Positions 1-64,000 of a stretch of DNA of 64,000 bases are shown one piece after another. This stretch comes from Psychrobacillus sp. FSL K6-4046 (GTDB taxonomy: Bacteria; Bacillota; Bacilli; Bacillales_A; Planococcaceae). The notes beneath the pieces were generated by a model, which worked only from the letters and a program-made list of their open reading frames with translations, searched no databases and had not been told where the DNA came from. The stretch is taken from NCBI RefSeq assembly GCF_038624605.1, contig NZ_CP152020.1:2039312-2103311 (forward strand). The letters run 5' to 3'. The stretch's first letter is position 1. Every line of letters begins with the position of its first letter. Both the position numbers and the translations under genes were made by a program.

Positions 1-41
1 AAACAGATCCGTACAACCATAAATTGCATATCAATAAAATA

Positions 42-89
42 AAGACTGGAGTCTAACTCAGAATCTTGAGTTTGACTCCAGTCTTTTTA
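42..89. terminator. Bidirectional intrinsic terminator
   Basis: A 12-bp perfect stem (AAGACTGGAGTC paired with GACTCCAGTCTT) continues into a short inner stem and is followed by a T run at 84-88. It probably ends a gene lying left of the window and directly abuts the repeat that starts at 93. Confidence 0.75.
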
Positions 90-92
90 TTT

Positions 93-475
93 GGCTATGT
101 TAAAGGATAATGTTTATATTTTTAAAATGATTTGGTGTTCCCTACTTCTATAAACAAAGGAACTTTTAAATGGCTATTAAGAACATAAATAGATTGTGAA
201 ATTGACAGTTTTTTAGCTTTGTTTATGCGAGTAAATTTTTTTAATGCTTTATAGATGCTAAAGCTGTTCCAGTTATTGATCGGAACGCCATACGGCGACT
301 CCTACTGGATGAGTGAGAGTGAGACAGATAAGACATCACAACCACGCGCGTAAGCGATGGGTGATGGCTTATCGTTCAACCCGAGGAAAGCGTCCGGCTG
401 GTGCGAAAAATCAATACTACTCTCTGATCTAAGATTTGTTTGCATTATAAATCAACCATAACCTTTAACATAGCC
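93..475 (+). repeat. MITE-like repeat, copy A, with 14-bp terminal inverted repeats
   Basis: The 383-bp segment begins with GGCTATGTTAAAGG (93-106) and ends with the exact reverse complement CCTTTAACATAGCC (462-475). It has no credible ORF. An inverted, degenerate copy lies at about 36536-36922, matching along most of its length, including the core around 274-415. The core ends resemble the dispersed repeat at 22207-22395. The same terminal sequence occurs at 61202-61215 and, with one mismatch, at 63556-63569. No clean target duplication was found. The length, terminal repeats and lack of coding capacity suggest a miniature inverted-repeat element. Confidence 0.75.
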
Positions 476-510
476 TCTTTATAAAACAATACTGAGATTG
501 ACTATTCTTC

Positions 511-2391
511 TTAGCTTTTTACGACATGCTGAAGCATTTTACGCAGTAAGCGCAACGTTTCATCTGAGAACCTCTCCATAGAGGAAGCTGTCGCTGTTTT
601 CTTACCGAAGATAAGCTGGAACAGGTTAATTTGTTCGTCTGTTGGGTCCTCTTCATTAAGAAATAAATGAAGTATAGAAATCTGCTTTCGCTCGACTTCC
701 AATACTGCCTCAGCAGTATCCATAATACCATTTTGTGCATAGCCAAAAGCTGAGGGCTCTCCGTCTGAGAAGACAAGTAGAAATTTATGTGTCTCTGGTC
801 TAGTTTCTAAACGTTTGCCTATCCAACGGATTGCAAATCCATCTCGGTTATCCTCATGAGCTTCCATGGCCAAAATGTTTTGGCCACTATCCTTTTGTCC
901 ATCTTCTAATCGATGAATCCATTCAAATGTATTAGGCTGGCTAGTTTCAGTTGCCTCATAGGCATCTTCATAATGAAGTACGATTTCATGAACAATGTTT
1001 AATTCTCTTAGTACATCGTGGAATAATAAAACAGCCTTTTGGGTCTCTGGCATTTTATCCTGCATAGATGCAGACCCATCTACCAGTAAACCAAATACGG
1101 CGTTGAGTCTTGTACTTGGAGCATCTTTTTTGTAGAACGGCTTAGGTCTTTCCTCTGTCCATATAGACGTCATTCGAGTAGAAAGTCGACCTTTTGATAA
1201 ATTGGTCCGCTTATCTACCTTTTTTTGTTCCATACGTTTTTTCATTTCATGGACAAAGGCCTTAACAAAGGGAGCTTGCTCCTGCCGGATTGTCTGCAGT
1301 TCTAATTTCGTATGTGGATGGAGCATGCTTTCAATTCTCTTTTCTTCGTATATCACATTTAAATGTTCATATCCAAAGCTCTTGCCTGCCTTCTTGGTAC
1401 TTCCCATTTTATCCTCTACTTGATCTGACGAAAGATTTTCCTTCGTATTCCCAGAGGATTGTCCCCTACCCGTTTCCGTAATGTCATGACCCTCTCGGCC
1501 TTCTTCAGCGTTGACATTTTGTTCAGCTTTCCCATCTGTTCCGTGTTCCAGCTCATACTGTAGATGGACTCCGCTTTCCTGTTCATTTTCTCTATGCCAG
1601 GATCTAAATACTTCCTCGATTGTGTCTTTCCTTTCATCCTCACCTTTTATAGAATCCTTCATGCCTTGATGATAATGAAAGTCTTTATTCATTAAAGTAT
1701 TAGGAGAAAGAATCGCATAAAATTGTAAAATAGAATCAGTCGAAATATATTCCCTTAAAAAATTTACAAGCTGATACGCTAAATTAATAGAGTCATTTGT
1801 AGATCTGTGATCGTATACTCTTTGAATCATGCTGTTAGTTTGAACAAACGAATCAGGACCTTTTGCATTAATTGTACCTTCATATAAACTAATATAAAGG
1901 TAACTAATATAAGCATCTGCTAAAAACCCTTTTTGAAGATTAACAATTAACTGTTGCTTATGAAAGGCAAGGTATGTCTCCACTCTTGCAATAAAGATTT
2001 TCCTTGTACCAATACGTCTTTTTTGTATATTTTCCATAAGGCGAAATTCCTCAAGACAAAACACTAGTTGATCCATTAATCTAGACAGAGTGTCATCTCT
2101 ATCTTTTAAGTAGTCTAGCCAAGCGCCTATGCTGAAGTATTTCCAGAACCCTTCGGTTAAGAGATAGATGTCTGAAAGTCTCCCTTTATGCATCACCTCT
2201 TCACTTCGATGTCTCCAAAACACACTAATGGATATTGTTTGCTCCTCCGGCTGGAATTCTATTAGCTTTCGTTCATTAATAGTAATTCCCAGGTCTTTGG
2301 TCATTGCACGAGCAATTGTCTCGTAATGCATCAGTTGTCTAGCATCAATCGTTTCGTTGTTAAATTGTATAAAGCGATTTACTGAAGACAT
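511..2391 (-). CDS. yojO: VWA-domain protein, YojO / NorD-CbbO type
   Basis: The 626-residue protein has a long helical N-terminal half, a charged low-complexity stretch near residues 250-340 and a C-terminal von Willebrand A domain. The metal-ion-dependent adhesion motif DGSAS is near residue 435, and FSDGEPS is near residue 543. Proteins of this build (NorD, CbbO) act with a MoxR-type AAA+ ATPase as chaperones or activases that remodel a metabolic enzyme. The partner gene lies 9 bp upstream (2401-3264), so the two are probably co-transcribed. B. subtilis keeps the same pair (yojN/yojO) beside odhAB, and its substrate is not established. Family assignment is firm; the client enzyme is unknown. 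Confidence 0.88.
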   Translation of the reverse strand: MSSVNRFIQFNNETIDARQLMHYETIARAMTKDLGITINERKLIEFQPEEQTISISVFWRHRSEEVMHKGRLSDIYLLTEGFWKYFSIGAWLDYLKDRDDTLSRLMDQLVFCLEEFRLMENIQKRRIGTRKIFIARVETYLAFHKQQLIVNLQKGFLADAYISYLYISLYEGTINAKGPDSFVQTNSMIQRVYDHRSTNDSINLAYQLVNFLREYISTDSILQFYAILSPNTLMNKDFHYHQGMKDSIKGEDERKDTIEEVFRSWHRENEQESGVHLQYELEHGTDGKAEQNVNAEEGREGHDITETGRGQSSGNTKENLSSDQVEDKMGSTKKAGKSFGYEHLNVIYEEKRIESMLHPHTKLELQTIRQEQAPFVKAFVHEMKKRMEQKKVDKRTNLSKGRLSTRMTSIWTEERPKPFYKKDAPSTRLNAVFGLLVDGSASMQDKMPETQKAVLLFHDVLRELNIVHEIVLHYEDAYEATETSQPNTFEWIHRLEDGQKDSGQNILAMEAHEDNRDGFAIRWIGKRLETRPETHKFLLVFSDGEPSAFGYAQNGIMDTAEAVLEVERKQISILHLFLNEEDPTDEQINLFQLIFGKKTATASSMERFSDETLRLLRKMLQHVVKS

Positions 2392-2400
2392 TATACCGCC

Positions 2401-3264
2401 TCACTTAACCCAAGAGGAAGCAAGCTCTAAAACGAGTCTCTTCTCTTGCTCATCATCTAGCTTTTCAGCAATTGCATATTCAATTGCTCTTAAAGGATCC
2501 ATATATTGTGCTAAATCCATTGCATATTGGAGACTCCGAATAGATGCAGCATCCTCTGCTAAAAGACCTTGCTGCACTTGTGCCATTAAATCCTCTGCTA
2601 GGTTAAGCATTAGAGTATGAAGATCTTTAGGAGCATTTGGGAATAAATTATTAAACAGTTCTTCAAGTAATTCTCCGGTGATATAGGGAATAGAAAAAGA
2701 AACAAAACGATTTTTTAAAGCTTCATTCATAGGAGTAGTTCCAATATATCCTTCATTTATTGCTGCGATAACAGAAAAATCAGGATGTGCCTTAATAACC
2801 TCACCCGTATATGGATTAGTCAACATACGACGGTAATCTAATACACTATGTAAAATTGGCAAGGTTTCAGGCTTAGCCATGTTTATTTCATCTATATAAA
2901 GAATATGTCCCTTTTTCATCGCCTCAACTACAGGACCATCTACAAATTCAATCACATTAGTCCCTTCCTTAATGACAATCGTTTTAAAACCAAGCAATGC
3001 CTCCGCATCTAGGTCTACAGAACAGTTGATACTTTGTATTGGCTGTGAAAAAAAATGGGACACTGTTTCAGCTAGCTTAGTCTTTCCTGCTCCCGTTGGC
3101 CCCTTTAATAAAACAGGTTTTTTTAAGGAAACCGCTATTAGCACATCTTCATATAAATGGTCGATAGGCGAAACATATCCTCCCGTGCCAATCAGATCTA
3201 TATCTTTCTCACTGTGTAATCGGCTAGTTCTTAGCTCTTTTTCATTTTTTATTAACTCAATCAC
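2401..3264 (-). CDS. yojN: MoxR-family AAA+ ATPase, YojN / NorQ-CbbQ type
   Basis: The 287-residue protein carries a Walker A motif GPTGAGKT (residues 55-62), a Walker B region LYIDEIN near 123-129 and a sensor-1-like stretch AAINEGYIG, the pattern of MoxR/CbbQ/NorQ ATPases. Such ATPases form hexamers that work with a VWA adaptor, here the downstream YojO-like protein, to activate or assemble a target enzyme. The start is GTG, preceded six bases upstream by AAGGAGGAC. A bidirectional terminator-like hairpin separates it from the small gene upstream, so yojN and yojO probably form their own transcript. The annotation nitric oxide reductase activator seen on homologues should not be taken literally, because no NO reductase gene is visible here. 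Confidence 0.9.
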   Translation of the reverse strand: MIELIKNEKELRTSRLHSEKDIDLIGTGGYVSPIDHLYEDVLIAVSLKKPVLLKGPTGAGKTKLAETVSHFFSQPIQSINCSVDLDAEALLGFKTIVIKEGTNVIEFVDGPVVEAMKKGHILYIDEINMAKPETLPILHSVLDYRRMLTNPYTGEVIKAHPDFSVIAAINEGYIGTTPMNEALKNRFVSFSIPYITGELLEELFNNLFPNAPKDLHTLMLNLAEDLMAQVQQGLLAEDAASIRSLQYAMDLAQYMDPLRAIEYAIAEKLDDEQEKRLVLELASSWVK

Positions 3265-3282
3265 GCTATTGTCCTCCTTAAC

Positions 3283-3314
3283 AAAAAAAACTGATGAAGG
3301 CTCATCAGTTTTTT
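3283..3314. terminator. Bidirectional terminator between yojN and the small gene at 3313-3510
   Basis: The stem AAACTGATGA/TCATCAGTTT (3288-3297 with 3302-3311) is flanked by an A run on the left and a T run on the right. It serves the leftward small gene and lies just upstream of the yojN ribosome binding site. Confidence 0.7.
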
Positions 3315-3510
3315 ATTGAAAATATTCCTTGTAGTATCCGCCGACCTTACCGGTATTATCAATGACGAATAAAAATTCTTCTGTTTCATTTTTTACTTCG
3401 TATGTCTTTCCAACTGTCAATACATTGCTAACTAAGAATTTTTTAGCGTCTGTATGAATACATGTTACTGTCTTAGTAGTTGGCTTTAAAGCCCAATTAG
3501 TATGTATCAT
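3313..3510 (-). CDS. Small conserved protein, probably DUF6501-like
   Basis: The 65-residue protein starts MIHTNWALK. ATG at 3510 is preferred over a GTG three codons upstream because it lies at normal distance from AAAGGAAG. The sequence is soluble and mixed alpha/beta, with a VGKTYEVKNETEEF stretch and a VGGYYKEYF ending. It resembles a small Bacillales family I recall as DUF6501, whose function is unknown. It is followed by its own terminator. The 21-bp repeat array (3578-3785) lies immediately upstream, so any promoter must be within or beside that array. Confidence 0.7.
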   Translation of the reverse strand: MIHTNWALKPTTKTVTCIHTDAKKFLVSNVLTVGKTYEVKNETEEFLFVIDNTGKVGGYYKEYFQ

Positions 3511-3577
3511 TTCAACCACTTCCTTTACCTATAGTATACGATTGAATTCATGAAAATTCAATCATGTTACTGCTGTA

Positions 3578-3785
3578 TTTAGGTGTCACTTGCTCTGGTT
3601 TAGGTGACAGTTCTACTGCCTTTAGGTTCGCTTACTAATGATTTAGGTGTCAATGGTCAACGTATAGGTGCACTTTTACTCTTTAGGTGACATTCGCTCC
3701 CTTTTACGTGCGCTTTCCACGGGTTTAGGTGACTCTTCCACGCTTTTAGGTGCGCACCTCCTCTTTAGGTAACACTCCTTGGAAA
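3578..3785. repeat. Degenerate tandem array, about 21-bp period, TTTAGGTG core
   Basis: Ten copies of a TTTAGGTG-like octamer start at 3578, 3599, 3621, 3642, 3663, 3682, 3703, 3724, 3745 and 3774. Spacings are 21, 22, 21, 21, 19, 21, 21, 21 and 29 bp. The filler between cores varies but often contains a (G/T)(A/C)CACTT-like piece. It fills the gap between the odhB terminator and the small gene at 3313-3510. This is not a CRISPR, because the conserved part is only about 8 bp and there are no long identical repeats. Confidence 0.8.
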
Positions 3786-3822
3786 ACGCATACCGTATAG
3801 AACACACATGTAAGAAGTAGAC

Positions 3823-3864
3823 AAAAAAAACACCGGAAAATCTACATACGTAGAATTTTCGGTG
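3823..3864 (-). terminator. Intrinsic terminator of the odhAB operon
   Basis: On the minus strand a long hairpin (CACCG...CGGTG, 3831-3864, nearly perfect) is followed by an uninterrupted run of eight T (3823-3830). It lies 47 bp beyond the odhB stop codon. Confidence 0.88.
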
Positions 3865-3874
3865 CTTTGAATAT

Positions 3875-3901
3875 TTAAGGCTGGGTATATGCCAGCCTTA
3901 A
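3875..3901 (-). other. Stem-loop just 3' of odhB
   Basis: TTAAGGCTGG and CCAGCCTTAA-type arms form a strong hairpin immediately after the odhB stop and ahead of the true terminator. It has no T run of its own and could act as a 3' end stabiliser. Confidence 0.55.
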
Positions 3902-3910
3902 ATAAATATA

Positions 3911-5152
3911 TTAAGAATTTAACATTAAGTCTTCTGGGCTTTCAAGAAGTTCTTTTACTGTTTTTAAGAATCCAACAGAATCTTTTCCATCGATAACACG
4001 GTGGTCATAAGAAAGAGCCACATACATCATTGGACGGATTTCAACTTCATTTCCAACAGCGATTGGACGTTTTTGGATTGTGTGCATTCCAAGAATACCA
4101 ACTTGTGTACCATTTAAAATTGGTGTTGATAATAGTGAACCGAATACTCCACCGTTTGTGATAGTGAAAGAACCACCAGCCATGTCTGAAAGAGCTAACT
4201 TGTTATCGCGAGCTTTTTTAGCAAGACCAGCAATATCTCCTTCGATTTCTGCAAAGTTTTTACGGTCTGCATCACGTACGATTGGCACTACAAGCCCGCC
4301 TTCTGTAGATACAGCGATACCAATATCATAGAAATTATTTTTTACAATATAATCTCCATCAATTTGAGAATTTACGTAAGGATATTTTTTCAATGCTGCA
4401 ACGACAGCTTTAGTAAAGAATGACATGAATCCTAAACGTACATCGTTATCATCAAAGAATTTATCTTTTTTACGAGAACGTAATGCCATTACATTCGTCA
4501 TATCAATTTCATTAAATGTTGTTAACATTGCTGTGCTTTGTCTAACTTCTAACAGACGAGAAGCGATAGTTTGACGACGACGTGACATTTTCTCGCGAGT
4601 TGTGCGTCCATCATCTTCTTTTACTGGAGCTGCAGATTTTGAAGCTTCAGCTTTAGGTGCTGCAGGTTTAGAACCGTGAGCAGATACATCTTGAACTCGA
4701 ACGCGTCCCATTGGATCTACTGGAGAAATCTCGCTTAAATTAATACCTTTTTCACGAGCTAACTTACGAGCAGCTGGGCTAGCAATTGTGCGGTCTTGTT
4801 CTTTAGAAGCGTCTTCATTAGCTTTAGCTACCTCTTCAGCTTTATTGCCACTTACTGCAGGTGTTTTTTCTTCTTTCGGTTCTTCCTTAGTTTCAGCTTT
4901 AGCTGCTGGTGCGCCTGAACCTGCACCTACGATAGCAATTACTTCGCCTACTTGTACCGTATCGCCTTCAGCAAAAAGTAATTCGCTAACAACTCCAGCT
5001 TCTTCTGAAATTACCTCTACATTTACTTTATCTGTTTCTAACTCAACGATAAACTCGCCTTTTTCCACTGTATCACCGGGTTGTTTTAACCATTGTGCAA
5101 TGGTACCTTCTGTAATTGATTCTGCTAATTCGGGAACTATAATTTCTGCCAC
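3911..5152 (-). CDS. odhB: Dihydrolipoyl succinyltransferase, E2 of 2-oxoglutarate dehydrogenase
   Basis: The 413-residue E2 component transfers succinyl groups from the lipoyl arm to CoA in the TCA cycle. An N-terminal lipoyl domain carries the lipoylated lysine in ETDKVNVEV (K42). An Ala/Pro/Glu/Lys-rich linker follows, then a peripheral-subunit-binding domain (about 126-160, [12 protein letters not shown]). The C-terminal catalytic acyltransferase domain has the active-site motif [11 protein letters not shown] near residue 385. Length and order are normal. The start is GTG behind GAGGAGG. It lies 26 bp downstream of odhA as the second gene of the operon, which ends at the 3823-3864 terminator. 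Confidence 0.97.
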
Positions 5153-5178
5153 TTGATTTTCCTCCTCTATTGCTTTTC

Positions 5179-7980
5179 TTACAAGCTTTTCAATGCTTCT
5201 TCAATAATTCTTGCTTGCTCTACTTTATAAGTGTCGATATCACCTTCAGCAGGACTTGAGCGATGTACTCGCCCTACGTACTTAATATCTTTTCCTTTTG
5301 CAATATCCAGTAAATATGGAAGTGCAAAATTCCATGAGCCCATATTTTCTGTTTCTTCTTGAGCCCAAACAATTTGTTTAAGGTTTGGATAACGATCTAC
5401 AATCGTTTGAATTTTCTCTTCTGGGAATGGGTAAAGTTGCTCCACACGAACTATATGCATGAAGTCATATCCTTCTCCATCCTTCACTTTGTCTGCTAAG
5501 TCAATTGCTAGTTTACCACTTGCAAAGACTACTTTTTCGACCTTGTCAGGTTGTTGGCCTAAGCCTGGCTGTTCAATAATAGTCTCAAACTTACCTTCAG
5601 TCAAATCTGCTACCTCTGCACCGACTAAAGGATGTCGAAGTAATGATTTAGGAGAAACGATTATTAATGGTCGAATTGCGTCTTCTTTTAGCATTTTAGC
5701 TTGTCTTCTAAGGATATGGAAATAGTTTGCGGCACTTGATAGATTCGCAACTGTCCAGTTATTTTCTGCAGCAAGCTGTAAATAACGCTCTAGACGTGCA
5801 CTTGAGTGCTCTGAGCCTTGACCTTCTGAACCATGCGGTAATAGCATCACAAGTCCAGATTTCAATCCCCATTTAGATCGAGCCGAACTGATAAAATTGT
5901 CAAACATAACTTGCGCCATATTTGCGAAGTCCCCGTATTGGGCTTCCCAAATAGTTAATGAATTAGCATTCTCCAAGTTATAACCAAACTCATAGCCCAA
6001 CACTGCTGTTTCTGTTAATGGACTGTTGTGAACGGTAAAGGAAGCTTTTGCATCACTAATATAGTGAATTGGTGTAAGTTCTGCACCTGTATTTTCATCA
6101 TGTAACACTAAGTGTCTATGTGAGAATGTACCACGTTGTGCATCTTGACCAGTTAAGCGAACAGAGTTCCCTTCCTGAATAATCGTTGCTAGGGCAAGTG
6201 TTTCTGCATGACCCCAGTCGATTTTACCTTTCCCTTTAAATGGCTCTTCTCTACGTTTTAAAATTTTCTCTAATTTTTTGAACGCTTTGAAATCAGATGG
6301 CCAGCTTAATAATTCTTCATTGATTTTCTTCAGTCTGCCTTCCTCAACTCCAGTAGGTAGCTCAGGCATTCCCTCTAATACAGCATCAGGAATAATAATC
6401 TCATGTGCAGTAGTCTGTGGAAGCTCTTTCACGCGATCGTATGCTTCTTGCATTCCACTGAAGATAGTTTCATCCAGCTTTTTCACTTCGGCTTCTTGGA
6501 TAACGTTTTCATTTACTAACTTTTGTCCGTAAATATTACGTACAGTCGGGTGTTTATGAATAATATGATACATTTGTGGATTAGTCACAAGTGGCTCATC
6601 CATTTCATTGTGGCCATATCTACGATAACCAAGTAAGTCAATAACAATGTCCTTACCAAATTTGTTACGGTATTCGTGAGCAAGTTTTGCTACGCCGATA
6701 ACAGCCTCTGGATCATCTGCATTTACATGAATAACAGGAACTTCATATCCTTTAGCTGGGTCAGAAGAATAGAAAGTAGAACGTGAATCGTAATGCTCCG
6801 TTGTAAATCCGATCATATTATTTGCGATGATATGGATCGAACCTCCAGTTTGGAAGCCTCTTACTCTACTATAGTTTAACACTTCTGTGACGATACCTTG
6901 ACCAGGGAAAGCCGCATCTCCATGAACTAAAATTGCATAAGCAGCATTTTTATCTTGAACTGGCAAACCTGCTTGATCCGTTGTTTCTTGAGCAGCACGA
7001 GTTTGCCCTGTTACTACAGGACTTACTACTTCTAAGTGAGAAGGGTTATATGCTAATTTAATCGTTAATCCAGATGGAGAATGGTAAGCAGCACCTTTAT
7101 GGTATTTCACATCACCATACCATCCCTCAGAAAGCTCTAAAGAGCCGTCTTTTGGTTGAAAAGCTTCAGAAGGTACGTGTGCAAACTCTGCGAACATCAT
7201 CTCATAAGGCTTGTTTAAAACGTGTGTTAATACATTTAAACGTCCACGGTGGGCCATACCAATGTTTACTTGTTTTGTTTTAGTGATATTAGATTGTCTA
7301 ACAAGCTCGTCTATCAAAACCACTAATGAATCTAAACCTTCAATAGAGAAGCGTTTTGCTCCCACAAACGTACGGTGAATAAATTTCTCAAAACCTTCAA
7401 TTTGAGTTAAACGTTTCAATAATTCCTTTTTTGTATCAGCAGATAAGTTTTCTAATACAACACCTTTTTCAATCTTGCCCTGTAACCACTTGCGCTCTTC
7501 TACATTCACAATATGAGAAATCTCAAAAGCTATTTTATTCGTATAAACAGATTTTAAGTACTCAATTGCCTCTAAACCGTTGGTAACTGTGTTTGGTGCA
7601 TCAGCTAATAAAAAAGCTACAGGAACTTCTTTTAAATCAGCAGGAGTTAGACCGTAAGTCTTAAAATTGATTCGAGAATCATTTTTTTCTCTGTCATTTA
7701 AAGGATAGATATCTGCAGATAAGTGCCCGTGAGCTCGTATAGCATCAGCCAACTCGATTGCACGAATCACTTTATCGAAGTTGTTGGATTCCACAGTTGG
7801 TAAAGCAGCTCCTGTACCATTTGTAGTTGTATCCAGAACTGGTGCCCCATACTCTTCAAATAAGCTAACTAGTTCTTGATCCACTTCTTCTGGTGATTGA
7901 AGGTATAAATCATACTGCTCCATCACATAACCAAGATTGGGTCCTGAGAAAATGGACCAAGGTGTTTGATTGTTCGACAT
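5179..7980 (-). CDS. odhA: 2-oxoglutarate dehydrogenase E1 component
   Basis: The 933-residue thiamine-diphosphate enzyme decarboxylates 2-oxoglutarate and succinylates the E2 lipoyl arm. The N-terminal segment ([16 protein letters not shown]) is followed by the catalytic core with [11 protein letters not shown] near residue 240. The cofactor-binding region contains GDAAFPGQG near residue 355, and the C-terminal transketolase-like half contains [18 protein letters not shown] is preceded by GGAGG. Size and motifs match Bacillus OdhA. It is the first gene of the odhAB operon. The 276 bp upstream are AT-rich and must hold the promoter, but no clear CcpA site was recognised there. Confidence 0.97.
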
Positions 7981-8256
7981 TTAAAAAAACCTCCAACATA
8001 TTGTGCCACAATAGGCATTAATGAATTTGCATAAAAATAAGTGCAAAAGCCTGAAAATGAAAGATGTACATTTTTATTCTTTAAATCTTCACATTAATAG
8101 TTTACCACTCTTTTCATGAGACTTAAAGAATTCAAGAATTCAAGTATAAGAACAATTTTTCCATATCCATCTTACTACTCTCACTAAAAAATACAATCCT
8201 TTTTGGTAAATTAAATTAATCTTTTCTAAATTTTTTTATACATTTGAAATGAATGA

Positions 8257-9627
8257 TTATTCACTTGTAAATTTAGGGAAATATATGGAAAATTTTGTTC
8301 CGTTTTGATTACTTTCTACGTTAATACTACCTTTATATGCAACAACTAGTCGTTGCACAATGCTAAGGCCCAATCCTGAGCCTCCTTTATTCTTTGAACG
8401 TGCCTCGTCTGCTGTATAGAAACGATCGAAGATTTTAGAAAGGGATTCTTTTTTAATACCAATCCCATTATCTGAAACAGTAATTACTACTTTGGAAGTG
8501 TCTTCCCAAGCTTCTATAATTATTTTCGGATCGTTTTCATTATATTTTATTGCATTCTCCATAAGGTTTCTAAGAATTTGCTCCAATGTCGTTGAGGGGA
8601 TATTAACTGATATATTTTCATTTCCACGGTAAACAATTGATGAAGTTGGAGATAGCACCTCCAGTTGTTGTTCCAATTCCTTGACTACACTTAATAGACG
8701 GGTATTTGTATTCTCAAATGTTTGTTCATTTTTTGCAAGCTTTAACATTTCTTCTATTAAAACTTTCATTTTTTGAACTTCTGCTAAGGAAATGTCCAGG
8801 GATTCGTCCAGAACATCTCGTTGTTCCTTGCCCCATCTATTCAGCAGAGCCAGATGTCCTTCCACAACTTGAATAGGTGTTCGAAGTTCATGAGATACAT
8901 TATGAATAAACTCGTCTTGTCTGGTGATTGTTTCATTTACCTCGTCCATTAATTCCTTATAGATTTTCATCAGCTCACCGATTTCATCTTTTGACAAACG
9001 TTCAAAATTAACTTCCTTAGAAAACCTTGTCCGTTTTGCCTCCTGCATTTCATCACGTAATTCCTTAATTGGACGTAACATGAATGCAGACAACGAATAC
9101 CCTATAAATGCAGATAGTAATAGCGCTATGAGAGAAAATAACGTTATAGCCAACAATATATAGCGCATTAGTTCTTCAAAATTAGAAAGGCTGTGGGAAA
9201 TTTCTATATATCCCTTAAATAATCCGAAGTCAATTTCAGCAGATTTATGAAAAATAGTCTGTCCTTCTACTTTGTCTTTTTCAAATTCATTTATTGAAGT
9301 GGGTTCGAATGCTGAAAATGGACTCGCATCATTAATGCGGAGAAGCTCGATTCCATCTGCATTTAAAACCCTTATAGACTGCTCTTGGTTAACAAGCTGG
9401 TTAATAAGTGTGCGATTTCTTTGAATGTCTTGAACGCTAATCACAGGACCCTGTGACTCAAAGAAGCTTACAACTTCGTTTAATGTGTTATGGGCCACTC
9501 TCTTTTCAGACATAAGCATCCAGTTGTATAGCGAAAAATATAAAATGGCACTCATCATTAAAAAACTTAAAAAAATAGACAGAGCAGAAGCATATGTCCA
9601 TTTTTTTTGTAAAGTCCAGTTTTTCAT
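8257..9627 (-). CDS. Sensor histidine kinase, ArlS/YkoH-like
   Basis: The 456-residue membrane kinase has a first transmembrane segment at about 11-34, an extracytoplasmic domain of roughly 120 residues, a second membrane segment near 155-178, then HAMP. A DHp domain has the phospho-accepting histidine in SHELRTP (near 245), and the HATPase domain has DNGIGIKKES and a GGSGLGLSI lid region. The DHp sequence (VEGHLALLNRWG) resembles staphylococcal ArlS and B. subtilis YkoH more than PhoR or WalK. Its start overlaps the stop of the response regulator gene by 4 bp (ATGA), indicating translational coupling. The stimulus cannot be read from the sequence. Confidence 0.9.
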   Translation of the reverse strand: MKNWTLQKKWTYASALSIFLSFLMMSAILYFSLYNWMLMSEKRVAHNTLNEVVSFFESQGPVISVQDIQRNRTLINQLVNQEQSIRVLNADGIELLRINDASPFSAFEPTSINEFEKDKVEGQTIFHKSAEIDFGLFKGYIEISHSLSNFEELMRYILLAITLFSLIALLLSAFIGYSLSAFMLRPIKELRDEMQEAKRTRFSKEVNFERLSKDEIGELMKIYKELMDEVNETITRQDEFIHNVSHELRTPIQVVEGHLALLNRWGKEQRDVLDESLDISLAEVQKMKVLIEEMLKLAKNEQTFENTNTRLLSVVKELEQQLEVLSPTSSIVYRGNENISVNIPSTTLEQILRNLMENAIKYNENDPKIIIEAWEDTSKVVITVSDNGIGIKKESLSKIFDRFYTADEARSKNKGGSGLGLSIVQRLVVAYKGSINVESNQNGTKFSIYFPKFTSE

Positions 9628-10301
9628 GAACGAATCACGTATCCCACTCCTCTAACTGTTTCTATTAAAGCTGCAATTTCCTTCGGCAATTTCTTTCTAA
9701 GATGCCTAATATAAACATCCACTACATTTGTCTCTACTTCTGATTCATAACCCCATACAATTTCTAAAATCTGATCCCGAGTTAATACGATGTTAAGGTT
9801 TTGCATAAAACATACAAGAAGGTCATACTCTGTTTTCGTTAAAATAATCTCCTGCCCAAAATACGTAACCCTATATGCTTTTTGATTGACCTGTAAGCCA
9901 CGTATCGATAAAACAGATTCCTGATTTAATGTGGTATGCCCCACCCTTCTTAATACAGCACGAATTCTAGCCAAAAGCTCTTCTATAGCGAATGGCTTGA
10001 CCACATAGTCATCTGCTCCAGCCTCTAATCCTGAAACACGATCTATAACTGCATCTCTCGCAGTTATTAAAATAATAGGAATATCTTTAACTTTTCTAAA
10101 CCTGCGACATATTTCTAAACCGTTTAAATTAGGTAGCATAACATCTACTAATAACAAATCGTAATGGTTTTCTAAAGCTAATTCATATCCCTCTCTTCCA
10201 TCAAAAGATACGGTTACCTCAAAATTTTCATGTTTCAGCTCAAGTTCCACAAACTTCGCTATATTAATTTCATCTTCTATTAATAAAATATGATGTTTCA
10301 C
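9624..10301 (-). CDS. OmpR-family response regulator, ArlR-like
   Basis: The receiver domain has the acidic pair ED at 9-10, phospho-acceptor D53 in LLLVDVMLPN, T80 and K102. A C-terminal winged-helix DNA-binding domain follows, including TKTEYDLL and ETVRGVGYVIRS. I place the start at GTG 10301, about 8 bases after AAAGGAAG; the longer reading frame beginning ten codons earlier has no usable ribosome binding site. The N-terminus (ILLIEDEINIAKFVELELKHENF) is close to ArlR. It pairs with the overlapping downstream kinase gene. A long leader of more than 250 bases may precede it, carrying the start-stop site at 10558-10578. Confidence 0.92.
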   Translation of the reverse strand: MKHHILLIEDEINIAKFVELELKHENFEVTVSFDGREGYELALENHYDLLLVDVMLPNLNGLEICRRFRKVKDIPIILITARDAVIDRVSGLEAGADDYVVKPFAIEELLARIRAVLRRVGHTTLNQESVLSIRGLQVNQKAYRVTYFGQEIILTKTEYDLLVCFMQNLNIVLTRDQILEIVWGYESEVETNVVDVYIRHLRKKLPKEIAALIETVRGVGYVIRS

Positions 10302-10557
10302 TTTCACACTTCCTTTAAAAATACCGTTCACTTTATATGAACGGCAGTAAAATTATATGAATTGTTTCTTCTCATCGATTTCAAATTCTGAAAAGAGAAT
10401 TTAGGTCATAGTTATTATAATAAAATAAAGTGTATCGCGTGCTAAGCGGAGAAGCTTTTTGAGAGATGAACAATAGGTCTACCCTCTATTAACTTTTATA
10501 CTATTTGTATAGAAAATCATCAGGTGAAAAGCATTCGTTTAAAACGATAAAGTACAA

Positions 10558-10578
10558 TTACATGAACTAAAACCTCCT
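10558..10578 (-). promoter_or_regulatory. Isolated strong Shine-Dalgarno with AUG-UAA start-stop codons
   Basis: On the minus strand AGGAGG is followed after nine bases by ATG and immediately by TAA. No peptide beyond Met can be made. The spacing is that of a genuine initiation site, and the site sits about 260 bases upstream of, and on the same strand as, the response-regulator gene. It could be a ribosome-parking or mRNA-stabilising element like Bacillus STAB-SD sequences. Chance cannot be excluded. Confidence 0.4.
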
Positions 10579-10809
10579 GTTGAAAATCCAAACAAATAAA
10601 TAGAAAAATATAGGAAGATTTGATATATTCATTTATAATAGCTGTACTAGTAAATCATTTTCTATGTATCTTTTGTTTATGTAAATTAATCATATGTATT
10701 AATTGTGAAACATACAAGTATTAACAATATTTTTTTTAAAAATGTATAATTTAACTCTATGCAAAATGAAAAACTTAAAGTATATTATTCTATGCAAATA
10801 ATTTTATAA

Positions 10810-10960
10810 GGCAAAGTATTTCTTTGCCGAGGGAAGGCAAATGGTGCGCCACCGGTTCTTGAGCTGGTTCTAGTAGGTTCGATTCCTACCCCGAAATTTT
10901 TTATGCAATTCAAATGAAAAATTTCAGGGGAACTAGAATGACTCTGCTCATTTTCAGTTC
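10810..10960 (+). ncRNA. Highly structured, tRNA-like leader before the GNAT gene
   Basis: From 10823 to 10897 (75 nt) the sequence can draw a tRNA-like cloverleaf: an imperfect acceptor stem (TTT..CG.GGG with CCCCGAAA), a D-like arm GGC-AAATGGTGC-GCC, an anticodon-like arm CCGG-TTCTTGAG-CTGG with an 8-base loop, and a perfect canonical T arm GTAGG-TTCGATT-CCTAC (10873-10889). There is no T at position 8 and no encoded CCA. Competing stems exist. GGCAAAG (10810-10816) pairs perfectly with CTTTGCC (10822-10828), and CCCCGAAATTTTT (10889-10901) pairs with 10917-10930. A third hairpin occupies 10931-10959, just before the ribosome binding site. I match it to no riboswitch class I know. Confidence 0.6.
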
Positions 10961-10978
10961 TGGAGGAGGCGTTTTTTT

Positions 10979-11524
10979 GTGTTGAAAAAAAGAGACTTAC
11001 ATGAGTGTACCGCTCTATTTGAGCTTATGTCAGATCCAACTATTATGCCATTCGTTCGTCATAAAGCTAATACCGCAGACGAATACTGGTTTTTAACCAA
11101 ACAAATGATTGAGGAAGAATTAGCTGGAACGACTATTTCTCGAACAATCATCAGTGACTATGGACAACCAATAGGAACCATAAATCTATTTGATATTGAA
11201 CACGGTGCTGGATTTTTAGGAACATGGATCGGCACACAATTCCAAGGTCAAGGTTATAATAAGAAAGCGAAGGAACAATTTTTAGAGGAATTGTTCTTTG
11301 AGCAGAATATACAAACAGTATTTTTACGTATTAGAAAAAATAATATTAAGAGCATCCGTGCAACTGAAAAGCTTGGCTATGCTTTAAAAGCAAATGATTC
11401 CCACCAAGTAATATACGAAGAGATTAATAAGGGTAATAACCATTTCGATTTATATTATATACCTAAGGACCTCTTCCTAATGAAAACACTTCAGCAGAAT
11501 TCGGAAGAAGAACAAGCTATGTAA
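10979..11524 (+). CDS. GNAT-family N-acetyltransferase (RimJ/RimL-like)
   Basis: The 181-residue single-domain acetyltransferase has the GNAT motif A region GTWIGTQFQGQGYNKKAKEQFLEELF, with the acetyl-CoA-binding Q/GxGY-type loop, followed by motif B IRKNNIKSIRATEKLGY. This pattern belongs to the RimJ/RimL ribosomal-protein and small-molecule acetyltransferase group; the acceptor cannot be predicted. GTG is the start, eight bases after TGGAGGAGG. The gene is preceded by the structured tRNA-like leader and followed by a strong terminator shared with murG. It looks like a single-gene transcript whose translation could be controlled by that leader. Confidence 0.85.
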   Translation: MLKKRDLHECTALFELMSDPTIMPFVRHKANTADEYWFLTKQMIEEELAGTTISRTIISDYGQPIGTINLFDIEHGAGFLGTWIGTQFQGQGYNKKAKEQFLEELFFEQNIQTVFLRIRKNNIKSIRATEKLGYALKANDSHQVIYEEINKGNNHFDLYYIPKDLFLMKTLQQNSEEEQAM

Positions 11525-11530
11525 CAGAAG

Positions 11531-11560
11531 AAACTCCCGTCAACTTTATGACGGGAGTTT
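11531..11560. terminator. Bidirectional terminator between GNAT gene and murG
   Basis: The perfect 11-bp stem AAACTCCCGTC/GACGGGAGTTT, with an 8-base loop, lies between two converging genes. Confidence 0.85.
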
Positions 11561-11562
11561 CA

Positions 11563-12639
11563 TTAGTTTTTATATGTTAGTAGTAGTTCCGTAAATTGCT
11601 CAGGTGTTTTGGAAGAACTCGCCAGACACTGTGCATCAATTATTTTTTCTTTGTTTAATGCTAAAGCTGAAAGAGAATTCATAAATGTCTCAGCGGTGAG
11701 ACCCTCTTCTTCAAGGACAATAGCATAGCCTAATTTTTCAAAGAAGTTTGCATTTAATACTTGGTCTCCCCTGCTGGCGTTCTTGGACAAAGGTATTAAT
11801 AACATAGGTTTTTTTAACTCTAAAAATTCAAAAATGGAGTTAGAGCCAGCTCGGCTTATTACATAGTTTGTGATTTTCAACAAATGGGGTAATTCATCCG
11901 TTACGTATTCAAAGGCTTTATAATTTGGTTTATCTATCAATGAAGGGTCTAGGTTTCCTTTACCACAAAGATGAATAATCTGAAATCGCTTGGTTAAAGT
12001 GTCTATATTATCTTTAATCGCAGCATTAATACTTTTAGAGCCCTGGCTTCCGCCCATAACGATAATTGTTTCTTTAAAAGGACTAAAGCCTGTCAGCTCT
12101 CTTGCAATTTTTTCATCTCCTTGAAACAGATCAGGGCGAATGATTGCTCCTATAGCGGAAGACTTATCCCTTGGAATATACTTTAATGTCTCTTCAAAAA
12201 CCGTAAATATATGTTCTGCAAATGGTGTTGCAATTTTGTTTGCTAAACCAGGTGTGATGTCGGACTCATGTATTACGACTGGAATATTAGAAAGCTTTGC
12301 CGCCACTACAACTGGCACAGAAACAAATCCTCCTTTGGAAAATACAAGCGAAGGCTTTATTTTTCTTAAGGTTCTCATGGCTTGCATTGTTCCGTATAGG
12401 ACTTTAAATGGATCTGAGAAATTTTTAATAGAGAAGTACCTTCTTAACTTACCATTAGAAATAGTGTGATAAGGTAAAGTGGGAAAGCTTTTTTCAATAA
12501 TTGATTTTTCAATTCCATCAGCAGAACCAATATAATGGACTTCATATCCGTTTCTTAATAATTCTGGGATAATGGCTTCATTTAAAGATACATGACCAGC
12601 TGTTCCCCCGCCTGTCAGTACTATTTTGTTATTGTTCAT
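11563..12639 (-). CDS. murG: MurG glycosyltransferase (lipid II synthase), staphylococcal type
   Basis: The 358-residue GT-B enzyme adds GlcNAc from UDP-GlcNAc to lipid I at the inner membrane face, giving lipid II. The N-terminal loop is TGGGTAGHVSLN instead of the more usual TGGGTGGHVYP. The middle contains SKGGFVSVPVVVAA and IHESDITPGLANK, and the nucleotide-binding half contains GGSQGSKSIN and SRAGSNSIFEFL. Along its length it resembles the stand-alone staphylococcal and B. cereus-type MurG, not the dcw-cluster form. It stands alone here. A second murG elsewhere in the genome is possible but not visible. ATG follows TTAGGAGA. Confidence 0.93.
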   Translation of the reverse strand: MNNNKIVLTGGGTAGHVSLNEAIIPELLRNGYEVHYIGSADGIEKSIIEKSFPTLPYHTISNGKLRRYFSIKNFSDPFKVLYGTMQAMRTLRKIKPSLVFSKGGFVSVPVVVAAKLSNIPVVIHESDITPGLANKIATPFAEHIFTVFEETLKYIPRDKSSAIGAIIRPDLFQGDEKIARELTGFSPFKETIIVMGGSQGSKSINAAIKDNIDTLTKRFQIIHLCGKGNLDPSLIDKPNYKAFEYVTDELPHLLKITNYVISRAGSNSIFEFLELKKPMLLIPLSKNASRGDQVLNANFFEKLGYAIVLEEEGLTAETFMNSLSALALNKEKIIDAQCLASSSKTPEQFTELLLTYKN

Positions 12640-12679
12640 GATAATCTCCTAACTATTTATCTAAAGGATGTATGCCCAT

Positions 12680-14032
12680 ATGGTAGAAACAAAAAACTTA
12701 CAAGAAAAAACCAAGATAATGATTCAAATGGTACTACCAATTTTAATCACTCAGGTCGCACTCTATTTAATGACTTTCTTTGATATCTTGATGACAAGTA
12801 AATACAATATCAATCATCTAGCAGGCGTTTCTATAGGTTCTTCATTATGGGTGCCAGTATATACCGGGTTGACTGGTATTCTACTAGGCATTACGCCAAT
12901 TGTAGCACAATTAATCGGTGCAAAAAAGCAAGAAGATGTGAGAACCTTTGTTCAACAAGGTTTATATATTGCTATTCTATTAGCTATTTTAGTTTTTATA
13001 GGAATTATTTTGTTTCTGGACCCTATCCTTCAAGCAATTCCTCTTGAAACTAGTGTACGCATAATAGCGGAAAAATATTTATGGATGATGTGCATCGGAC
13101 TACTTCCTTTATTCCTATACAGTGTCCTACGATCGTTTATAGATGCATTAGGCAAGACCCGCATCTCCATGTTCATCACGTTACTGTCTGCACCAATTAA
13201 TATCGCACTAAATTATGTGCTGATTTACGGTAAATTTGGATTGCCAGCTTTAGGTGGTGTTGGGGCTGGATTAGCCTCAGCAATAACTTATTGGCTCATT
13301 TTAATTATTACTATTTTCATCATAAAATACAATAAACCGTTTGCTGATCTACAAATATTCCAAGAATGGACGAAACCGTCGTTGGCCAAGTTAAAAACAT
13401 TAACAGTGATCGGTTTACCAATAGGACTATCTATTTTTGCAGAGACTACTATTTTTTCTGCAGTCACGATTATGATGAGTGTATTTTCCACAGCAGTAAT
13501 TTCAGCTCACCAAATAGCTATGAATTTTACTTCGTTGTTATATATGATTCCCTTAAGTATTGCAATGGGAGCTACTATTTTAGTAGGTCAAGAAGTAGGG
13601 GCTAAACGCTATCAGGATGCAAAATCCTACAGTTGGCTAGGAGTCGGGACAGCTGTGTCCTTTAGCTTTGTGTCAGCTACTATTTTACTTGTTTGGCGAG
13701 AACCTATAGCAGCCATTTACACAAACGATGTAGAGGTCATTAACTTAACCGTTCAATTTTTCTTTTTTGCTGCCCTCTTCCAATTATCTGATGCCATTCA
13801 AGCACCAGTTCAAGGAGCATTAAGGGGCTATAAGGATGTTACAATTACGTTTATCATGGCGATTATATCTTATTGGATAATAGGTTTACCTATTGGCTAT
13901 ATACTAGGTACTTACACAGCATACGGCCCATTTGGCTACTGGATAGGCTTAATTGCCGGCTTAACGGTCGGTGCACTTACCCTGGGAACACGTTTAGTAT
14001 ACTTACAGCGCAAGTTTGCTAAGCTTTATTAA
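12680..14032 (+). CDS. MATE-family multidrug/Na+ antiporter
   Basis: This is a roughly 450-residue integral membrane protein with about 12 transmembrane segments in the two six-helix bundles of MATE exporters. Typical features are the early GxSIGSSLWVPVYTGLTGILLGITPIVAQLIGA segment and the second-half VGQEVGAKRYQDAKSYSWLG. It would export cationic compounds using Na+ or H+. I prefer ATG 12680 over the ATG at 12668 because AAAGG lies directly against 12668 but at workable distance from 12680. It diverges from murG across a short gap. The substrate is unknown. Confidence 0.88.
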   Translation: MVETKNLQEKTKIMIQMVLPILITQVALYLMTFFDILMTSKYNINHLAGVSIGSSLWVPVYTGLTGILLGITPIVAQLIGAKKQEDVRTFVQQGLYIAILLAILVFIGIILFLDPILQAIPLETSVRIIAEKYLWMMCIGLLPLFLYSVLRSFIDALGKTRISMFITLLSAPINIALNYVLIYGKFGLPALGGVGAGLASAITYWLILIITIFIIKYNKPFADLQIFQEWTKPSLAKLKTLTVIGLPIGLSIFAETTIFSAVTIMMSVFSTAVISAHQIAMNFTSLLYMIPLSIAMGATILVGQEVGAKRYQDAKSYSWLGVGTAVSFSFVSATILLVWREPIAAIYTNDVEVINLTVQFFFFAALFQLSDAIQAPVQGALRGYKDVTITFIMAIISYWIIGLPIGYILGTYTAYGPFGYWIGLIAGLTVGALTLGTRLVYLQRKFAKLY

Positions 14033-14118
14033 ATGATATTTGACAATAATCATAAACTTTATGGATAGCTAAACAGTTATATTTTAGATATTGATGTAAT
14101 CCAAATCTAACTACAAGA

Positions 14119-14155
14119 AAAAGTGAAATCCATTTTTCCGATTTCACTTTTTTCT
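14119..14155 (+). terminator. Terminator of the MATE gene
   Basis: The stem AAGTGAAATC/GATTTCACTT is followed by TTTTTTC, about 90 bp after the MATE stop codon. Confidence 0.8.
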
Positions 14156-14245
14156 TCAATATTAAAAACTATGTCAATCTGGTAATTTCTCGTTAGTGCC
14201 CATGGAAAGCAATTACCGGAACGGTTATCAACTATAGATAAAATG

Positions 14246-14292
14246 AAAGCCTCGAAATATTTTACCAGGGTAAAATATTTCGAGGCTTTTGT
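14246..14292. terminator. Terminator of the CAP-domain gene
   Basis: A long stem, with arms starting AAAGCCTCGAAATATTTTACC at 14246 and the complement ending at 14290, lies 33 bp downstream of the leftward CAP gene. It can work in both directions. Confidence 0.8.
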
Positions 14293-14322
14293 TTTGAGAA
14301 GAGCTGTCTTAGCCTCTTTTAA

Positions 14323-15258
14323 TTATTTGCTAATAAATTGTTGTGTCCAGTAATAACCACTATCAGATAATCCTACTCCAATATGTGTATAGCTACCGTT
14401 CATGATATTCGCTCTGTGACCAGCTGAATTCATCCAGCCTTGTACCACTTCTTGAGCTGATCGTTGTCCCATTGCAATATTTTCTGCAGCTGACTTGTAG
14501 CTAATCCCTAAAGATTTCATTTGATCAAAAGGTGAGCCATATGTAGGACTTGTATGTGAAAAATAATTATTATCCTTCATGTCCTGAGATTTAAGCTGTG
14601 CTGACTTAGTCAATGCAGAGTCGATTTGTAGAGGTGCTAAGCCTTCCTTTGCACGCTCGGCATTAGTTAGATCTACCACCTGTTGGATAACAGAAGATAC
14701 TTGAGCTTGATTGGAATTACTGTTTGTTTCCGTTTTTTTAGTAGCTTGCTGAGTAGTTGGAGAAGTTGTAGCTACCTCTTTTTTTGGTTGAGCCGCTGGC
14801 ACTGTTGATTCTTTTTTTACTGGAGCCTTCGCAGTTGTAGCTTCTTTTTTAGCAGCATTTGGTTTAGTTACTTCTACTTTTGCTGCAGTTTGTGTTTTTT
14901 CAACGACTGGTTTTTCTTTTATTTGATTGTTGGGTTTAGTAACCTCTTTTGTTTCTTTTTGTACCTTTTGGGTATTTTGTGCCACGTCATTTTTCTTTGC
15001 AGCCTCTGTTTTAATAGTATTTGCTAGGTTAGCAACGATTAACTCTTTATTTATATTAAACTTTTGAAGCATTTTGTTTATTTCTGTCTCACTTAAAGAC
15101 AATTTTTGAGAGTTAATCTTTAGAGACTTCCATTCGATGGATGTTTTTGCCTCAGAAGTAGTTTTTGAATTACCAGCTGTTTCTGCTGATGCTGTTGCTG
15201 TTGTAGCAGTAAGTAATAATCCTCCTGCTAGCATACCTGCTAAAATCTTTTTGTTCAT
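14323..15258 (-). CDS. Secreted CAP/SCP-domain protein, YkwD-like
   Basis: The protein of about 311 residues has a signal peptide (KKILAGMLAGGLLLTATTATASA), a Lys/Thr/Ala/Pro-rich spacer (about residues 85-180) and a C-terminal CAP domain (about 190-311). The CAP domain contains LTNAERAKEGLAPL, YFSHTSPTYGSPFD, AAENIAMGQ and WMNSAGHRANIMNG. This is the bacterial YkwD family found on spores and in culture medium; its biochemical activity is unsettled. I use the second ATG (15258), which is properly spaced from AAGGAGG. The spacer resembles a wall-spanning region. A single-gene unit ending at the 14246-14292 terminator is likely. Confidence 0.9.
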   Translation of the reverse strand: MNKKILAGMLAGGLLLTATTATASAETAGNSKTTSEAKTSIEWKSLKINSQKLSLSETEINKMLQKFNINKELIVANLANTIKTEAAKKNDVAQNTQKVQKETKEVTKPNNQIKEKPVVEKTQTAAKVEVTKPNAAKKEATTAKAPVKKESTVPAAQPKKEVATTSPTTQQATKKTETNSNSNQAQVSSVIQQVVDLTNAERAKEGLAPLQIDSALTKSAQLKSQDMKDNNYFSHTSPTYGSPFDQMKSLGISYKSAAENIAMGQRSAQEVVQGWMNSAGHRANIMNGSYTHIGVGLSDSGYYWTQQFISK

Positions 15259-15418
15259 TTTCATTTCCTCCTTCTTTTGTGCTCTCTCATTTTATACACA
15301 AAATCAAAAGAAAAAATTATATAATATCTTCCATCTCGTCCATTCGAGTATTAAAAGATGGACGGGAGAAAGGATTCCGTTCCTTTGGTATGGTAGGATA
15401 AACCAATACATAAAAATA

Positions 15419-15673
15419 TTAGTTTTCTAAAGCTCTTGACAATTTCATATATTCTTCGTGAATTACCAAAAGTATATCTTCTTGCTGTGAAATAGATAGT
15501 TTGCTATTTTTAACTCGTTCTGTGATCATTTCACGTTTTTTTTCAATGCTCTGCCTTACCCTCGGGTGAGTATATTCGTCTAGGAGCTCCGATTTAATGA
15601 CATTACGTACTTCTTCTTCGGTAATATCATTCGTGGTGCGATTTTTATATAGCAATTTAAAAGCATCAATCAT
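15419..15673 (-). CDS. Small conserved hypothetical protein coupled to the CobW-family gene
   Basis: The 84-residue, strongly helical and charged protein begins MIDAFKLLYKNRTTNDITEEEV. No motif was recognised. Its ATG overlaps the last codons and TGA stop of the CobW-family GTPase gene (ATGATTGA), which indicates translational coupling and a shared function or need. It has no cysteines, so it is not itself an obvious metal-binding target. The function is unknown. Confidence 0.7.
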   Translation of the reverse strand: MIDAFKLLYKNRTTNDITEEEVRNVIKSELLDEYTHPRVRQSIEKKREMITERVKNSKLSISQQEDILLVIHEEYMKLSRALEN

Positions 15674-16574
15674 TAACCGAATCCCCTATAATCTCAAGCT
15701 TATTTATTTGCTCTCCGATAATTACAAGTTGGGGCTCCATTTTCATGTATTCAGGGAGCCATTGGATCATTCCATAAGCATATTGAAATAAATAAGGATA
15801 TTTGTGTCCCTTAAGTGGAACATAACCCTTCATCCGATAGACGGAGTCAGGAAGACCTCTAACCCAATCCTCGAAGGCTTCTTGATCTATTGGTCCGTTA
15901 AAGGTATGAAGCCTTGAAGACAAGGAAAGTTGCTTGCCTATTGCCGCTTCTTTAACTTCTTTTTCATGAAAGGTAGCTTCCAAGTTAGCAAGTGCTTTTA
16001 TAGAAATTTTACTGTTTGAGGCTTGAATGATCGGTGCATCCCCATTAATACCTTGGAGTTCCATAGAGGCAGTCGCAATCTCGTCATCAGTTAGTAAATC
16101 TACTTTATTGGCAACAATTAAATGTGCATGTTTGATTTGCTCAAGGAAGAGCATCCGTGTTCTGGGTGACAGCTTGTCGCGTTCTAACCATCTTTTGCAG
16201 TCGGCAACAGTAATAATACCTTTTATATTTAACTGATTTGCAAATATCGGTGAGAATACAGCATCTAATGCTTCAACAGGGTGTGCAGCTCCAGTAGTCT
16301 CTATTAATAACACATCAAAATCTTCCCCAGCCAACAACATTTGAAGCTGTGCTTCCATCTTCTCAGATCCTGTACAGCATATGCATCCTTCTAGCATTTC
16401 TTTAAGAGGGATGTCTTCCTCTACTGCTCTACTATCAAAAGCCAATTTACCTAACTCATTCATAATTACTGCTGGTTTAATACCTTCATTTTTGAATTGT
16501 GAGATTAAATTGGTTAACAAGGATGTTTTCCCGCTTCCTAAAAATCCACTCAATAAATATACATCTTTCAACAT
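15666..16574 (-). CDS. COG0523 / CobW-family GTP-binding metallochaperone
   Basis: The protein of about 302 residues is a G3E-family GTPase. The P-loop GSGKTSLL is near residue 14, the hallmark CxCC motif (GCICC, near 65) binds a metal ion, a Walker B-like LLIETTGAAHP follows, and NKVDLL serves guanine recognition. A CobW C-terminal domain occupies the last third. Members deliver zinc, cobalt or other metals to client enzymes under limitation. The subgroup cannot be told from sequence alone, and no Zur box was recognised upstream. ATG 16574 is preferred because it follows GGAAGAGG. It is followed by the overlapping 84-residue gene. Confidence 0.88.
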   Translation of the reverse strand: MLKDVYLLSGFLGSGKTSLLTNLISQFKNEGIKPAVIMNELGKLAFDSRAVEEDIPLKEMLEGCICCTGSEKMEAQLQMLLAGEDFDVLLIETTGAAHPVEALDAVFSPIFANQLNIKGIITVADCKRWLERDKLSPRTRMLFLEQIKHAHLIVANKVDLLTDDEIATASMELQGINGDAPIIQASNSKISIKALANLEATFHEKEVKEAAIGKQLSLSSRLHTFNGPIDQEAFEDWVRGLPDSVYRMKGYVPLKGHKYPYLFQYAYGMIQWLPEYMKMEPQLVIIGEQINKLEIIGDSVND

Positions 16575-16649
16575 CCACACCTCTTCCTATGTATTTCCTA
16601 AAGAAATTCATCGTCAACTCGGCAACGTCAAAACTTCTTCTCTTGAATA

Positions 16650-16678
16650 AAGAGCTGACCATTGCAGGTCAGCTCTTT
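16650..16678. terminator. Terminator of the S41 protease gene
   Basis: The perfect stem AAGAGCTGACC/GGTCAGCTCTT with a 6-base loop lies 24 bp past the leftward protease stop codon. Confidence 0.85.
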
Positions 16679-16701
16679 TAAGAAATAGATTATGCTATTA
16701 C

Positions 16702-18237
16702 TTATTTTTTAATTAAATCCTTTGCTATCTCTTCTGCCTTTAATAATTGAGGATCTTCGTTTAGTAATTTTTCACGAAGCTTATTCATCAATGTATTAGC
16801 AGAATCACCGGTAAGCTCACCTGTAGCATCCAGTTTGTTGTCAGCTTGGAATTTTTTCACCGCAGAAACCATAGTCTCGTCAAAGCTAGTATTAATAGTA
16901 CCTGGATCGTATCCAACTGCTTTTAACATTTCCTTAGCATTTTTAATAGCATCTGATGTCATACCTGTCTTTAAAACTTCAGAAGTATTTAAAGGAGATA
17001 ACATCGCATAAGAAGGATATTGTACTTCGTAATCTGGTGCAATACCTTTATCATGTATCCAGTTACCTTTCGGTGTTAACCATTTTGCTGTTGTTATTTT
17101 AATATTAGAGCCATCAGGTAAATTGTTAAGAGACTGCACAGTTCCTTTACCAAACGAATTTACACCAACAATAGGCATATTTGCTGATTCGCTTAATGCT
17201 CCTGCAAGTATCTCAGATGCAGATGCACTCCCTTCGTCGATCAACACTGTAACAGGAAGATCCACTCGGAGACCAGGTGATGCAACAATCGCCTCTTTTA
17301 CAAGTTTGTTTTTATCATCTTTTGTTTCAATTTGTACAATATTCTTGCCTTCTTCAACAAAAAGGTTTGAAATATCAACTGCCGAATCTAGCAGGCCACC
17401 TGGATTTTGTCTTACATCCAGAACTAATGACTCCATGCCTTCTTTTTTCAGATCATCGATCGCAGTAACTAACTCATCATACGTATCGTCAGAAAAGCTA
17501 GAAATCATAATATGCCCTACTTTGTCACTTAACATCTCAGGATAAACTGTTTCTATAGGGATATCATCTCGAACTATTGTCGTTTCAATTAATGCGCCTT
17601 CACCACGTTGAATCGTTAATGTAACTTCAGTGCCTTTTTTACCGCGAATTAATAAAACAGCTTCCGAAACACTGTAGCCTTTAATATCTTTCCCATCTAC
17701 TTTTAAAACCTTATCATTAGGTAACAACCCAGACTTTTCGGCTGGAGAATTTTTAATAGGAGAAATAACCGTAATGATACCATCTTGCTCCTGTATTTCC
17801 GCTCCAATTCCTTGGAAGCTCGAATGAACACTGTCTTCAAACATAGATGCCTCTTCTGTATCCATGTATTCAGAATAAGGATCTTCCAGTGCATCGACCA
17901 TGCCATTGATGGCACCATTAATCACTGTATCCTCATCAATATCCTTATAGTAATCTTTTTTTAATTTGTCATAAGCCATATATAACTTAGTGAATTCTTT
18001 TCGTTCACCTACATATTGTACCTGTGATTCTTGCCCTTTTATTTCACTAGCTTCATCCTCTTTTCCAAACATAAATAGAAGTGATGTAACGCCAGCCGTG
18101 ATTATCATGAGACCAAAAATCATTAACCAAAGCATCAAAGGTTTAATCTTTACATATTTGGAAGATTCAGGCGATGATTGTTCCTGTTCTTCGTTTGTTC
18201 GTTGCTCTTGTTCGTCCAAAATCTTCACCCTTTTCAC
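16702..18237 (-). CDS. Carboxy-terminal processing protease, S41 family (CtpA/CtpB-like)
   Basis: The protein is up to 511 residues. A charged cytoplasmic tail is followed by one transmembrane anchor (about 30-54), a PDZ domain (about 115-205) and the S41 serine protease domain. The nucleophile is in GSASASEILAGAL and the general-base lysine in SFGKGTVQ. A C-terminal peptidoglycan-binding domain occupies about 415-480. It would cleave exported proteins at the outer face of the membrane. CtpB of B. subtilis has this layout and acts in sporulation signalling; CtpA is similar, so I give no symbol. The first GTG has no good ribosome binding site, and a TTG six codons later fits AAGGGTGA better, so the N-terminus is uncertain. 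Confidence 0.92.
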   Translation of the reverse strand: MKRVKILDEQEQRTNEEQEQSSPESSKYVKIKPLMLWLMIFGLMIITAGVTSLLFMFGKEDEASEIKGQESQVQYVGERKEFTKLYMAYDKLKKDYYKDIDEDTVINGAINGMVDALEDPYSEYMDTEEASMFEDSVHSSFQGIGAEIQEQDGIITVISPIKNSPAEKSGLLPNDKVLKVDGKDIKGYSVSEAVLLIRGKKGTEVTLTIQRGEGALIETTIVRDDIPIETVYPEMLSDKVGHIMISSFSDDTYDELVTAIDDLKKEGMESLVLDVRQNPGGLLDSAVDISNLFVEEGKNIVQIETKDDKNKLVKEAIVASPGLRVDLPVTVLIDEGSASASEILAGALSESANMPIVGVNSFGKGTVQSLNNLPDGSNIKITTAKWLTPKGNWIHDKGIAPDYEVQYPSYAMLSPLNTSEVLKTGMTSDAIKNAKEMLKAVGYDPGTINTSFDETMVSAVKKFQADNKLDATGELTGDSANTLMNKLREKLLNEDPQLLKAEEIAKDLIKK

Positions 18238-18257
18238 ACAATTCGTTTTTCAAAAAA

Positions 18258-18290
18258 TAGACTGCCAAAAATGACAGTCTGTTTTTTTTA
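18258..18290 (-). terminator. Terminator of deoD
   Basis: On the minus strand the stem CAGACTGTCA/TGGCAGTCTA is followed by TTTTTTG. It lies 12 bp after the deoD stop codon. Confidence 0.8.
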
Positions 18291-18301
18291 AAATTACATC
18301 C

Positions 18302-19003
18302 TTATTTTAATGCTGCTTCTAATGCCACTACGATCATGTCATTAAATGTTGTTTGTCTTTCTTCTGAAGAAGTAACTTCTCCAGTAATAATGTGATCACT
18401 AACAGTCAATACGGCTAGAGCTTGTCTTCCGTATTTAGCAGCTAGTGTATATAATGCAGCAGCTTCCATTTCAACTGCAAGTACACCGTAGCTTGCCCAT
18501 TTTTCATTTTGAGCATTTTCATTATAGAATAAATCAGCTGTAAATACATTACCTACGCGTAGGTTTAGTCCTGCTTCTTTACCTGCATTATATGCATTGT
18601 ATAATAAATTGAAATCAGCAGTAGGAGCAAAGCTAATATCATCTAAAAGTACTTTATTCATAGAAGAGTCAGAAGATGCTGATTGAGCAAGAATAACGTC
18701 ACGTACTTTTACGTCTTTTTGGATAGCTCCACAAGTTCCAACACGGATTAATTTTTGTACATCATATTCAGCCATTAATTCAGTTGTATATATAGAAATG
18801 GATGGTACTCCCATTCCTGTTCCTTGTACAGAAACTCTTTTCCCTTTATATGTACCTGTGTAACCAAACATATTACGCACTTCATTATATTGCACAACAT
18901 CCTCTAAGAAAGTTTCAGCAATATATTTTGCACGAAGTGGATCTCCTGGTAGTAAAATCGTGTCAGCTATTTCACCTTTTTTTGCATTAATATGAATACT
19001 CAT
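18302..19003 (-). CDS. deoD: Purine nucleoside phosphorylase, DeoD type
   Basis: The enzyme has about 233 residues and starts [22 protein letters not shown], the typical N-terminus of hexameric DeoD. It cleaves purine nucleosides with phosphate in nucleoside salvage. [14 protein letters not shown] forms the phosphate site, and [12 protein letters not shown] and TVSDHI belong to the nucleoside-binding and catalytic region. ATG 19003 follows GAGGT at proper spacing. The reading frame runs 21 codons further upstream, but that extension is unlike the family and is left out. It stands alone between the protease and yozE, with a clear terminator. Confidence 0.95.
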
Positions 19004-19075
19004 TAATATAACCTCATTTCTAAAACTTATCGTGTTTATGATACCTTTTTTTACTATAAAATGCAATGTAGAAGC

Positions 19076-19297
19076 CTAGAGGTTATTGTCTTCGTATAAC
19101 TCCCATATTTCATCAAAAACTATTGCCGGCATCTCTGGATGCGCGAGCTCCTCAATATACTCGGAAAGTGGCTGAAAAGATGTTTCTGCTTTTGGAAAAT
19201 CATGCTGTAAAAACATTTGTTCCGCAAATAGAGCTTTGGCATCGGTCTTTTGACCTCCCCGGAATTTTAATGCAAATAAATAAAACGATTGATTCAT
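19076..19297 (-). CDS. yozE: YozE-family small protein (SAM-like fold)
   Basis: The 73-residue soluble protein has the YozE pattern: SFYLFALKFRGG at the start, FAEQMFLQHDFPK in the middle, and FDEIWELYE at the end. The family (UPF0346) folds as a small helical SAM-like domain, and its function is unknown. ATG follows AGGAGGAAA at normal spacing. The gene ends about 70 bp upstream of deoD and could share its transcript, because no terminator is visible between them. Confidence 0.85.
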   Translation of the reverse strand: MNQSFYLFALKFRGGQKTDAKALFAEQMFLQHDFPKAETSFQPLSEYIEELAHPEMPAIVFDEIWELYEDNNL

Positions 19298-19416
19298 ATT
19301 ATTTTTCCTCCTTTAGTCCTGAAGTAGTATATTAATTTAAAATTTTGTAGATAATTCAGTCTAAAACAATTAAACTAAAAATTATGATGATAAAACATTA
19401 GAAAGGAATGGCTCAA

Positions 19417-21261
19417 TTGAAATATGGATTTAAATCGAAAAAAAACAAAATACCTAGTACGCCCAAAGTACCTAAACCAAAGAAACAGCGCAAATCCCTT
19501 AGTAGTCGTTCATTTTCCCTTTTTAAAAGGAATGCAAACAAAAGCTTTCAAAATACCAATTTGTTAAATTCCATACGTGGCAGAGTACTCATCATTTTTT
19601 CCGTCCTTATTATAATTCTATTTTCCATGCTTGTCCTTACTTCGGCCAACATGCAATCATCTCAGAAGGAACTAGAAAACTTTATAAACGTGGACATAAA
19701 AGAGCAGTTAATGGTCAATCAAATATCTGCGGATATTGCTAAACTTTCAAATGCAGAACAAAGCTATATCATCACAGGTAAATCAAATTATATGTCAAGT
19801 TATAGAAGTTATAAAGATGCAATCGTTACTCGCTTTAAAGAATTGCAGACTATTTTTAAAAATCGTCCTGATGAGCTCAAAAAAGTAACGGCGATTAACG
19901 AGCATTTTAATACATACCTTCAATATTCTGAACGTGCATTAAGCCTAAGAGACCAAAAAGGATTTGAGGCTGCTCAAAAGCTTGTAAATGCAGGAAGTGG
20001 ACGCGCAGCCATGAGCCATGTAGATGTCCAAATCGAAGCGATGAACGAAGTGTTAGCTAAAAAGAACGCTAAGCAAATTGCACTCTTAAAGAGCGAAAAT
20101 CAAAACGCTTTGAACATATTTATAGGCTTAACGATTTTCTCTGTATTATTAACATTAGTATTTGGAATTGTACTATTTAATTCTATTAAAAGAAGCACTT
20201 ACTCTATTAACCGTTCGATTTTAGAAATCGCTCAAGCTGGCGGTGATTTAACGAGAAGAGTAAAAGTAAGAACGAAAGACGAATTTGCTGAAATTGCTTC
20301 CAATACAAATGTTTTAATCGCTTCTATTGCTGATTTAGTTAGACGTGTAAGCCATTTAACCGAAAATGTATCAGCTAGCGGTCAGGAATTGATGGCCTCT
20401 TCTGACGACACTGCTATTACAATTCAGTCAATAGCGGATTCTACAAATGAGATAGCATCTGGTAGTGAGCAGACTATGAAAAGCATGACCTTAGCTATTC
20501 AAAAAATGAATTCACTAGAAGAAGCAACAAGATATTTGAATGAGGATGCACAAGCTGTAAAAGTAGCGACTGATCACATGACTGCCGCTGCCAAACAAGG
20601 AGCATTGTCTGTTCAACATTCTTCAAATGTTATGTTAAATATTGAAGAAACGATGGCTAATACCTCTCAGACTGTTCAATCTTTAGGAACTAAATCGTAT
20701 GAGATAACTTCTATTATTAAAACCATCACTGCAATTGCAGAGCAAACTAACCTACTGGCTCTAAATGCGGCAATTGAGGCTGCACGTGCCGGAGAACATG
20801 GAAGAGGTTTTGCAGTAGTAGCAGATGAAGTAAGGAAGCTTGCAGAGCAATCTCAAAAAGCAGCAAAAGAGGTAACAGGAATTGTAACCTCCATTCAAAC
20901 GGAGGTAACCTCTATTGTTAAACAAAATCACGAAGGGGTCGAAAATGTTATAAAAGGCGTTGAAGTAGCGAATGAAACAAGCACTTCCCTTGAACAAATT
21001 ATGAAACAAACAGACGAAACGATTAGTATTATTAATAAAATGGTCAATCAGATAGAAAAAACACTGGAATTTAGCCAGGAAGTAGCTGCTTCCTTTATAG
21101 AAGTGACTCATATTGCAGAAAACACTGCGTCAAATACTGAAAACTCTGCTGCCGCCGCTGAACAAGGTAGTGCTGCCATGCAAGAAATCAATGCTTCCGC
21201 TGTAGAATTATCACACCAAGCGGACGAGCTTAGAAAAGTAGTAAACGAGTTCAAGTTATAA
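19417..21261 (+). CDS. Methyl-accepting chemotaxis protein
   Basis: This is a transmembrane chemoreceptor of about 614 residues. A basic 50-residue cytoplasmic N-terminus is unusually long. It is followed by TM1 (about 54-75), a helical extracellular sensor domain of about 150 residues with a CHASE3-like look, TM2 (about 230-252), HAMP, and a methyl-accepting signalling domain. The CheA/CheW-binding tip is [20 protein letters not shown] and [19 protein letters not shown]. The ATG at 19408 abuts AAAGGA, while TTG 19417 lies nine bases after it, so TTG is the better start. No soluble ligand can be deduced. A terminator follows. Confidence 0.92.
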
Positions 21262-21283
21262 TTTGTAAGTAATATAACCGTTT

Positions 21284-21320
21284 TAGCTAGTACTGAGAAT
21301 CATAGTGCTAGCTTTTCTTA
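21284..21320 (+). terminator. Terminator of the chemoreceptor gene
   Basis: AGCTAGTACT pairs with AGTGCTAGCT (one mismatch) and is followed by TTTCTT, 23 bp after the stop codon. Confidence 0.7.
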
Positions 21321-21477
21321 TGTAAAAAGCCATAAATCACTTTGTGAGGCTCTACACTTTATTTAAGGACCACCCCTACAAGGTATGGGTCCATTAGCCC
21401 AATACTTATGTGTATCTCCGCAAGGTTCCCCCCCTTTCTTATTACACTCTCTACCCTTAACAATTACATAAAAAGCA

Positions 21478-22170
21478 TTGATATGGCTGTCGTGAACATT
21501 TCCAGGTGTGACAATGTTTGCAAGTACAAAACCCTTCTTGTCTGTTGCAGCGTGAAAAGAATAGGCGAACTGCTTTGTCCGTTCATCTTTTACGAATTAA
21601 CCACTTTCAGGATCTGTTGTCGATTCCTTAATCTCCTTGTATTCTTCCTTTTCAAACTTTTCATGCGGGAATGGTTTCTTCCCATGCTTTTCCCGGTCGA
21701 GGTTGAGCTCCTCCTGGAGCCTCTTTTCATAAGCCTGCGTCTCAAAGACATGATCCGGGATTAGGAGCCCACGATCTGCGACATCCTTTAATACTCTGTA
21801 GAAAATCTGCTCTAATAGATCTGTGTCTGCAAAACGACGGACATAGTTTTTCGCGGAAGTTGAGAAATGGGGAACCTCGGTATGGAAACCAAAGCCTAGA
21901 AACCATCGGTATGCCATGTTGGTTTCAATCTCTTTAATGGTTTGGCGCATGGACCGTATACCAAAGGTATATTGGATAAAAGTCATCTTGATAAGTACCA
22001 CTGGGTCGATACTAGGTCTCCCTGTGTAGAATAAAGATTTTCAACCAATGGATAGATAAATGAAAAATCAATTGCCGCATCTAACTTACGAAAAAGATGG
22101 TCTTGTGGTACCAACTGTTCAATAGTCAAGATTTCTAATTGTTCGCGTCATTGGTTTGATTTTTCGTCAT
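21478..22170 (-). pseudogene. Decayed IS1182-family transposase
   Basis: The best remaining piece (22001 down to 21597) reads IKMTFIQYTFGIRSMRQTIKEIETNMAYRWFLGFG and STTDPESG, typical of IS1182 transposases. The same frame continues after an in-frame TAA as FVKDERTKQFAYSFHAATDKKGF...TPGNVHDSH. Upstream, EQLEILTIEQLVPQDHLFRKLD lies in another frame, with breaks near 22020 and 22135. The likely original ATG is at 22170. The 3' third, including the last catalytic region, is missing. At least two frameshifts, one nonsense codon and a truncation make it inactive. Confidence 0.85.
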
Positions 22171-22206
22171 CAAATCCATCACCTCATTCATTTTATAGGA
22201 GACCCG

Positions 22207-22395
22207 TTGATTGGAGCGAAGAACGGCGACTCCAGCGGGAACAGCGCGAGCTGAAGACCCTGGACTGAGCGCAGTGAGGGAGTTTCAAGGAGGGAAAACT
22301 AAGGACGTCACATCGTGTGACAACGTTTTCCTGACCAACATCCTGTTGGCCTAAGCCGTGCCCGCGGAAAGCGTCCGTTCGTAGTGGAAATCAAC
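22207..22395 (+). repeat. GC-richer dispersed intergenic repeat, copy C
   Basis: The segment begins TTGATTGGAGCGAAGAACGG and ends GTAGTGGAAATCAA. It is clearly richer in G+C than its neighbourhood and has no ORF. Its two ends match the ends of the core inside repeats A (274-415) and B, while the middle differs. Repeats of this general form, with GAAAGCGTCCG near one end and GGAAATCAA at the tip, recur in many Bacillaceae intergenic regions as I remember them. It directly adjoins the decayed transposase. Confidence 0.65.
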
Positions 22396-22429
22396 TCTTC
22401 CTCGCTTAACTTCTATTTTAAAAGAAAAA

Positions 22430-22505
22430 AGACTGTAGACAAACTCCAAAATTTTTGGAGTTTGTCTACAGTCTGAAGCATGGATATGAAATCCATGCTT
22501 TTTTA
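22430..22505 (-). terminator. Tandem terminators after msrB
   Basis: Reading leftward from msrB, a first hairpin (AAGCATGGAT/ATCCATGCTT, 22476-22499) is followed by a very long perfect stem (22430-22474, arms of about 21 bp) and then a T-rich run. This is a double stop protecting the repeat and IS region from msrAB transcription. Confidence 0.8.
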
Positions 22506-22507
22506 CA

Positions 22508-22918
22508 TTAGAATAGTTTTAAGTATTCTCCATAGCCTTCTTCCTCTAGCTTGTCCTTGGGAACAAAACGCATAGCAGCTGAATTAATACAGTAGCGTAA
22601 GCCTGTTTCTTCTTTTGGACCATCAGGGAATACGTGACCAAGATGTGAGTTTGCTGTTTTACTTCTCACTTCTACTCTTCTCATACCATGAGAATCATCA
22701 AAATGCTCAGTTACCTCGTGGCTCTCGATTGGTCTAGTAAAGCTTGGCCAGCCACAACCAGCATCATATTTGTCCTTTGAATGGAATAATGGTTTGCCTG
22801 AAACAACATCTACATAAATTCCTTCATCAAAATGCTTATCATATTCTCCTTGAAAGGGTGGTTCTGTTCCATTTTGCTGAGTCACGTAATACTGCATTTC
22901 AGTTAATTTATCCTTCAT
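22508..22918 (-). CDS. msrB: Peptide methionine-R-sulfoxide reductase
   Basis: The protein of about 136 residues reduces the R-epimer of methionine sulfoxide in proteins. It shows [10 protein letters not shown] with one half of the zinc-binding cysteines and the catalytic region [22 protein letters not shown] lies between. ATG 22918 follows AGGAGG and gives the usual N-terminus ([14 protein letters not shown]). The frame is open 38 codons further upstream, but that part lies inside msrA. It overlaps the 3' end of msrA by 11 bp, so the pair is translated as an operon, as in B. subtilis. Confidence 0.95.
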
Positions 22919-23438
22919 TTTGTAACCTCCTATTGTTTTCAACGAAGTTTGCTCTACCAGAACCAACAAAGTATCTATTATAATGACTTGGATTCTTTTT
23001 ATAATAGTCTTGATGGTATTCTTCTGCCTCATAAAACTCAGATGCAGGCAAAATTTTGGTAGCTATTTTTTTCGGATATCGACCAGAGGCATTTAAAGCA
23101 GCCTTTGATTGTTCTGCTTTTTCTCGTTGCTCTTCATTATGATAAAAAATAGCTGTTTGATAGGAAGATCCCTTGTCGAAAAATTGCCCTTCTTCATCTG
23201 TTGGATCGATGTTTAGCCAAAATATATCCAGTAGTTGATCGTAAGAAAATTTTTCCGGATCATACGTAATTTGAACTGCCTCAAAGTGTCCGGTAGCATT
23301 TGAACACACTTGTTCATAAGTAGGGTTAGGTAAATTACCACCCGTATAACCGGAAACAACTTTTTTAATGCCGTCATAAGAATCAAACGGTTTTACCATA
23401 CACCAAAAACAGCCACCTGCAAATGTTGCTTTTTCCAT
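22908..23438 (-). CDS. msrA: Peptide methionine-S-sulfoxide reductase
   Basis: The 176-residue enzyme reduces the S-epimer of methionine sulfoxide. The catalytic motif [12 protein letters not shown] is at residues 8-19, with the active cysteine at 10, and [13 protein letters not shown] belongs to the conserved substrate pocket. It overlaps msrB by 11 bp and lies 10 bp downstream of the ypmS-like gene. Together MsrA and MsrB cover both sulfoxide epimers, an oxidative-damage repair unit. Confidence 0.96.
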
Positions 23439-23448
23439 TTTATATCCC

Positions 23449-24024
23449 TCATTTCGATGGAACTATAATTTCTAAAACAATTTTGTCTTCTTGAAGATTC
23501 AATTCCTTCGCTCGAACATTCACACCAGACGCCATAGGAATACTAGCCAACTGAATTAAAACTTCTTCTTCATCAGGCTTCACTACCATCCAGCGAGGGA
23601 GGTCTATTGAATCTCGTAATAACTTTAACACAGTATCGGGTGGTAATTGAAGCTGTCCGACTTCAACCGACGATTGCTCCAAACGAATATTCCCATTCTC
23701 TTCGACAAAAGGTTCGAAATACATCTTTACAGGAAGAGTTAATGAGAAAATGGTTAACTCAGAGCTTAAAATAATTTGCTCCTCTACACTCAATTGAAGG
23801 GGAATAGGCTTATCATCCATCGCTGTAGCTATAAAAGTATTTGCTATTCCCTGAAAATCTTCCTTAGAGACATTTACAGTTAATACATGTCCGGAAGGGT
23901 CAGGTGTAGTAATACTTTCAACGTCAACATTTTCCGTTGGAGATGTAATCCAGTACAAAAGGGTTCCTATACTCCCTGCAATGATTAATAATAATAAAAA
24001 AAAGGCAATCATCCACTTATTCAT
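23449..24024 (-). CDS. ypmS: YpmS-family membrane-anchored protein
   Basis: The 191-residue protein has a single N-terminal membrane anchor (about residues 5-27) and an extracytoplasmic beta-rich domain. It matches the YpmS (DUF2140) family, with [16 protein letters not shown] and a region [24 protein letters not shown]. The function is unknown. The gene order ypmR-ypmS-msrA-msrB resembles B. subtilis, and spacing of 13 bp to ypmR and 10 bp to msrA suggests one transcript. The name is based on sequence and synteny together. Confidence 0.85.
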
Positions 24025-24037
24025 CTAAACCAGCTCC

Positions 24038-24850
24038 TCAAAAGAACAATTCCCTACTTTGCTCATCTATCAAACCACAATTTTCTAAAGAATTTACTAC
24101 GTTATCTACTATCAGCTCATACCCCTTGCTGTTCGGATGAAAAAAGTCGGTATGATAGACTAAGTTTGCATTAGAATCAAACAAAGTATCAATAGGTGCA
24201 TAACAAGCATTTGTATTACTATAGGATAGCGATTCTATAGTGTCGTTCCAATCTGTTATGATTTGATCTACTTCGCTCGTTTCATCTGTAACTATGGTAA
24301 TAGGGTTATAAATTCCAATCATTATTATTGGAGCACTACTATTAACCTCTCGAATTTGCTCTAAGATTTCATCATAATTTCGCTCAAAACGCTGTAATTC
24401 CTTTTGAAATGCCTCAATCTGAAGGTTGAAGAGATCTTTTCTAAATACCTTCATGACATCATTTCCACCAATGGTAATAGTGATTAAGTCTGCTTTACGA
24501 AGTTGATGATCGATTTCTCCATCTTTTAACAACTTTAGAAGTTGGTCACTTCGTCTTCCTCTTTTAGCAGTATTGGTTAACACGACATCTTCTATTCCCT
24601 TGTATTCTAAGATTTGATTTTTTAATCTTCCAACGTACCCATTCTTCTTTAGTTCATCTCCTACCCCTTGAGTAAGAGAATCTCCAAGACCTACAAGTTC
24701 TAATGTTCTCGGGAAAAATTCAGGCGGAATAATATATTCTTCGAATAAGACCGTTTCCTTTATCGGAAAGCTAACTTCTTCTATTTTTTCTGGCGCACAG
24801 CTAGCTAATAAAGAAATACAAACAAGAATAATTAAAAATTTATATTTCAT
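24038..24850 (-). CDS. ypmR: GDSL-type lipoprotein esterase, YpmR
   Basis: The 270-residue secreted lipoprotein has a signal peptide with lipobox LLASC (cysteine near residue 18). It is followed by an SGNH/GDSL hydrolase fold: block I GLGDSLTQGVG (nucleophile serine), block III GGNDVM, and block V DFFHPNSKGYE with the catalytic Asp and His. It probably acts as an esterase or lipase on the outer membrane leaflet or cell-wall polymers; the substrate is unknown. First gene of a likely ypmR-ypmS-msrA-msrB transcript. Confidence 0.9.
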   Translation of the reverse strand: MKYKFLIILVCISLLASCAPEKIEEVSFPIKETVLFEEYIIPPEFFPRTLELVGLGDSLTQGVGDELKKNGYVGRLKNQILEYKGIEDVVLTNTAKRGRRSDQLLKLLKDGEIDHQLRKADLITITIGGNDVMKVFRKDLFNLQIEAFQKELQRFERNYDEILEQIREVNSSAPIIMIGIYNPITIVTDETSEVDQIITDWNDTIESLSYSNTNACYAPIDTLFDSNANLVYHTDFFHPNSKGYELIVDNVVNSLENCGLIDEQSRELFF

Positions 24851-24906
24851 ATCTAACCCCTTTATTTAACTCCATTTATATACAAGATGATGTAAAACTA
24901 TAAATA

Positions 24907-24937
24907 AAAGCAGGGAAAATTTGATCTTCCCTGCTTT
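24907..24937 (-). terminator. Terminator of the DegV-family gene
   Basis: AAAGCAGGGAA/TTCCCTGCTTT forms a perfect 11-bp stem, followed on the minus strand by a T-rich stretch. It lies directly after the DegV stop codon. Confidence 0.85.
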
Positions 24938-24941
24938 GGCA

Positions 24942-25781
24942 TTATTCTGTCATATACATAAATCCAATGGCACCTGGACCAGTATGCGTACTAATCACCG
25001 GGGAAGTAAAGGACACTTGAATATCTTTGAAACCCGAGTCTTTTATTAATTCCATTAAGGGTGTAGCCATAGACAATCCATTAGCATGAGAAATACCTAC
25101 CGCTTTTACAACTTTACCTTTAGTGTCTTCCATAAACTGTTTAAACAAATAGTTGACTACTTGCTTATGACTTCTAGCTTTTGCCACAGGAGTATAAACT
25201 CCATTCGCAAGGCTCGCAATGGGTTTAATAGAAAGTAAAGATCCAATCATTGCTTTTCCCTTTCCAATACGTCCACCTTTCACTAAATTATCCAAAGTAT
25301 CTACTACTACATATAGATCTGTTTTAGTGCATATGTCTAATACCTTCTCAACAATTGCATCTTTTGTAGCTCCATTAACAGCCATTTTAGCAGCTTCTTC
25401 CACCTGGAAATATAAAGCAAAGGAGATAAACTTGGAGTCAATAACAGTCACATCAGAATCTGTCAGGTCAGCAGCTGTTTGAGCAGATTTGACAGTACCA
25501 CTCATACCACCGGTCATATGTATTGAGATAACTTGATCTCCATTCTTACCAAGTCTATCGTATAGCTCTTTGAACACCCCTACTGCAGGCTGGGAGGACT
25601 TAGGAAGTTCTTTAGAAGTACTCATCTTTTCTAAAAATTCCTCTGGTTGAATATTAACCCCATCAATATATGACTCCCCATCAATCTGAATCGTCAAAGG
25701 TACTACATGTATATTATACTTTTCAATTATCTCTTTAGTTAAATCAGCTGTAGAGTCTGTAACTATATGAACCTTTGGCAC
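24942..25781 (-). CDS. DegV-family fatty-acid-binding protein
   Basis: The protein of about 280 residues starts VPKVHIVTDSTADLTKEI at GTG 25781, which follows GGAAGG. The in-frame extension to 25877 lacks family similarity. The DegV fold binds one fatty acid, and such proteins (FakB) present it to the FakA kinase to make acyl-phosphate for phospholipid synthesis. Conserved signs are DSTADL, the T-S-Q-P segment KSSQPAVG, and the ITGGMSGT-like HMTGGMSGT. It lies beside plsC, an acyltransferase that uses such acyl groups, which fits a lipid role. Confidence 0.9.
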   Translation of the reverse strand: MPKVHIVTDSTADLTKEIIEKYNIHVVPLTIQIDGESYIDGVNIQPEEFLEKMSTSKELPKSSQPAVGVFKELYDRLGKNGDQVISIHMTGGMSGTVKSAQTAADLTDSDVTVIDSKFISFALYFQVEEAAKMAVNGATKDAIVEKVLDICTKTDLYVVVDTLDNLVKGGRIGKGKAMIGSLLSIKPIASLANGVYTPVAKARSHKQVVNYLFKQFMEDTKGKVVKAVGISHANGLSMATPLMELIKDSGFKDIQVSFTSPVISTHTGPGAIGFMYMTE

Positions 25782-25836
25782 TGTATATCCCTTCCTTCCT
25801 AAGTATATTATAAGAAGAAAGATGTTAATCTGTAAA

Positions 25837-26580
25837 CTATTTATGCCTGCTTTGAAGCTCATTAATTTTATTTGCAATAATTATATGTAAGTCTTCTTTT
25901 ATTTGTTCTGAATTACTTACTTGAATCGTTTCTTTACTATATGAAGGAAGGATACTAATTTGAACATGTGCTGGACTAATTTTATTATTATTTTTCTCCA
26001 TAATATTAGAGGTTCCATGAATCGCGATAGGAACAATAGGAACATCTGCGTCTTTAGCAATACGGACAAATCCCGATTTGAATGCTCCTATCCCCTGTCC
26101 CTTACTTCTAGTTCCCTCCGGAAACATTAAAATAGAATGACCATTTTGTAATTGTGATACTGTATCCTGAATTGATCGATAACTACTTTTTCGATTTGTC
26201 CGGTCTAAAAACACACAATTCATTTCTTCCATCCATTTAGGAATTAGTGGAATTTTTTTAACCTCGATTTTTGAAATAAACCCAAACGGCTTAGGGATAT
26301 GGGCTAACAAAGTAGGAATATCGAAGTTCCCTTCATGATTGCTTACAAATAAGACAGCTCCATCAGGAAGATTTTCCAATCCTTCTACAGTAAATTCGCT
26401 TTTTGTTCGTTTTAAAATACCCCCAGCCCATTTTTGCGGAACTTCGTGGACAAGCAAGTCATACTGCTCTACTGATAGTAAGCCTTTTTTAGACTTAATT
26501 TTGTTGAGTTTTGGGATGCTTATTGGTAAATAGCCAAACAAAAAGCCAAAAGTTCTTAAAGAAGAAAACAACTTATTCAC
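25837..26580 (-). CDS. plsC: 1-acyl-sn-glycerol-3-phosphate acyltransferase
   Basis: The 247-residue PlsC-type enzyme makes phosphatidic acid by acylating the sn-2 position. It carries the catalytic NHx4D motif as NHEGNFD (near residue 82), an ENVFLDRTN-like substrate region (NCVFLDRTNRKS) and FPEGTRSKG. An amphipathic N-terminus fits peripheral membrane binding. It overlaps the end of dfrA by 8 bp. In B. subtilis, ypkP occupies this place next to dfrA. It could equally be called a generic lysophospholipid acyltransferase. Confidence 0.92.
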   Translation of the reverse strand: MNKLFSSLRTFGFLFGYLPISIPKLNKIKSKKGLLSVEQYDLLVHEVPQKWAGGILKRTKSEFTVEGLENLPDGAVLFVSNHEGNFDIPTLLAHIPKPFGFISKIEVKKIPLIPKWMEEMNCVFLDRTNRKSSYRSIQDTVSQLQNGHSILMFPEGTRSKGQGIGAFKSGFVRIAKDADVPIVPIAIHGTSNIMEKNNNKISPAHVQISILPSYSKETIQVSNSEQIKEDLHIIIANKINELQSRHK

Positions 26581-27067
26581 TAACCTTTCTATCGTAAACC
26601 AAATATACGTAAGTTATTCCGTCAGATGTCTTCATTTCTTCCGACTTTTCAGTAAGTACCCATTCATCGGAGCTGTATGGTGGGAAGTAAGTATCACCTT
26701 TGAATGTTTGTTGAATGAAGGTGATATATAGTCTGTCCGCTTTTGGTAGGATTGCTCTAAAAATCTGCTCTCCTCCAATTACCATAACCTCGTCGTGGTG
26801 ACTCTTCGCCAATTCGATTGCATCCACTAAATTGTTTACTACCTCTGCTCCCTCGACTTTATAAGAGGAGTTTCTAGTAACAATTATACTTTTTCTACCT
26901 GGTAATACTTTCCCAATCGATTCATATGTATTCCGTCCCATAACCATTGCCTTACTCATTGTTTTTTCTTTGAAATATGCTAAATCACCAGGTATATGCC
27001 AAGGCAAGTCTTTGTTATAGCCAATTACTCGGTTTGGATCATGTGCTACGATTAGTGATATCATCAT
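26573..27067 (-). CDS. dfrA: Dihydrofolate reductase
   Basis: The 164-residue enzyme makes tetrahydrofolate with NADPH. Family signs are IVAHDPNRVIGYNKDLPWHIPGDLAYFK with the active-site acid in the D of GDLAYF, the VMGRNTYESIGKVLPGR cofactor region and the VIGGEQIF strand. Length is normal. It lies 11 bp after thyA and overlaps plsC, forming thyA-dfrA-plsC; thymidylate synthase consumes the folate that DHFR regenerates. ATG follows AAAGGAGAG. Confidence 0.96.
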   Translation of the reverse strand: MMISLIVAHDPNRVIGYNKDLPWHIPGDLAYFKEKTMSKAMVMGRNTYESIGKVLPGRKSIIVTRNSSYKVEGAEVVNNLVDAIELAKSHHDEVMVIGGEQIFRAILPKADRLYITFIQQTFKGDTYFPPYSSDEWVLTEKSEEMKTSDGITYVYLVYDRKVSE

Positions 27068-27078
27068 TATTCTCTCCT

Positions 27079-28023
27079 TTATACAGCAATTGGTGCTTTG
27101 ATTTTGGGATGCGGATCATAGCCTTCTATAGAAATGTCTTCGATTTCAAAATCAAAGATGGAAGCTTTTTCTTCATTTAAGACTAATGTCGGTAAAGCAC
27201 GCGGTGTTCGCGATAATTGTGTTTCAACCTGTTCAAAGTGATTCAAATAAATATGAGCATCACCTAAAGTATGTACGAAATCTCCAACTTCTAACTTACA
27301 TTCTTTTGCTATTAAATGAACAAGTAAAGCATAGGAAGCTATATTAAAAGGCACTCCTAAAAAAACATCAGCACTTCGCTGATAGAGTTGACAAGACAAT
27401 TTTCCGTTCGCTACATAGAATTGCATAAAAGTGTGACAGGGCGGTAATGCCATATCATCGACCTCAGATGGATTCCAAGCAGTAATGATATGTCGTCTGG
27501 AATCAGGGTTCTTTTGTAATCCATCGATCAAATTCGCAAGCTGATCAATCGTTTCACCGTTTTTGCCAGGCCATGAGCGCCATTGTCTACCATAGACAGG
27601 ACCAAGGTCTCCAAATTCTTCTGCGAAAGACTCATCAGATAGAATGTTGTCACAGAAAACCTTCATTTGTTGATCCACCAAAGCCTTAAATTCAGGATCC
27701 TTCGAAGCTCGTACACCAAAGTTTGTCATATCTGGACCATTATATGTATCACTATTTACCCACTTTTCAAATGCCCATTCATCCCAAATATGGTTATTGG
27801 CCTTAATCAAGGTTTTAACGTTGGTATCTCCCTTTAAAAACCACAATAATTCACTTACTATCAAGCGAAAAGCAGTTTTTTTAGTAGTCATAAGAGGAAA
27901 TCCTTTTGAAAGGTCAAAACGCATTTGATAACCAAAAACACTTTTTGTTCCCGTTCCTGTTCGATCACCTTTTTCAATCCCATGTTCCATAATGTGCTTA
28001 CATAAATCTAAGTATTGTTGCAT
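27079..28023 (-). CDS. thyA: Thymidylate synthase
   Basis: The 314-residue enzyme methylates dUMP with methylene-tetrahydrofolate. It shows [21 protein letters not shown], the nucleophile cysteine in [11 protein letters not shown] and the dUMP phosphate site [10 protein letters not shown], followed by [24 protein letters not shown]. The length is that of the longer ThyA type with an insert, not the 264-residue form. It is first in the thyA-dfrA-plsC operon. Confidence 0.97.
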
Positions 28024-28048
28024 TTGCTTGCTCCTTTCCTTTTATAGC

Positions 28049-28072
28049 AAAAAAGCTCTCATCTAGGAGAGC
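28049..28072 (-). terminator. Terminator overlapping the ypjP stop codon
   Basis: On the minus strand GGCTCTCC-TAGA-TGAGAGC is followed by TTTTTT. The ypjP stop codon TAG (28063-28065) lies inside the hairpin, so translation to the stop can affect folding. Confidence 0.7.
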
Positions 28073-28638
28073 CATTTAGGTGGGGTGTTCTTAGACCAAT
28101 AAATTTCACCTAAAGCATAATGCTTTGAATATTTATCCTCTGCTAGGTGATAATGAAAATTAAAGTAGTAACCATCTAGCGGTTTTTTATCTGTTCTTAC
28201 ATGAAAACGCATCAAATCTTTTTTTGTAGTTTCATCAAAAATATGGAATATTTTTTCGTAATATTCTCCAGAAGGCTGTTCTGTTATTGCTAGATTAGCT
28301 GCTTTTTGGTCATCAACAGAAACCAATGTTGTATTAATTGCCTCTTGAATTCTAGGGAAAATAACTTCATCAAACTCATTTTGAATAACAGGGCCAATTC
28401 TCGCACCAAACTTAATGTAAGCTTGTTCTTTAGCGGCCAGAGTAATCTTTTCACTGTAATCAATGGATTCTTTAAGACTAACCTGGTCATACTCTACCGT
28501 ATGCTTCTCTGCAGAGACCGACTTCATCGGCACTTTGCTCTCTAACAGTTGCTCCCAAATAACATGGTTAGGTGAAATCAGTCCAAATGTTAGAAATGCC
28601 ACAGTAATAATAATCGATTTTTGGAACCATTTTTTCAT
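28063..28638 (-). CDS. ypjP: YpjP-family exported protein
   Basis: The 191-residue protein has an N-terminal hydrophobic signal or anchor (about residues 8-25). It matches the YpjP family, with IKFGARIGPVIQNEFDEVIFPRIQEAI and the C-terminal YYFNFHYHLAEDKYSKHYALGEIYWSKNTPPKWLS. The function is unknown. Its place directly upstream of thyA is the same as in B. subtilis, supporting the name. The terminator hairpin includes its stop codon. Confidence 0.85.
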   Translation of the reverse strand: MKKWFQKSIIITVAFLTFGLISPNHVIWEQLLESKVPMKSVSAEKHTVEYDQVSLKESIDYSEKITLAAKEQAYIKFGARIGPVIQNEFDEVIFPRIQEAINTTLVSVDDQKAANLAITEQPSGEYYEKIFHIFDETTKKDLMRFHVRTDKKPLDGYYFNFHYHLAEDKYSKHYALGEIYWSKNTPPKWLS

Positions 28639-28789
28639 GTTTAATCACCTTCAATTATGTACAATTTAGTAAAAGCAATATTATAAACATATACGAAATC
28701 GAGAACAAAAGGTTTCATCTTCCTAGTATTCATTGTACAATAAAAAGGGTAAACAATCAGTAGTTTTTTAAACTAAGGAGGAAATTCTT

Positions 28790-28867
28790 ATGAGCACAGA
28801 TATTATCATTGGAATCGGATTTTTATTTTTATTAGGTTATTTAACTTCTTTAAACTTCACGCACTGA
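28790..28867 (+). CDS. Tiny membrane peptide, 25 residues
   Basis: A short reading frame encodes MSTDIIIGIGFLFLLGYLTSLNFTH. It follows a textbook AAGGAGGAAA ribosome binding site eight bases upstream of ATG and ends before a strong terminator. The whole peptide is one hydrophobic helix with polar ends, so it should insert as a single-span membrane protein. It lies on the strand opposite its neighbours, as an isolated unit. No toxin-like antisense RNA or partner gene was seen. The function is unknown. Confidence 0.65.
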   Translation: MSTDIIIGIGFLFLLGYLTSLNFTH

Positions 28868-28894
28868 TTTAAAAGTAAATAGTTCATTATTCTA

Positions 28895-28940
28895 AAACAA
28901 AGAGGGAAGCGACTTGTATAGTCACTTCCCTCTTTGTTTT
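28895..28940. terminator. Bidirectional terminator between the tiny gene and ypiP
   Basis: A long stem pairs AAAACAAAGAGGGAAG with CTTCCCTCTTTGTTTT and continues inward as GACT/AGTC. The ypiP stop codon lies at its edge. Confidence 0.88.
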
Positions 28941-29718
28941 ATACTTCAATTATTCCGTAATGGAACTTAGAACTTAGTCTTGTCAGTCGGGTAAAACCAA
29001 AATCCTCAAACATAGGAGAGCGGAAATGCGCCTTTAAAACAACTCGTTTTTTGGCAACTCGCTTCGCTTGCTCGACCCACTCTGTATACAGAGTTCCAAT
29101 AGCCCCTATTTCTCTAAGGGCTTGAAAATTATTAGACTCGGCAATTTCCTCTTCAAACATTGGATCCATATACACAACGTCAAATGAGTTATCCTTTACC
29201 GTTTTTAAATAGTCTACTGCATCTTTATGAATCACTTGAATTCTTCGCATGGAATTTTCTAATTCACTAAATTCCGTTTCATAGCTTTTTAATCCTCGAT
29301 TAATAATATATGCAACCATCTTTTCCTTCTCTAGTGCAACTACTTTTCCTGGATTTCCTACTGTATAAGCAGCAATTAAGCTATCAGAACATAAACCAGC
29401 TGTAGTATCTAAAAACCTATCCCCCAACTTTAAGCCTGTTGCTTCAAGAAAAGGGTCTTTTTCCGCTTTTAACAGCCTTTTTAAACGAAAGGCTGCAGAA
29501 TTTGGGTGAAAGAAAAAAGGAGTGGTGGAACCATATGCAAAAAACTCCAGCCTTTCCTTACCAACTACTAAAACATCCGCTAACTGCTCGTTTTGTATTT
29601 TTTCCACTGACTTTTTCTTTCGGTCTATGAAGTTTATACATAAATCAGCAGCTATATCTTTTGCTACCCGAGTATATTCGGGATTCGTTCTTCCAGCAGT
29701 CGTTATAACTGTTTTCAT
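28939..29718 (-). CDS. ypiP: Class I SAM-dependent methyltransferase, YpiP (RsmJ-like)
   Basis: The 259-residue methyltransferase has the SAM-binding DTTAGLCSDSLIAA segment (near residue 104), an acidic ribose-binding position in VVALEKEK, and the catalytic-type motif VVYMDPMFEE. This set resembles the RsmJ group of rRNA guanine-N2 methyltransferases, but the true substrate in Bacillales is not established to my knowledge. Its stop overlaps the shared terminator. Gene order ypjP-ypiP-brxA matches B. subtilis. It directly follows brxA without a gap, so they are probably co-transcribed. Confidence 0.85.
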   Translation of the reverse strand: MKTVITTAGRTNPEYTRVAKDIAADLCINFIDRKKKSVEKIQNEQLADVLVVGKERLEFFAYGSTTPFFFHPNSAAFRLKRLLKAEKDPFLEATGLKLGDRFLDTTAGLCSDSLIAAYTVGNPGKVVALEKEKMVAYIINRGLKSYETEFSELENSMRRIQVIHKDAVDYLKTVKDNSFDVVYMDPMFEEEIAESNNFQALREIGAIGTLYTEWVEQAKRVAKKRVVLKAHFRSPMFEDFGFTRLTRLSSKFHYGIIEV

Positions 29719-30150
29719 TTAAGCAATTATGTCAGTGAGAACACCTGTCAGGTGGTCTTTGATTGTTTCCATAGAGTTACTTTCAATTTGCTCTCTAGGG
29801 ATAAAATAAGCTAATTCTCCATCCTTCCATATAGCAATGGAAGGTGAACTTGGTGGGACTTCACTAAAATAATCTCTCATAGTAGCAGTCGCCTCTTGAT
29901 CTTGTCCTGCAAAAACAGTAACAAGATGATTTGGTTTCTTTGGTAATTCGCCAATCGCTTCAGTAACAGCAGGTCTTGCGAGCCCCGCTGCACAACCACA
30001 TACCGAGTTAATCACTATTAATGACACACCTTCTTCTTTCATATGCTCATGCACTTGATCAGGTGTAGTCAGCTCTTTAAAACCAGCATTCGTCAGCTCA
30101 CTTCTCATTGGTTTAACTACTTGCTTCATATATTCATCATATGCGTTCAT
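29719..30150 (-). CDS. brxA: Bacilliredoxin BrxA (YphP family)
   Basis: The protein of about 143 residues has a thioredoxin-like fold and the CGC active-site motif in NSVCGCAAGLARP (near residue 50). It removes bacillithiol from bacillithiolated proteins during recovery from oxidative stress. FAGQDQEATATMRDYF and PSSPSIAIWKDGELAYFIPR are typical. ATG 30150 gives the family N-terminus MNAYDEYMKQVVKPMR; an upstream GTG adds six unlikely residues. It begins the brxA-ypiP transcript. Confidence 0.93.
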   Translation of the reverse strand: MNAYDEYMKQVVKPMRSELTNAGFKELTTPDQVHEHMKEEGVSLIVINSVCGCAAGLARPAVTEAIGELPKKPNHLVTVFAGQDQEATATMRDYFSEVPPSSPSIAIWKDGELAYFIPREQIESNSMETIKDHLTGVLTDIIA

Positions 30151-30674
30151 CTCTTCGCCCACTTTCACGTATGTTCAATTACCCATTCTTAAAAGGTATT
30201 CTATTTTCTATTCTACTTTTGTTTAAGTTTTTTTTCACTCATTTTTACTTATAGTACATTAACCTCTTGATAGTCTTGTGCTATATTTCCCTTAAATCCA
30301 TTTATTTTCTCAGGTTTTCGAAATAGAGCAAAGAAAATAATAAGAGCCAGTTCATTCGTACGAATCTAAATAGCTGCTACATAGCATTAAATAATCTTGT
30401 TTCTCTTTAAATAGGGAAAATAGAATTATTTTAGAATACTGAAATACTTTTATTTAGTGAAAGAAAATTAACTATGTTACTATTAAAATGAATGTATATC
30501 GACTTTTTTTGACATTTTTCAACATTTGCTCATCTATATGGATGACTAAGTATTAGCATAAACTTACTCGTATCCGTTCAAAATAAGTCTAATGATTTTG
30601 TATACATTTTAGAACCTTACGATGGATCTGCTACCTCGTAATTCAAACCAACTAGATGAGGGGCGAAATAAATT
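30151..30674. other. Intergenic region between divergent brxA and murE-like genes
   Basis: About 520 bp of AT-rich sequence with no credible ORF. It must hold divergent promoters. A TTGACA at 30509-30514 faces the murE-like gene, but the matching -10 region is poor. In B. subtilis ilvD follows at this place; here it is absent and the murE-like gene has taken its position. I see no repeat or RNA structure. Confidence 0.5.
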
Positions 30675-32126
30675 ATGAAACTAAATGAACTATTATCTTC
30701 AGTCGAGATTATTCCAACTCTAAAGACACAGAATATTCAAGTAAACGGGATTGCTTTTAATTCTAAAAACATTAAAGAAGGTTATTTGTTCGTCGCTATT
30801 TCAGGGACTCATTCAGATGGACATACGTATATTGAGGATGCTCTTACGAACGGGGCTATTGCCGTGGTCGGTGAACAGGAACTATTCTTAAATGAGGTTC
30901 CATACTTTCAAGTAAAAGATGCGAGAAAAGCATTAGCCTTTCTTGCTAGAACATTTTACAAAAATCCAACGAATAACAAAACAATAATTGGAATTACTGG
31001 AACAAACGGTAAAACTACTACTTCTTATATGTTGAAGCATATACTTGAGAGCCAAGGAATCTCCTGTGCTGTATTCGGGAGTATTTCTATTATTATTAAC
31101 AACGAAGAATATTCTTCTACTCATACGACATTAGATCCTCTGACTTTCCATGAACTTGCTGCAAAGAGCAAGGACCAAGTAATTATTATGGAAGTTTCTT
31201 CCCATGGTCTAGTGCAACAACGCGTAGAAGGACTTGAATTTGATTATTGTATTTTTACAAATATAGAACACGAGCACCTCGATTACCATAAAGATATGGA
31301 ATCATACTATTTAGCTAAACAATCGTTGTTTACATACTTAAAAAGCAATGGAAAAGCAATTCTTCTCTCTAGTAATGACTGGAGTGAGAGGCTTAATACA
31401 TATGTAAATTCACTTGGAAGAGAAGTTATTAAAATTAATGGAAGCTCTCCTACTTATACAATAGATATAGATAAAATTATCGAACAACAGACTGGCAAGG
31501 TTTTTTCTCTTACAACACAAATGCAAGGCGAGCACAATATTAATAATGCAGCTGCAGCCTTTGCTACAAGCGTTCATTTCGGGTTAGATCCCAAACGTGT
31601 TGAGCTAACGTTAAATAATTTCAAAGGTATTCCAGGACGTTATCAGTTATTTCCTCTTGCGAATAGTGCGACCGCTGTCGTAGATTACGCGCACACCGCC
31701 AATGCGTTTCACTATATTTTAGACACCGTAAAGTCACAGAACGCACGGATGATTTATCATGTTTTTGGCTTTAGGGGTAATCGAGATGTACAAAAAAGGG
31801 CAAGGATGATTGAAATGTCATTAAAATATGCAGACCGATGCATTCTAACATTTGATGATCTCAATGGGGTACCTGCGGAACAAATGATAAACGAGCTTGA
31901 GAATTTAGGGGCACATGAAAAGTGTGTGATATACCCTGATCGAACAGAGGCTATTAAATACGCTTGGGAAATAGCGGGACCAGGAGATTGGATAGTAATT
32001 ACTGGAAAAGGTAATGAAGCATATAAACAAAGCTATTCCCTCTCGACTAAATCTGATATTGACACATTAAATTATCTTTTAAGTACCAAGCATTCAGCAA
32101 AACCTGAAATAGAAAGCCTGTTATAG
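30675..32126 (+). CDS. MurE-like UDP-MurNAc-tripeptide ligase paralogue
   Basis: The 483-residue Mur ligase has all three domains: an N-terminal UDP-binding domain, the ATPase domain with GITGTNGKTTTSYM near residue 110, and a C-terminal domain with FRGNRD and TGKGNEAYKQ. SSHGLVQQRVEGLEFDYCIFTNIEHEHLDYH is MurE-like. However, the amino-acid recognition motif, DNPR in meso-DAP enzymes and DNPx in lysine enzymes, is replaced by TFDDLNGVPAEQMI. So it probably uses another amino acid or acts outside bulk peptidoglycan synthesis. It stands alone, not in a dcw cluster; a housekeeping MurE elsewhere is likely but cannot be seen. Confidence 0.85.
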   Translation: MKLNELLSSVEIIPTLKTQNIQVNGIAFNSKNIKEGYLFVAISGTHSDGHTYIEDALTNGAIAVVGEQELFLNEVPYFQVKDARKALAFLARTFYKNPTNNKTIIGITGTNGKTTTSYMLKHILESQGISCAVFGSISIIINNEEYSSTHTTLDPLTFHELAAKSKDQVIIMEVSSHGLVQQRVEGLEFDYCIFTNIEHEHLDYHKDMESYYLAKQSLFTYLKSNGKAILLSSNDWSERLNTYVNSLGREVIKINGSSPTYTIDIDKIIEQQTGKVFSLTTQMQGEHNINNAAAAFATSVHFGLDPKRVELTLNNFKGIPGRYQLFPLANSATAVVDYAHTANAFHYILDTVKSQNARMIYHVFGFRGNRDVQKRARMIEMSLKYADRCILTFDDLNGVPAEQMINELENLGAHEKCVIYPDRTEAIKYAWEIAGPGDWIVITGKGNEAYKQSYSLSTKSDIDTLNYLLSTKHSAKPEIESLL

Positions 32127-32170
32127 AAAGTTCTATTATTGAACTGTGATTTCTGAATAATGTCTATATA

Positions 32171-32218
32171 AAAAGAAAACAGACCTTGCATTAATTATGC
32201 TCAGGTCTGCTTTCTTTT
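32171..32218. terminator. Terminator between the murE-like gene and the 94-residue gene
   Basis: AAAGAAAACAGACCT pairs with AGGTCTGCTTTCTTT (one mismatch) around a large loop. It overlaps the 3' end of the converging 94-residue gene. Confidence 0.7.
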
Positions 32219-32475
32219 ACAGATGAATTGGTGCGATATTTTACCTTTGATACTGACATTTTATAATCGATAAACGCTCCGATAAAACCTACCGGTAAGC
32301 CACCAGCCAAAATAGACAATACAATAATGAATATGCTGATATTTTCTACTTTAAAAGTCAGCAGATACAAGGTTAAAAGAGTACCGGCGATCAGAAAAAT
32401 GGTTGTAAAATAGTATGTGATTTGGGTATTTTCCCGATATTTGTATTCTTTTTTCTTCACTTGGTCTTTACTCAT
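32191..32475 (-). CDS. Small two-helix membrane protein
   Basis: The 94-residue protein has a basic N-terminus, two transmembrane segments (about 20-42 and 46-70) and a basic C-terminal tail. The sequence between the helices (TFKVENISIF) is short, so both ends should be cytoplasmic. No family was recognised. It is a single gene; its 3' end lies within the terminator shared with the murE-like gene. Confidence 0.7.
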   Translation of the reverse strand: MSKDQVKKKEYKYRENTQITYYFTTIFLIAGTLLTLYLLTFKVENISIFIIVLSILAGGLPVGFIGAFIDYKMSVSKVKYRTNSSVKESRPEHN

Positions 32476-32686
32476 TTTGATCCCTCGTTTCGACTTTATG
32501 TTCTACTTATATTATTCACCTATTTTCCTGAATTTACACAACAACATTACAAATTAATATTACTTTTTTAATGAATCGATTTTGTTCGAGAAAAAACTGC
32601 TATATACAATAAAATTCCCCACATTTTAGTCTGTTAAACATTTAAAACGACAGTTATTACAATTTTCAATCTATTTAACTAAAAAA

Positions 32687-32720
32687 GAAGAGCTGGCGAT
32701 ATCCGCCAGACTCTTCACTT
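32687..32720 (-). terminator. Terminator of ypgR/cvfC
   Basis: On the minus strand GAAGAGTCTGGCG pairs with CGCCAGCTCTTC, followed by TTTTTT. It starts directly after the stop codon of the YpgR-like gene. Confidence 0.85.
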
Positions 32721-32724
32721 TTAC

Positions 32725-33837
32725 TCATTTTCTTGCCTCGCTCATTTGCTTCCAAACGGAGCCCTTTGCTTCTTCCCCTTCTGCAATACGGGCAATCGCC
32801 ATACGGATTTGAAGCTTAACTTCATATTCCTTGTCATCCATCGCTTTCTTTAAGGCTGGTAATGCATCCATATCTCCCACCTCATAGAAATACATAGCTG
32901 CTCGCCAACGAACTAATTTGTTTTTATCAAACAGCGCCTCTTCCATTGCTTTTGAAAATTGTACAAATCCTAAATCACTCATTGCATCTCCTGCAGTACG
33001 TCGAACCGATGCACTCTTATCTTTCAGTGCCATTTCTAAGTACGGAATGACTTTTTCATCTTCAATAAGACCAAGATATACAGTAGCAAGCCTTCTTATT
33101 GAAACCTGTTCATCCTGTATTGCTTTTGCTAGAACTGGGATATCTTCAACCTGTGGGTTAATAAGGTTATCAAGTAATTGGAACCTCTTCTCCCATTCAC
33201 TTATTTCAAATTCCTCCAAAGTGAACGGAACTCTTATAGGCTTTCTATCATCCTCGGCTTTGTCTTTGTCTGCAATTAGTTGCTCCAGCTTACTTTGGGG
33301 AAAGCTTGCCTCTAATTCTTTTACTAGCTGCTCACCAATTTCCTTTTGATCACCATATCGCACACCATAGTCAACCCATTTACGAAGCATAATATAATTT
33401 TCTTTATCACCCTCCATCGCTTCATCCAAAGCCTTGGTAAAGCGGGCAGATAAACCAAATCTTGACTCTGATTCACTATCAAATACTTTCACCTGAAGCG
33501 GGATTCCCTTGAATGATTGTACATGGACATATACTTCACCATAATGATCTAAAGGCTTTTCTTCAGTTTCCGCTTCATTTTCACCGCCAAATACATTTTC
33601 AATAGATGCTAAGATGGATTCCCAACTAAACTTTGCAATTCGTTCAATCGCTAAAAAGTCCGCAACGTGGTATACCCCTTTTACTCCTTCGATATCAAAT
33701 ATACGTTGTATTTCTCTTGGTGCGTCTTCTATATGATCCTTTTTATAGTTATAACTCTTCCCAAAAGGAAGCTCCTGGTCAACGACTACCTTCATCGTAT
33801 TCGGACTTGGCGTTGGTTCTATCGTCAATATTTTCAT
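32725..33837 (-). CDS. ypgR: YpgR / CvfC-like protein: Nfu N-domain plus HEAT repeats
   Basis: The 370-residue protein starts with an Nfu/NifU N-terminal domain (TIEPTPSPNTMKVVVDQEL, about 1-90). An HEAT-like repeat domain occupies the last 160 residues, with repeated units such as DKSASVRRTAGDAMSDLG, DKNKLVRWRAAMYFYEVG and DKEYEVKLQIRMAIARIAEG. Staphylococcal CvfC (conserved virulence factor C) has the same plan; the molecular role is unclear. It does not carry a CxxC cluster-binding motif, so an iron-sulfur scaffold role is unlikely. It lies 25 bp after the ABC-F gene, in the transcript ypgQ - ABC-F - ypgR. Confidence 0.88.
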   Translation of the reverse strand: MKILTIEPTPSPNTMKVVVDQELPFGKSYNYKKDHIEDAPREIQRIFDIEGVKGVYHVADFLAIERIAKFSWESILASIENVFGGENEAETEEKPLDHYGEVYVHVQSFKGIPLQVKVFDSESESRFGLSARFTKALDEAMEGDKENYIMLRKWVDYGVRYGDQKEIGEQLVKELEASFPQSKLEQLIADKDKAEDDRKPIRVPFTLEEFEISEWEKRFQLLDNLINPQVEDIPVLAKAIQDEQVSIRRLATVYLGLIEDEKVIPYLEMALKDKSASVRRTAGDAMSDLGFVQFSKAMEEALFDKNKLVRWRAAMYFYEVGDMDALPALKKAMDDKEYEVKLQIRMAIARIAEGEEAKGSVWKQMSEARK

Positions 33838-33862
33838 ATCTTATACCTCCAATATTATAAAA

Positions 33863-35743
33863 TCAGGACGAAACGATCTCTTCTAAATAAGACCATCTTT
33901 CTATTAGCTTCTCATATACTTCGTTTGCTTGATCTAATTGTTCGGTCAGTTGCTGTAACGATGTAAAATCAGAGCCTGTAGTTAACAGCTTTTGCTCCAA
34001 TTCTTCAATCAACCTCTCTGTTTTTTCAATATCCTCACTGATTGTATCCCATTCTCGTTGTTCTTTATAAGTTAGCTTTTTCTTTTCCTTCGTACTTTTT
34101 ACGGGTGCATTATCTTTCCTAACTTCCACTACTTTTTTTGATGTATCCTTAAGGTCTTCCAAATAATCCGAATAAATTCCTAACCATTCTCTAACTAAGC
34201 CATCTCCGTTTAGAATCCAAAGCTTTTTAGCAATACGGTCCAGGAAGAAACGATCATGAGAAATAGTAATAATTACACCAGGGAAAGATTCCATAAAGTC
34301 CTCTAAAACAGATAAGGTCTGAATATCCAGGTCATTTGTTGGCTCATCTAAAAATAGAACATTTGGCTGCTCCATTAACATTTTTAATAGAACTAAACGT
34401 TTTTTCTCCCCACCGGAGAGCTTGCCTATTTGCGTGCCATGTGTATTTAATGGAAATAAAAACCGTTCAAGCATTTGAGCAGCCGAGAATTTTTCTCCAG
34501 ATCCTACTTCTATTAGATTGGAGGATTCGCGTACATATTCAATCATTCTCATTTGTTCATTTAGTTTTGGAAGCTGTTGTGAGAAGTGCATCTGTTTTAC
34601 AGTCGATCCAACAACTACTTCTCCAGAGTCCATCTGAATCTCGCCTGCTAGCATTTTCAGTAAAGTACTCTTTCCAACCCCATTTGGCCCCACTATGCCA
34701 ACTCGATCTCCTGCCTGTAGGATAAACGAAAAATCATCTACAATGACTTTTGCATCAAAACGTTTAGAAATATTTTTACCCTCTAACACCTGCTTCCCTA
34801 ACCTAGTAGTAGCCATTTCAAGCTCTAGATTTAAAGCAGAATTATCGCGGTCCAGTTGTGAATCGATTTCTTCAAAACGATCTTTTCTTGCCTTTTGCTT
34901 GGTAGATCTAGCCTTTGCACCTCTGCGAATCCATTTTAGCTCATTACGATATAAATTTTGTAGCTTTTGCTGAGATGCAGCGTTCATCTCTTCACGAATC
35001 GCTTTAGATTCCAGATAATCTGCATAATTACCTGTGTGAGTATACAACGTTTTATCAGCAAGCTCATAAATATGAGTGGCTACTGTGTCTAAAAAGTAAC
35101 GGTCATGTGTAACAAAGATAATGGCCCCTTCTACTTTTTGCAGCATGTCCTGCAGCCAATCTGTTGACTCTTTGTCTAAATGGTTAGTAGGCTCATCTAA
35201 TAGCAATAAATCAGCCGGCTCTATTAACACTTTTGCAAGCGCGACTCTTTTTTGTTGGCCACCTGATAAATGTAAAATTGAATCTTCAAACTGCGTAATC
35301 CCTAGTTTAGTTAAAGCTGTTTTTGCTAAAGCATTTACATCCCATGCTTGTAGCTCATCCATTTTCTGCTGTAAGTCCATCAATCTATTTTGTAATTCAG
35401 TTGAATCGGAATTAGCCATTAAAGCGAGCAATGCTTCTTCATATTCTCTGTTGATCTTCAGAATAGGTGAATCTCCACTAAATACAGTTTGAAGGACCGT
35501 TTCTTCTTTTTCAAATACCGGTTGCTGTTCTAAGTAGGCAATTCGAAACTTGTTCGGATGGTCCCGATCAATAGAGTCTGCCTCAAGCTGTCCTGCAATA
35601 ATCGATAAAAAGGTCGATTTCCCTGTACCATTGATACCGATTAACCCTGCACGATTTTGATTATTAATTGTAAATGAAATATCTTCGAATAGCGTTTTCT
35701 CACCTACTGTTTTTGTAAGATTAGAAATGATTAAATGACTCAT
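33863..35743 (-). CDS. ABC-F ATPase, Uup/YfmR-like
   Basis: The 626-residue soluble protein has two ABC domains in tandem and no membrane part. The first has GINGTGKSTF and LSGGQQKRVALA; the second has GPNGVGKSTLL and LSGGEKKRLVLL. Both have Walker B with LFLDEPTNDLD-type endings. A charged linker precedes the second domain, and a C-terminal coiled coil (about 555-620) is typical of Uup and B. subtilis YfmR. ABC-F proteins bind the ribosomal E site and relieve stalling; YfmR helps on proline-rich stretches. Antibiotic-resistance ABC-F proteins differ in having a long interdomain linker. Its ATG overlaps the ypgQ stop by 3 bp. Confidence 0.93.
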   Translation of the reverse strand: MSHLIISNLTKTVGEKTLFEDISFTINNQNRAGLIGINGTGKSTFLSIIAGQLEADSIDRDHPNKFRIAYLEQQPVFEKEETVLQTVFSGDSPILKINREYEEALLALMANSDSTELQNRLMDLQQKMDELQAWDVNALAKTALTKLGITQFEDSILHLSGGQQKRVALAKVLIEPADLLLLDEPTNHLDKESTDWLQDMLQKVEGAIIFVTHDRYFLDTVATHIYELADKTLYTHTGNYADYLESKAIREEMNAASQQKLQNLYRNELKWIRRGAKARSTKQKARKDRFEEIDSQLDRDNSALNLELEMATTRLGKQVLEGKNISKRFDAKVIVDDFSFILQAGDRVGIVGPNGVGKSTLLKMLAGEIQMDSGEVVVGSTVKQMHFSQQLPKLNEQMRMIEYVRESSNLIEVGSGEKFSAAQMLERFLFPLNTHGTQIGKLSGGEKKRLVLLKMLMEQPNVLFLDEPTNDLDIQTLSVLEDFMESFPGVIITISHDRFFLDRIAKKLWILNGDGLVREWLGIYSDYLEDLKDTSKKVVEVRKDNAPVKSTKEKKKLTYKEQREWDTISEDIEKTERLIEELEQKLLTTGSDFTSLQQLTEQLDQANEVYEKLIERWSYLEEIVSS

Positions 35744-36372
35744 ATAGATTCCCCTGTTTCTTTTCTTAAGTTTTCTAGAAATAATTCCATGAAGGCATGC
35801 CTTTCTGCAGCAAGCTCTTTGCCTTTTCTAGTTTGCATTCCGTCTGCCAGCTTCAACAGCTTCTCATAGAAATGAGTGACGGAAGCTGTTTGTTTAGAAC
35901 GGTATTCCTCGATGGACATATTGTCTCTCGGCGTTTCAGATACATCGTATAATTTTCTACCCTTTGCTCCACCATATGCAAACGTTCTTGCTATTCCAAC
36001 GGCTCCAATAGCATCTAGCCGATCTGCGTCTCTAACAATCTTTGCCTCGATCGTATCCGCGGTTGTCTCATTTCCTCCATTAAAGGAAACAGATTGAATG
36101 ATTTTTTTTACTTTATCTTTTGATACATCAGTAAGTTCAAGTTGCTCAATGATGTAATCCTCCATAAATTTCCCTTCGTTCGAATATTTCGGATCGCTTA
36201 CATCGTGTAGTAGAACTGCTAATTCAATTATCTCTAAATCGATATTTATCTCCGTAGAAGCAATGGTCAGCGCATTTTTACGCACTCTTTCTATATGCAA
36301 AAAATCATGACTGGCGTCAAATTTGTTGTATATGTCTTTAACTAGCTTTTCACACAGGATAATAGCATTCAT
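35740..36372 (-). CDS. ypgQ: HD-domain phosphohydrolase, YpgQ
   Basis: The 210-residue protein has an HD hydrolase core: H near residue 23 (HDFLHIERV), the HD doublet in VLLHDVSDPKY and a later D in DADRLDAIGAVGIARTF. This is the YpgQ group, metal-dependent hydrolases that cleave (deoxy)nucleoside triphosphates. The last codons overlap the start of the ABC-F gene, so the two are coupled. ypgQ and ypgR are neighbours in B. subtilis too, though there they are not separated by an ABC-F gene as far as I remember. Confidence 0.92.
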   Translation of the reverse strand: MNAIILCEKLVKDIYNKFDASHDFLHIERVRKNALTIASTEINIDLEIIELAVLLHDVSDPKYSNEGKFMEDYIIEQLELTDVSKDKVKKIIQSVSFNGGNETTADTIEAKIVRDADRLDAIGAVGIARTFAYGGAKGRKLYDVSETPRDNMSIEEYRSKQTASVTHFYEKLLKLADGMQTRKGKELAAERHAFMELFLENLRKETGESI

Positions 36373-36535
36373 ATTAAAATACCTCCTTCAAACGAGTCAT
36401 CCTATTCATTATAACGAAAAAAAGAAAAAAAGACCGCTATAGTGCAGTCTTTTCCTTTGAAAGTCATTCGAAGGTACCCTCTTGTTGTAAGTGGATATCA
36501 TATTTTCTCTTTAGCTAGCCTTTTCTTATTGATTA

Positions 36536-36922
36536 AAATTTATAAAGGGTGAGGTGAATTTATGACGCAAAGAAATCATAGATCAGAGAGTAGAATTGAT
36601 TTCCGCCCCAGCCGATCGCTTTCCTCGGGGTGATCGATAAGCCATCACCAATCCTTACGCGCGTGGTTATGATGTCTTATCTATCTCACTCATCCCGTAT
36701 GAGTCGCCATCTGGCGCTCCAATCATTAAATGGGAACCGCTTTAACATCGATAAAGCACTAACAAATTTACTCACATAAACATAGCTGAAAAACTGTCAC
36801 CAACCCCAATTTCATCATCTATATTTATTCTTAATAGCAATTTGAAAGTTCTTTTGTTTATGTTTACAGTCACTATAAAAAAGAATTGTTAGTCATAATC
36901 AACCAATAACTTTAACAAAGCT
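36536..36922 (-). repeat. MITE-like repeat, copy B (inverted relative to copy A)
   Basis: Read on the minus strand, the segment matches copy A (93-475) through most of its length: the AAACAAA-GAAC region, the CTATTAAGAA segment, the GACAGTTTTTCAGC stretch, the GGCGACTC core with GAGTGAGA and ACCACGCGCG, and the distal CTCTCTGATCTA. Terminal repeats are degenerate (CTTTAACAAAGC at 36911-36922; AAAGGG near 36545). No ORF is credible. The rest of this 800-bp intergenic region holds only the csp promoter and a weak hairpin near 36421-36455. Confidence 0.72.
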
Positions 36923-37098
36923 AAAATTTATTATAATAATTTAATTTACCTATCCAAAGACCTAATCACATTACATATTTTAAATTGAGAATTTCTTCAT
37001 TAATTTGGGTATACTTAAGTTTGTTGGATTATATTTTAAATTATAGCTTTTTTCACCTCATAAAATTGATAAGATTTTAGCTATAATTCGACATTTTA

Positions 37099-37127
37099 TT
37101 GACGGTAGCATCTATTTCATGTATAGT
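37099..37127 (+). promoter_or_regulatory. SigA-type promoter of the upstream csp gene
   Basis: TTGACG (37099-37104) and TATAGT (37122-37127) are separated by exactly 17 bp. Transcription would start near 37134, giving a leader of about 43 bases before the cold-shock gene. Confidence 0.7.
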
Positions 37128-37176
37128 TTATTTTATCCATTTACAGAATTTTTTGTGGATTAAGGGAGGAACAGTT

Positions 37177-37380
37177 ATGCAACAGGGGAAAGTAAAATGG
37201 TTTAACAACGAAAAGGGTTATGGGTTCATCGAGTACAATGATGGGGAAGATGTTTTTGTCCATTTTACTGGTATTCAAGGAGAAGGTTTCAAATCACTTG
37301 ATGAAGGTCAAGAAGTAACATTTGAGATCATTGAAGGAAACCGTGGACCTCAGGCTGCAAACGTTATAAAATCGAAGTAA
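37177..37380 (+). CDS. Cold-shock protein, CspD-like
   Basis: The 67-residue OB-fold RNA chaperone carries both nucleic-acid-binding motifs, KGYGFIEY (RNP1) and DVFVHFTGI (RNP2). It starts [10 protein letters not shown] at ATG 37177 behind GGGAGGAA; the upstream open frame is untranslated leader. Its position between ypgQ and ypeQ matches that of cspD in B. subtilis. A second, more canonical copy lies at 38775-38975 on the other strand. Confidence 0.95.
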
Positions 37381-37386
37381 ACAGTT

Positions 37387-37422
37387 CTTCCCGCGGCAAC
37401 TGGTCGTGGGACTTTTTTTATT
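37387..37422 (+). terminator. Terminator of the csp gene
   Basis: The imperfect stem CCCGCGG...TCGTGGG is followed by seven T (37411-37417). Its end touches the 3' end of the converging ypeQ gene. Confidence 0.6.
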
Positions 37423-37600
37423 TTCCAAATAATTTGTTGCCTGCCTCTTTTATCTCTTCCCCAACCGTGCAGCCTTTAATACAAAACTGATGAGCTTTAG
37501 TCTTGCCTTTTTCTTTTCTTAGTTCACTTTTCACTAAACAGCCTTTACAATAATTTTCTATTAGCTGATCAATTTCATTTATAATTTGTGTATGCTTCAT
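37418..37600 (-). CDS. ypeQ: Small zinc-finger-like protein, YpeQ
   Basis: The 60-residue protein has four cysteines in two pairs: CKGC near residue 18 and CIKGC near 39. The KAHQFCIKGCTVG segment supplies a histidine. The spacing suggests one structural zinc site. It matches the YpeQ family of Bacillales by size, cysteine pattern and position between cspD and the RNase H-like gene. The function is unknown; the basic character allows nucleic-acid binding. Confidence 0.82.
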   Translation of the reverse strand: MKHTQIINEIDQLIENYCKGCLVKSELRKEKGKTKAHQFCIKGCTVGEEIKEAGNKLFGK

Positions 37601-37690
37601 TTTTTCTACTCCTTGCCGTATGACATATTCAACAGTACAATTATATTTATTCGAAAAATTACCTTACATTACCTTAAAGGATGATTAATA

Positions 37691-38083
37691 ATGATTGAAT
37701 TATATATTGATGGCTCCACTACTGGCAATCCAGGACCTAGTGGTATTGGGATTTTTATCAAAGGAGAAGGTCACCAGATTAAAATTAGTGAGTTTATAGG
37801 AGACCAAACAAATCACGTTACTGAATTTATCGCCTTACAACGTGGTTTGGAAGAAGTATCGAAATTATCCCCTACCATCGTGTCTATTAGGACTGATTCA
37901 CAAATAGTATTCGCAGCAGTTGAAAAACGCTACGCTAAGAACCCTGAGTTTGCAGCCATATTAGAAAAAATACTAGCTATAACAGATACCTTCGATATGT
38001 TTTTTATAAAGTGGATCTCTGATGATCAAAATAAAGCTGCACATGCATTAGCACGAGAAGCAGTACGAAAGAATTTACCATAA
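37691..38083 (+). CDS. ypeP: RNase H-like protein, YpeP family
   Basis: The 130-residue type I RNase H fold has the catalytic acids in YIDGSTTGNPGP (D7), TEFIALQRGL (E, near 48) and IRTDSQIV (D, near 72). The last conserved acid may be in the SDDQNKAAHALAR region. This compact form lacks the basic protrusion of E. coli RNase HI. The B. subtilis counterpart in this position, YpeP, was reported to lack detectable RNase H activity, so activity should not be assumed. ATG follows AAAGGATG. A terminator follows. Confidence 0.85.
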   Translation: MIELYIDGSTTGNPGPSGIGIFIKGEGHQIKISEFIGDQTNHVTEFIALQRGLEEVSKLSPTIVSIRTDSQIVFAAVEKRYAKNPEFAAILEKILAITDTFDMFFIKWISDDQNKAAHALAREAVRKNLP

Positions 38084-38090
38084 CAAGCTA

Positions 38091-38130
38091 CACCTCCAAC
38101 AAATATATTTGAGTGGAGGTGTTTTTTTTT
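38091..38130 (+). terminator. Terminator of the RNase H-like gene
   Basis: CACCTCCA (38091-38098) pairs with TGGAGGTG (38114-38121) and is followed by nine T. Confidence 0.85.
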
Positions 38131-38156
38131 GGGCTTTACTATGAAAGCATTTCTTT

Positions 38157-38672
38157 TTACTTTTCAGGTGCAGTTTCAATCTCTCCTGGTGTTACGATTA
38201 CGTCTTGTTCTACTCCGTTTGAGTTATACGCTTCCTCAATATTAGTTTTTGTGCGATTCATGAATCGTATAATAACATCATCTTTGCCGAAGAGTTGAAA
38301 TAGACTCAACAAGGGGTTTCTTGGTCTGTTAACAGATCGATAAGTAAACCTTGTTTGGTTTTCATCCACTGAATTTAATTCGTAATCCACCTTCATACGG
38401 AACATGTTGTTTAAAATAAAGGCTTCTTGTACGAGCTTATGATTTGGTTCGTTGATGAACTTTTTTATAGTAAGGTCATAAGATTCGTCTATCGATCCGT
38501 TTTTATATGCTTGTCGGATTATTGTACCTTCCACTTCATGTGTTTCCTTTAAAACCTCTTCATCTATAATTTTAGGGAAAATTGCTTTCTTTTTCTCTAA
38601 GTCCCCATAGAAATAAGGCCATGCAAATTCAATAGGCACATTAATAATTATATCCTTCTTCCACTTTTTCAT
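38157..38672 (-). CDS. SRPBCC-like hypothetical protein
   Basis: The protein of about 171 residues starts MKKWKKDIIINVPIEFAWPYFYGD, a pattern of START/SRPBCC (polyketide-cyclase-like) proteins in which a hydrophobic cavity binds a ligand. The middle (VEGTIIRQAYKNGSIDESYDLTIKKF) alternates like beta strands, and the C-terminal half contains a likely long helix. ATG 38672 lies eight bases after AAGGGAG and is preferred to a TTG eight codons earlier. Ligand and role are unknown. It is a single gene. Confidence 0.75.
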   Translation of the reverse strand: MKKWKKDIIINVPIEFAWPYFYGDLEKKKAIFPKIIDEEVLKETHEVEGTIIRQAYKNGSIDESYDLTIKKFINEPNHKLVQEAFILNNMFRMKVDYELNSVDENQTRFTYRSVNRPRNPLLSLFQLFGKDDVIIRFMNRTKTNIEEAYNSNGVEQDVIVTPGEIETAPEK

Positions 38673-38731
38673 CCAAACTACTCCCTTGCATATCAATATG
38701 TGAACCTTTCTATATATGATAACACAAAAAA

Positions 38732-38764
38732 ACAGACCCTCGAAATGAGAGCCTGTTAAAGTTT
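38732..38764 (-). terminator. Terminator of the minus-strand csp gene
   Basis: AACAGGCTCTC pairs with GAGGGTCTGTT (one mismatch) and is followed on the minus strand by seven T. It lies 11 bp beyond the stop codon. Confidence 0.8.
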
Positions 38765-38774
38765 AGGTTTAAAA

Positions 38775-38975
38775 TTAAGCTTTAACTACGTTAGTAGCTT
38801 GAAGACCACGTTGGCCTTGCTCGATTTCAAAAGTTACTTCTTGACCTTCGTCAAGAGATTTGAAACCTTCGCTTTGGATAGCTGAGAAATGTACGAATAC
38901 ATCGTCTCCGCCTTCGCGTTCGATAAATCCGAATCCTTTTTCTGAGTTAAACCATTTTACTTTACCTTGTTCCAT
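38775..38975 (-). CDS. Major cold-shock protein, CspB/CspC-like
   Basis: The 66-residue OB-fold protein is [20 protein letters not shown] with RNP1 KGFGFIER and RNP2 [12 protein letters not shown] 38975 follows GAGGAGGAT. The 160 bp upstream contain no ORF in this frame that fits the family and probably form a long cold-shock leader, as is common for such genes. Codon use is more biased than in the neighbours, a sign of high expression. It may serve as an RNA chaperone and transcription antiterminator. Confidence 0.95.
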
Positions 38976-39139
38976 GTGTGTATCCTCCTCGTATGCAAAT
39001 TGTGCATACATTGTGTTACTATCCTTGCTCAACACTGTTAAGTAAAAGTGTTGCCACCTACTAACTAACCGAACAAAAATAATCCTCTTTAAATATAACA
39101 CGCCTATCCTAATAATGCAACAATTATCCAAAATCTTTT

Positions 39140-39961
39140 TTAATTGTTTTCCAATAATGCACCAATCGCTCCACTATACCCATGTTTTTCTAAAAATATT
39201 GGATTTTTCTTTTTTAGTATCGTATAGGATTCAATAATTTCCTGAAGCAATATATTATCTTCTAGTGTAGAACCTATATAAATTATGTCCTCGACACCAT
39301 GAGCATCTGCAGCTTGTATACATAATGTTGCCACAACTTCACCAATTATACCCTGGATACCTGCAATCAGATCTGCTTTTGTTCTTGTTTCTTCGTTTTT
39401 TAAAGAAACACCACCAAAATTACTAGCAGTAAGCGATCCAGTTATTGGTAATTTGTTATCTTTATAAATATCACTTACTAAAACATCTATTGTCGATCTA
39501 TTTCCATTTAAAGATAACTGAATCATTTCCTTATAATCTGTTAAACCTGTTAATGCCGTTCCCAATCCTAAAAGTGTTCCCCCACCTACTCCAGTTCCAC
39601 CAATTCGAGCATGCGAGTTATCATGCATAATATGTATTGAAGTACCTGTACCAATATTTGCAATGATTGCCGAGCTACTATTAATGATTTCCTGTTTCAT
39701 TTGATGCATCACACCATTCATCGTTGCATCAAACTCAACTACATAAGGAAGATCCTCTTTTGACAAAAGGATCTTTTTTAGTTGTTCTGCTCGACCACCA
39801 GTAAGGCAGATAGAACTTGACGAATGCTTACTTTCCACCCACTCTTTAACACTTTGAAAATCTGAGGATAGAAAACTTTTAAAGGACATTATATTTTCAT
39901 CGTTCCAGTAAGCGACTTTCGTTAAAGTTCCACCTGCATCAATACCAATTCTAGTAGTCAT
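39140..39961 (-). CDS. coaW: Type II pantothenate kinase
   Basis: The 273-residue ASKHA-fold kinase performs the first step of CoA biosynthesis. It shows the N-terminal phosphate loop [15 protein letters not shown], the GTGTSIH and [16 protein letters not shown] glycine-rich motifs and a C-terminal GALLENN ending. This is the staphylococcal and B. cereus-type CoaW, which is not inhibited by acetyl-CoA in S. aureus. It is located right behind the cold-shock gene in a leftward unit with the DUF4870 and other genes further upstream. Confidence 0.93.
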
Positions 39962-39988
39962 ACTTTTTCCCCTTTTACATTACAGCCC

Positions 39989-40297
39989 TTATTTAATCCA
40001 TGATCCCACAATAGGATAATTAAATGTTTCGCCATTGATTGCTTTAATTATACCTATAATCGGGACAACAAAAGCCATTATAGCAAAAATTATTACTAAT
40101 GGAATACCTATTATAATAAATATCAGTAAAAATGATATAAACAGTAGGACTGACATTACTAATTGAAAAAGTACTGCTTGAATAGATAAATTTCTAATTT
40201 CATGATTATCTACTACTAAATACAACACAAATGGTACTAAAAACGGTGCAAACCAAGTGCTTGCATGTAATAATACTTTTAGCCCTGTATTTTCCAT
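39989..40297 (-). CDS. DUF4870-domain membrane protein
   Basis: The 102-residue protein has three transmembrane segments (about 8-30, 38-58 and 62-88) and the family features STWFAPFLVPFVLYLV and NLSIQAVLFQ, ending with a short soluble tail NYPIVGSWIK. The family is widespread and uncharacterised. It is 27 bp from coaW. Confidence 0.8.
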   Translation of the reverse strand: MENTGLKVLLHASTWFAPFLVPFVLYLVVDNHEIRNLSIQAVLFQLVMSVLLFISFLLIFIIIGIPLVIIFAIMAFVVPIIGIIKAINGETFNYPIVGSWIK

Positions 40298-40350
40298 GAT
40301 ATAACCTCCTTTTTCTTTAACTTATTATACGGATATACAGATAATTAGTT

Positions 40351-41868
40351 TCATTTTCTTTCATACACAATATTTCCTGCTACTACTGTTTTACACACAG
40401 ACACCTTCGCTAGATTACTTACGGTAAGCGGCTCATTAACAATTGTAAAATCAGCATCATAGCCTGATTCAATTTTTCCTCGAGAAAGCCCCTTACCTAT
40501 TGCCTTAGCACTACCTATTGTATAAAGACAAAGTGCTTCATACAAGGACAATGACTGAGCAGGATTCCACACATTGTTTACTGCAGCATCCATGGCCAAA
40601 AATGGATCCGCATTTTCAATCGGCGAATCTGAACCGCCTGAGCATTCTAATCCAGCAGCTATAAGAGTTTTCCAGGCATATGCCCACTCCATTCTTTCGC
40701 TTCCTAGTCGTTCTCTTACCCAAGGAAAATCGGAAGGAACAAATATTGGCTGGATATCTAATACTAAAGGAAGCTTGCGCATTCTTTCTATTAAATCTTT
40801 CCGTAAAACATTTACGTGAATGAGCCGATCCTTTTTCGGATGAGGTGGCGGATATTTTTCGATTACATCCAATATAAGCTCTGTAGCCTTATCTCCAATT
40901 ACATGCACTGCTATGTTTTCTTGGTAATCTCGAGCTATTTTCACTAATTGCTCAAGTTTTTCTTCAGGATGAACAGCTACCCCTTGTGTTCCAGTGGCAT
41001 CAAAATAGTCAGTAGACAATAGAGCCGTTCTTCCTCCCAATGAACCGTCTACAAAAATTTTCATCGCACCAAATTCTATGAATTCAGTAGGTACCTCTCT
41101 CTGCATTTGTTCAAAAACTAAATGATGTCTTAACAGGTGAACTTTAAAATTTTCTTCTACAGCATCGTGGTACGCTTTTAATGGCACATTATATTGCCCG
41201 TAATAGGACATATCCTCCGTATGCACGCCTGTAAGTCCCTTTGAGAGTAAATCTTGGATACTTAATCGTATAACGTCAGCTAAGTAATCTGAGGTAACTG
41301 GTGGGATGTGAGAAGTGATTAGATTCTGTGCCTCATCGTAGAATAGCCCGTTTAATCTACCATTATCGTCTCTTCCTATCATTCCACCAACTGGACTAGT
41401 AGTTTCTTCGGTTATCCCCGCAATTTCCATTGCTTTGGAATTCGCTACAAGGACATGTCTACAAATTCTTTTTAATACGATTGGGCTTTCTTGTATAACA
41501 CCGTCTAGATCAGTTCGAGTAATAGGGCGACTCTCTATTAAATTGTTATCGTTCCAGCCCTCTGTTATATACCACTGACCAGGAACGACTTTTTTTCTTA
41601 CCTCTGTCACTATGTCTTCTATGGATGTAAAGCCAGAAAGGTCGAGATAGGAAAGCTTTTCCCCGTGACCGATTAAATGAATATGACTATCTACCAATCC
41701 CGGGTACATTGCAGACCCCTTAAGGGAAATAACTATGTCGGCCATGGGAAGTAATTTTTCTTTTTCACCTGTTCGGATAATTTTTCCACCTTCTGTTAAA
41801 ACTGCTTCCGTCATAGAATTTTCCGAATCCATTGTATAAATACTTCCGTCTGTCCAAAGAGTTTTCAT
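40351..41868 (-). CDS. Amidohydrolase, YtcJ-like
   Basis: The 505-residue metal-dependent hydrolase has a composite beta-sandwich with sequences from both ends (start TLWTDGSIYTMD, end VCKTVVAGNIVYE) and a TIM barrel. The first metal motif is DSHIHLIGHG, and later ligands are in HLLRHHL and HVIGDKATELILDVIEKY; the catalytic Asp is in SGGSDSPIENADPF. This is the amidohydrolase-3 group, acting on N-substituted amino acids or related amides; the substrate is unknown. The ATG overlaps the TAA of the DUF1836 gene by one base (TAATG), so the two are coupled. Confidence 0.9.
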   Translation of the reverse strand: MKTLWTDGSIYTMDSENSMTEAVLTEGGKIIRTGEKEKLLPMADIVISLKGSAMYPGLVDSHIHLIGHGEKLSYLDLSGFTSIEDIVTEVRKKVVPGQWYITEGWNDNNLIESRPITRTDLDGVIQESPIVLKRICRHVLVANSKAMEIAGITEETTSPVGGMIGRDDNGRLNGLFYDEAQNLITSHIPPVTSDYLADVIRLSIQDLLSKGLTGVHTEDMSYYGQYNVPLKAYHDAVEENFKVHLLRHHLVFEQMQREVPTEFIEFGAMKIFVDGSLGGRTALLSTDYFDATGTQGVAVHPEEKLEQLVKIARDYQENIAVHVIGDKATELILDVIEKYPPPHPKKDRLIHVNVLRKDLIERMRKLPLVLDIQPIFVPSDFPWVRERLGSERMEWAYAWKTLIAAGLECSGGSDSPIENADPFLAMDAAVNNVWNPAQSLSLYEALCLYTIGSAKAIGKGLSRGKIESGYDADFTIVNEPLTVSNLAKVSVCKTVVAGNIVYERK

Positions 41869-42434
41869 TATTTTTTCTCCTTTTCTTTAGGAGCAAGCTC
41901 ATCAACCAGCAACTCCGCAGCTCTTCTATAAAAATTACTCATATTAGCTAGAGAAGAGATTAACAGTAGTTTTTGTAATTCCTCCTCGGCCTCTAATTCT
42001 TTAGTTAGTTTATCTAAATCTTGAATTTCTTTTAAAAAGACTTGTTTATTATTTTGCTGAAGGGAAATAAAGTATTGATAAAAATTATTTAATGTAAATT
42101 CATCTGAAGCCATTTTCTCCTTTAAGGGAGATAAAGTTTCTTTCACATCACTGATGGAAAGTGATCCTTTTAAATGGTAAATAAGATTAATCAACATAAT
42201 ATGTTGTTTAGAGTACTTCTTATTTTTTATCGGAACGAATAGCTTGCCCTTTGCATAATTGTTAATCATCGTTTTAGTTAATACCTTGTCTTCATCACTT
42301 CGAATGGTCGTCCCGTATTTAGCATCAAAAAGCTGTATAACCTGGTCCATGTATAAGTCTATTTCCGGTATATCCTCTTCTTTAATGGCAGTGTCTAAAG
42401 CTAAACGGTCAATTAACCTATTTAAATCATTCAT
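41868..42434 (-). CDS. DUF1836-domain protein
   Basis: The 188-residue, mainly helical protein contains the DUF1836 region (about residues 25-125: YMDQVIQLFDAKYG, LTKTMINNYAKGKLFVP, YSKQHIMLINLIYHLKG). The first half resembles a MerR-like helix-turn-helix, so DNA binding is plausible. A Lys/Glu-rich tail follows. Its stop overlaps the amidohydrolase start. It may regulate its own operon; nothing in the sequence shows a ligand. Confidence 0.8.
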   Translation of the reverse strand: MNDLNRLIDRLALDTAIKEEDIPEIDLYMDQVIQLFDAKYGTTIRSDEDKVLTKTMINNYAKGKLFVPIKNKKYSKQHIMLINLIYHLKGSLSISDVKETLSPLKEKMASDEFTLNNFYQYFISLQQNNKQVFLKEIQDLDKLTKELEAEEELQKLLLISSLANMSNFYRRAAELLVDELAPKEKEKK

Positions 42435-42574
42435 AAATAAATGAACCTCCTAGTAATACTTAAAAACATAGTAACTTAAAACTCAATAAAGGTAAACCTT
42501 GACTACCAATACATATCAATATATCATTATATGTAGTTATTAAAACTACATATTGAAGTGGAGGCATTCATTTT

Positions 42575-43225
42575 ATGCTAGAAAATTATATTAGAGAACC
42601 TTTTAACTCCTTATCTCATTTATTTGGAGCTATTTTAGGAATAACCGGGTTATTCCTCATGCTTATGAAAGGAGTTACCTTAAACGCAACGAGCCTAACA
42701 TTAACAGCTCTCTCTATATTTGGCGTTAGTATGATATTGCTTTACACAGCTTCTGCCACGTATCATGCGGTCAAGTCGAAAGGTCGTGTTATTCAGTTTT
42801 TACGCCGTTTAGACCATTCAATGATTTATTTACTCATCGCTGGCACATATGCTCCTTTTTGCCTGATTACTTTAAAGGGATCAACAGGGTATCTATTATT
42901 TGGTTTAATTGGAATCCTAGCTTTTTCAGGAATATTATTTAAGATGGTCTGGTTTGATTGCCCAAGATGGATTTCCACAGCCCTTTATATAGGAATGGGA
43001 TGGATTATTATCTTTCTTGCTCCTTCATTAGCTGATAGTCTTGGAACCCACGGACTTTTATATTTAGTTGGAGGAGGCATTTTCTATACGATAGGCGGAA
43101 TCATATATGGTATAAAGCCTAATCTACCATTTATAAAAAAATTAGGCTTCCACGAAATTTTCCATATTTTCATATTGCTCGGAACCATATTTCATTTTAT
43201 ATGTGTATATGAATTTGTGATATAA
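42575..43225 (+). CDS. yplQ: Hemolysin III family protein, YplQ (TrhA)
   Basis: The 216-residue protein has seven transmembrane helices and the PAQR/hemolysin III signature: EPFNSLSHLFGAILG near the start, SATYHAVKSK, RLDHSMIYLLIAGTYAPFCL, and a C-terminal FHEIFHIFILLGTIFHF with the metal-binding histidines. The name hemolysin is historical; homologues affect membrane-lipid homeostasis. The B. subtilis homologue in this neighbourhood is YplQ. ATG follows GGAGG. Confidence 0.93.
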   Translation: MLENYIREPFNSLSHLFGAILGITGLFLMLMKGVTLNATSLTLTALSIFGVSMILLYTASATYHAVKSKGRVIQFLRRLDHSMIYLLIAGTYAPFCLITLKGSTGYLLFGLIGILAFSGILFKMVWFDCPRWISTALYIGMGWIIIFLAPSLADSLGTHGLLYLVGGGIFYTIGGIIYGIKPNLPFIKKLGFHEIFHIFILLGTIFHFICVYEFVI

Positions 43226-43261
43226 ACCTTCTACGTTGTATAAACAAAATATAGCAGATGA

Positions 43262-43302
43262 GAAAGGCACTTCCCGTTCAAATTGAACAGAAAGTGCCTT
43301 TC
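43262..43302. terminator. Bidirectional terminator after yplQ
   Basis: GAAAGGCACTT pairs with AAGTGCCTTTC and an inner stem GTTCAA/TTGAAC lies within the loop. It serves yplQ and the converging acetyltransferase. Confidence 0.85.
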
Positions 43303-43317
43303 ATAATTTCCTCATGT

Positions 43318-43773
43318 TTAAGTCAGCTTTTTAGCAAAAGCAACGACACGATTTACTTCTTTAAAGCCTAGCTTCAGGTGGACGTTATAACTCTCCTCAT
43401 TGTCTAGCTCACAGTCACTAGCAAACTCCCTACAGCCTTTTAAAATAGACCAGTCTTCGCAATGTTTAACTAGCTGCTTGGCGATGCCTGATCTCCTGAA
43501 CGTTTCTTTCACAAATAGTCCTTCCAAATAGCCTACTGGCGTTGTACTAGTTCCTTCAACATAGTCTGTTCGAATTTGACACTGTGCAAATCCTATTGGC
43601 TCTCCTAAAGGTCCATATGCTAGATAAACAATCGCATTCTCGTTTTTTATCAGCTGGCCTGTTTCTATTTTAAACTCTTCTATGTTGTGTCCTGGCCATA
43701 GAAGAGAAGCTAATCTGACTACATCCATTGAATCTTCTATTTCAGCTCGTTTAATCATCATTATACCTTCCAT
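43318..43773 (-). CDS. GNAT acetyltransferase resembling aminoglycoside 6'-N-acetyltransferases
   Basis: The 151-residue GNAT protein contains GYLEGLFVKETFRRSGIAKQLVKHCEDWSILKGCREFASDCELDNEESYNVHLKLGF. The EGLFV...RRSGIAxxLV stretch and the EFASDCELDNxxSxxxHxxLGF motif are those of AAC(6')-I enzymes, which acetylate aminoglycosides. Chromosomal members often have little or no resistance effect. The start is set by the AAGGAGG 11 bases upstream, which overlaps the end of the 83-residue gene. The pair is probably co-transcribed. Confidence 0.82.
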   Translation of the reverse strand: MEGIMMIKRAEIEDSMDVVRLASLLWPGHNIEEFKIETGQLIKNENAIVYLAYGPLGEPIGFAQCQIRTDYVEGTSTTPVGYLEGLFVKETFRRSGIAKQLVKHCEDWSILKGCREFASDCELDNEESYNVHLKLGFKEVNRVVAFAKKLT

Positions 43774-43779
43774 ACAATG

Positions 43780-44031
43780 CTAAACCTCCTTTTTAGTAAC
43801 GGAAAAGTCTAAGCTTGGAGAGGGAGATTGTAATCTCATTTGTTCCAATTCTATTTTCATCTTTTCGGTTTCAATGATAAAATTTTCTTGTTTTAGTCTT
43901 TCTAGTTCTAACGCATCTTTAACAGAGCTAGCTTTTATACGTGCTTTTTCTTCTAAGTGATCTGTTATCGCTCTTATGACAGGTACAGAAAAAATTAAAG
44001 CTGGTATTATTATCCATTCCACTGTATTCAC
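43780..44031 (-). CDS. Small membrane-anchored hypothetical protein
   Basis: The 83-residue protein has an N-terminal hydrophobic segment (about 5-20) and a charged helical region that looks like a coiled coil (residues 28-70, KDALELERLKQENFIIETEKMKIELEQ). A serine/proline-rich patch and KKEV end follow. It lies 6 bp upstream of the AAC(6')-like gene, and its last codons form part of that gene's ribosome binding site. No family was recognised. Confidence 0.65.
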   Translation of the reverse strand: MNTVEWIIIPALIFSVPVIRAITDHLEEKARIKASSVKDALELERLKQENFIIETEKMKIELEQMRLQSPSPSLDFSVTKKEV

Positions 44032-44225
44032 CCCTATTAATCAAAATGTAGTTTTAATTAAAGATGTAATTCCTTTTATAAAGTAAAAACATGAACAATC
44101 AATTAAAGATCAATATTGAAAAATATCGGTTATTATAACTTCTTCTATTTAGCAATTTAACTTAAAGGTATGAAAATCAAAATAATCATTTAGTTATATC
44201 GTTCTTCACTATTTTATGAAATCGA

Positions 44226-44666
44226 TTAATCCGTTATATTTATAGAATATTCTACTTCAATATCCACATTTCCTCGCAATGCTTTACTTATCATACAGCT
44301 TTGTTCTGCTTTAATAGCGAGCTTTTCTGATACTAGTCTGTCTTTTTCATCTGTTATTACAATTATCGGACGATGAATAATTTTTTTATACGTAAAAATA
44401 CCATTTGTAACATCTACTATAGCAGTTGAGTTCATCTCTAAGTTTTCTGTATTTACTTTACTTCTCTCCATCATTGCAGCCAGTGTAATAATATAACAAG
44501 TCGCTGCAGCACCTAAAAGCATTTCATCAGGGTTAGTTCCAATTCCAGGTCCGTCCATTTCTTTTGGAATGGAGATATTAGTTTGTAAATTCCCTGAGTG
44601 AATATCTCCCACGTCATTTCTGCCTCCAGGCCAATTCGCTTTTAAATGAAAAAGATGTTCCGTCAT
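44226..44666 (-). CDS. OsmC-family peroxiredoxin
   Basis: The 146-residue OsmC/Ohr-fold protein has one redox cysteine in the central helix segment LGAAATCYIITLAAMMERS and a second in EQSCMISKALRGNV. This spacing matches the SACOL1771-type branch that reduces organic hydroperoxides. The N-terminal FHLKANWPGGRNDVG resembles that branch too. ATG follows GAAAGG. It is a single gene, and no OhrR-type regulator is visible nearby. Confidence 0.87.
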   Translation of the reverse strand: MTEHLFHLKANWPGGRNDVGDIHSGNLQTNISIPKEMDGPGIGTNPDEMLLGAAATCYIITLAAMMERSKVNTENLEMNSTAIVDVTNGIFTYKKIIHRPIIVITDEKDRLVSEKLAIKAEQSCMISKALRGNVDIEVEYSINITD

Positions 44667-44748
44667 AATTTGATCAAACCTTTCTTATGGATGTATTGGA
44701 AATTGTGCCACTTTCCTATATTATAAAAAGAGAAGGTAGGCGTTTAAT

Positions 44749-45126
44749 TTGTTAAAAAATTATGGGAAAATTGCTGGTTTCATCATTGTAGCTTCACTTT
44801 TTTTACTAATTCTAGGTGTTAGGTATGTATTAGGACAAGAATTAGTTATTATGAACTTTATTGCTTTTGCAGCCTTTTCCATTGTAGCAGGAGTCACAGC
44901 TGGGGCTATGCTATTATACAAGCTCTACAAAGCATTTTATTTATTTACGTTTGGATTGGCGATAGGTTTCATTGACCTTTTCCGCTCCTTCATTATAAAT
45001 CCTGAAGGAAACGGTGATATAATAGGAATCCTGTCACTGTTTATGTTTAGTGCTTTTGGGTTAGTAATAGGAATAATTATAGAGGCTGTATTTTATCTCA
45101 TTAAAAAGATGAACAATGTACAATGA
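44749..45126 (+). CDS. Four-helix membrane protein, unknown
   Basis: The 125-residue protein is almost entirely hydrophobic and predicted to span the membrane four times (about 9-30, 34-58, 64-84 and 95-118). TTG 44749 is the start, after GAAGGTAGG. One polar patch (LFRSFIINPEGNGD) lies between helices three and four. No family was recognised. A perfect terminator follows its stop. Confidence 0.65.
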   Translation: MLKNYGKIAGFIIVASLFLLILGVRYVLGQELVIMNFIAFAAFSIVAGVTAGAMLLYKLYKAFYLFTFGLAIGFIDLFRSFIINPEGNGDIIGILSLFMFSAFGLVIGIIIEAVFYLIKKMNNVQ

Positions 45127-45127
45127 C

Positions 45128-45163
45128 AAAAGGTTTTAGCTACTTGCTAAAACCTTTTTACGT
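45128..45163. terminator. Terminator between the membrane-protein gene and the diguanylate cyclase gene
   Basis: The perfect stem AAAAGGTTTTAGC/GCTAAAACCTTTT has a 5-base loop and flanking A and T tracts. It serves both converging genes. Confidence 0.9.
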
Positions 45164-45168
45164 TATTT

Positions 45169-46707
45169 CTAATACTTGGATTTAATCGTTTGATTACGCC
45201 CATTAGATTTTGCTTTATATAGAGCCTGATCAATACGGTCCATAAATGAAGAAATCGCTTCAGCCTTATGCTTGTATTCCCCCACTCCAGAAGATATTGT
45301 AATAGCCTTATTGGTTGGAGGTAAAGTAGATTCAATATCTTTTCTCAGTATCTCTGCAATAAGATATGCTTCCTCTAGTAGAGTATTCGGCATAACAATT
45401 GCAAATTCCTCGCCACCTAATCGAATGATATAATCTTCTTCACGAGCGACCCCATTCATTCGGTAAGCTATGAATTGCAGAACCTCATCCCCTGCATTAT
45501 GTCCAAACTCATCATTTACTTTTTTAAAGAAATCGATATCCACCATAATCATCGAGAAGTTATTTTTACTCTCGATTAAATGACTATAAAGATATTCTGC
45601 AAACCTTCTATTTTTTAACCCAGTTAAAGGGTCAGTTAAGGATTGAGTTTTAAAATTCTCTACAGTTTCTTCTTGCTGTTTTCGATAGTTTTCAACAGTT
45701 TCCGTTAACTGCTTAGCCTCAAAATACCATGTCGGAATTTCTAGCTCATTTCTATTAAATTGAGGATCCATTGTGTACATTGCAAGTTTTTGTAATGGAG
45801 AAGCTAGTTTAGTTGAAAGGACAAAAGCTACTACAAGAAATAAAACTATAAAAGGAAGTGCATATAAAAATATCTTCAATATGATTCCAGCAAGAGGCTC
45901 TATACTTGAAGCATAAGGGGTTTGCGATACTACTCCCCATCTGCTTGCTTCTATTAAAGTATATCCAGCCACGTACAGGTCACCCTTCGTATTTTCAGTA
46001 ATACTTGCGCCACTGTCACCTCTGATTAAGCTCTCTACTATCTCATTACTTTTTACTACTTCTCCGATTCTCTCTTCATCAGGGTGATAAATAAGCGTTC
46101 CTGAATGGTCCACGACATAAACATACGATCCATCTTTAGAATAATGCTCTGCTAAAATGTTTCGTATAAAATTATCCTCTTCTAAATAGATGGTTCCGTT
46201 CAGCATTCCTAGGTACTCATTTTGTTCATTAAAAAGCGGGGTGGATACAAGAACTAGTAATCTACCTGTCGCAGCCATATATGGTTTTGTAATAATATTC
46301 TCTTTCTTATCTAATGCTTCTTTAACACCTTCGGATTGAATAACAGTACCAGCAATTCCTACATTAGGAGAAGTAGCTATCGCGAGACCGTTCTTATCAA
46401 TAACTGAGACAGAGTTAAAGTTTTTACTTGTTACTATCAGCTGGTTCAATACTATTGTTAATTCTGTCGGATTATCCAATAGCTTGATAATATCAGCTTT
46501 TCTCCCTTCAAGGTTAAGTTGCATAGAAGAAAAAAGCTCCTCTGACATTTCCGCCAGCTTTTTAGAATATACTCGATTTTGCTCCAACGAGTTATCAATC
46601 AAGCTATCTTTTGTCACTAAATAGCTTGAAAAGAGTGAGCTTGTCAGTATGCCAATGATTGAAAATGAAATTAAAGTTAAAATCCAAAAACGTAACGTTC
46701 TTATCAT
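45169..46707 (-). CDS. Diguanylate cyclase with extracytoplasmic Cache-like sensor
   Basis: The protein of about 512 residues synthesises cyclic di-GMP. TM1 lies at about 5-27, followed by a double Cache-like sensor domain of about 240 residues (NSVSVIDKNGLAIATS, YVYVVDHSGTLIYHPDEERIGE), TM2 near 280-305, then a GGDEF domain with TDPLTGLKNRRFAE and the active site GGEEF (near 430). An RxxD inhibitory site (REED) lies five residues before GGEEF, so feedback inhibition is expected. ATG 46707 follows TGGAGGAAA; the upstream in-frame ATG is poor. No EAL partner is adjacent. Confidence 0.93.
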   Translation of the reverse strand: MIRTLRFWILTLISFSIIGILTSSLFSSYLVTKDSLIDNSLEQNRVYSKKLAEMSEELFSSMQLNLEGRKADIIKLLDNPTELTIVLNQLIVTSKNFNSVSVIDKNGLAIATSPNVGIAGTVIQSEGVKEALDKKENIITKPYMAATGRLLVLVSTPLFNEQNEYLGMLNGTIYLEEDNFIRNILAEHYSKDGSYVYVVDHSGTLIYHPDEERIGEVVKSNEIVESLIRGDSGASITENTKGDLYVAGYTLIEASRWGVVSQTPYASSIEPLAGIILKIFLYALPFIVLFLVVAFVLSTKLASPLQKLAMYTMDPQFNRNELEIPTWYFEAKQLTETVENYRKQQEETVENFKTQSLTDPLTGLKNRRFAEYLYSHLIESKNNFSMIMVDIDFFKKVNDEFGHNAGDEVLQFIAYRMNGVAREEDYIIRLGGEEFAIVMPNTLLEEAYLIAEILRKDIESTLPPTNKAITISSGVGEYKHKAEAISSFMDRIDQALYKAKSNGRNQTIKSKY

Positions 46708-46891
46708 GTTTCCTCCAAATTTATACAATATAATTACTACATTTTCTCATTGTAGCATTATTTATATAGGAATAACTATAGATAATGGATATTTTGATTG
46801 ATATGGAGAAAAAGAGAAGAAAAATTCTTTTTTCAAATAGGCGAAAAGTTGTGTGATGTTAAAGATTTGACATCCCTTATAAAATGGAAAA

Positions 46892-46918
46892 TGAGCTTGA
46901 TAGCTACCAAGCTCACCT
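46892..46918 (-). terminator. Terminator of the liv operon
   Basis: TGAGCTTG (46892-46899) pairs with CAAGCTCA (46908-46915). On the minus strand it is followed by a T-rich stretch and lies about 25 bp beyond the livF stop. Confidence 0.7.
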
Positions 46919-46938
46919 TTTTCTCCTAGCATCTTTTA

Positions 46939-47649
46939 TTAACCACCTAAATAAGCTAGCTTAACTTCTTCACTCGATTGTAACTCCCTTGCAGGCCCAG
47001 ATAATACTACCTTACCTGTTTCAATAACGTATCCTCTATTAGCTACGGAAAGTGCCATATGGGCATTTTGTTCAACTAATAATACGGTGGTGCCGTCATT
47101 ATTTATCTCTTCTATGACTTTAAAAATAGTTTGAACCATAAGCGGAGCCAATCCCATCGACGGTTCGTCTAGTAACACTAGTTTAGGCTTTGCCATAATC
47201 GCTCGCCCAATGGCAAGCATTTGCTGCTCTCCACCGGAGAGTGTTCCGGATAGCTGCTTTCTTCTTTCTAACAATCTTGGAAAAGTTTCATAAACCTTTG
47301 TTAAATCTGAATTAATGCCTGCCTTATCCTTACGAAGAAATGCTCCTAGCTCGAGATTTTCCTCTACAGTAAGATTAGCAAAAACTCTTCGACCCTCTGG
47401 TACATGAGATATACCAGCCTTCACTATCGTTTGAGCTGCTTTCCCTGTTATAGATTTACCTAAAAACTCGATTTTCCCTTTCTTAGGCTTTAACAATCCA
47501 GATAGAGTTTTAAGGAGCGTGCTTTTTCCAGCCCCGTTCGCTCCGATTAACGTAACAATTTCTCCTTCATTCACTTCTAACGATATATTATGTAAAGCTT
47601 GGATATTCCCATAATACACATCCATATTTTCTACTTTAAGCATGGACAT
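46939..47649 (-). CDS. livF: Branched-chain amino acid ABC importer ATPase LivF
   Basis: The protein of about 236 residues is one of two ATPases of a LIV-type importer. It has Walker A GANGAGKSTLLK, signature LSGGEQQMLAIGRA and Walker B LVLLDEPSMGLAP, plus the typical LivF end with LVEQNAHMALSVANRGYVIETG. ATG 47649 follows AGGAGG and overlaps the livG stop codon by 14 bp; the frame's earlier ATG lies inside livG. Last gene of livKHMGF. Confidence 0.95.
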   Translation of the reverse strand: MSMLKVENMDVYYGNIQALHNISLEVNEGEIVTLIGANGAGKSTLLKTLSGLLKPKKGKIEFLGKSITGKAAQTIVKAGISHVPEGRRVFANLTVEENLELGAFLRKDKAGINSDLTKVYETFPRLLERRKQLSGTLSGGEQQMLAIGRAIMAKPKLVLLDEPSMGLAPLMVQTIFKVIEEINNDGTTVLLVEQNAHMALSVANRGYVIETGKVVLSGPARELQSSEEVKLAYLGG

Positions 47650-48424
47650 TAGGAACCTCCTCTCCCAAATAAGCCTCAATGACCTTTGGATGATTTCGTA
47701 TTTCTTGAGGAGTACCTTCTGCTAAAAGCTGTCCATGGTCTAATACATAAATTCTTTCGCAAACACCCATTACAAGATTCATATCGTGCTCAATCAGCAG
47801 AATGGTTAAATTAAACTTTTCACGAATAAATCCTATTAGATCCATCAGTTCTTTTGTTTCTTTAGGATTCATTCCAGCTGCTGGCTCATCTAATAAAAGT
47901 AGCTTAGGCCCTGCTGCTAAAGCTCTTGCAACCTCCAACCGTCTCTGTTGACCATAAGGAAGGTTTTTAGCAAGCTCATCCTTATATCTATCTAATTTAA
48001 ATATCTTCAAAAATTCGATAGATTTCTCTTCCATCTCTTGCTCACCTTTAAAATGAGAAGGTAGTCGCAGAATGGAGCTAAGCATCGTATGCTTAGCTAA
48101 AGAATGATAAGCGACCTTCACATTTTCTAAGACAGTCAATTCATTAAACAGACGAATATTTTGAAAGGTTCTGCTGATTCCTTTCCTAGTTACTTTAAAG
48201 GGGGCTAATCCATTAATTCTTTCCCCGTTAAACATAATATCTCCAGTGGTAGGTGCATAGACCCCAGTCAATAGGTTAAAGCTCGTTGTTTTGCCTGCTC
48301 CGTTTGGCCCTATTAAACCTACAAGCTCTCCCTCATTTAAAACCATATTTAAATTTTGGACAGCCTTCAAGCCCCCAAATTGAATTCCGGCATTTATCAC
48401 CTCTAGTAAAGGCCTATTTTCCAT
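47636..48424 (-). CDS. livG: Branched-chain amino acid ABC importer ATPase LivG
   Basis: The 262-residue ATPase has Walker A GPNGAGKTTSFN, signature LPYGQQRRLEVARA and Walker B LLLLDEPAAGMNP. The FNLLTGVYAPTTG and NPKETKELMDLI segments are LivG-type. It overlaps livM by 11 bp and livF by 14 bp, a tightly coupled arrangement. It energises import of leucine, isoleucine, valine or related amino acids with LivF. Confidence 0.95.
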   Translation of the reverse strand: MENRPLLEVINAGIQFGGLKAVQNLNMVLNEGELVGLIGPNGAGKTTSFNLLTGVYAPTTGDIMFNGERINGLAPFKVTRKGISRTFQNIRLFNELTVLENVKVAYHSLAKHTMLSSILRLPSHFKGEQEMEEKSIEFLKIFKLDRYKDELAKNLPYGQQRRLEVARALAAGPKLLLLDEPAAGMNPKETKELMDLIGFIREKFNLTILLIEHDMNLVMGVCERIYVLDHGQLLAEGTPQEIRNHPKVIEAYLGEEVPNVHA

Positions 48425-49367
48425 ATTGACTGCCCCCTTTTGGTGTTCTCCACATTTTAAAGTAATCTGTAATCTCCATCGTCCCCATCAATCCTTTTGG
48501 TCTATACAACATAACAATGATTAGTACGAGACTGTATATGATCATTCGAGTTTCTGGATATCCTTGTAGATACGTTGAGACGACGGTTAATAGGATAGCT
48601 GATAAAACGGCTCCAGATAAGCTCCCTAATCCTCCTAGAACAACAAAGATTAAAATGTCGAACGATTTCAAGAAACCAAATTGACTTGGTTGAATGATAT
48701 AAAAATTATGTGAGTAAAGAGCGCCTGCTACTCCAGCAAAAAAGGAACCGATTGCAAATGCTGCTACCTTATAATAAGTCGTATTTATTCCCATGGCATC
48801 TGCAGCAATTTCATTTTCCCTAACTGAAATGGAGGCAATACCATGTCTTGAATTTGTGAAATTGACAATCACCAAGATAGTAATTGCTAAGCAGATGAAT
48901 GCTGTAGTCCATGTGGTCATATGGTCAACCTGCATACCGGAAGCTCCACCAACATAGTCGATATTCAAGAAAACAATACGAATAATTTCAGCGAAGCCAA
49001 GCGTTGCTATCGCTAAGTAGTCTCCCTTTAAGCGAAGACTAGGAATGCCAACGATCAACCCAGCTAAAGCAGCAACAATTCCACCTATTATTATGGCTAA
49101 GAAAAATGGTAATTCAAGCCTCATTGTCACAATAGCTGAAATATATGCCCCAATTGCTAAGAAGCCTGCATGCCCTATAGAAAATTGTCCGGTAATCCCA
49201 ATTATAAGGTGTAAGCTTACGGCTAATATAATATTAATAGATATAACAATAATTGTATTACTATAAAATTGATCTATAATCCCGTTCATAATAAGAAGCT
49301 GTATCACGGCATAGATGGCTATCCCCAATACAACAAATAGCCAAAATTGTTTAGAGGTTCTCTTCAT
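48414..49367 (-). CDS. livM: Branched-chain amino acid permease LivM
   Basis: The integral membrane subunit of about 317 residues has nine or ten helices and the LivM core GIPSLRLKGDYLAIATLGFAEIIRIVF, plus GIASISVRENEIAADAMGINTTYYK. ATG 49367 is used because it follows AGGTG at good distance and lies 10 bp after livH; the longer frame starts inside livH. Forms the channel with LivH. Confidence 0.94.
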   Translation of the reverse strand: MKRTSKQFWLFVVLGIAIYAVIQLLIMNGIIDQFYSNTIIVISINIILAVSLHLIIGITGQFSIGHAGFLAIGAYISAIVTMRLELPFFLAIIIGGIVAALAGLIVGIPSLRLKGDYLAIATLGFAEIIRIVFLNIDYVGGASGMQVDHMTTWTTAFICLAITILVIVNFTNSRHGIASISVRENEIAADAMGINTTYYKVAAFAIGSFFAGVAGALYSHNFYIIQPSQFGFLKSFDILIFVVLGGLGSLSGAVLSAILLTVVSTYLQGYPETRMIIYSLVLIIVMLYRPKGLMGTMEITDYFKMWRTPKGGSQYGK

Positions 49368-49377
49368 ACGTATACAC

Positions 49378-50250
49378 CTACACTTTCTCTCGTGCATTTT
49401 TGCCAAAAATACCTGATGGTCTAAAGATAAGTATTAATATTAGAATGACAAATGCTGCTGCATCTCTCCACAAAGAGAAGCCTATTGCACTTACAGCAGA
49501 TTCAATAACACCTAAAAGTAGACCTCCTACCATTGCTCCAGGTATAATTCCAATTCCCCCTAATACTGCTGCTATAAAGGCCTTTACCCCTGGAATAACT
49601 CCCATTAATGGGTCAATCTTTGTATAGTAAACTCCAAAAATAACACCAGCAGCACCCGCTAGGGCTGAACCAATTGCAAAAGTTGCGGAAATTGTGTTGT
49701 CTACGTTAATACCCATTAATTTTGCCGCCTCTGTGTCATGAGAAACAGCTCTCATTGCCTTTCCTGTTTTCGTTTTATGTACGATATATTGCAGAATAAT
49801 CATTAATGCAACGGAAACAGACAATATTAAGATGGACTGCATACCTATTTGCACACCAAATAGTTCAAAGTTTTTCTTAAAGAAATCTGGGTATGCCTCA
49901 GATTGAGCACCTCTTATATAAATCACTCCATATTCAATGAGTAAAGAAACCCCTATGGCAGTAATTAAAGCCGCTATACGTGTAGCATTTCTTAGTCGTT
50001 TATAGGCAATGCGCTCTATTAGAACACCAAATAATGCACAGACAGTCATTGAAATAATAAGTGCGGGAAAAAAACCTAAACCAAATACGGTAATTGAATA
50101 GAAACCAATGAAAGAACCTACCATAAATACATCGCCATGAGCAAAGTTTATTAACTTAATAATTCCATAAACCATTGTATATCCAAGGGCGATTAAGGCA
50201 TATATACTTCCTAGTGAAATACCATTAATCAACTGTTGAACCCATTCCAT
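49378..50250 (-). CDS. livH: Branched-chain amino acid permease LivH
   Basis: The membrane subunit of about 290 residues starts MEWVQQLINGISLGSIYALIALGYTMVYGIIKLINFAHGD, the classic LivH beginning. Inner-loop signature MRAVSHDTEAAKLMGINVDNTI contacts the ATPases. ATG 50250 follows AAGGAG. It is separated from the binding-protein gene by about 100 bp with a hairpin (50317-50335). Confidence 0.95.
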   Translation of the reverse strand: MEWVQQLINGISLGSIYALIALGYTMVYGIIKLINFAHGDVFMVGSFIGFYSITVFGLGFFPALIISMTVCALFGVLIERIAYKRLRNATRIAALITAIGVSLLIEYGVIYIRGAQSEAYPDFFKKNFELFGVQIGMQSILILSVSVALMIILQYIVHKTKTGKAMRAVSHDTEAAKLMGINVDNTISATFAIGSALAGAAGVIFGVYYTKIDPLMGVIPGVKAFIAAVLGGIGIIPGAMVGGLLLGVIESAVSAIGFSLWRDAAAFVILILILIFRPSGIFGKNAREKV

Positions 50251-50316
50251 GTAGTTACACTCCTTATATTTAGGGCAGCACAAGCCTAACCCCTTTTTTC
50301 ATAGAGTCACAGAAAA

Positions 50317-50336
50317 GGAGGGAATGAATCCCTCCG
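50317..50336 (-). other. Hairpin between livK and livH
   Basis: GGAGGGATTCATTCCCTCC on the minus strand is followed by TTTTCTG. It could be a leaky terminator or processing site that keeps binding-protein output above that of the membrane components, a common pattern in ABC operons. Confidence 0.55.
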
Positions 50337-50352
50337 TTATTAGTAACAATAT

Positions 50353-51525
50353 TTATGGATTAACCTTTGTATTAAACACTTGCTCTCCATCTACGAACTC
50401 TATAATGGTTGCTGATTTTACTGGGTGGTGATTTTCATCCATCGAGTAAAGTCCCGTTACAAGATCTAGATTATCTGTTGCTTCTAATGCCTCTTTAATT
50501 TTTGTTCCATCTGTTGAATCTGCTCTCTCAATTGCATCTTTTAATAGATAAACAGTGTCATAGCCTAAAGCGTGGAAGGAGTTAGGGGCTTCCCCGTATT
50601 TTTCATTAAACTTATCTGAGAAGGCTTTAGCTTTACCATCTGGATCCTCTGAAGAATAAGCAGTGATAATATATGTGTTATTTAATGCATCTGCCCCTGC
50701 TAAATCAACAATATCCGGTGAATCCCATCCATCTGCTCCCATCAATGGTACTGTAATCCCCATTTCACGAGCTTGCTTAACGATAAGACCAACTTCCTCG
50801 TAATAACCAGGGATAAAGATGAAATCTGGATTTTTAGATTTAAGACTTGTTAATGTAGAACGGAAATCTGTATCTTTAGCAACATAAGATTCCTGTGCAA
50901 CAATTTTTCCGCCTGCAGCTTCAAAATCCTTCTTAAAGGAAGCTGCTAAGCCTTTCGCATAATCACTACTGTTATCTGCGTAAATCGCTACGTTTTTAAC
51001 CTTTAGCTCATTAGCGGCAAAATTTGCTGCTACTGTTCCTTGAAATGGGTCAATAAACGCTGTGCGGAAAGCAAACTCATTTAGTTTACCCTTATCCGTA
51101 ACGGTTACTGTAGTACTCGTGCCTGATGGAGAGATAAGTGGTACTTTATTTTTTCCAGCAACTTCTACTTGAGCTACAGTGTTACCACTAGTTGCAGCTC
51201 CAATGATAGCGACTACTTTATCTTTTGTAATAAGCTTAATTGCTCCACTGGTGGCTTCACCAGCATCCGATTTATTATCTACTTTTACAAGTTCGATTTT
51301 CTTCCCGTCAATACCACCATCATCATTAATTTCCTCTACAGCCAGATCAATTGCTTTATCTTCTGATTGTCCGTAGGAAGCAACTCCACCAGATAGCTCA
51401 AGATTAATACCAATTTTAATCGTATCTCCGCCATCCCCTGAACCGCCTTCACTATTGCAACCTGCCAAAACTCCAATGAGAATGGTCGAGGCTAGGAATA
51501 ATGAAGCAAACTTTGATTTTTTCAT
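50353..51525 (-). CDS. livK: Branched-chain amino acid binding lipoprotein
   Basis: The protein of about 390 residues has a lipoprotein signal with lipobox VLAGC (cysteine near residue 23). It is followed by a Gly/Asp-rich linker and a type I periplasmic-binding fold (IKIGINLELSGGVASYGQSEDKAIDLAVEEINDDGGIDGKKIEL). It delivers amino acid to LivHMGF. ATG 51525 is preferred over an ATG three codons upstream that overlaps the ribosome binding site. First gene of the operon. The specificity is inferred from family and context; other amino acids or short amides are possible. Confidence 0.94.
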   Translation of the reverse strand: MKKSKFASLFLASTILIGVLAGCNSEGGSGDGGDTIKIGINLELSGGVASYGQSEDKAIDLAVEEINDDGGIDGKKIELVKVDNKSDAGEATSGAIKLITKDKVVAIIGAATSGNTVAQVEVAGKNKVPLISPSGTSTTVTVTDKGKLNEFAFRTAFIDPFQGTVAANFAANELKVKNVAIYADNSSDYAKGLAASFKKDFEAAGGKIVAQESYVAKDTDFRSTLTSLKSKNPDFIFIPGYYEEVGLIVKQAREMGITVPLMGADGWDSPDIVDLAGADALNNTYIITAYSSEDPDGKAKAFSDKFNEKYGEAPNSFHALGYDTVYLLKDAIERADSTDGTKIKEALEATDNLDLVTGLYSMDENHHPVKSATIIEFVDGEQVFNTKVNP

Positions 51526-52009
51526 ACAATGCATCCCCTTTGTTGTTTGAAAATTTTGAAATTGAAAAGCGAACTAATATCTCTTTCTTATAGTTAACTT
51601 CATCCAAAATTATCCTTTCGTAATACAATTACATTGTAAAACAAAGATAGGAATCAGTCTATAAAAATTTGACTAATTCGAATCTTTTTAATCTTTAGTA
51701 TATCAATATATTAAATAAAAAAATGGCATCATTTTCATACTTCTATTATTGAAAATCATGAAATACTAGCTTCAAAAATCTGATCAGTTTAACTTTGATA
51801 TCATTTAAAGGTGTCAATTTTATAACCCCTTTTTAAAAGTTAAGCACGAACAATTAATAAAAAAAGTAGTATATATGCTCATTGTCTTAGCTCTACATAA
51901 AAGCCGTTTCATTAAATAAATCTGAATATAAGAAAAATAATTACTTTTCTATTAAGTTCCGTTATAATTATTTATAGTTCGATATCCGTAATATTAAGGA
52001 GAGATGGGA
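51526..52009. other. Intergenic region between divergent livK and pepF
   Basis: About 480 bp, strongly AT-rich, no ORF and no repeat. It should contain the liv promoter and the pepF promoter. A TATAAT (51963-51968) with a poor -35 (TTACTT, 51941-51946, 16-bp spacing) faces pepF. An AAAATTTTGAAATT stretch just upstream of livK is CodY-like only loosely. Confidence 0.5.
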
Positions 52010-53821
52010 ATGGTACAAAGTTTACCAAAAAGATCAGAGGTTAAAATAGAAGAAACTTGGAACTTAAAGGATTTATTTGCTTCGGAAAAGGAATATAAAG
52101 ATGCTTACGCAGAAATAGAGAAAAATGTCCCTGTATTCGTTGAAAAGTATAAAGGGAAATTAGATAGCGCTAATGTCATCATTGATGCTTTGGAGGAATA
52201 CCAGTCTCTTTATATGAAATTTAGTTTGTTAGGTAGCTATGCAAGATTAGCGATTACGGAAGACCAGTCAAATACGGAAGCACAAATGAGAGCCGGTCAA
52301 TTTAGTTCATTAGCTGGCAAGGTTGCTAGCCAAACATCTTTTGTTGACAGCGAACTATTAGAAATGCCCACAGAGTTACTTGAGGAAGCAGCAAAACTGG
52401 ATTCTTCTTACGAAAACTATTTAGTGAAGTTACTAGAAAGAAAGAAATATACGCTTCACCCAGAAGTGGAAAAGGTATTAGCTGCCTACTCTCCAACATT
52501 TGATGCACCTTATAATTTATATGAAACAACTAAATTATTGGATATTTCTTTTCCTGACTTTGAGGTAAACGGAAAACCATATCCATTAAGCTACGTTTCC
52601 TTTGAAAATGATTGGGAAGCTGAAACAGATACAGTTCTTCGAAGAGCAGCATTTGAAGCTTTTTCATCTAAATTGAAGGAATATCAGCATACCACTGCAA
52701 AAACGTATGACATTGCGCTTCAACAAGAAAAAACAACGGCTGACCTGCGAGGATACGATTCGGTATTCGAATATTTATTGTTCGACCAAGAAGTCGATCG
52801 ATCTTTATATAACCGTCAAATAGATCTAATCACAAAAGAATTAGCACCACATATGAGGAAATATGCAAAATTACTTCAAAAGGTACATGGCTTAGATAAG
52901 ATGACCTTCGCTGATTTAAAGATTGCCCTAGATCCAAACTATGAGCCGACTATTACAATAGAAGAGTCCAAGAAGTATATTAATGAATCATTATCAGTAA
53001 TGGGTGATAAGTATTTAGAAATGGTTGATCGCTCTTATAAGGAACGCTGGGTAGACTTTGCACAAAATGAAGGAAAATCCACGGGCGCTTTCTGTTCTAG
53101 TCCATATGGTAGTCACCCATACATTTTAATATCCTGGTCGAGTCGAATGAATGAAGTATTTGTTCTCGCTCACGAGCTTGGTCATGCGGGTCATTTCTAT
53201 TTTGCACACCAAGAACAAAATCTATTTAATTCTCGTCCATCTTTATATTTTATCGAGGCGCCTTCCACAATGAATGAAATGTTAGTTGCCAATCATCTTT
53301 TGAAAAGTTCGGATGACCCTAAATTTAAACGTTGGGTAATATCTTCCATTGTTGCTAGAACCTATTATCATAACTTTGTTACTCATTTACTAGAAGCAGC
53401 TTATCAACGTAAAGTTTATGAGCGTGTAGATCAAGGGCAAAATGTAAATGCTGAAATTTTAAATGCATACAAGCGAGAGGTTTTAGAAGAATTCTGGGGA
53501 GATTCTGTGGAAATAACAGATGGAGCAGAGCTTACTTGGATGAGACAGCCACATTACTATATGGGATTATATCCATACACATATAGTGCAGGTTTAACCA
53601 TCTCCACGCAGGTTGCTAAACGTATACTAAACGAAGGACAGCCGGCAGTAGACGAATGGTTAGAAGTATTAAAGGCTGGTGGAACTAAATCGCCAGTAGA
53701 ATTAGCTAAAATGGCTGGTGTGGACATTACAACTGATGAACCACTCCGAGATACAATTGCATATATTGGTTCACTTGTTGATGAACTTGAAAGCTTAACA
53801 GAGGAAATTGACAGCAAGTAA
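52010..53821 (+). CDS. pepF: Oligoendopeptidase F
   Basis: The M3-family zinc metallopeptidase of about 603 residues cleaves short peptides in the cytoplasm. The HExxH motif is HELGHAGH near residue 388, with the third ligand in FIEAPSTMNEML. Typical M3B segments include CSSPYGSHPYILISW and YYMGLYPYTYSAG. The second ATG (52010) is spaced correctly from AAGGAG, so it is chosen over the ATG two codons before. Monocistronic, with a strong terminator. It lies divergently from the amino acid importer, a plausible nutritional pairing. Confidence 0.95.
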   Translation: MVQSLPKRSEVKIEETWNLKDLFASEKEYKDAYAEIEKNVPVFVEKYKGKLDSANVIIDALEEYQSLYMKFSLLGSYARLAITEDQSNTEAQMRAGQFSSLAGKVASQTSFVDSELLEMPTELLEEAAKLDSSYENYLVKLLERKKYTLHPEVEKVLAAYSPTFDAPYNLYETTKLLDISFPDFEVNGKPYPLSYVSFENDWEAETDTVLRRAAFEAFSSKLKEYQHTTAKTYDIALQQEKTTADLRGYDSVFEYLLFDQEVDRSLYNRQIDLITKELAPHMRKYAKLLQKVHGLDKMTFADLKIALDPNYEPTITIEESKKYINESLSVMGDKYLEMVDRSYKERWVDFAQNEGKSTGAFCSSPYGSHPYILISWSSRMNEVFVLAHELGHAGHFYFAHQEQNLFNSRPSLYFIEAPSTMNEMLVANHLLKSSDDPKFKRWVISSIVARTYYHNFVTHLLEAAYQRKVYERVDQGQNVNAEILNAYKREVLEEFWGDSVEITDGAELTWMRQPHYYMGLYPYTYSAGLTISTQVAKRILNEGQPAVDEWLEVLKAGGTKSPVELAKMAGVDITTDEPLRDTIAYIGSLVDELESLTEEIDSK

Positions 53822-53866
53822 GTTAAGAACGAACAAGCTAAACGATACTGCAAAAAAATTTAAAAT

Positions 53867-53908
53867 GCCCCAGAAATTTTACCACTCGTAAAATTTCTGG
53901 GGCTTATT
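53867..53908. terminator. Bidirectional terminator after pepF
   Basis: The perfect 16-bp stem GCCCCAGAAATTTTAC/GTAAAATTTCTGGGGC has a 5-base loop. It separates pepF from the converging 154-residue gene. Confidence 0.9.
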
Positions 53909-53931
53909 ATTTAATTAGTGTGTATCAGTTA

Positions 53932-54396
53932 TTAAACAGTATTTACTTGAGCAATTAAACTGTTAGCAAATTCATTAATTTGTTCCATCCTAACTATTAA
54001 ACATAAGGCGGGTCCACATTCTGTTGCCATTCGATGATTCAGCTCACCTGCATCTAAAACAAAAATTAATCTATAGCGTAAATCCCTTTCCTTCTCAGGC
54101 ACCAATAATCCATAGTTAGGATAGTAATAAGTACCAAACTGAGGAATATGATAAATACACAACCCTGGATCTTTATGTTCTAGCATACTTAAATATGTGT
54201 TATTTAGTCGTTTTAAATCACTTAACATTTCCAGGAAATCTTCTTTTAAACAGCGTATTGATTTTGAATGTACGGCAGGGAAACTGTGACCAGAACGGAA
54301 ACAAATGTTGAATTTTACGCTCATATCATTTACTGATTCTATATTTAGTTCAACTTCACAAGTTGGTTGTTCTGTATAGTCTTTTAATATTGCCAT
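53932..54396 (-). CDS. Hypothetical protein, 154 residues
   Basis: The soluble protein has three or four cysteines and no recognised motif. Alternating hydrophobic residues (CEVELNIESVNDMSVKFNICF) suggest beta structure at the start; the second half contains IYHIPQFGTYYYPNYGLLVPEKERDLRYRLIFVLDAGEL. No signal peptide. ATG has a GGGGGAT ribosome binding site. Monocistronic by its neighbours' orientation. The function is unknown. Confidence 0.65.
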   Translation of the reverse strand: MAILKDYTEQPTCEVELNIESVNDMSVKFNICFRSGHSFPAVHSKSIRCLKEDFLEMLSDLKRLNNTYLSMLEHKDPGLCIYHIPQFGTYYYPNYGLLVPEKERDLRYRLIFVLDAGELNHRMATECGPALCLIVRMEQINEFANSLIAQVNTV

Positions 54397-54641
54397 TAAT
54401 AAATCCCCCTTAATCTATTATTTTTATATCAAGATATATAAATTTATAGTCAACTATTAGCAACTTGTTTTATAGTAGTATTCCAACAAACCGTTGATAC
54501 ACCCTCCTTCCGCTTTTAAACTACTTCTATATTTAACGAACTTTGCTATAATTATACTAATTAAATAACCAATCCTGTCTAACCACTTTTTTAAAGATAT
54601 AATCAAATAAGCCATAAAATATGACTTAACAAGGAGTAAAT

Positions 54642-54917
54642 ATGAAAAACAAAGTGATTGAGCAATACGAACAAGATGAGAATATGATGATTCAATTATT
54701 TGCACAATGGTGTATTAACAATGAAGTAGACCCTTTTGCACTTTATCAAACTGCCTATCCGGAACAAGCAACGAATGAAGCTTTAGCAAAAGCAGTAGAA
54801 GAAACAGAAATAAATGCTGTAGATGTAGACACTCAAACCGTAATTCAAGTACTACAGTTGTTTGGCAATGACCATCTAGCCTATGTTGTTTCCGAAATTT
54901 CAATTAAAATGAAATAA
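54642..54917 (+). CDS. Hypothetical acidic protein, 91 residues
   Basis: The helical, acidic protein ([40 protein letters not shown]) is about one quarter acidic residues. The N-terminal half may form a small domain ending in AYPEQ; the C-terminal half ends with [18 protein letters not shown] follows AAGGAGTAA. No domain was recognised. It has no terminator before the UMF1 gene and may share its transcript. Confidence 0.65.
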
Positions 54918-55048
54918 AGCTATTCCTATTCGCGGGGAATCCTCTCTCTTCCCACCATTATGGAACAAAAAAGAGTTGTAAAATTTCAGAAATTTTTACA
55001 AACTTTGTTACAAATCATGTACAATATTATCAGACGGGAAGGGGGAAA

Positions 55049-56329
55049 ATGATGAAAAAGTTTACAAAGGAAGAAAATAGTTGGGCTCTCTACGACTGGG
55101 GTAGCTCCGCATATTCCATCATAATTACTACTGCAATTTTTCCTATTTTTTATAAAGGGTCAGCTACTGCTGCTGGCATTGATACAGCTGATTCAACGGT
55201 TTACCTTAGTTATACGATTGCGATTTTTACGTTTATATTAGCAATGATCGGACCAATCCTTGGTACCATCGCCGATTACAAAGGCTTTAAAAAGAAATTT
55301 TTCTATTTCTTTTTCTTTTTAGGAGTAACAGCAACTGCATTGCTTGCCTTTATCCCCTATGACAAATGGTATCTATTTTTAATTTGCTATACTTTTGCTG
55401 CTCTTGGTGCAACTGGAGCTAACGTTTTCTATGATGGCTTCATTGTTGACGTCACCACTAACGAGCGAATGTCTCGAGTATCATCTAGAGGTTACGGTCT
55501 TGGATATATAGGTAGTGCTATCCCATTTTTAATCAGTATAGTCATCATTCTTTTGGCCAGCAATAATATCATTCCTATTTCAGATATCACAGCAAGCCGC
55601 ATTGCTTTCCTTATCACCGCAGCTTGGTGGATTATATTCGCTATTCCGATGTTTAAAAATGTAAAACAGATTCATTATATCGAGCGAGAAAAAAATCCAA
55701 TTACACAAAGTTTTAAACGACTTGGAAAAACGGTTAAGGAGATTCGTCAGTACCGGGCATTGTTTCTATTTTTAATAGCATATTTCTTTTACATTGACGG
55801 TGTAGGAACCATTATTTCAATGTCTACTGCCTACGGTACGGACCTAGGCTTAAAATCTACTGATTTAATCATTGTTCTATTTGTTACCCAGGTAGTCGCA
55901 GCTCCATTTGCAATTCTATATGGTAGGCTGGCGGTTAGATTTTCTGAAAAGAAAATGTTATATGTAGGGATTATCGTCTATACAATTGTATGTACGTATG
56001 CATTTTTCTTAGAAACTATCACTGATTTTTGGATTTTAGCTATGCTAGTAGCAACCTCTCAAGGTGGGATCCAAGCATTAAGTAGATCGTATTTCGGCAA
56101 GCTAATACCAAAAGAAAATTCTAACGAGTTTTTTGGGTTCTATAATATTTTCGGTAAATTTGCTTCCATAATGGGACCTTTATTAATTGGATTTACTACA
56201 CAAGTTACAGGGAATTCCTCTTACGGTGTATTTAGCTTAATCATCTTATTTATTATTGGAATAATAGTTTTGACACAAGTACCAGAACCAGAAGAAGCAC
56301 CAAAGCCTGTACCAGTTGATGCTGTCTAA
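55049..56329 (+). CDS. MFS transporter of the UMF1 (Atg22-like) family
   Basis: The 426-residue protein has 12 transmembrane segments and the UMF1 family start [42 protein letters not shown] and [20 protein letters not shown] are other family marks. Atg22 of yeast exports amino acids from the vacuole; bacterial substrates are not known. Its end is soluble and Pro/Glu-rich. ATG follows GGGAAGGGGG. A terminator lies at 56338-56372. Confidence 0.9.
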
Positions 56330-56337
56330 TAGTTTGC

Positions 56338-56374
56338 AAAAAGTGAAATTGCCACGCGCAATTTCACTTTTCAC
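56338..56374. terminator. Terminator after the UMF1 gene
   Basis: AAAAGTGAAATTGC pairs with GCAATTTCACTTTT around a short loop, with a following T-rich tract. Confidence 0.85.
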
Positions 56375-56434
56375 TTTCTGTATGAAATTTAAAATCTCTA
56401 TACTTTGATGCTCCCGTTGCTCCTAATAAGCTCA

Positions 56435-56995
56435 TTATATTTCAATTTCTTTAATTACTTTTGCCGGATTACCGCCTACCACCACATTCGCAGGCACATC
56501 TTTTACAACGACAGCACCAGCTGCAATAATAGCATTATCTCCAATATTGACTCCTGGATTGATAACTGCATGTCCCCCTATCCAAACATTATTTCCAATT
56601 GTGACAGGTTTTCCATACTCTCTGCCGGAATTACGTTCTCCTGGATGCAGAGGATGTGTGGCTGTATAAATTTGCACACTTGGTCCAAGCATGCAATTAT
56701 CCCCAAAGCGAACTTCACAAACATCCAATATGATAAAATCAAAATTCGCAAAAAAGTTGTCACCAACATGCGTATTATAGCCATAATCAAATCTAATCGT
56801 TGGCTCCATATAAACTAATTTCCCTGTAGAACCTAATAAGTCCATTAGTAGTTCACGGCGTTTTTCCCCTTCACTTTCAATAGTCTCATTATAAATTCTT
56901 ACCTTTCTCCTTGCCTCTTCCCTGTCTCTAACTAATTCGGTATCTGCTGGATTATACAATTCACCGGACAGCATTTTTTCTTTTTCAGATTTCAT
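56435..56995 (-). CDS. maa: Maltose/galactoside O-acetyltransferase family
   Basis: The protein of about 186 residues has an N-terminal Mac domain ([27 protein letters not shown]) and a left-handed beta helix of hexapeptide repeats ([52 protein letters not shown]). The catalytic histidine is in [10 protein letters not shown]. It acetylates the 6-OH of maltose, glucose or related sugars. ATG 56995 follows AGGAGG; the first ATG of the frame is inside that site. Single gene. Confidence 0.9.
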
Positions 56996-57131
56996 TTTTA
57001 TCCTCCTCATCTTTATACTTAACTGGCATTATATCTCTTGACCAAAGCCTAACACATTTAAGGTAGTTCCAACTTATTTTTTCTATATTGATCGTTAGAC
57101 TTCTCTTGCCATTAGTTTAGTTAAATTCAAA

Positions 57132-57165
57132 AAGACAACCCAGTAATTTATTGGGTCGTCTTAAT
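57132..57165 (-). terminator. Terminator of the 222-residue membrane-protein gene
   Basis: AAGACAACCCA pairs with TGGGTCGTCTT (one mismatch) and is followed on the minus strand by TTTTTG. It lies just beyond the stop codon at 57181. Confidence 0.75.
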
Positions 57166-57180
57166 TTCTTTAATTTGAAT

Positions 57181-57849
57181 TTATTTATATTGGAGTTTAC
57201 CTTTTATAAGCCTTCTCTTTGTCCAAATAAGCGTAAATAATAAGAACAATTCAAATGCATTCGTGACCGCACCGCTCTCTACATTGATAGGAACCGCACT
57301 ACCTATTGTCATAACGATTGCACCTATAAAAAATACTGCCCATTTTGTTTTCTTCCAAAGAATAGCACTAGTTACGATTAATACAAGTGTTACTAGAAGA
57401 ATCATAATTGGTGGCCCTGAAGCTTCTTCTGTAGAGACATATCTAAGAACCCCATATTCCTCCTCAGCCTTTAATGTAAGCTGAGACGCTTCCAACCATA
57501 TTTCAATACCTATTAAAATCAATGTATAAATAATAGCTGATATCGTAAGCCATTTTTTCTGAGCCCATGCTATTCCACTTTCCTTCAATGTACCAACCGC
57601 AAATAAGACAAGTAATGGAGTTAAAAATGCATGCGTCCAAAATCGTAAGAGATTCAAGGTTTCCAGCAAATCACCTTCACCGATCCATCTCCCAATACCA
57701 ATTATTCCATTATCATAGATGAGTGCCAAAATAATAAGATACACAAAGCTTGTCCACTTGAAAACATCTTTTTTCTTTATTCCTATTAATCCCCAAATAA
57801 ACAGCCCTATATATGCCGCTGTAAAAAATAAGTACAAAATAGTATCCAT
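57181..57849 (-). CDS. Multi-spanning membrane protein, unknown
   Basis: The 222-residue protein has six or seven predicted transmembrane segments. The first (LYLFFTAAYIGLFIWGLIGI) and the last (NAFELFLLFTLIWTKRRLIKG) are clear. A polar extracellular loop near 120-145 contains EEEYGVLRYVSTEEASG. No family was recognised with confidence. ATG follows AAAGGAGGGG. Single gene. Confidence 0.75.
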   Translation of the reverse strand: MDTILYLFFTAAYIGLFIWGLIGIKKKDVFKWTSFVYLIILALIYDNGIIGIGRWIGEGDLLETLNLLRFWTHAFLTPLLVLFAVGTLKESGIAWAQKKWLTISAIIYTLILIGIEIWLEASQLTLKAEEEYGVLRYVSTEEASGPPIMILLVTLVLIVTSAILWKKTKWAVFFIGAIVMTIGSAVPINVESGAVTNAFELFLLFTLIWTKRRLIKGKLQYK

Positions 57850-58096
57850 TGATTTCCCCTCCTTTATTATTTCTTTCCCATAAAAGAGGGGTTATAATCT
57901 TAAATTTAATAGTTGTTTTCCAACGAGCATCCTCTGTTCCATTTCGAAAAGTATATCGTATGTAAAAGCAAGCTAGAAAACAAGATCATAAGGATATTTC
58001 AAGGAACTGAAATGCAATAAAAAGCTGAGAACTCCACCTATAGCTCATCATTGTATTTCTGCCTATTAACGATTATATTTTTAATTTATCTGTAGT

Positions 58097-58306
58097 TTAA
58101 TCAGTGTCGTCATTTTTGAATTGAATATATTTTTGCGTTAATAATCCCGCATGAAATACATTTAATAACATTAAAATGTAGAACACAACCGGTCCAAAGA
58201 AAAAACTATTACCATCATTAAATTGTATAAAAGAAAAGGAAGCAATAATAAAGAGAGTGGCAGTTATTGTGGAAAGTATTAATTGACCCTTTGCAGATTT
58301 TATCAT
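58097..58306 (-). CDS. Small two-helix membrane protein
   Basis: The 69-residue protein has two predicted membrane segments (about 8-27 and 33-58) separated by a short loop (FNDGNSFFFGP), and an acidic C-terminus (FKNDDTD). ATG follows AAGGAGGGA. No family was recognised. It is isolated between two other leftward genes. Confidence 0.7.
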   Translation of the reverse strand: MIKSAKGQLILSTITATLFIIASFSFIQFNDGNSFFFGPVVFYILMLLNVFHAGLLTQKYIQFKNDDTD

Positions 58307-58486
58307 TTTGTCCCTCCTTAAAGATTACAAATCATTCAACTCTACCTCAAAAAAACAATGACCTATATCGTGTCATTTAAAGTCTCTACATTGATAAACT
58401 CTTTAATATTTTAACATAAATATCCAGTTACAACATGGGTAACCGACCTTTGCAGAAAGTCACTATTTTCCTTTAATCAATAATAA

Positions 58487-58516
58487 AAACACAGGAAAAA
58501 TATCCTGTGTTAACTG
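58487..58516 (-). terminator. Terminator of the thioesterase gene
   Basis: AACACAGGATA pairs with a TCCTGTGTT arm (58487-58516) and is followed on the minus strand by TTTATT. Confidence 0.75.
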
Positions 58517-58525
58517 TTATATTTA

Positions 58526-59002
58526 TTATTTCGCAAAAGTAGCAGGCATGACAACAGCGATTACTTCCCCTTTAGCACAAAGGACGTCTCCAGCAAACAC
58601 CTCAGAAGTCACCTTCCACTTTTTCGGATGTATTTCTTCCACCGTACCGATAGCCTTTAGTTCAACTTTTTGTGGTGTTGGTTTCAGAAAATCCACATGC
58701 AGTGAACCCGTCACAAATCGTGGAGGTGCCTCACCACTGCCAGGCTCAAATCCATTTTTTCGGTGAAGAGCAAGTGATGCTGAGCCGGTCCCGTGACAAT
58801 CTACCAAAGCCCCTATTAATCCACCATACACAAAGCCAGGAATTGCAGTATGCTCTTCTCTAGGTTGATAAATTGTTTCTGTTTGATCTCCATTCCAATA
58901 TGTCTTTAAATGATACCCCTCTTCATTTAAACGACCACATCCATAACACCAAGCAAAATCATCCGGATATTCATCCTGTATAGCAATTTTGTGTTCTGTC
59001 AT
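58526..59002 (-). CDS. PaaI-family hotdog thioesterase
   Basis: The 158-residue hotdog-fold protein has the PaaI-type segment GFVYGGLIGALVDCHGTGSASLAL, with the catalytic acid in the D of ALVDCHG. TGSLHVDFLKPTP is the next family block. An N-terminal CYGCG may bind a metal ion, as in some relatives. It probably hydrolyses an acyl-CoA, but the acyl group is unknown. ATG follows GGGGGAG. Single gene. Confidence 0.88.
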   Translation of the reverse strand: MTEHKIAIQDEYPDDFAWCYGCGRLNEEGYHLKTYWNGDQTETIYQPREEHTAIPGFVYGGLIGALVDCHGTGSASLALHRKNGFEPGSGEAPPRFVTGSLHVDFLKPTPQKVELKAIGTVEEIHPKKWKVTSEVFAGDVLCAKGEVIAVVMPATFAK

Positions 59003-59081
59003 TATTTCTCCCCCTTTAACAAACCATACAAAAAAGCAAACTATCAGTCAACTTAAATTAAGAGTTTTCAAATAAATATTA

Positions 59082-59861
59082 TTATTTATATAATGATTCT
59101 CTCCTATCTTGAAAAACCGGAATTCTACCTCTTACTTCTTCTACAAGATTTAAATCAATATCTACTAGACCGGTAGTTTCCTCCTCATTACCTAACCATA
59201 CTATTTCTCCCCAAGGGGCAATCACCATCGAGTTACCATTAAATTCATTGTTCGGGTCTTTTCCTACTCGATTTACTGCCACTATATAGCATTGATTTTC
59301 GATTGCTCTTGCCTGCAGAAGAATTTTCCAATGATCAATCCGGGCTGCTGGCCACTGTGCAGGAACAAATATTACCTTGGCTCCTAGTAAAGAGTGAGCC
59401 CGAAACCATTCAGGAAAGCGAAGATCATAGCATATAACACCTGCCATCTTTATATTCTCGATTTCGAATAAGTTTTTCTTGTTTCCTGCTTTTAAATACA
59501 AATGTTCATCCATTAGCTTAAATAAGTGGGCCTTATCATACTCTGTTATGATATCTCCAGAATCATTTACAATATACATCGTATTATAAAAATGAGAATC
59601 CTTTTTTGTAGAGACAGAGCCACCGATAATGTGAATATGTAATTCCTTCGCTAGCTTGGCTAATAATTTCTTTGTGTCATTCCCCTCTTTATCAGCTATT
59701 TCTTCTAATCTAGTCAAATCATATCCCGTGTTCCACATTTCCGGTAAAATGATTAGTTTAGCTTCTTGCTTTGCAGCCTCTCTAATCTTCTTTTCAACGT
59801 TTTCAAAATTTTCTTTAGGATTACCAAATGCTATATCTAACTGAACACAAGCAATTTTCAT
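59082..59861 (-). CDS. mtnU: Carbon-nitrogen hydrolase of methionine salvage, MtnU
   Basis: The protein of about 259 residues is a nitrilase-superfamily amidase. The catalytic Glu-Lys-Cys triad is in LPEMWNTGY, EYDKAHLFKLMDEHLY and GVICYDLRFPEWFR. The product resembles omega-amidase (MtnU/YkrU), which hydrolyses the 2-oxo amide formed when MtnE uses glutamine as amino donor. It is divergent from mtnE across 85 bp, consistent with joint function. ATG 59861 follows AGAGGTGGTG and gives the family start MKIACVQLD; an upstream ATG adds 20 poor residues. Confidence 0.9.
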   Translation of the reverse strand: MKIACVQLDIAFGNPKENFENVEKKIREAAKQEAKLIILPEMWNTGYDLTRLEEIADKEGNDTKKLLAKLAKELHIHIIGGSVSTKKDSHFYNTMYIVNDSGDIITEYDKAHLFKLMDEHLYLKAGNKKNLFEIENIKMAGVICYDLRFPEWFRAHSLLGAKVIFVPAQWPAARIDHWKILLQARAIENQCYIVAVNRVGKDPNNEFNGNSMVIAPWGEIVWLGNEEETTGLVDIDLNLVEEVRGRIPVFQDRRESLYK

Positions 59862-59946
59862 ACCGACACCACCTCTAGACATAATACTAAAAAGGTTATA
59901 AGATTTGACTAATATATGCAACTATTTAGAAAAAGAGGTATTGCCC

Positions 59947-61110
59947 ATGGAATTTTCTGATCGTATAAAAAATCTCCCTCCCCAGTTTTTTGCAACACTA
60001 GTACAAAAAGTCTCGAAAGCTGTGGCAGAAGGAAGAGATGTGATAAATCTTGGACAAGGTAATCCCGACCAGCCCACACCGGATCATATTGTAAAAGCAT
60101 TATCAAGTGCTGCTAAAAACCCTCAATCTCATAAATATTCTCCATTCAGAGGAATAAATGAGTTGAAGCAAGCAGCAGTAGATTTTTATTCGCGCGAATA
60201 CAACGTAAATTTGGATCCTGATACAGAAGTCGCTATTTTATTTGGAACTAAAATTGGTTTGGTTGAACTACCTTTAGCTTTGATGAATGATAACGAGTTA
60301 ATGCTTCTTCCAGACCCTGGTTATCCAGATTACTTATCAGGTATTGGGCTAGCCAATGTACAATTTGAAACAATGCCCCTGTTAGAGGAAAATTGTTTTC
60401 TTCCAGATTACGAGCAGCTTTCTACAGAACAAAAAGAAGCTGCAAAACTGATGTATTTGAATTATCCAAATAACCCAACTGGAGCTTCTGCCACTTCAGA
60501 ATTTTTTCAAGAAACGGTAGATTTAGCGAAGGAAAATGGTATAGCCGTTGTACATGACTTTGCGTATGGAGGTATTGGGTTTGATGGAAAGAAACCAGTT
60601 AGCTTTTTAGAAGCAAAAGGCGCAAAGGAAATCGGCATTGAAATGTATACACTCTCTAAAACCTATAATATGGCTGGATGGCGTGTGGGTTTTGCAGTCG
60701 GTAATTCTAAAATCATTGAATCTATTAATATTATACAAGATCATCTTTTTGTCAGTCTCTTTCCTGCGGTTCAGACTGCAGCAGCCGAAGCATTAAATGG
60801 CTCTCAAGAATGTGTGGATGAATTAGTAGCACTTTATGAAAAAAGAAGAAACATTTTCATAGAGGCATGTAGAAAAATTGGTTGGAACGTAAAAGCTCCA
60901 GAAGGCTCTTTCTTCGCTTGGCTTCCAGTTCCAAATGGCTATACTAGCGAGGAATTTGCAGACCTTCTTTTAGAAAAAGCTGATGTTGCAGTCGCTGCTG
61001 GAAACGGCTTCGGTAAGCATGGAGAAGGTTATGTACGGGTGGGGCTATTAGTTGATGAGGATCGACTCGTCGAAGCCGTAGAAAGAATAGAAAAGCTACA
61101 GCTTTTTTAA
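59947..61110 (+). CDS. mtnE: Aminotransferase of methionine salvage, MtnE
   Basis: The protein of about 387 residues is a class I PLP aminotransferase. The lysine is in TLSKTYNMAGWRVGF, and the cofactor-binding YLNYPNNPTGA is present. The N-terminus MEFSDRIKNLPPQFFATL resembles B. subtilis MtnE (YkrV), which converts 2-keto-4-methylthiobutyrate to methionine using glutamine. ATG 59947 follows AAGAGG. The adjacent divergent mtnU supports this role. The short 85-bp divergent gap has no S-box. An alternative is a more general LL-diaminopimelate-type aminotransferase. Confidence 0.9.
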   Translation: MEFSDRIKNLPPQFFATLVQKVSKAVAEGRDVINLGQGNPDQPTPDHIVKALSSAAKNPQSHKYSPFRGINELKQAAVDFYSREYNVNLDPDTEVAILFGTKIGLVELPLALMNDNELMLLPDPGYPDYLSGIGLANVQFETMPLLEENCFLPDYEQLSTEQKEAAKLMYLNYPNNPTGASATSEFFQETVDLAKENGIAVVHDFAYGGIGFDGKKPVSFLEAKGAKEIGIEMYTLSKTYNMAGWRVGFAVGNSKIIESINIIQDHLFVSLFPAVQTAAAEALNGSQECVDELVALYEKRRNIFIEACRKIGWNVKAPEGSFFAWLPVPNGYTSEEFADLLLEKADVAVAAGNGFGKHGEGYVRVGLLVDEDRLVEAVERIEKLQLF

Positions 61111-61368
61111 CAAGTAAATCAGTTTCTGTTTTTAAAATAACCAGTATTTTATTTTGAAAGTTTACTTAAAACTTCTTGCAAAAGTTATTTAAAATGAAAA
61201 TGGCTATGTTAAAGGCAAAGGTAGACTTATGTAAAATGGTATTAAAAAGTTTGTGAAAGAATGTATTTAAACTAACGCTCGAGGCTAGTTTAATGAATGG
61301 ATCTACGTCAATATCCTGGACATAAAAAAGTTAAGTCTCTGTCAGAACGGCATCCAATCATGGAGCGT

Positions 61369-61430
61369 CCTGTACCCAGCGAAACCAGTCAAGTGAAAGA
61401 CCGTACTTGACAGCTTTCGCTGGGTACAGG
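61369..61430. repeat. Long perfect hairpin inside the IS3 element
   Basis: CCTGTACCCAGCGAAA (61369-61384) pairs perfectly with TTTCGCTGGGTACAGG (61415-61430). An inner stem TCAAGT/ACTTGA (61389-61394 with 61405-61410) lies within the loop, and weaker pairing of CATCCA...CCATGGATG extends outside it. It is located between the left terminal repeat and the end of orfB. It may stop transcription into the neighbour or be a separate small insertion. Confidence 0.8.
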
Positions 61431-61505
61431 AAATACAAGCCATGGATGTCGTCCTGAAAAAATGTGTAGGTAGGGGTAAATCTGGAAAACTAGATGCCTT
61501 TGCTC

Positions 61506-62327
61506 TCAAACCGCTTCTTTTCGGCATAAGTCCTCTAATTGTTGAGGTGTTAGATAGTTAATAGCTCCATGAATTCGTTTTCGGTTGTACCACGACTCGA
61601 TATAATGGAATAGGGTCAATCGGGCTGTTTCAAAATTGATATAACTAGATTGATATACCTCTTCTTTTTTCAAAATCGCATGAAAAGACTCGATACATGC
61701 ATTGTCATATGGGCATCCTTTACGACTGAAAGATTGTTTGAATTTTGCTTCTTTCACTGCTTTTTCAAAGTCTTCACTAGTATACTGGCTGCCTAAATCG
61801 GTATGTAAGATTAGTCCTTCTTCTGGTTGTTGAACATCGATTGCGTTCGCTAAAGCTTGTAAAACAAGTTCTGTTGTCATCGATTTGGAAAAGGAATAGC
61901 CAACAATTTTTTTCGTGTGTAAATCTAGGACGGAAGCTAAATAACACCAGCCGTCTCTTAATGTATGAATATACGTAATATCTGCAACCCATTTTTCATT
62001 AATGGTCGTCGTTTCAAAATTTTGTTCTAACAGGTTTTCACGTTCCACCACTTGTCCAGTGGAGGAAGTTGGTCGGTACTTCTTCACGATCGTTGATCGA
62101 ATTCCAGCCTTTTTCATGATTCGCTGCACTCGATTTAAGCTGAAATCGACCTTTTCTTGGGTTAACAGATAATGAATTTTTGGTGCACCATAGCGACCTT
62201 TACTCTCCGCATGTATAGTTTGTATGCGTGCTAAAACCGCTTCGTTTTCCATGGCATACGAAGATTTTACTTTATGGAACGACTGGTAATACGTACTTCT
62301 TGGCACTTTTAGCACATCACACATCAA
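61506..62327 (-). CDS. IS3-family transposase OrfB (integrase domain)
   Basis: The 273-residue reading frame contains the HTH_21-like region ESKGRYGAPKIHYLL and the rve integrase core. The DDE triad is visible in WVADITYI, HTDLGSQYTS and NACIESFHAILKKE. The frame is open further upstream to the slippery site at 62411, so the functional product is probably the OrfAB fusion made by -1 frameshifting (61506-62644). The internal start at 62327 is not well supported. No in-frame stop interrupts it. Confidence 0.93.
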   Translation of the reverse strand: MMCDVLKVPRSTYYQSFHKVKSSYAMENEAVLARIQTIHAESKGRYGAPKIHYLLTQEKVDFSLNRVQRIMKKAGIRSTIVKKYRPTSSTGQVVERENLLEQNFETTTINEKWVADITYIHTLRDGWCYLASVLDLHTKKIVGYSFSKSMTTELVLQALANAIDVQQPEEGLILHTDLGSQYTSEDFEKAVKEAKFKQSFSRKGCPYDNACIESFHAILKKEEVYQSSYINFETARLTLFHYIESWYNRKRIHGAINYLTPQQLEDLCRKEAV

Positions 62328-62383
62328 TTGGATAGGAAAGTGTTCTTTCTCCTTTTCGATATGGTCAATAATCTCTTGGTCTG

Positions 62384-62644
62384 TTACTTTCTTGCGAATA
62401 TGGTCATAGCCTTTTTTAGGATGTCTACCTCCTGTTGAAGCCGAAGGTTTTCCTTTTGGATTTCTGCGATTTGTGACGGTGTTAAACCCCCACTGTTTTC
62501 GATTGGGGAATGTGTTTTAATCCATTTATAAATAGTTACTTCAGAAATACCATATTCGCTACTGAGATTACTCACAGGTGTACCAGATCTGTGGAGTTCG
62601 ACAATTGTTTGTTTAAATTCTTGGTTATACCGTTTTTGTTTCAT
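62384..62644 (-). CDS. IS3-family OrfA (helix-turn-helix)
   Basis: The protein of about 86 residues starts MKQKRYNQEFKQTIVELHRSGTPVSNLSSEYGISEVTIYKWIK, an HTH_Tnp_1-type DNA-binding domain. A C-terminal leucine-rich helix (IQKENLRLQQEVDILKKAM) serves dimerisation. ATG 62644 lies about 10 bases after GAGAGGAC. Binds the IS ends and regulates transposition. Its last codons contain the frameshift signal. Confidence 0.92.
   Translation of the reverse strand: MKQKRYNQEFKQTIVELHRSGTPVSNLSSEYGISEVTIYKWIKTHSPIENSGGLTPSQIAEIQKENLRLQQEVDILKKAMTIFARK
62411..62417 (-). promoter_or_regulatory. Programmed -1 frameshift site A AAA AAG
   Basis: On the minus strand the heptamer AAAAAAG is phased in the orfA frame as CTA AAA AAG. 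Slipping back one base continues into the orfB frame without a stop, giving the OrfAB transposase. Confidence 0.85.
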
Positions 62645-62800
62645 TCCGGACACGTCCTCTCTATTTATAGGATAGAGACTTAACTAACTTGTGTCCATAC
62701 ATCCATACTAGCATCAGAACTCAAAGCCTATATATTAATTTATTTCAAAATATGAATGTAATTTATGTTACAATTGGTTAATTATTGTAGGAGGTAAAAA

Positions 62801-63454
62801 ATGAAAAAAAATATTTTTATAGCGATTGTATTTACTTTAGTAGCGATATTTTCCTTCACTATCACATCAGAAGCTTCATCAACACAAGTTATGTGGGGGA
62901 AAACGGAATTAAAAAAAGGTCAGATTGGTAAAGTAACACTTTACGCAGATGTGGCAACATATAAGGCGGATGGCTCTAGAGGAAAAGTGTTACCAGCAGG
63001 TGGAGAGTATCGTGTCTATACATTCCGTACAGATATATACGGAGGAGAATACGGTCTAGGGGACGGATTGTTTGTCAATATGTACAGTGCTTTAAAGTAT
63101 GAAACGCCTTCTAAAGCAAAACTTGCATTATTAGTAGATTCTTCTACAAAAGTTATGTGGGGAAAAACGGAACTTAAAGCAGGTCAAATCGGAAAGGTTA
63201 CAATCCTTAAGGAAACTACTTTATTTAAAGTAATTAATAGTGTTGATGGTGGCGAACCTGGTCTTGAACCTATCCGACAATTAATGCCTAACGAAGAATT
63301 CCGAGTGTATTCAGCTAAACAACCACTTGATGGATATGTTCCCATGTATGGTCTAGGTGGTGGGTATTATATTGTACAAAACAATACCATGTTAAATGGA
63401 GTTACTGTAAAGTATGAAACTCCATCTAGAGCAAAACTTGCATTACTGAATTAA
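62801..63454 (+). CDS. Secreted protein with two tandem homologous domains
   Basis: The 217-residue protein has a signal peptide (about residues 1-26, KKNIFIAIVFTLVAIFSFTITSEAS). Two repeats follow, each starting VMWGKTELK.GQIGKVT and ending VKYETPS.AKLAL (about 30-112 and 117-217). Inside each is a FRVY or YRVY strand and a GLGGG/GLGDG turn. Small beta-rich units of this type occur in surface proteins of Bacillus and Paenibacillus; no activity is known. It has AGGAGG, lies between an IS3 element and a terminator, and is inside the bracketed segment, so it may be cargo. Confidence 0.8.
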   Translation: MKKNIFIAIVFTLVAIFSFTITSEASSTQVMWGKTELKKGQIGKVTLYADVATYKADGSRGKVLPAGGEYRVYTFRTDIYGGEYGLGDGLFVNMYSALKYETPSKAKLALLVDSSTKVMWGKTELKAGQIGKVTILKETTLFKVINSVDGGEPGLEPIRQLMPNEEFRVYSAKQPLDGYVPMYGLGGGYYIVQNNTMLNGVTVKYETPSRAKLALLN

Positions 63455-63492
63455 AATAGTCACCGAAGGGGCTTTAGTAAAAAAATGCACAT

Positions 63493-63533
63493 AAAAAGTG
63501 AGCTTGGAGATACATTTCCAGCTCACTTTTTAT
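63493..63533 (+). terminator. Terminator of the repeat-protein gene
   Basis: AAAAAGTGAGCT (63493-63504) pairs with AGCTCACTTTTT (63520-63531) around inner GGA/TCC pairs, followed by a T-rich tail. Confidence 0.85.
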
Positions 63534-63779
63534 ATGAATTTTAAATCACCCCTTACCTTTAACATAACCATGAAAATAAAGCGTAAAGCTAAATGTAAAC
63601 CTTTTAAATGCTCCCATCTTAGTATTTCCACATAAATCACTTTTGTATAATTATTTATATAATATTCTATTTGAATTTTTCTAAACAATTATAAAAATAT
63701 AAAAATATCTATTGACTTCAATAGAGCAGTGTAGTAAATTCTTTCTATAGTAAAAACGAAAAACTTAATAGATTATTAT

Positions 63780-63893
63780 CTCTTATCAAGAGTAGCTGAG
63801 GGACTGGCCCGTTGAAGCTCGGCAACCATCTATACTAAAAAAGTATAGAAAGGTGCTAAATCCTGCAAAACATTTTGTTTTGGAAGATAAGAG
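63780..63893 (+). promoter_or_regulatory. SAM-I riboswitch (S-box)
   Basis: The sequence carries the S-box core: P1 CTCTTATC (63780-63787) closes with GATAAGAG (63886-63893). It contains AGAGTAGCTGAGGGACTGGCCC, the GAAGCTCGGCAACC segment and AAAGGTGCTAAATCCTGCA. These are the conserved kink-turn, core and J elements of the family. Binding of S-adenosylmethionine stabilises P1, frees the downstream terminator and stops transcription. Confidence 0.95.
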
Positions 63894-63913
63894 AGGACAA
63901 TACATATTTGTGT

Positions 63914-63945
63914 GCCTCTCTTTCTTTTGAAAGAGAGGCTTTTAT
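63914..63945 (+). terminator. S-box expression-platform terminator
   Basis: GCCTCTCTTTC pairs with GAAAGAGAGGC around a TTTT loop, followed by TTTTATATTT. The GAGAGG at 63891-63896 at the end of P1 can pair with CCTCTC, giving the antiterminator alternative. Confidence 0.92.
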
Positions 63946-63986
63946 ATTTATTCGTTTTTATTAATACATATTCAGGAGGAATTACA

Positions 63987-64000
63987 ATGAAAAAATTTAG
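63987..64000 (+). CDS. Start of an S-box-controlled gene (truncated by window end)
   Basis: ATG at 63987 follows AGGAGGAA and is followed by AAA AAA TTT AG, giving M-K-K-F and then the edge. A Lys-Lys start fits a signal peptide such as that of a methionine-binding lipoprotein (MetQ), but four codons are too few for an assignment. Regulation by SAM indicates a role in methionine, cysteine or SAM metabolism or transport. Confidence 0.7.

Follow-up and report, generated by a model that had tools for sequence, protein, structure and literature searches.

A tRNA-like leader RNA, predicted to switch translation, in front of a GNAT acetyltransferase gene in Psychrobacillus and other Bacilli

A conserved leader RNA was identified in front of a GNAT acetyltransferase gene of Psychrobacillus sp. 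FSL K6-4046 (positions are those of the window, the whole stretch of 64,000 nt that was analysed), and its conserved fold is a tRNA-like four-way junction with a 3-bp acceptor, GGG/CCC. The leader probably acts in cis as a translational ON switch, a reading to which a probability of roughly 0.6 is given. The two marks of a riboswitch, a conserved aptamer-like core and two mutually exclusive folds over the expression signals, were both found computationally; the direction of control, the binding of an effector and the translational level are inferred. If true, the leader would represent a class of bacterial leader RNA that is not yet listed. Being strictly tied to a single acetyltransferase, which is otherwise conserved but uncharacterised, it would offer a direct handle on the function of that enzyme, whose role the effector may reveal. 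In addition, it makes testable how a tRNA-like fold in an mRNA aids translation.

The leader core (10830-10930) is near-invariant in relatives. From 10831 onwards the 3-bp acceptor, D-type arm, anticodon-like arm, 4-nt variable loop and T-type arm follow each other (Table 1), hairpin H2 abuts the T-type arm without a gap, and then come switching segment C, hairpin H3 and the Shine-Dalgarno (SD) sequence. The original prediction had drawn a cloverleaf over a 75-nt segment, and its T arm, its D-like arm with GG in the loop and its anticodon-like arm with an 8-base loop are all present. Its acceptor stem was right in the GGG/CCC part, which is conserved, while the longer imperfect stem of that drawing is not. 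The third hairpin, said to end just before the ribosome binding site, does stop directly before the SD in the constrained fold. A putative promoter was read upstream of the leader; its -10 TATATT is kept within the genus, and TATAGT or TATATT stands at the equivalent position in other family genomes. A stronger match to the promoter consensus lies at 10721-10750.

Table 1. Features of the leader region in the window
Feature	Position	Strand	Basis
Putative promoter: -35-like ATGCAA 10759-10764, 16-nt spacer, -10 TATATT 10781-10786	10759..10786	+	sequence reading
5' hairpin GGCAAAG/CTTTGCC	10810..10828	+	GGCAAAG 10810-10816 complementary to 10822-10828; accessory, mainly genus-specific
Acceptor 5' strand GGG (A)	10831..10833	+	GGG in 167/170 leaders
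Junction AA, equivalent of tRNA positions 8-9	10834..10835	+	AA in 170/170 leaders
D-type arm, loop with GG at 10843-10844	10836..10850	+	GGC 169/170; GCC 165/170 or GTC 5/170; TGG 170/170
GCGCCACC, complementary to the extended SD GGAGGCG of family f1 leaders	10846..10853	+	duplex energies; likely SD-blocking OFF strand in this genome
Anticodon-like arm, 8-nt loop in the window, loop not conserved	10851..10868	+	3 pairs with double changes; arm 11-22 nt across 170 leaders
Variable-loop equivalent TCTA	10869..10872	+	TCTA or CCTA in 161/170 leaders
T-type arm GTAGG-TTCGATT-CCTAC	10873..10889	+	TTCGA in 169/170 leaders; 3 stem pairs with double changes
Acceptor 3' strand CCC (B), for which A and C compete	10890..10892	+	CCC in 166/170 leaders
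Hairpin H2 (GAAATTTTTTAT / ATGAAAAATTTC), long, A/U	10893..10925	+	10/12 counted pairs with double changes
Switching segment C	10926..10936	+	complementarity, permutation and folding tests
Hairpin H3 (C:D), D = AGTTCT 10956-10961, adjoining SD	10929..10961	+	constrained fold
Shine-Dalgarno GGAGGAGG	10962..10969	+	sequence reading
GNAT acetyltransferase CDS, GTG start, 181 aa	10979..11524	+	Pfam PF13302 E 9.7e-18; AlphaFold mean pLDDT 90.8

A DNA search of 101 genomes (the own genome and relatives) gave a match at E <=0.1 in 60 and at E <=1e-25 in 32, the latter including all 18 same-genus genomes of this sample; outside the genus only the core aligns. Most columns were invariant in 23 distinct cores, and stems as well as loops were near-invariant. 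With the covariance model R1, for which strong matches (at least 48 bits) stand against a tRNA-level background of at most 36.6 bits, strong matches occurred in 48 genomes of the family (261 searched), in 34 Bacilli genomes from 13 families (398 searched), and in 4 genomes of a phylum sample of 299, all four from Bacilli, the class of the window. Each genome held a single strong match, and the core was present in 19/19 same-genus genomes among those listed (133 non-matching family genomes are not listed by name). A second model (R2), which was built from the R1 matches and is not independent of them, recovered the same 34 of 398 Bacilli genomes. A scan of named genomes with the core pattern gave at least 120 stretches; the 80 titles listed were Bacillales, e.g. 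Psychrobacillus, Priestia, Oceanobacillus, Halobacillus, Neobacillus and Parageobacillus, with one exception titled Bacillota bacterium. An origin as phage remnant was rejected, the core pattern being found in 0 viral contigs. Three genomes of genus g9 (L092-L094) carry divergent copies without the GGG/CCC acceptor, in which 2 of the 3 acceptor pairs are broken and the T and anticodon-like stems are changed; the D-type loop is kept, and the TTCGA T loop is kept in two of the three.

Covariation was counted in an alignment of 100 homologues (96 distinct) to R1, in which 97.9% of the cells were paired. Double changes occurred in 16 of 28 pairs (6.9 in shuffles) and the covariation score was 0.176 (0.071 in shuffles, at most 0.042 in slid versions), counts that lean towards the model since the alignment was fitted to the model structure. 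The pairs with double changes belong to H2 (10), the T stem (3) and the anticodon-like stem (3). No such pair was found in the acceptor and D stem, which are almost invariant, so their support comes from conservation and not from covariation. The unpaired invariant bases would occupy positions of the tertiary core of tRNA, and this is the likely effector site.

The leader does not score as a tRNA. ARAGORN called 0 tRNAs in the whole window, no family of Rfam 15 matched the leader at gathering score, and when the tRNA model RF00005 was run at E up to 10 it gave 18 bits, with a gathering score of 29. A tRNA gene has a 7-bp acceptor and a 7-nt anticodon loop; here the conserved acceptor has 3 bp and the length of the anticodon-like arm ranges between 11 and 22 nt. 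The 75-nt segment alone was no more stable than its shuffles (z 0.44; 134/200 as good), and the whole leader was more stable than its own (z -3.56; 0/200 as good). The decisive support for the element is conservation plus covariation. No description of the leader RNA was found in the open-access literature searched or in Rfam 15, four core strings did not occur in papers of that literature, and no such RNA appears in the available part of a survey of ncRNAs across 50 genomes.

The leader is tied to one gene. Core and T arm were found in 221 of 222 loci scanned (L121 is incomplete at its end), which gave 172 distinct leaders, or 170 for analysis after two incomplete ones were set aside. The same GNAT gene, identified by its N-terminal motif, follows in 170/170; the start rule chose an implausible codon in 8 of these, leaving the gene identity unaffected. 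In 34/34 Bacilli genomes the GNAT protein match starts 30-71 nt after the core match. GNAT orthologues (E <1e-50) were present in 101 of 398 Bacilli genomes with one match each, and in 67 of the 101 no leader was detected, thus the gene predates the leader, or the leader has been lost there. Upstream of 20 of these 67 genes, R1 and R2 run without filters gave nothing convincing.

Two other arrangements were seen before GNAT. In L239 and L240 (genus g14) a T-arm-like remnant, GGGTTTGAATTCC or GGGTTTTAATTCC and then ACGAATTTTAG, precedes the gene; it is scored by neither covariance model and is possibly a decayed or strongly diverged copy. In family f16 (L232-L234, L248) the orthologous GNAT gene has a different leader, alike in L232 and L234 and alike in L233 and L248, which is possibly another regulatory RNA. 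For the neighbourhood, 51 of 100 longer loci have, on the same strand, a gene of the same cluster as an amidohydrolase of L117 (6106-7233 of that locus, uncharacterised, Pfam PF01979), and in 48 of those 51 it ends at most 1.5 kb upstream of the RNA. The corresponding place in the window is taken by a two-component regulator on the opposite strand. It is possible that the amidohydrolase is a functional partner of GNAT.

In most leaders segment C has the sequence G-A-GGG-T-GG, complementary to the 3' strands of the acceptor and the T stem apart from one A that bulges out. The number of leaders able to form these pairs declines from 163/169 at the middle acceptor base to 64/169 at the T-stem position farthest from it; T4-C6 pairs in 118/169 and T1-C9 in 64/169, so invasion of the T stem is not universal, and the window's own C reaches only CCC and a single C of the T stem. 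The original prediction had let the strand after the T arm pair with a stretch reaching 10930, and this competition for the 3' strand is indeed conserved, reaching into the T stem in the majority of leaders. Its competition for the 5' strand was borne out in part: 10810-10816 is complementary to 10822-10828, but this hairpin lies outside the conserved acceptor and is mainly a feature of the genus, thus it is no general part of the switch. In the 32 nt before the core, a fold of -6 kcal/mol or lower was obtained for 17 of the 18 leaders of this genus and for 14 of the 152 others.

Partners were also permuted between leaders. In 81 leaders, one per distinct C, the mean C:D energy was -13.05 kcal/mol with the own partner and -10.28 kcal/mol (sd 0.24) with permuted ones, and 0 of 5000 permutations were as good. 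For C against the T 3' strand plus B the values were -10.91 and -10.47 (1/5000), and for D:SD they were -8.56 and -8.23 (43/5000), the latter test being weak because the SD hardly varies. Tests of single duplexes against shuffles were mostly non-significant (significant at 0.05 for C:D in 49/161 and for D:SD in 16/161), an outcome partly due to the script, which could clip D. In many leaders outside family f1, to which the window belongs, D can pair with the SD, e.g. CCCTC against GGAGGG. The f1 set comprised 47 leaders taken by locus number; one of them, L026, is from f29, and the other set may contain f1 species from the collection of named genomes. Within these limits, 37 of the 47 have GGAGGCG or GGGGGCG as their SD, and the mean duplex energy of GCGCCACC with the SD was -9.4 kcal/mol in the f1 set versus -3.9 in 121 others. 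As judged from these duplex energies and from the paired SD in the OFF fold, GCGCCACC is likely the strand that blocks the SD in the OFF state of the window's genome.

The two states were folded with the cloverleaf forced (ON) or with the T-stem 3' strand forced to pair downstream (OFF), and neither C:D nor SD pairing was imposed. OFF was lower than ON in 162 of 168 leaders with a median of 6.9 kcal/mol, by nearest-neighbour energies that ignore tertiary contacts and folding during transcription. Of five SD bases, 1.8 were paired in ON and 4.0 in OFF on average over leaders; for the window, ON came to -39.0 with 0/5 and OFF to -49.7 with 5/5. Seventy of the 168 leaders, picked at random from each set, were refolded with only the linker between C and SD shuffled. 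In 45 of them the difference in SD exposure between ON and OFF fell from 0.35 to 0.02, and 39 of the 45 exceeded their own shuffles; in the 25 from the f1 set it fell from 0.35 to 0.12, and 22 of the 25 did. The two-state switch with a tRNA mimic that was originally proposed is thus well supported by conservation, covariation and the linker-shuffle control, all of them computational. As a separate observation, L082, L184, L185, L212 and similar leaders have a T run after the D:SD hairpin, just ahead of the start codon, and hairpin and T run resemble an intrinsic terminator overlapping the SD.

The following mechanism is proposed. In the ON state the core would form the tRNA-like four-way junction, with its D-type and T-type loops able to meet in an elbow; B would pair with A (GGG), C would be free for D, and the SD would be exposed. 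In the OFF state C would take B as its partner and, for most species, the T-stem 3' strand as well, by which the tRNA-like fold would be dismantled. Outside family f1 the freed D would then cover the SD; in family f1, including the window, the freed D/anticodon-arm strand GCGCCACC would cover GGAGGCG. Since the energies favour OFF, an effector that stabilises the tRNA-like fold, a small ligand or a tRNA-binding protein, would switch GNAT on. A further step is speculative and rather unlikely: that GNAT acts on tRNA, on charged tRNA or on an elbow binder, and that the tRNA mimic built into its mRNA serves as sensor, a second and independent tRNA-fold switch read by the enzyme, by T-arm tRNA-modifying enzymes or by polyamines that stabilise tRNA folds.

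There is a minor but real chance that the leader is instead a protein operator, to which GNAT itself or another tRNA-binding protein binds as to a tRNA and so regulates its own mRNA. An element that precedes only this one gene among the loci seen, with near-invariant stems as well as loops and a D/T elbow signature, would fit; GNAT orthologues with no detected leader are common, however (67/101 genomes), and because the intact mimic is the ON state by folding, protein binding would mean positive feedback, except where the protein, once bound, blocks the ribosome. That the D:SD hairpin, or the SD helix of the window, acts with a T run as an intrinsic terminator in some lineages is quite improbable. 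At least five T within 14 nt after GGAGG were counted in 41 of 168 leaders, 15 of 18 same-genus ones among them, but 127 of 168 have no T run and a scan of the + strand found no terminator-like site in the window's leader.

A thermosensor, in which heat melts the OFF fold with no ligand, would agree with the lower energy of OFF in 162/168 leaders; it would need no invariant tRNA-like core, and as the loops are nearly invariant this reading is very unlikely. Hardly credible is an independent 75-nt tRNA-like small RNA cut out by RNase P/Z, and the same holds for a tRNA gene in decay. The canonical T arm and the 18 bits of the tRNA model speak for such an origin, but these bits are under the gathering score of 29, only 3 bp of acceptor are conserved, and the element stands before the same gene in 34/34 genomes and is near-invariant. 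A core kept in this way and tied to a single gene throughout 13 families is not a decaying one, and the tRNA pseudogene offered as the other choice by the original prediction was dropped in the sense of a random relic. Descent from a tRNA gene long ago could still lie behind the leader.

Against these alternatives, the translational ON switch may be compared with known systems. To our knowledge, only yjdF was previously known as a translational switch with a tRNA fold, and the GNAT leader would be the second. The E. coli thrS leader carries hairpins that mimic the anticodon arm and are bound by ThrRS, which regulates its own mRNA. Common to both would be tRNA mimicry in an mRNA leader controlling translation; thrS mimics the anticodon arm, whereas in the GNAT leader the anticodon-like loop is variable and the elbow and junction are conserved. 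T-box riboswitches are leaders of Bacilli whose logic also involves tRNA architecture, and they bind tRNA in trans. Membership in this class was rejected, as no Rfam T-box family matched the leader at gathering score or at E up to 10.

In the available parts of the literature on the yjdF (azaaromatic) riboswitch, a ligand-stabilised tRNA-like fold activates translation, and the RNA is linked almost exclusively to one gene of unknown function (PMC9142559; PMC10987639; PMC4793209); acetyltransferases are mentioned among the genes under its control, and the ligand is bound by an extended purine-rich J1/2 (PMC9142559). As far as these descriptions go, yjdF (RF01764) shares with the leader the tRNA-like four-helix fold and the D/T-type loop pair with GG (TGG and TTCGA in Table 1, a sequence feature shared with tRNA too), and, as predicted here, the place in an mRNA leader, a translational ON logic and an SD that is paired in OFF. 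Even with the threshold relaxed to E 10, RF01764 (cut-off 45 bits) did not match the leader; its best match in the own genome was one of 17.5 bits elsewhere. In place of the extended purine-rich J1/2 described for yjdF the leader has AA, and unlike yjdF it has the canonical T loop TTCGATT, switching by the separate H2, C and D, and GNAT as its gene. Thus, with no match to the family, no ligand-binding J1/2 and different switching parts, the leader is similar to yjdF in its working and is not a member of it.

The original prediction had pointed to the lysylated tRNA-like RNAs of B. cereus. In the available part of its description, tRNA-Other is a pseudo-tRNA of its own with a Trp anticodon (PMC3399842). 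Compared by description only, both would be tRNA-like RNAs outside translation in Bacilli; tRNA-Other is standalone, whereas the GNAT element lies within an mRNA leader and has a variable anticodon-like loop, and a link between the two is not supported. The loop sequence varies among the leaders listed, which together with the varying length of the arm argues against decoding or lysylation.

For the GNAT protein, the nearest Foldseek neighbour was SpeG (TM 0.73, 19% identity), with many viral GNATs also near, and these neighbours of the predicted structure seem too generic for naming a substrate. Given the SpeG/GNAT-like fold, polyamines or other amines might be candidates, which proves nothing. 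NCBIfam gave only matches far below cut-off. Identity with B. subtilis ylbP was rejected since, in the available part of the source, ylbP is a 483-bp gene with promoter fragments ending at +43, a misfit. The spermidine riboswitch and a guanidine-IV variant, met in papers that mention acetyltransferases, are other RNAs as far as the parts available describe them.

Further Rfam matches were observed in the window. S414 (Staphylococcus sRNA 414) matched just over cut-off at 11931-12098 (+), inside a murG-like ORF of the other strand (11563-12639), and it was also found near the GNAT gene of L094 (2612-2784 of that locus, 59.6 bits); this family model may be responding to coding sequence. Also above cut-off were Bacillaceae-1 RNA (22283-22349, 71.2 bits) and a SAM riboswitch (63780-63893, 96 bits).
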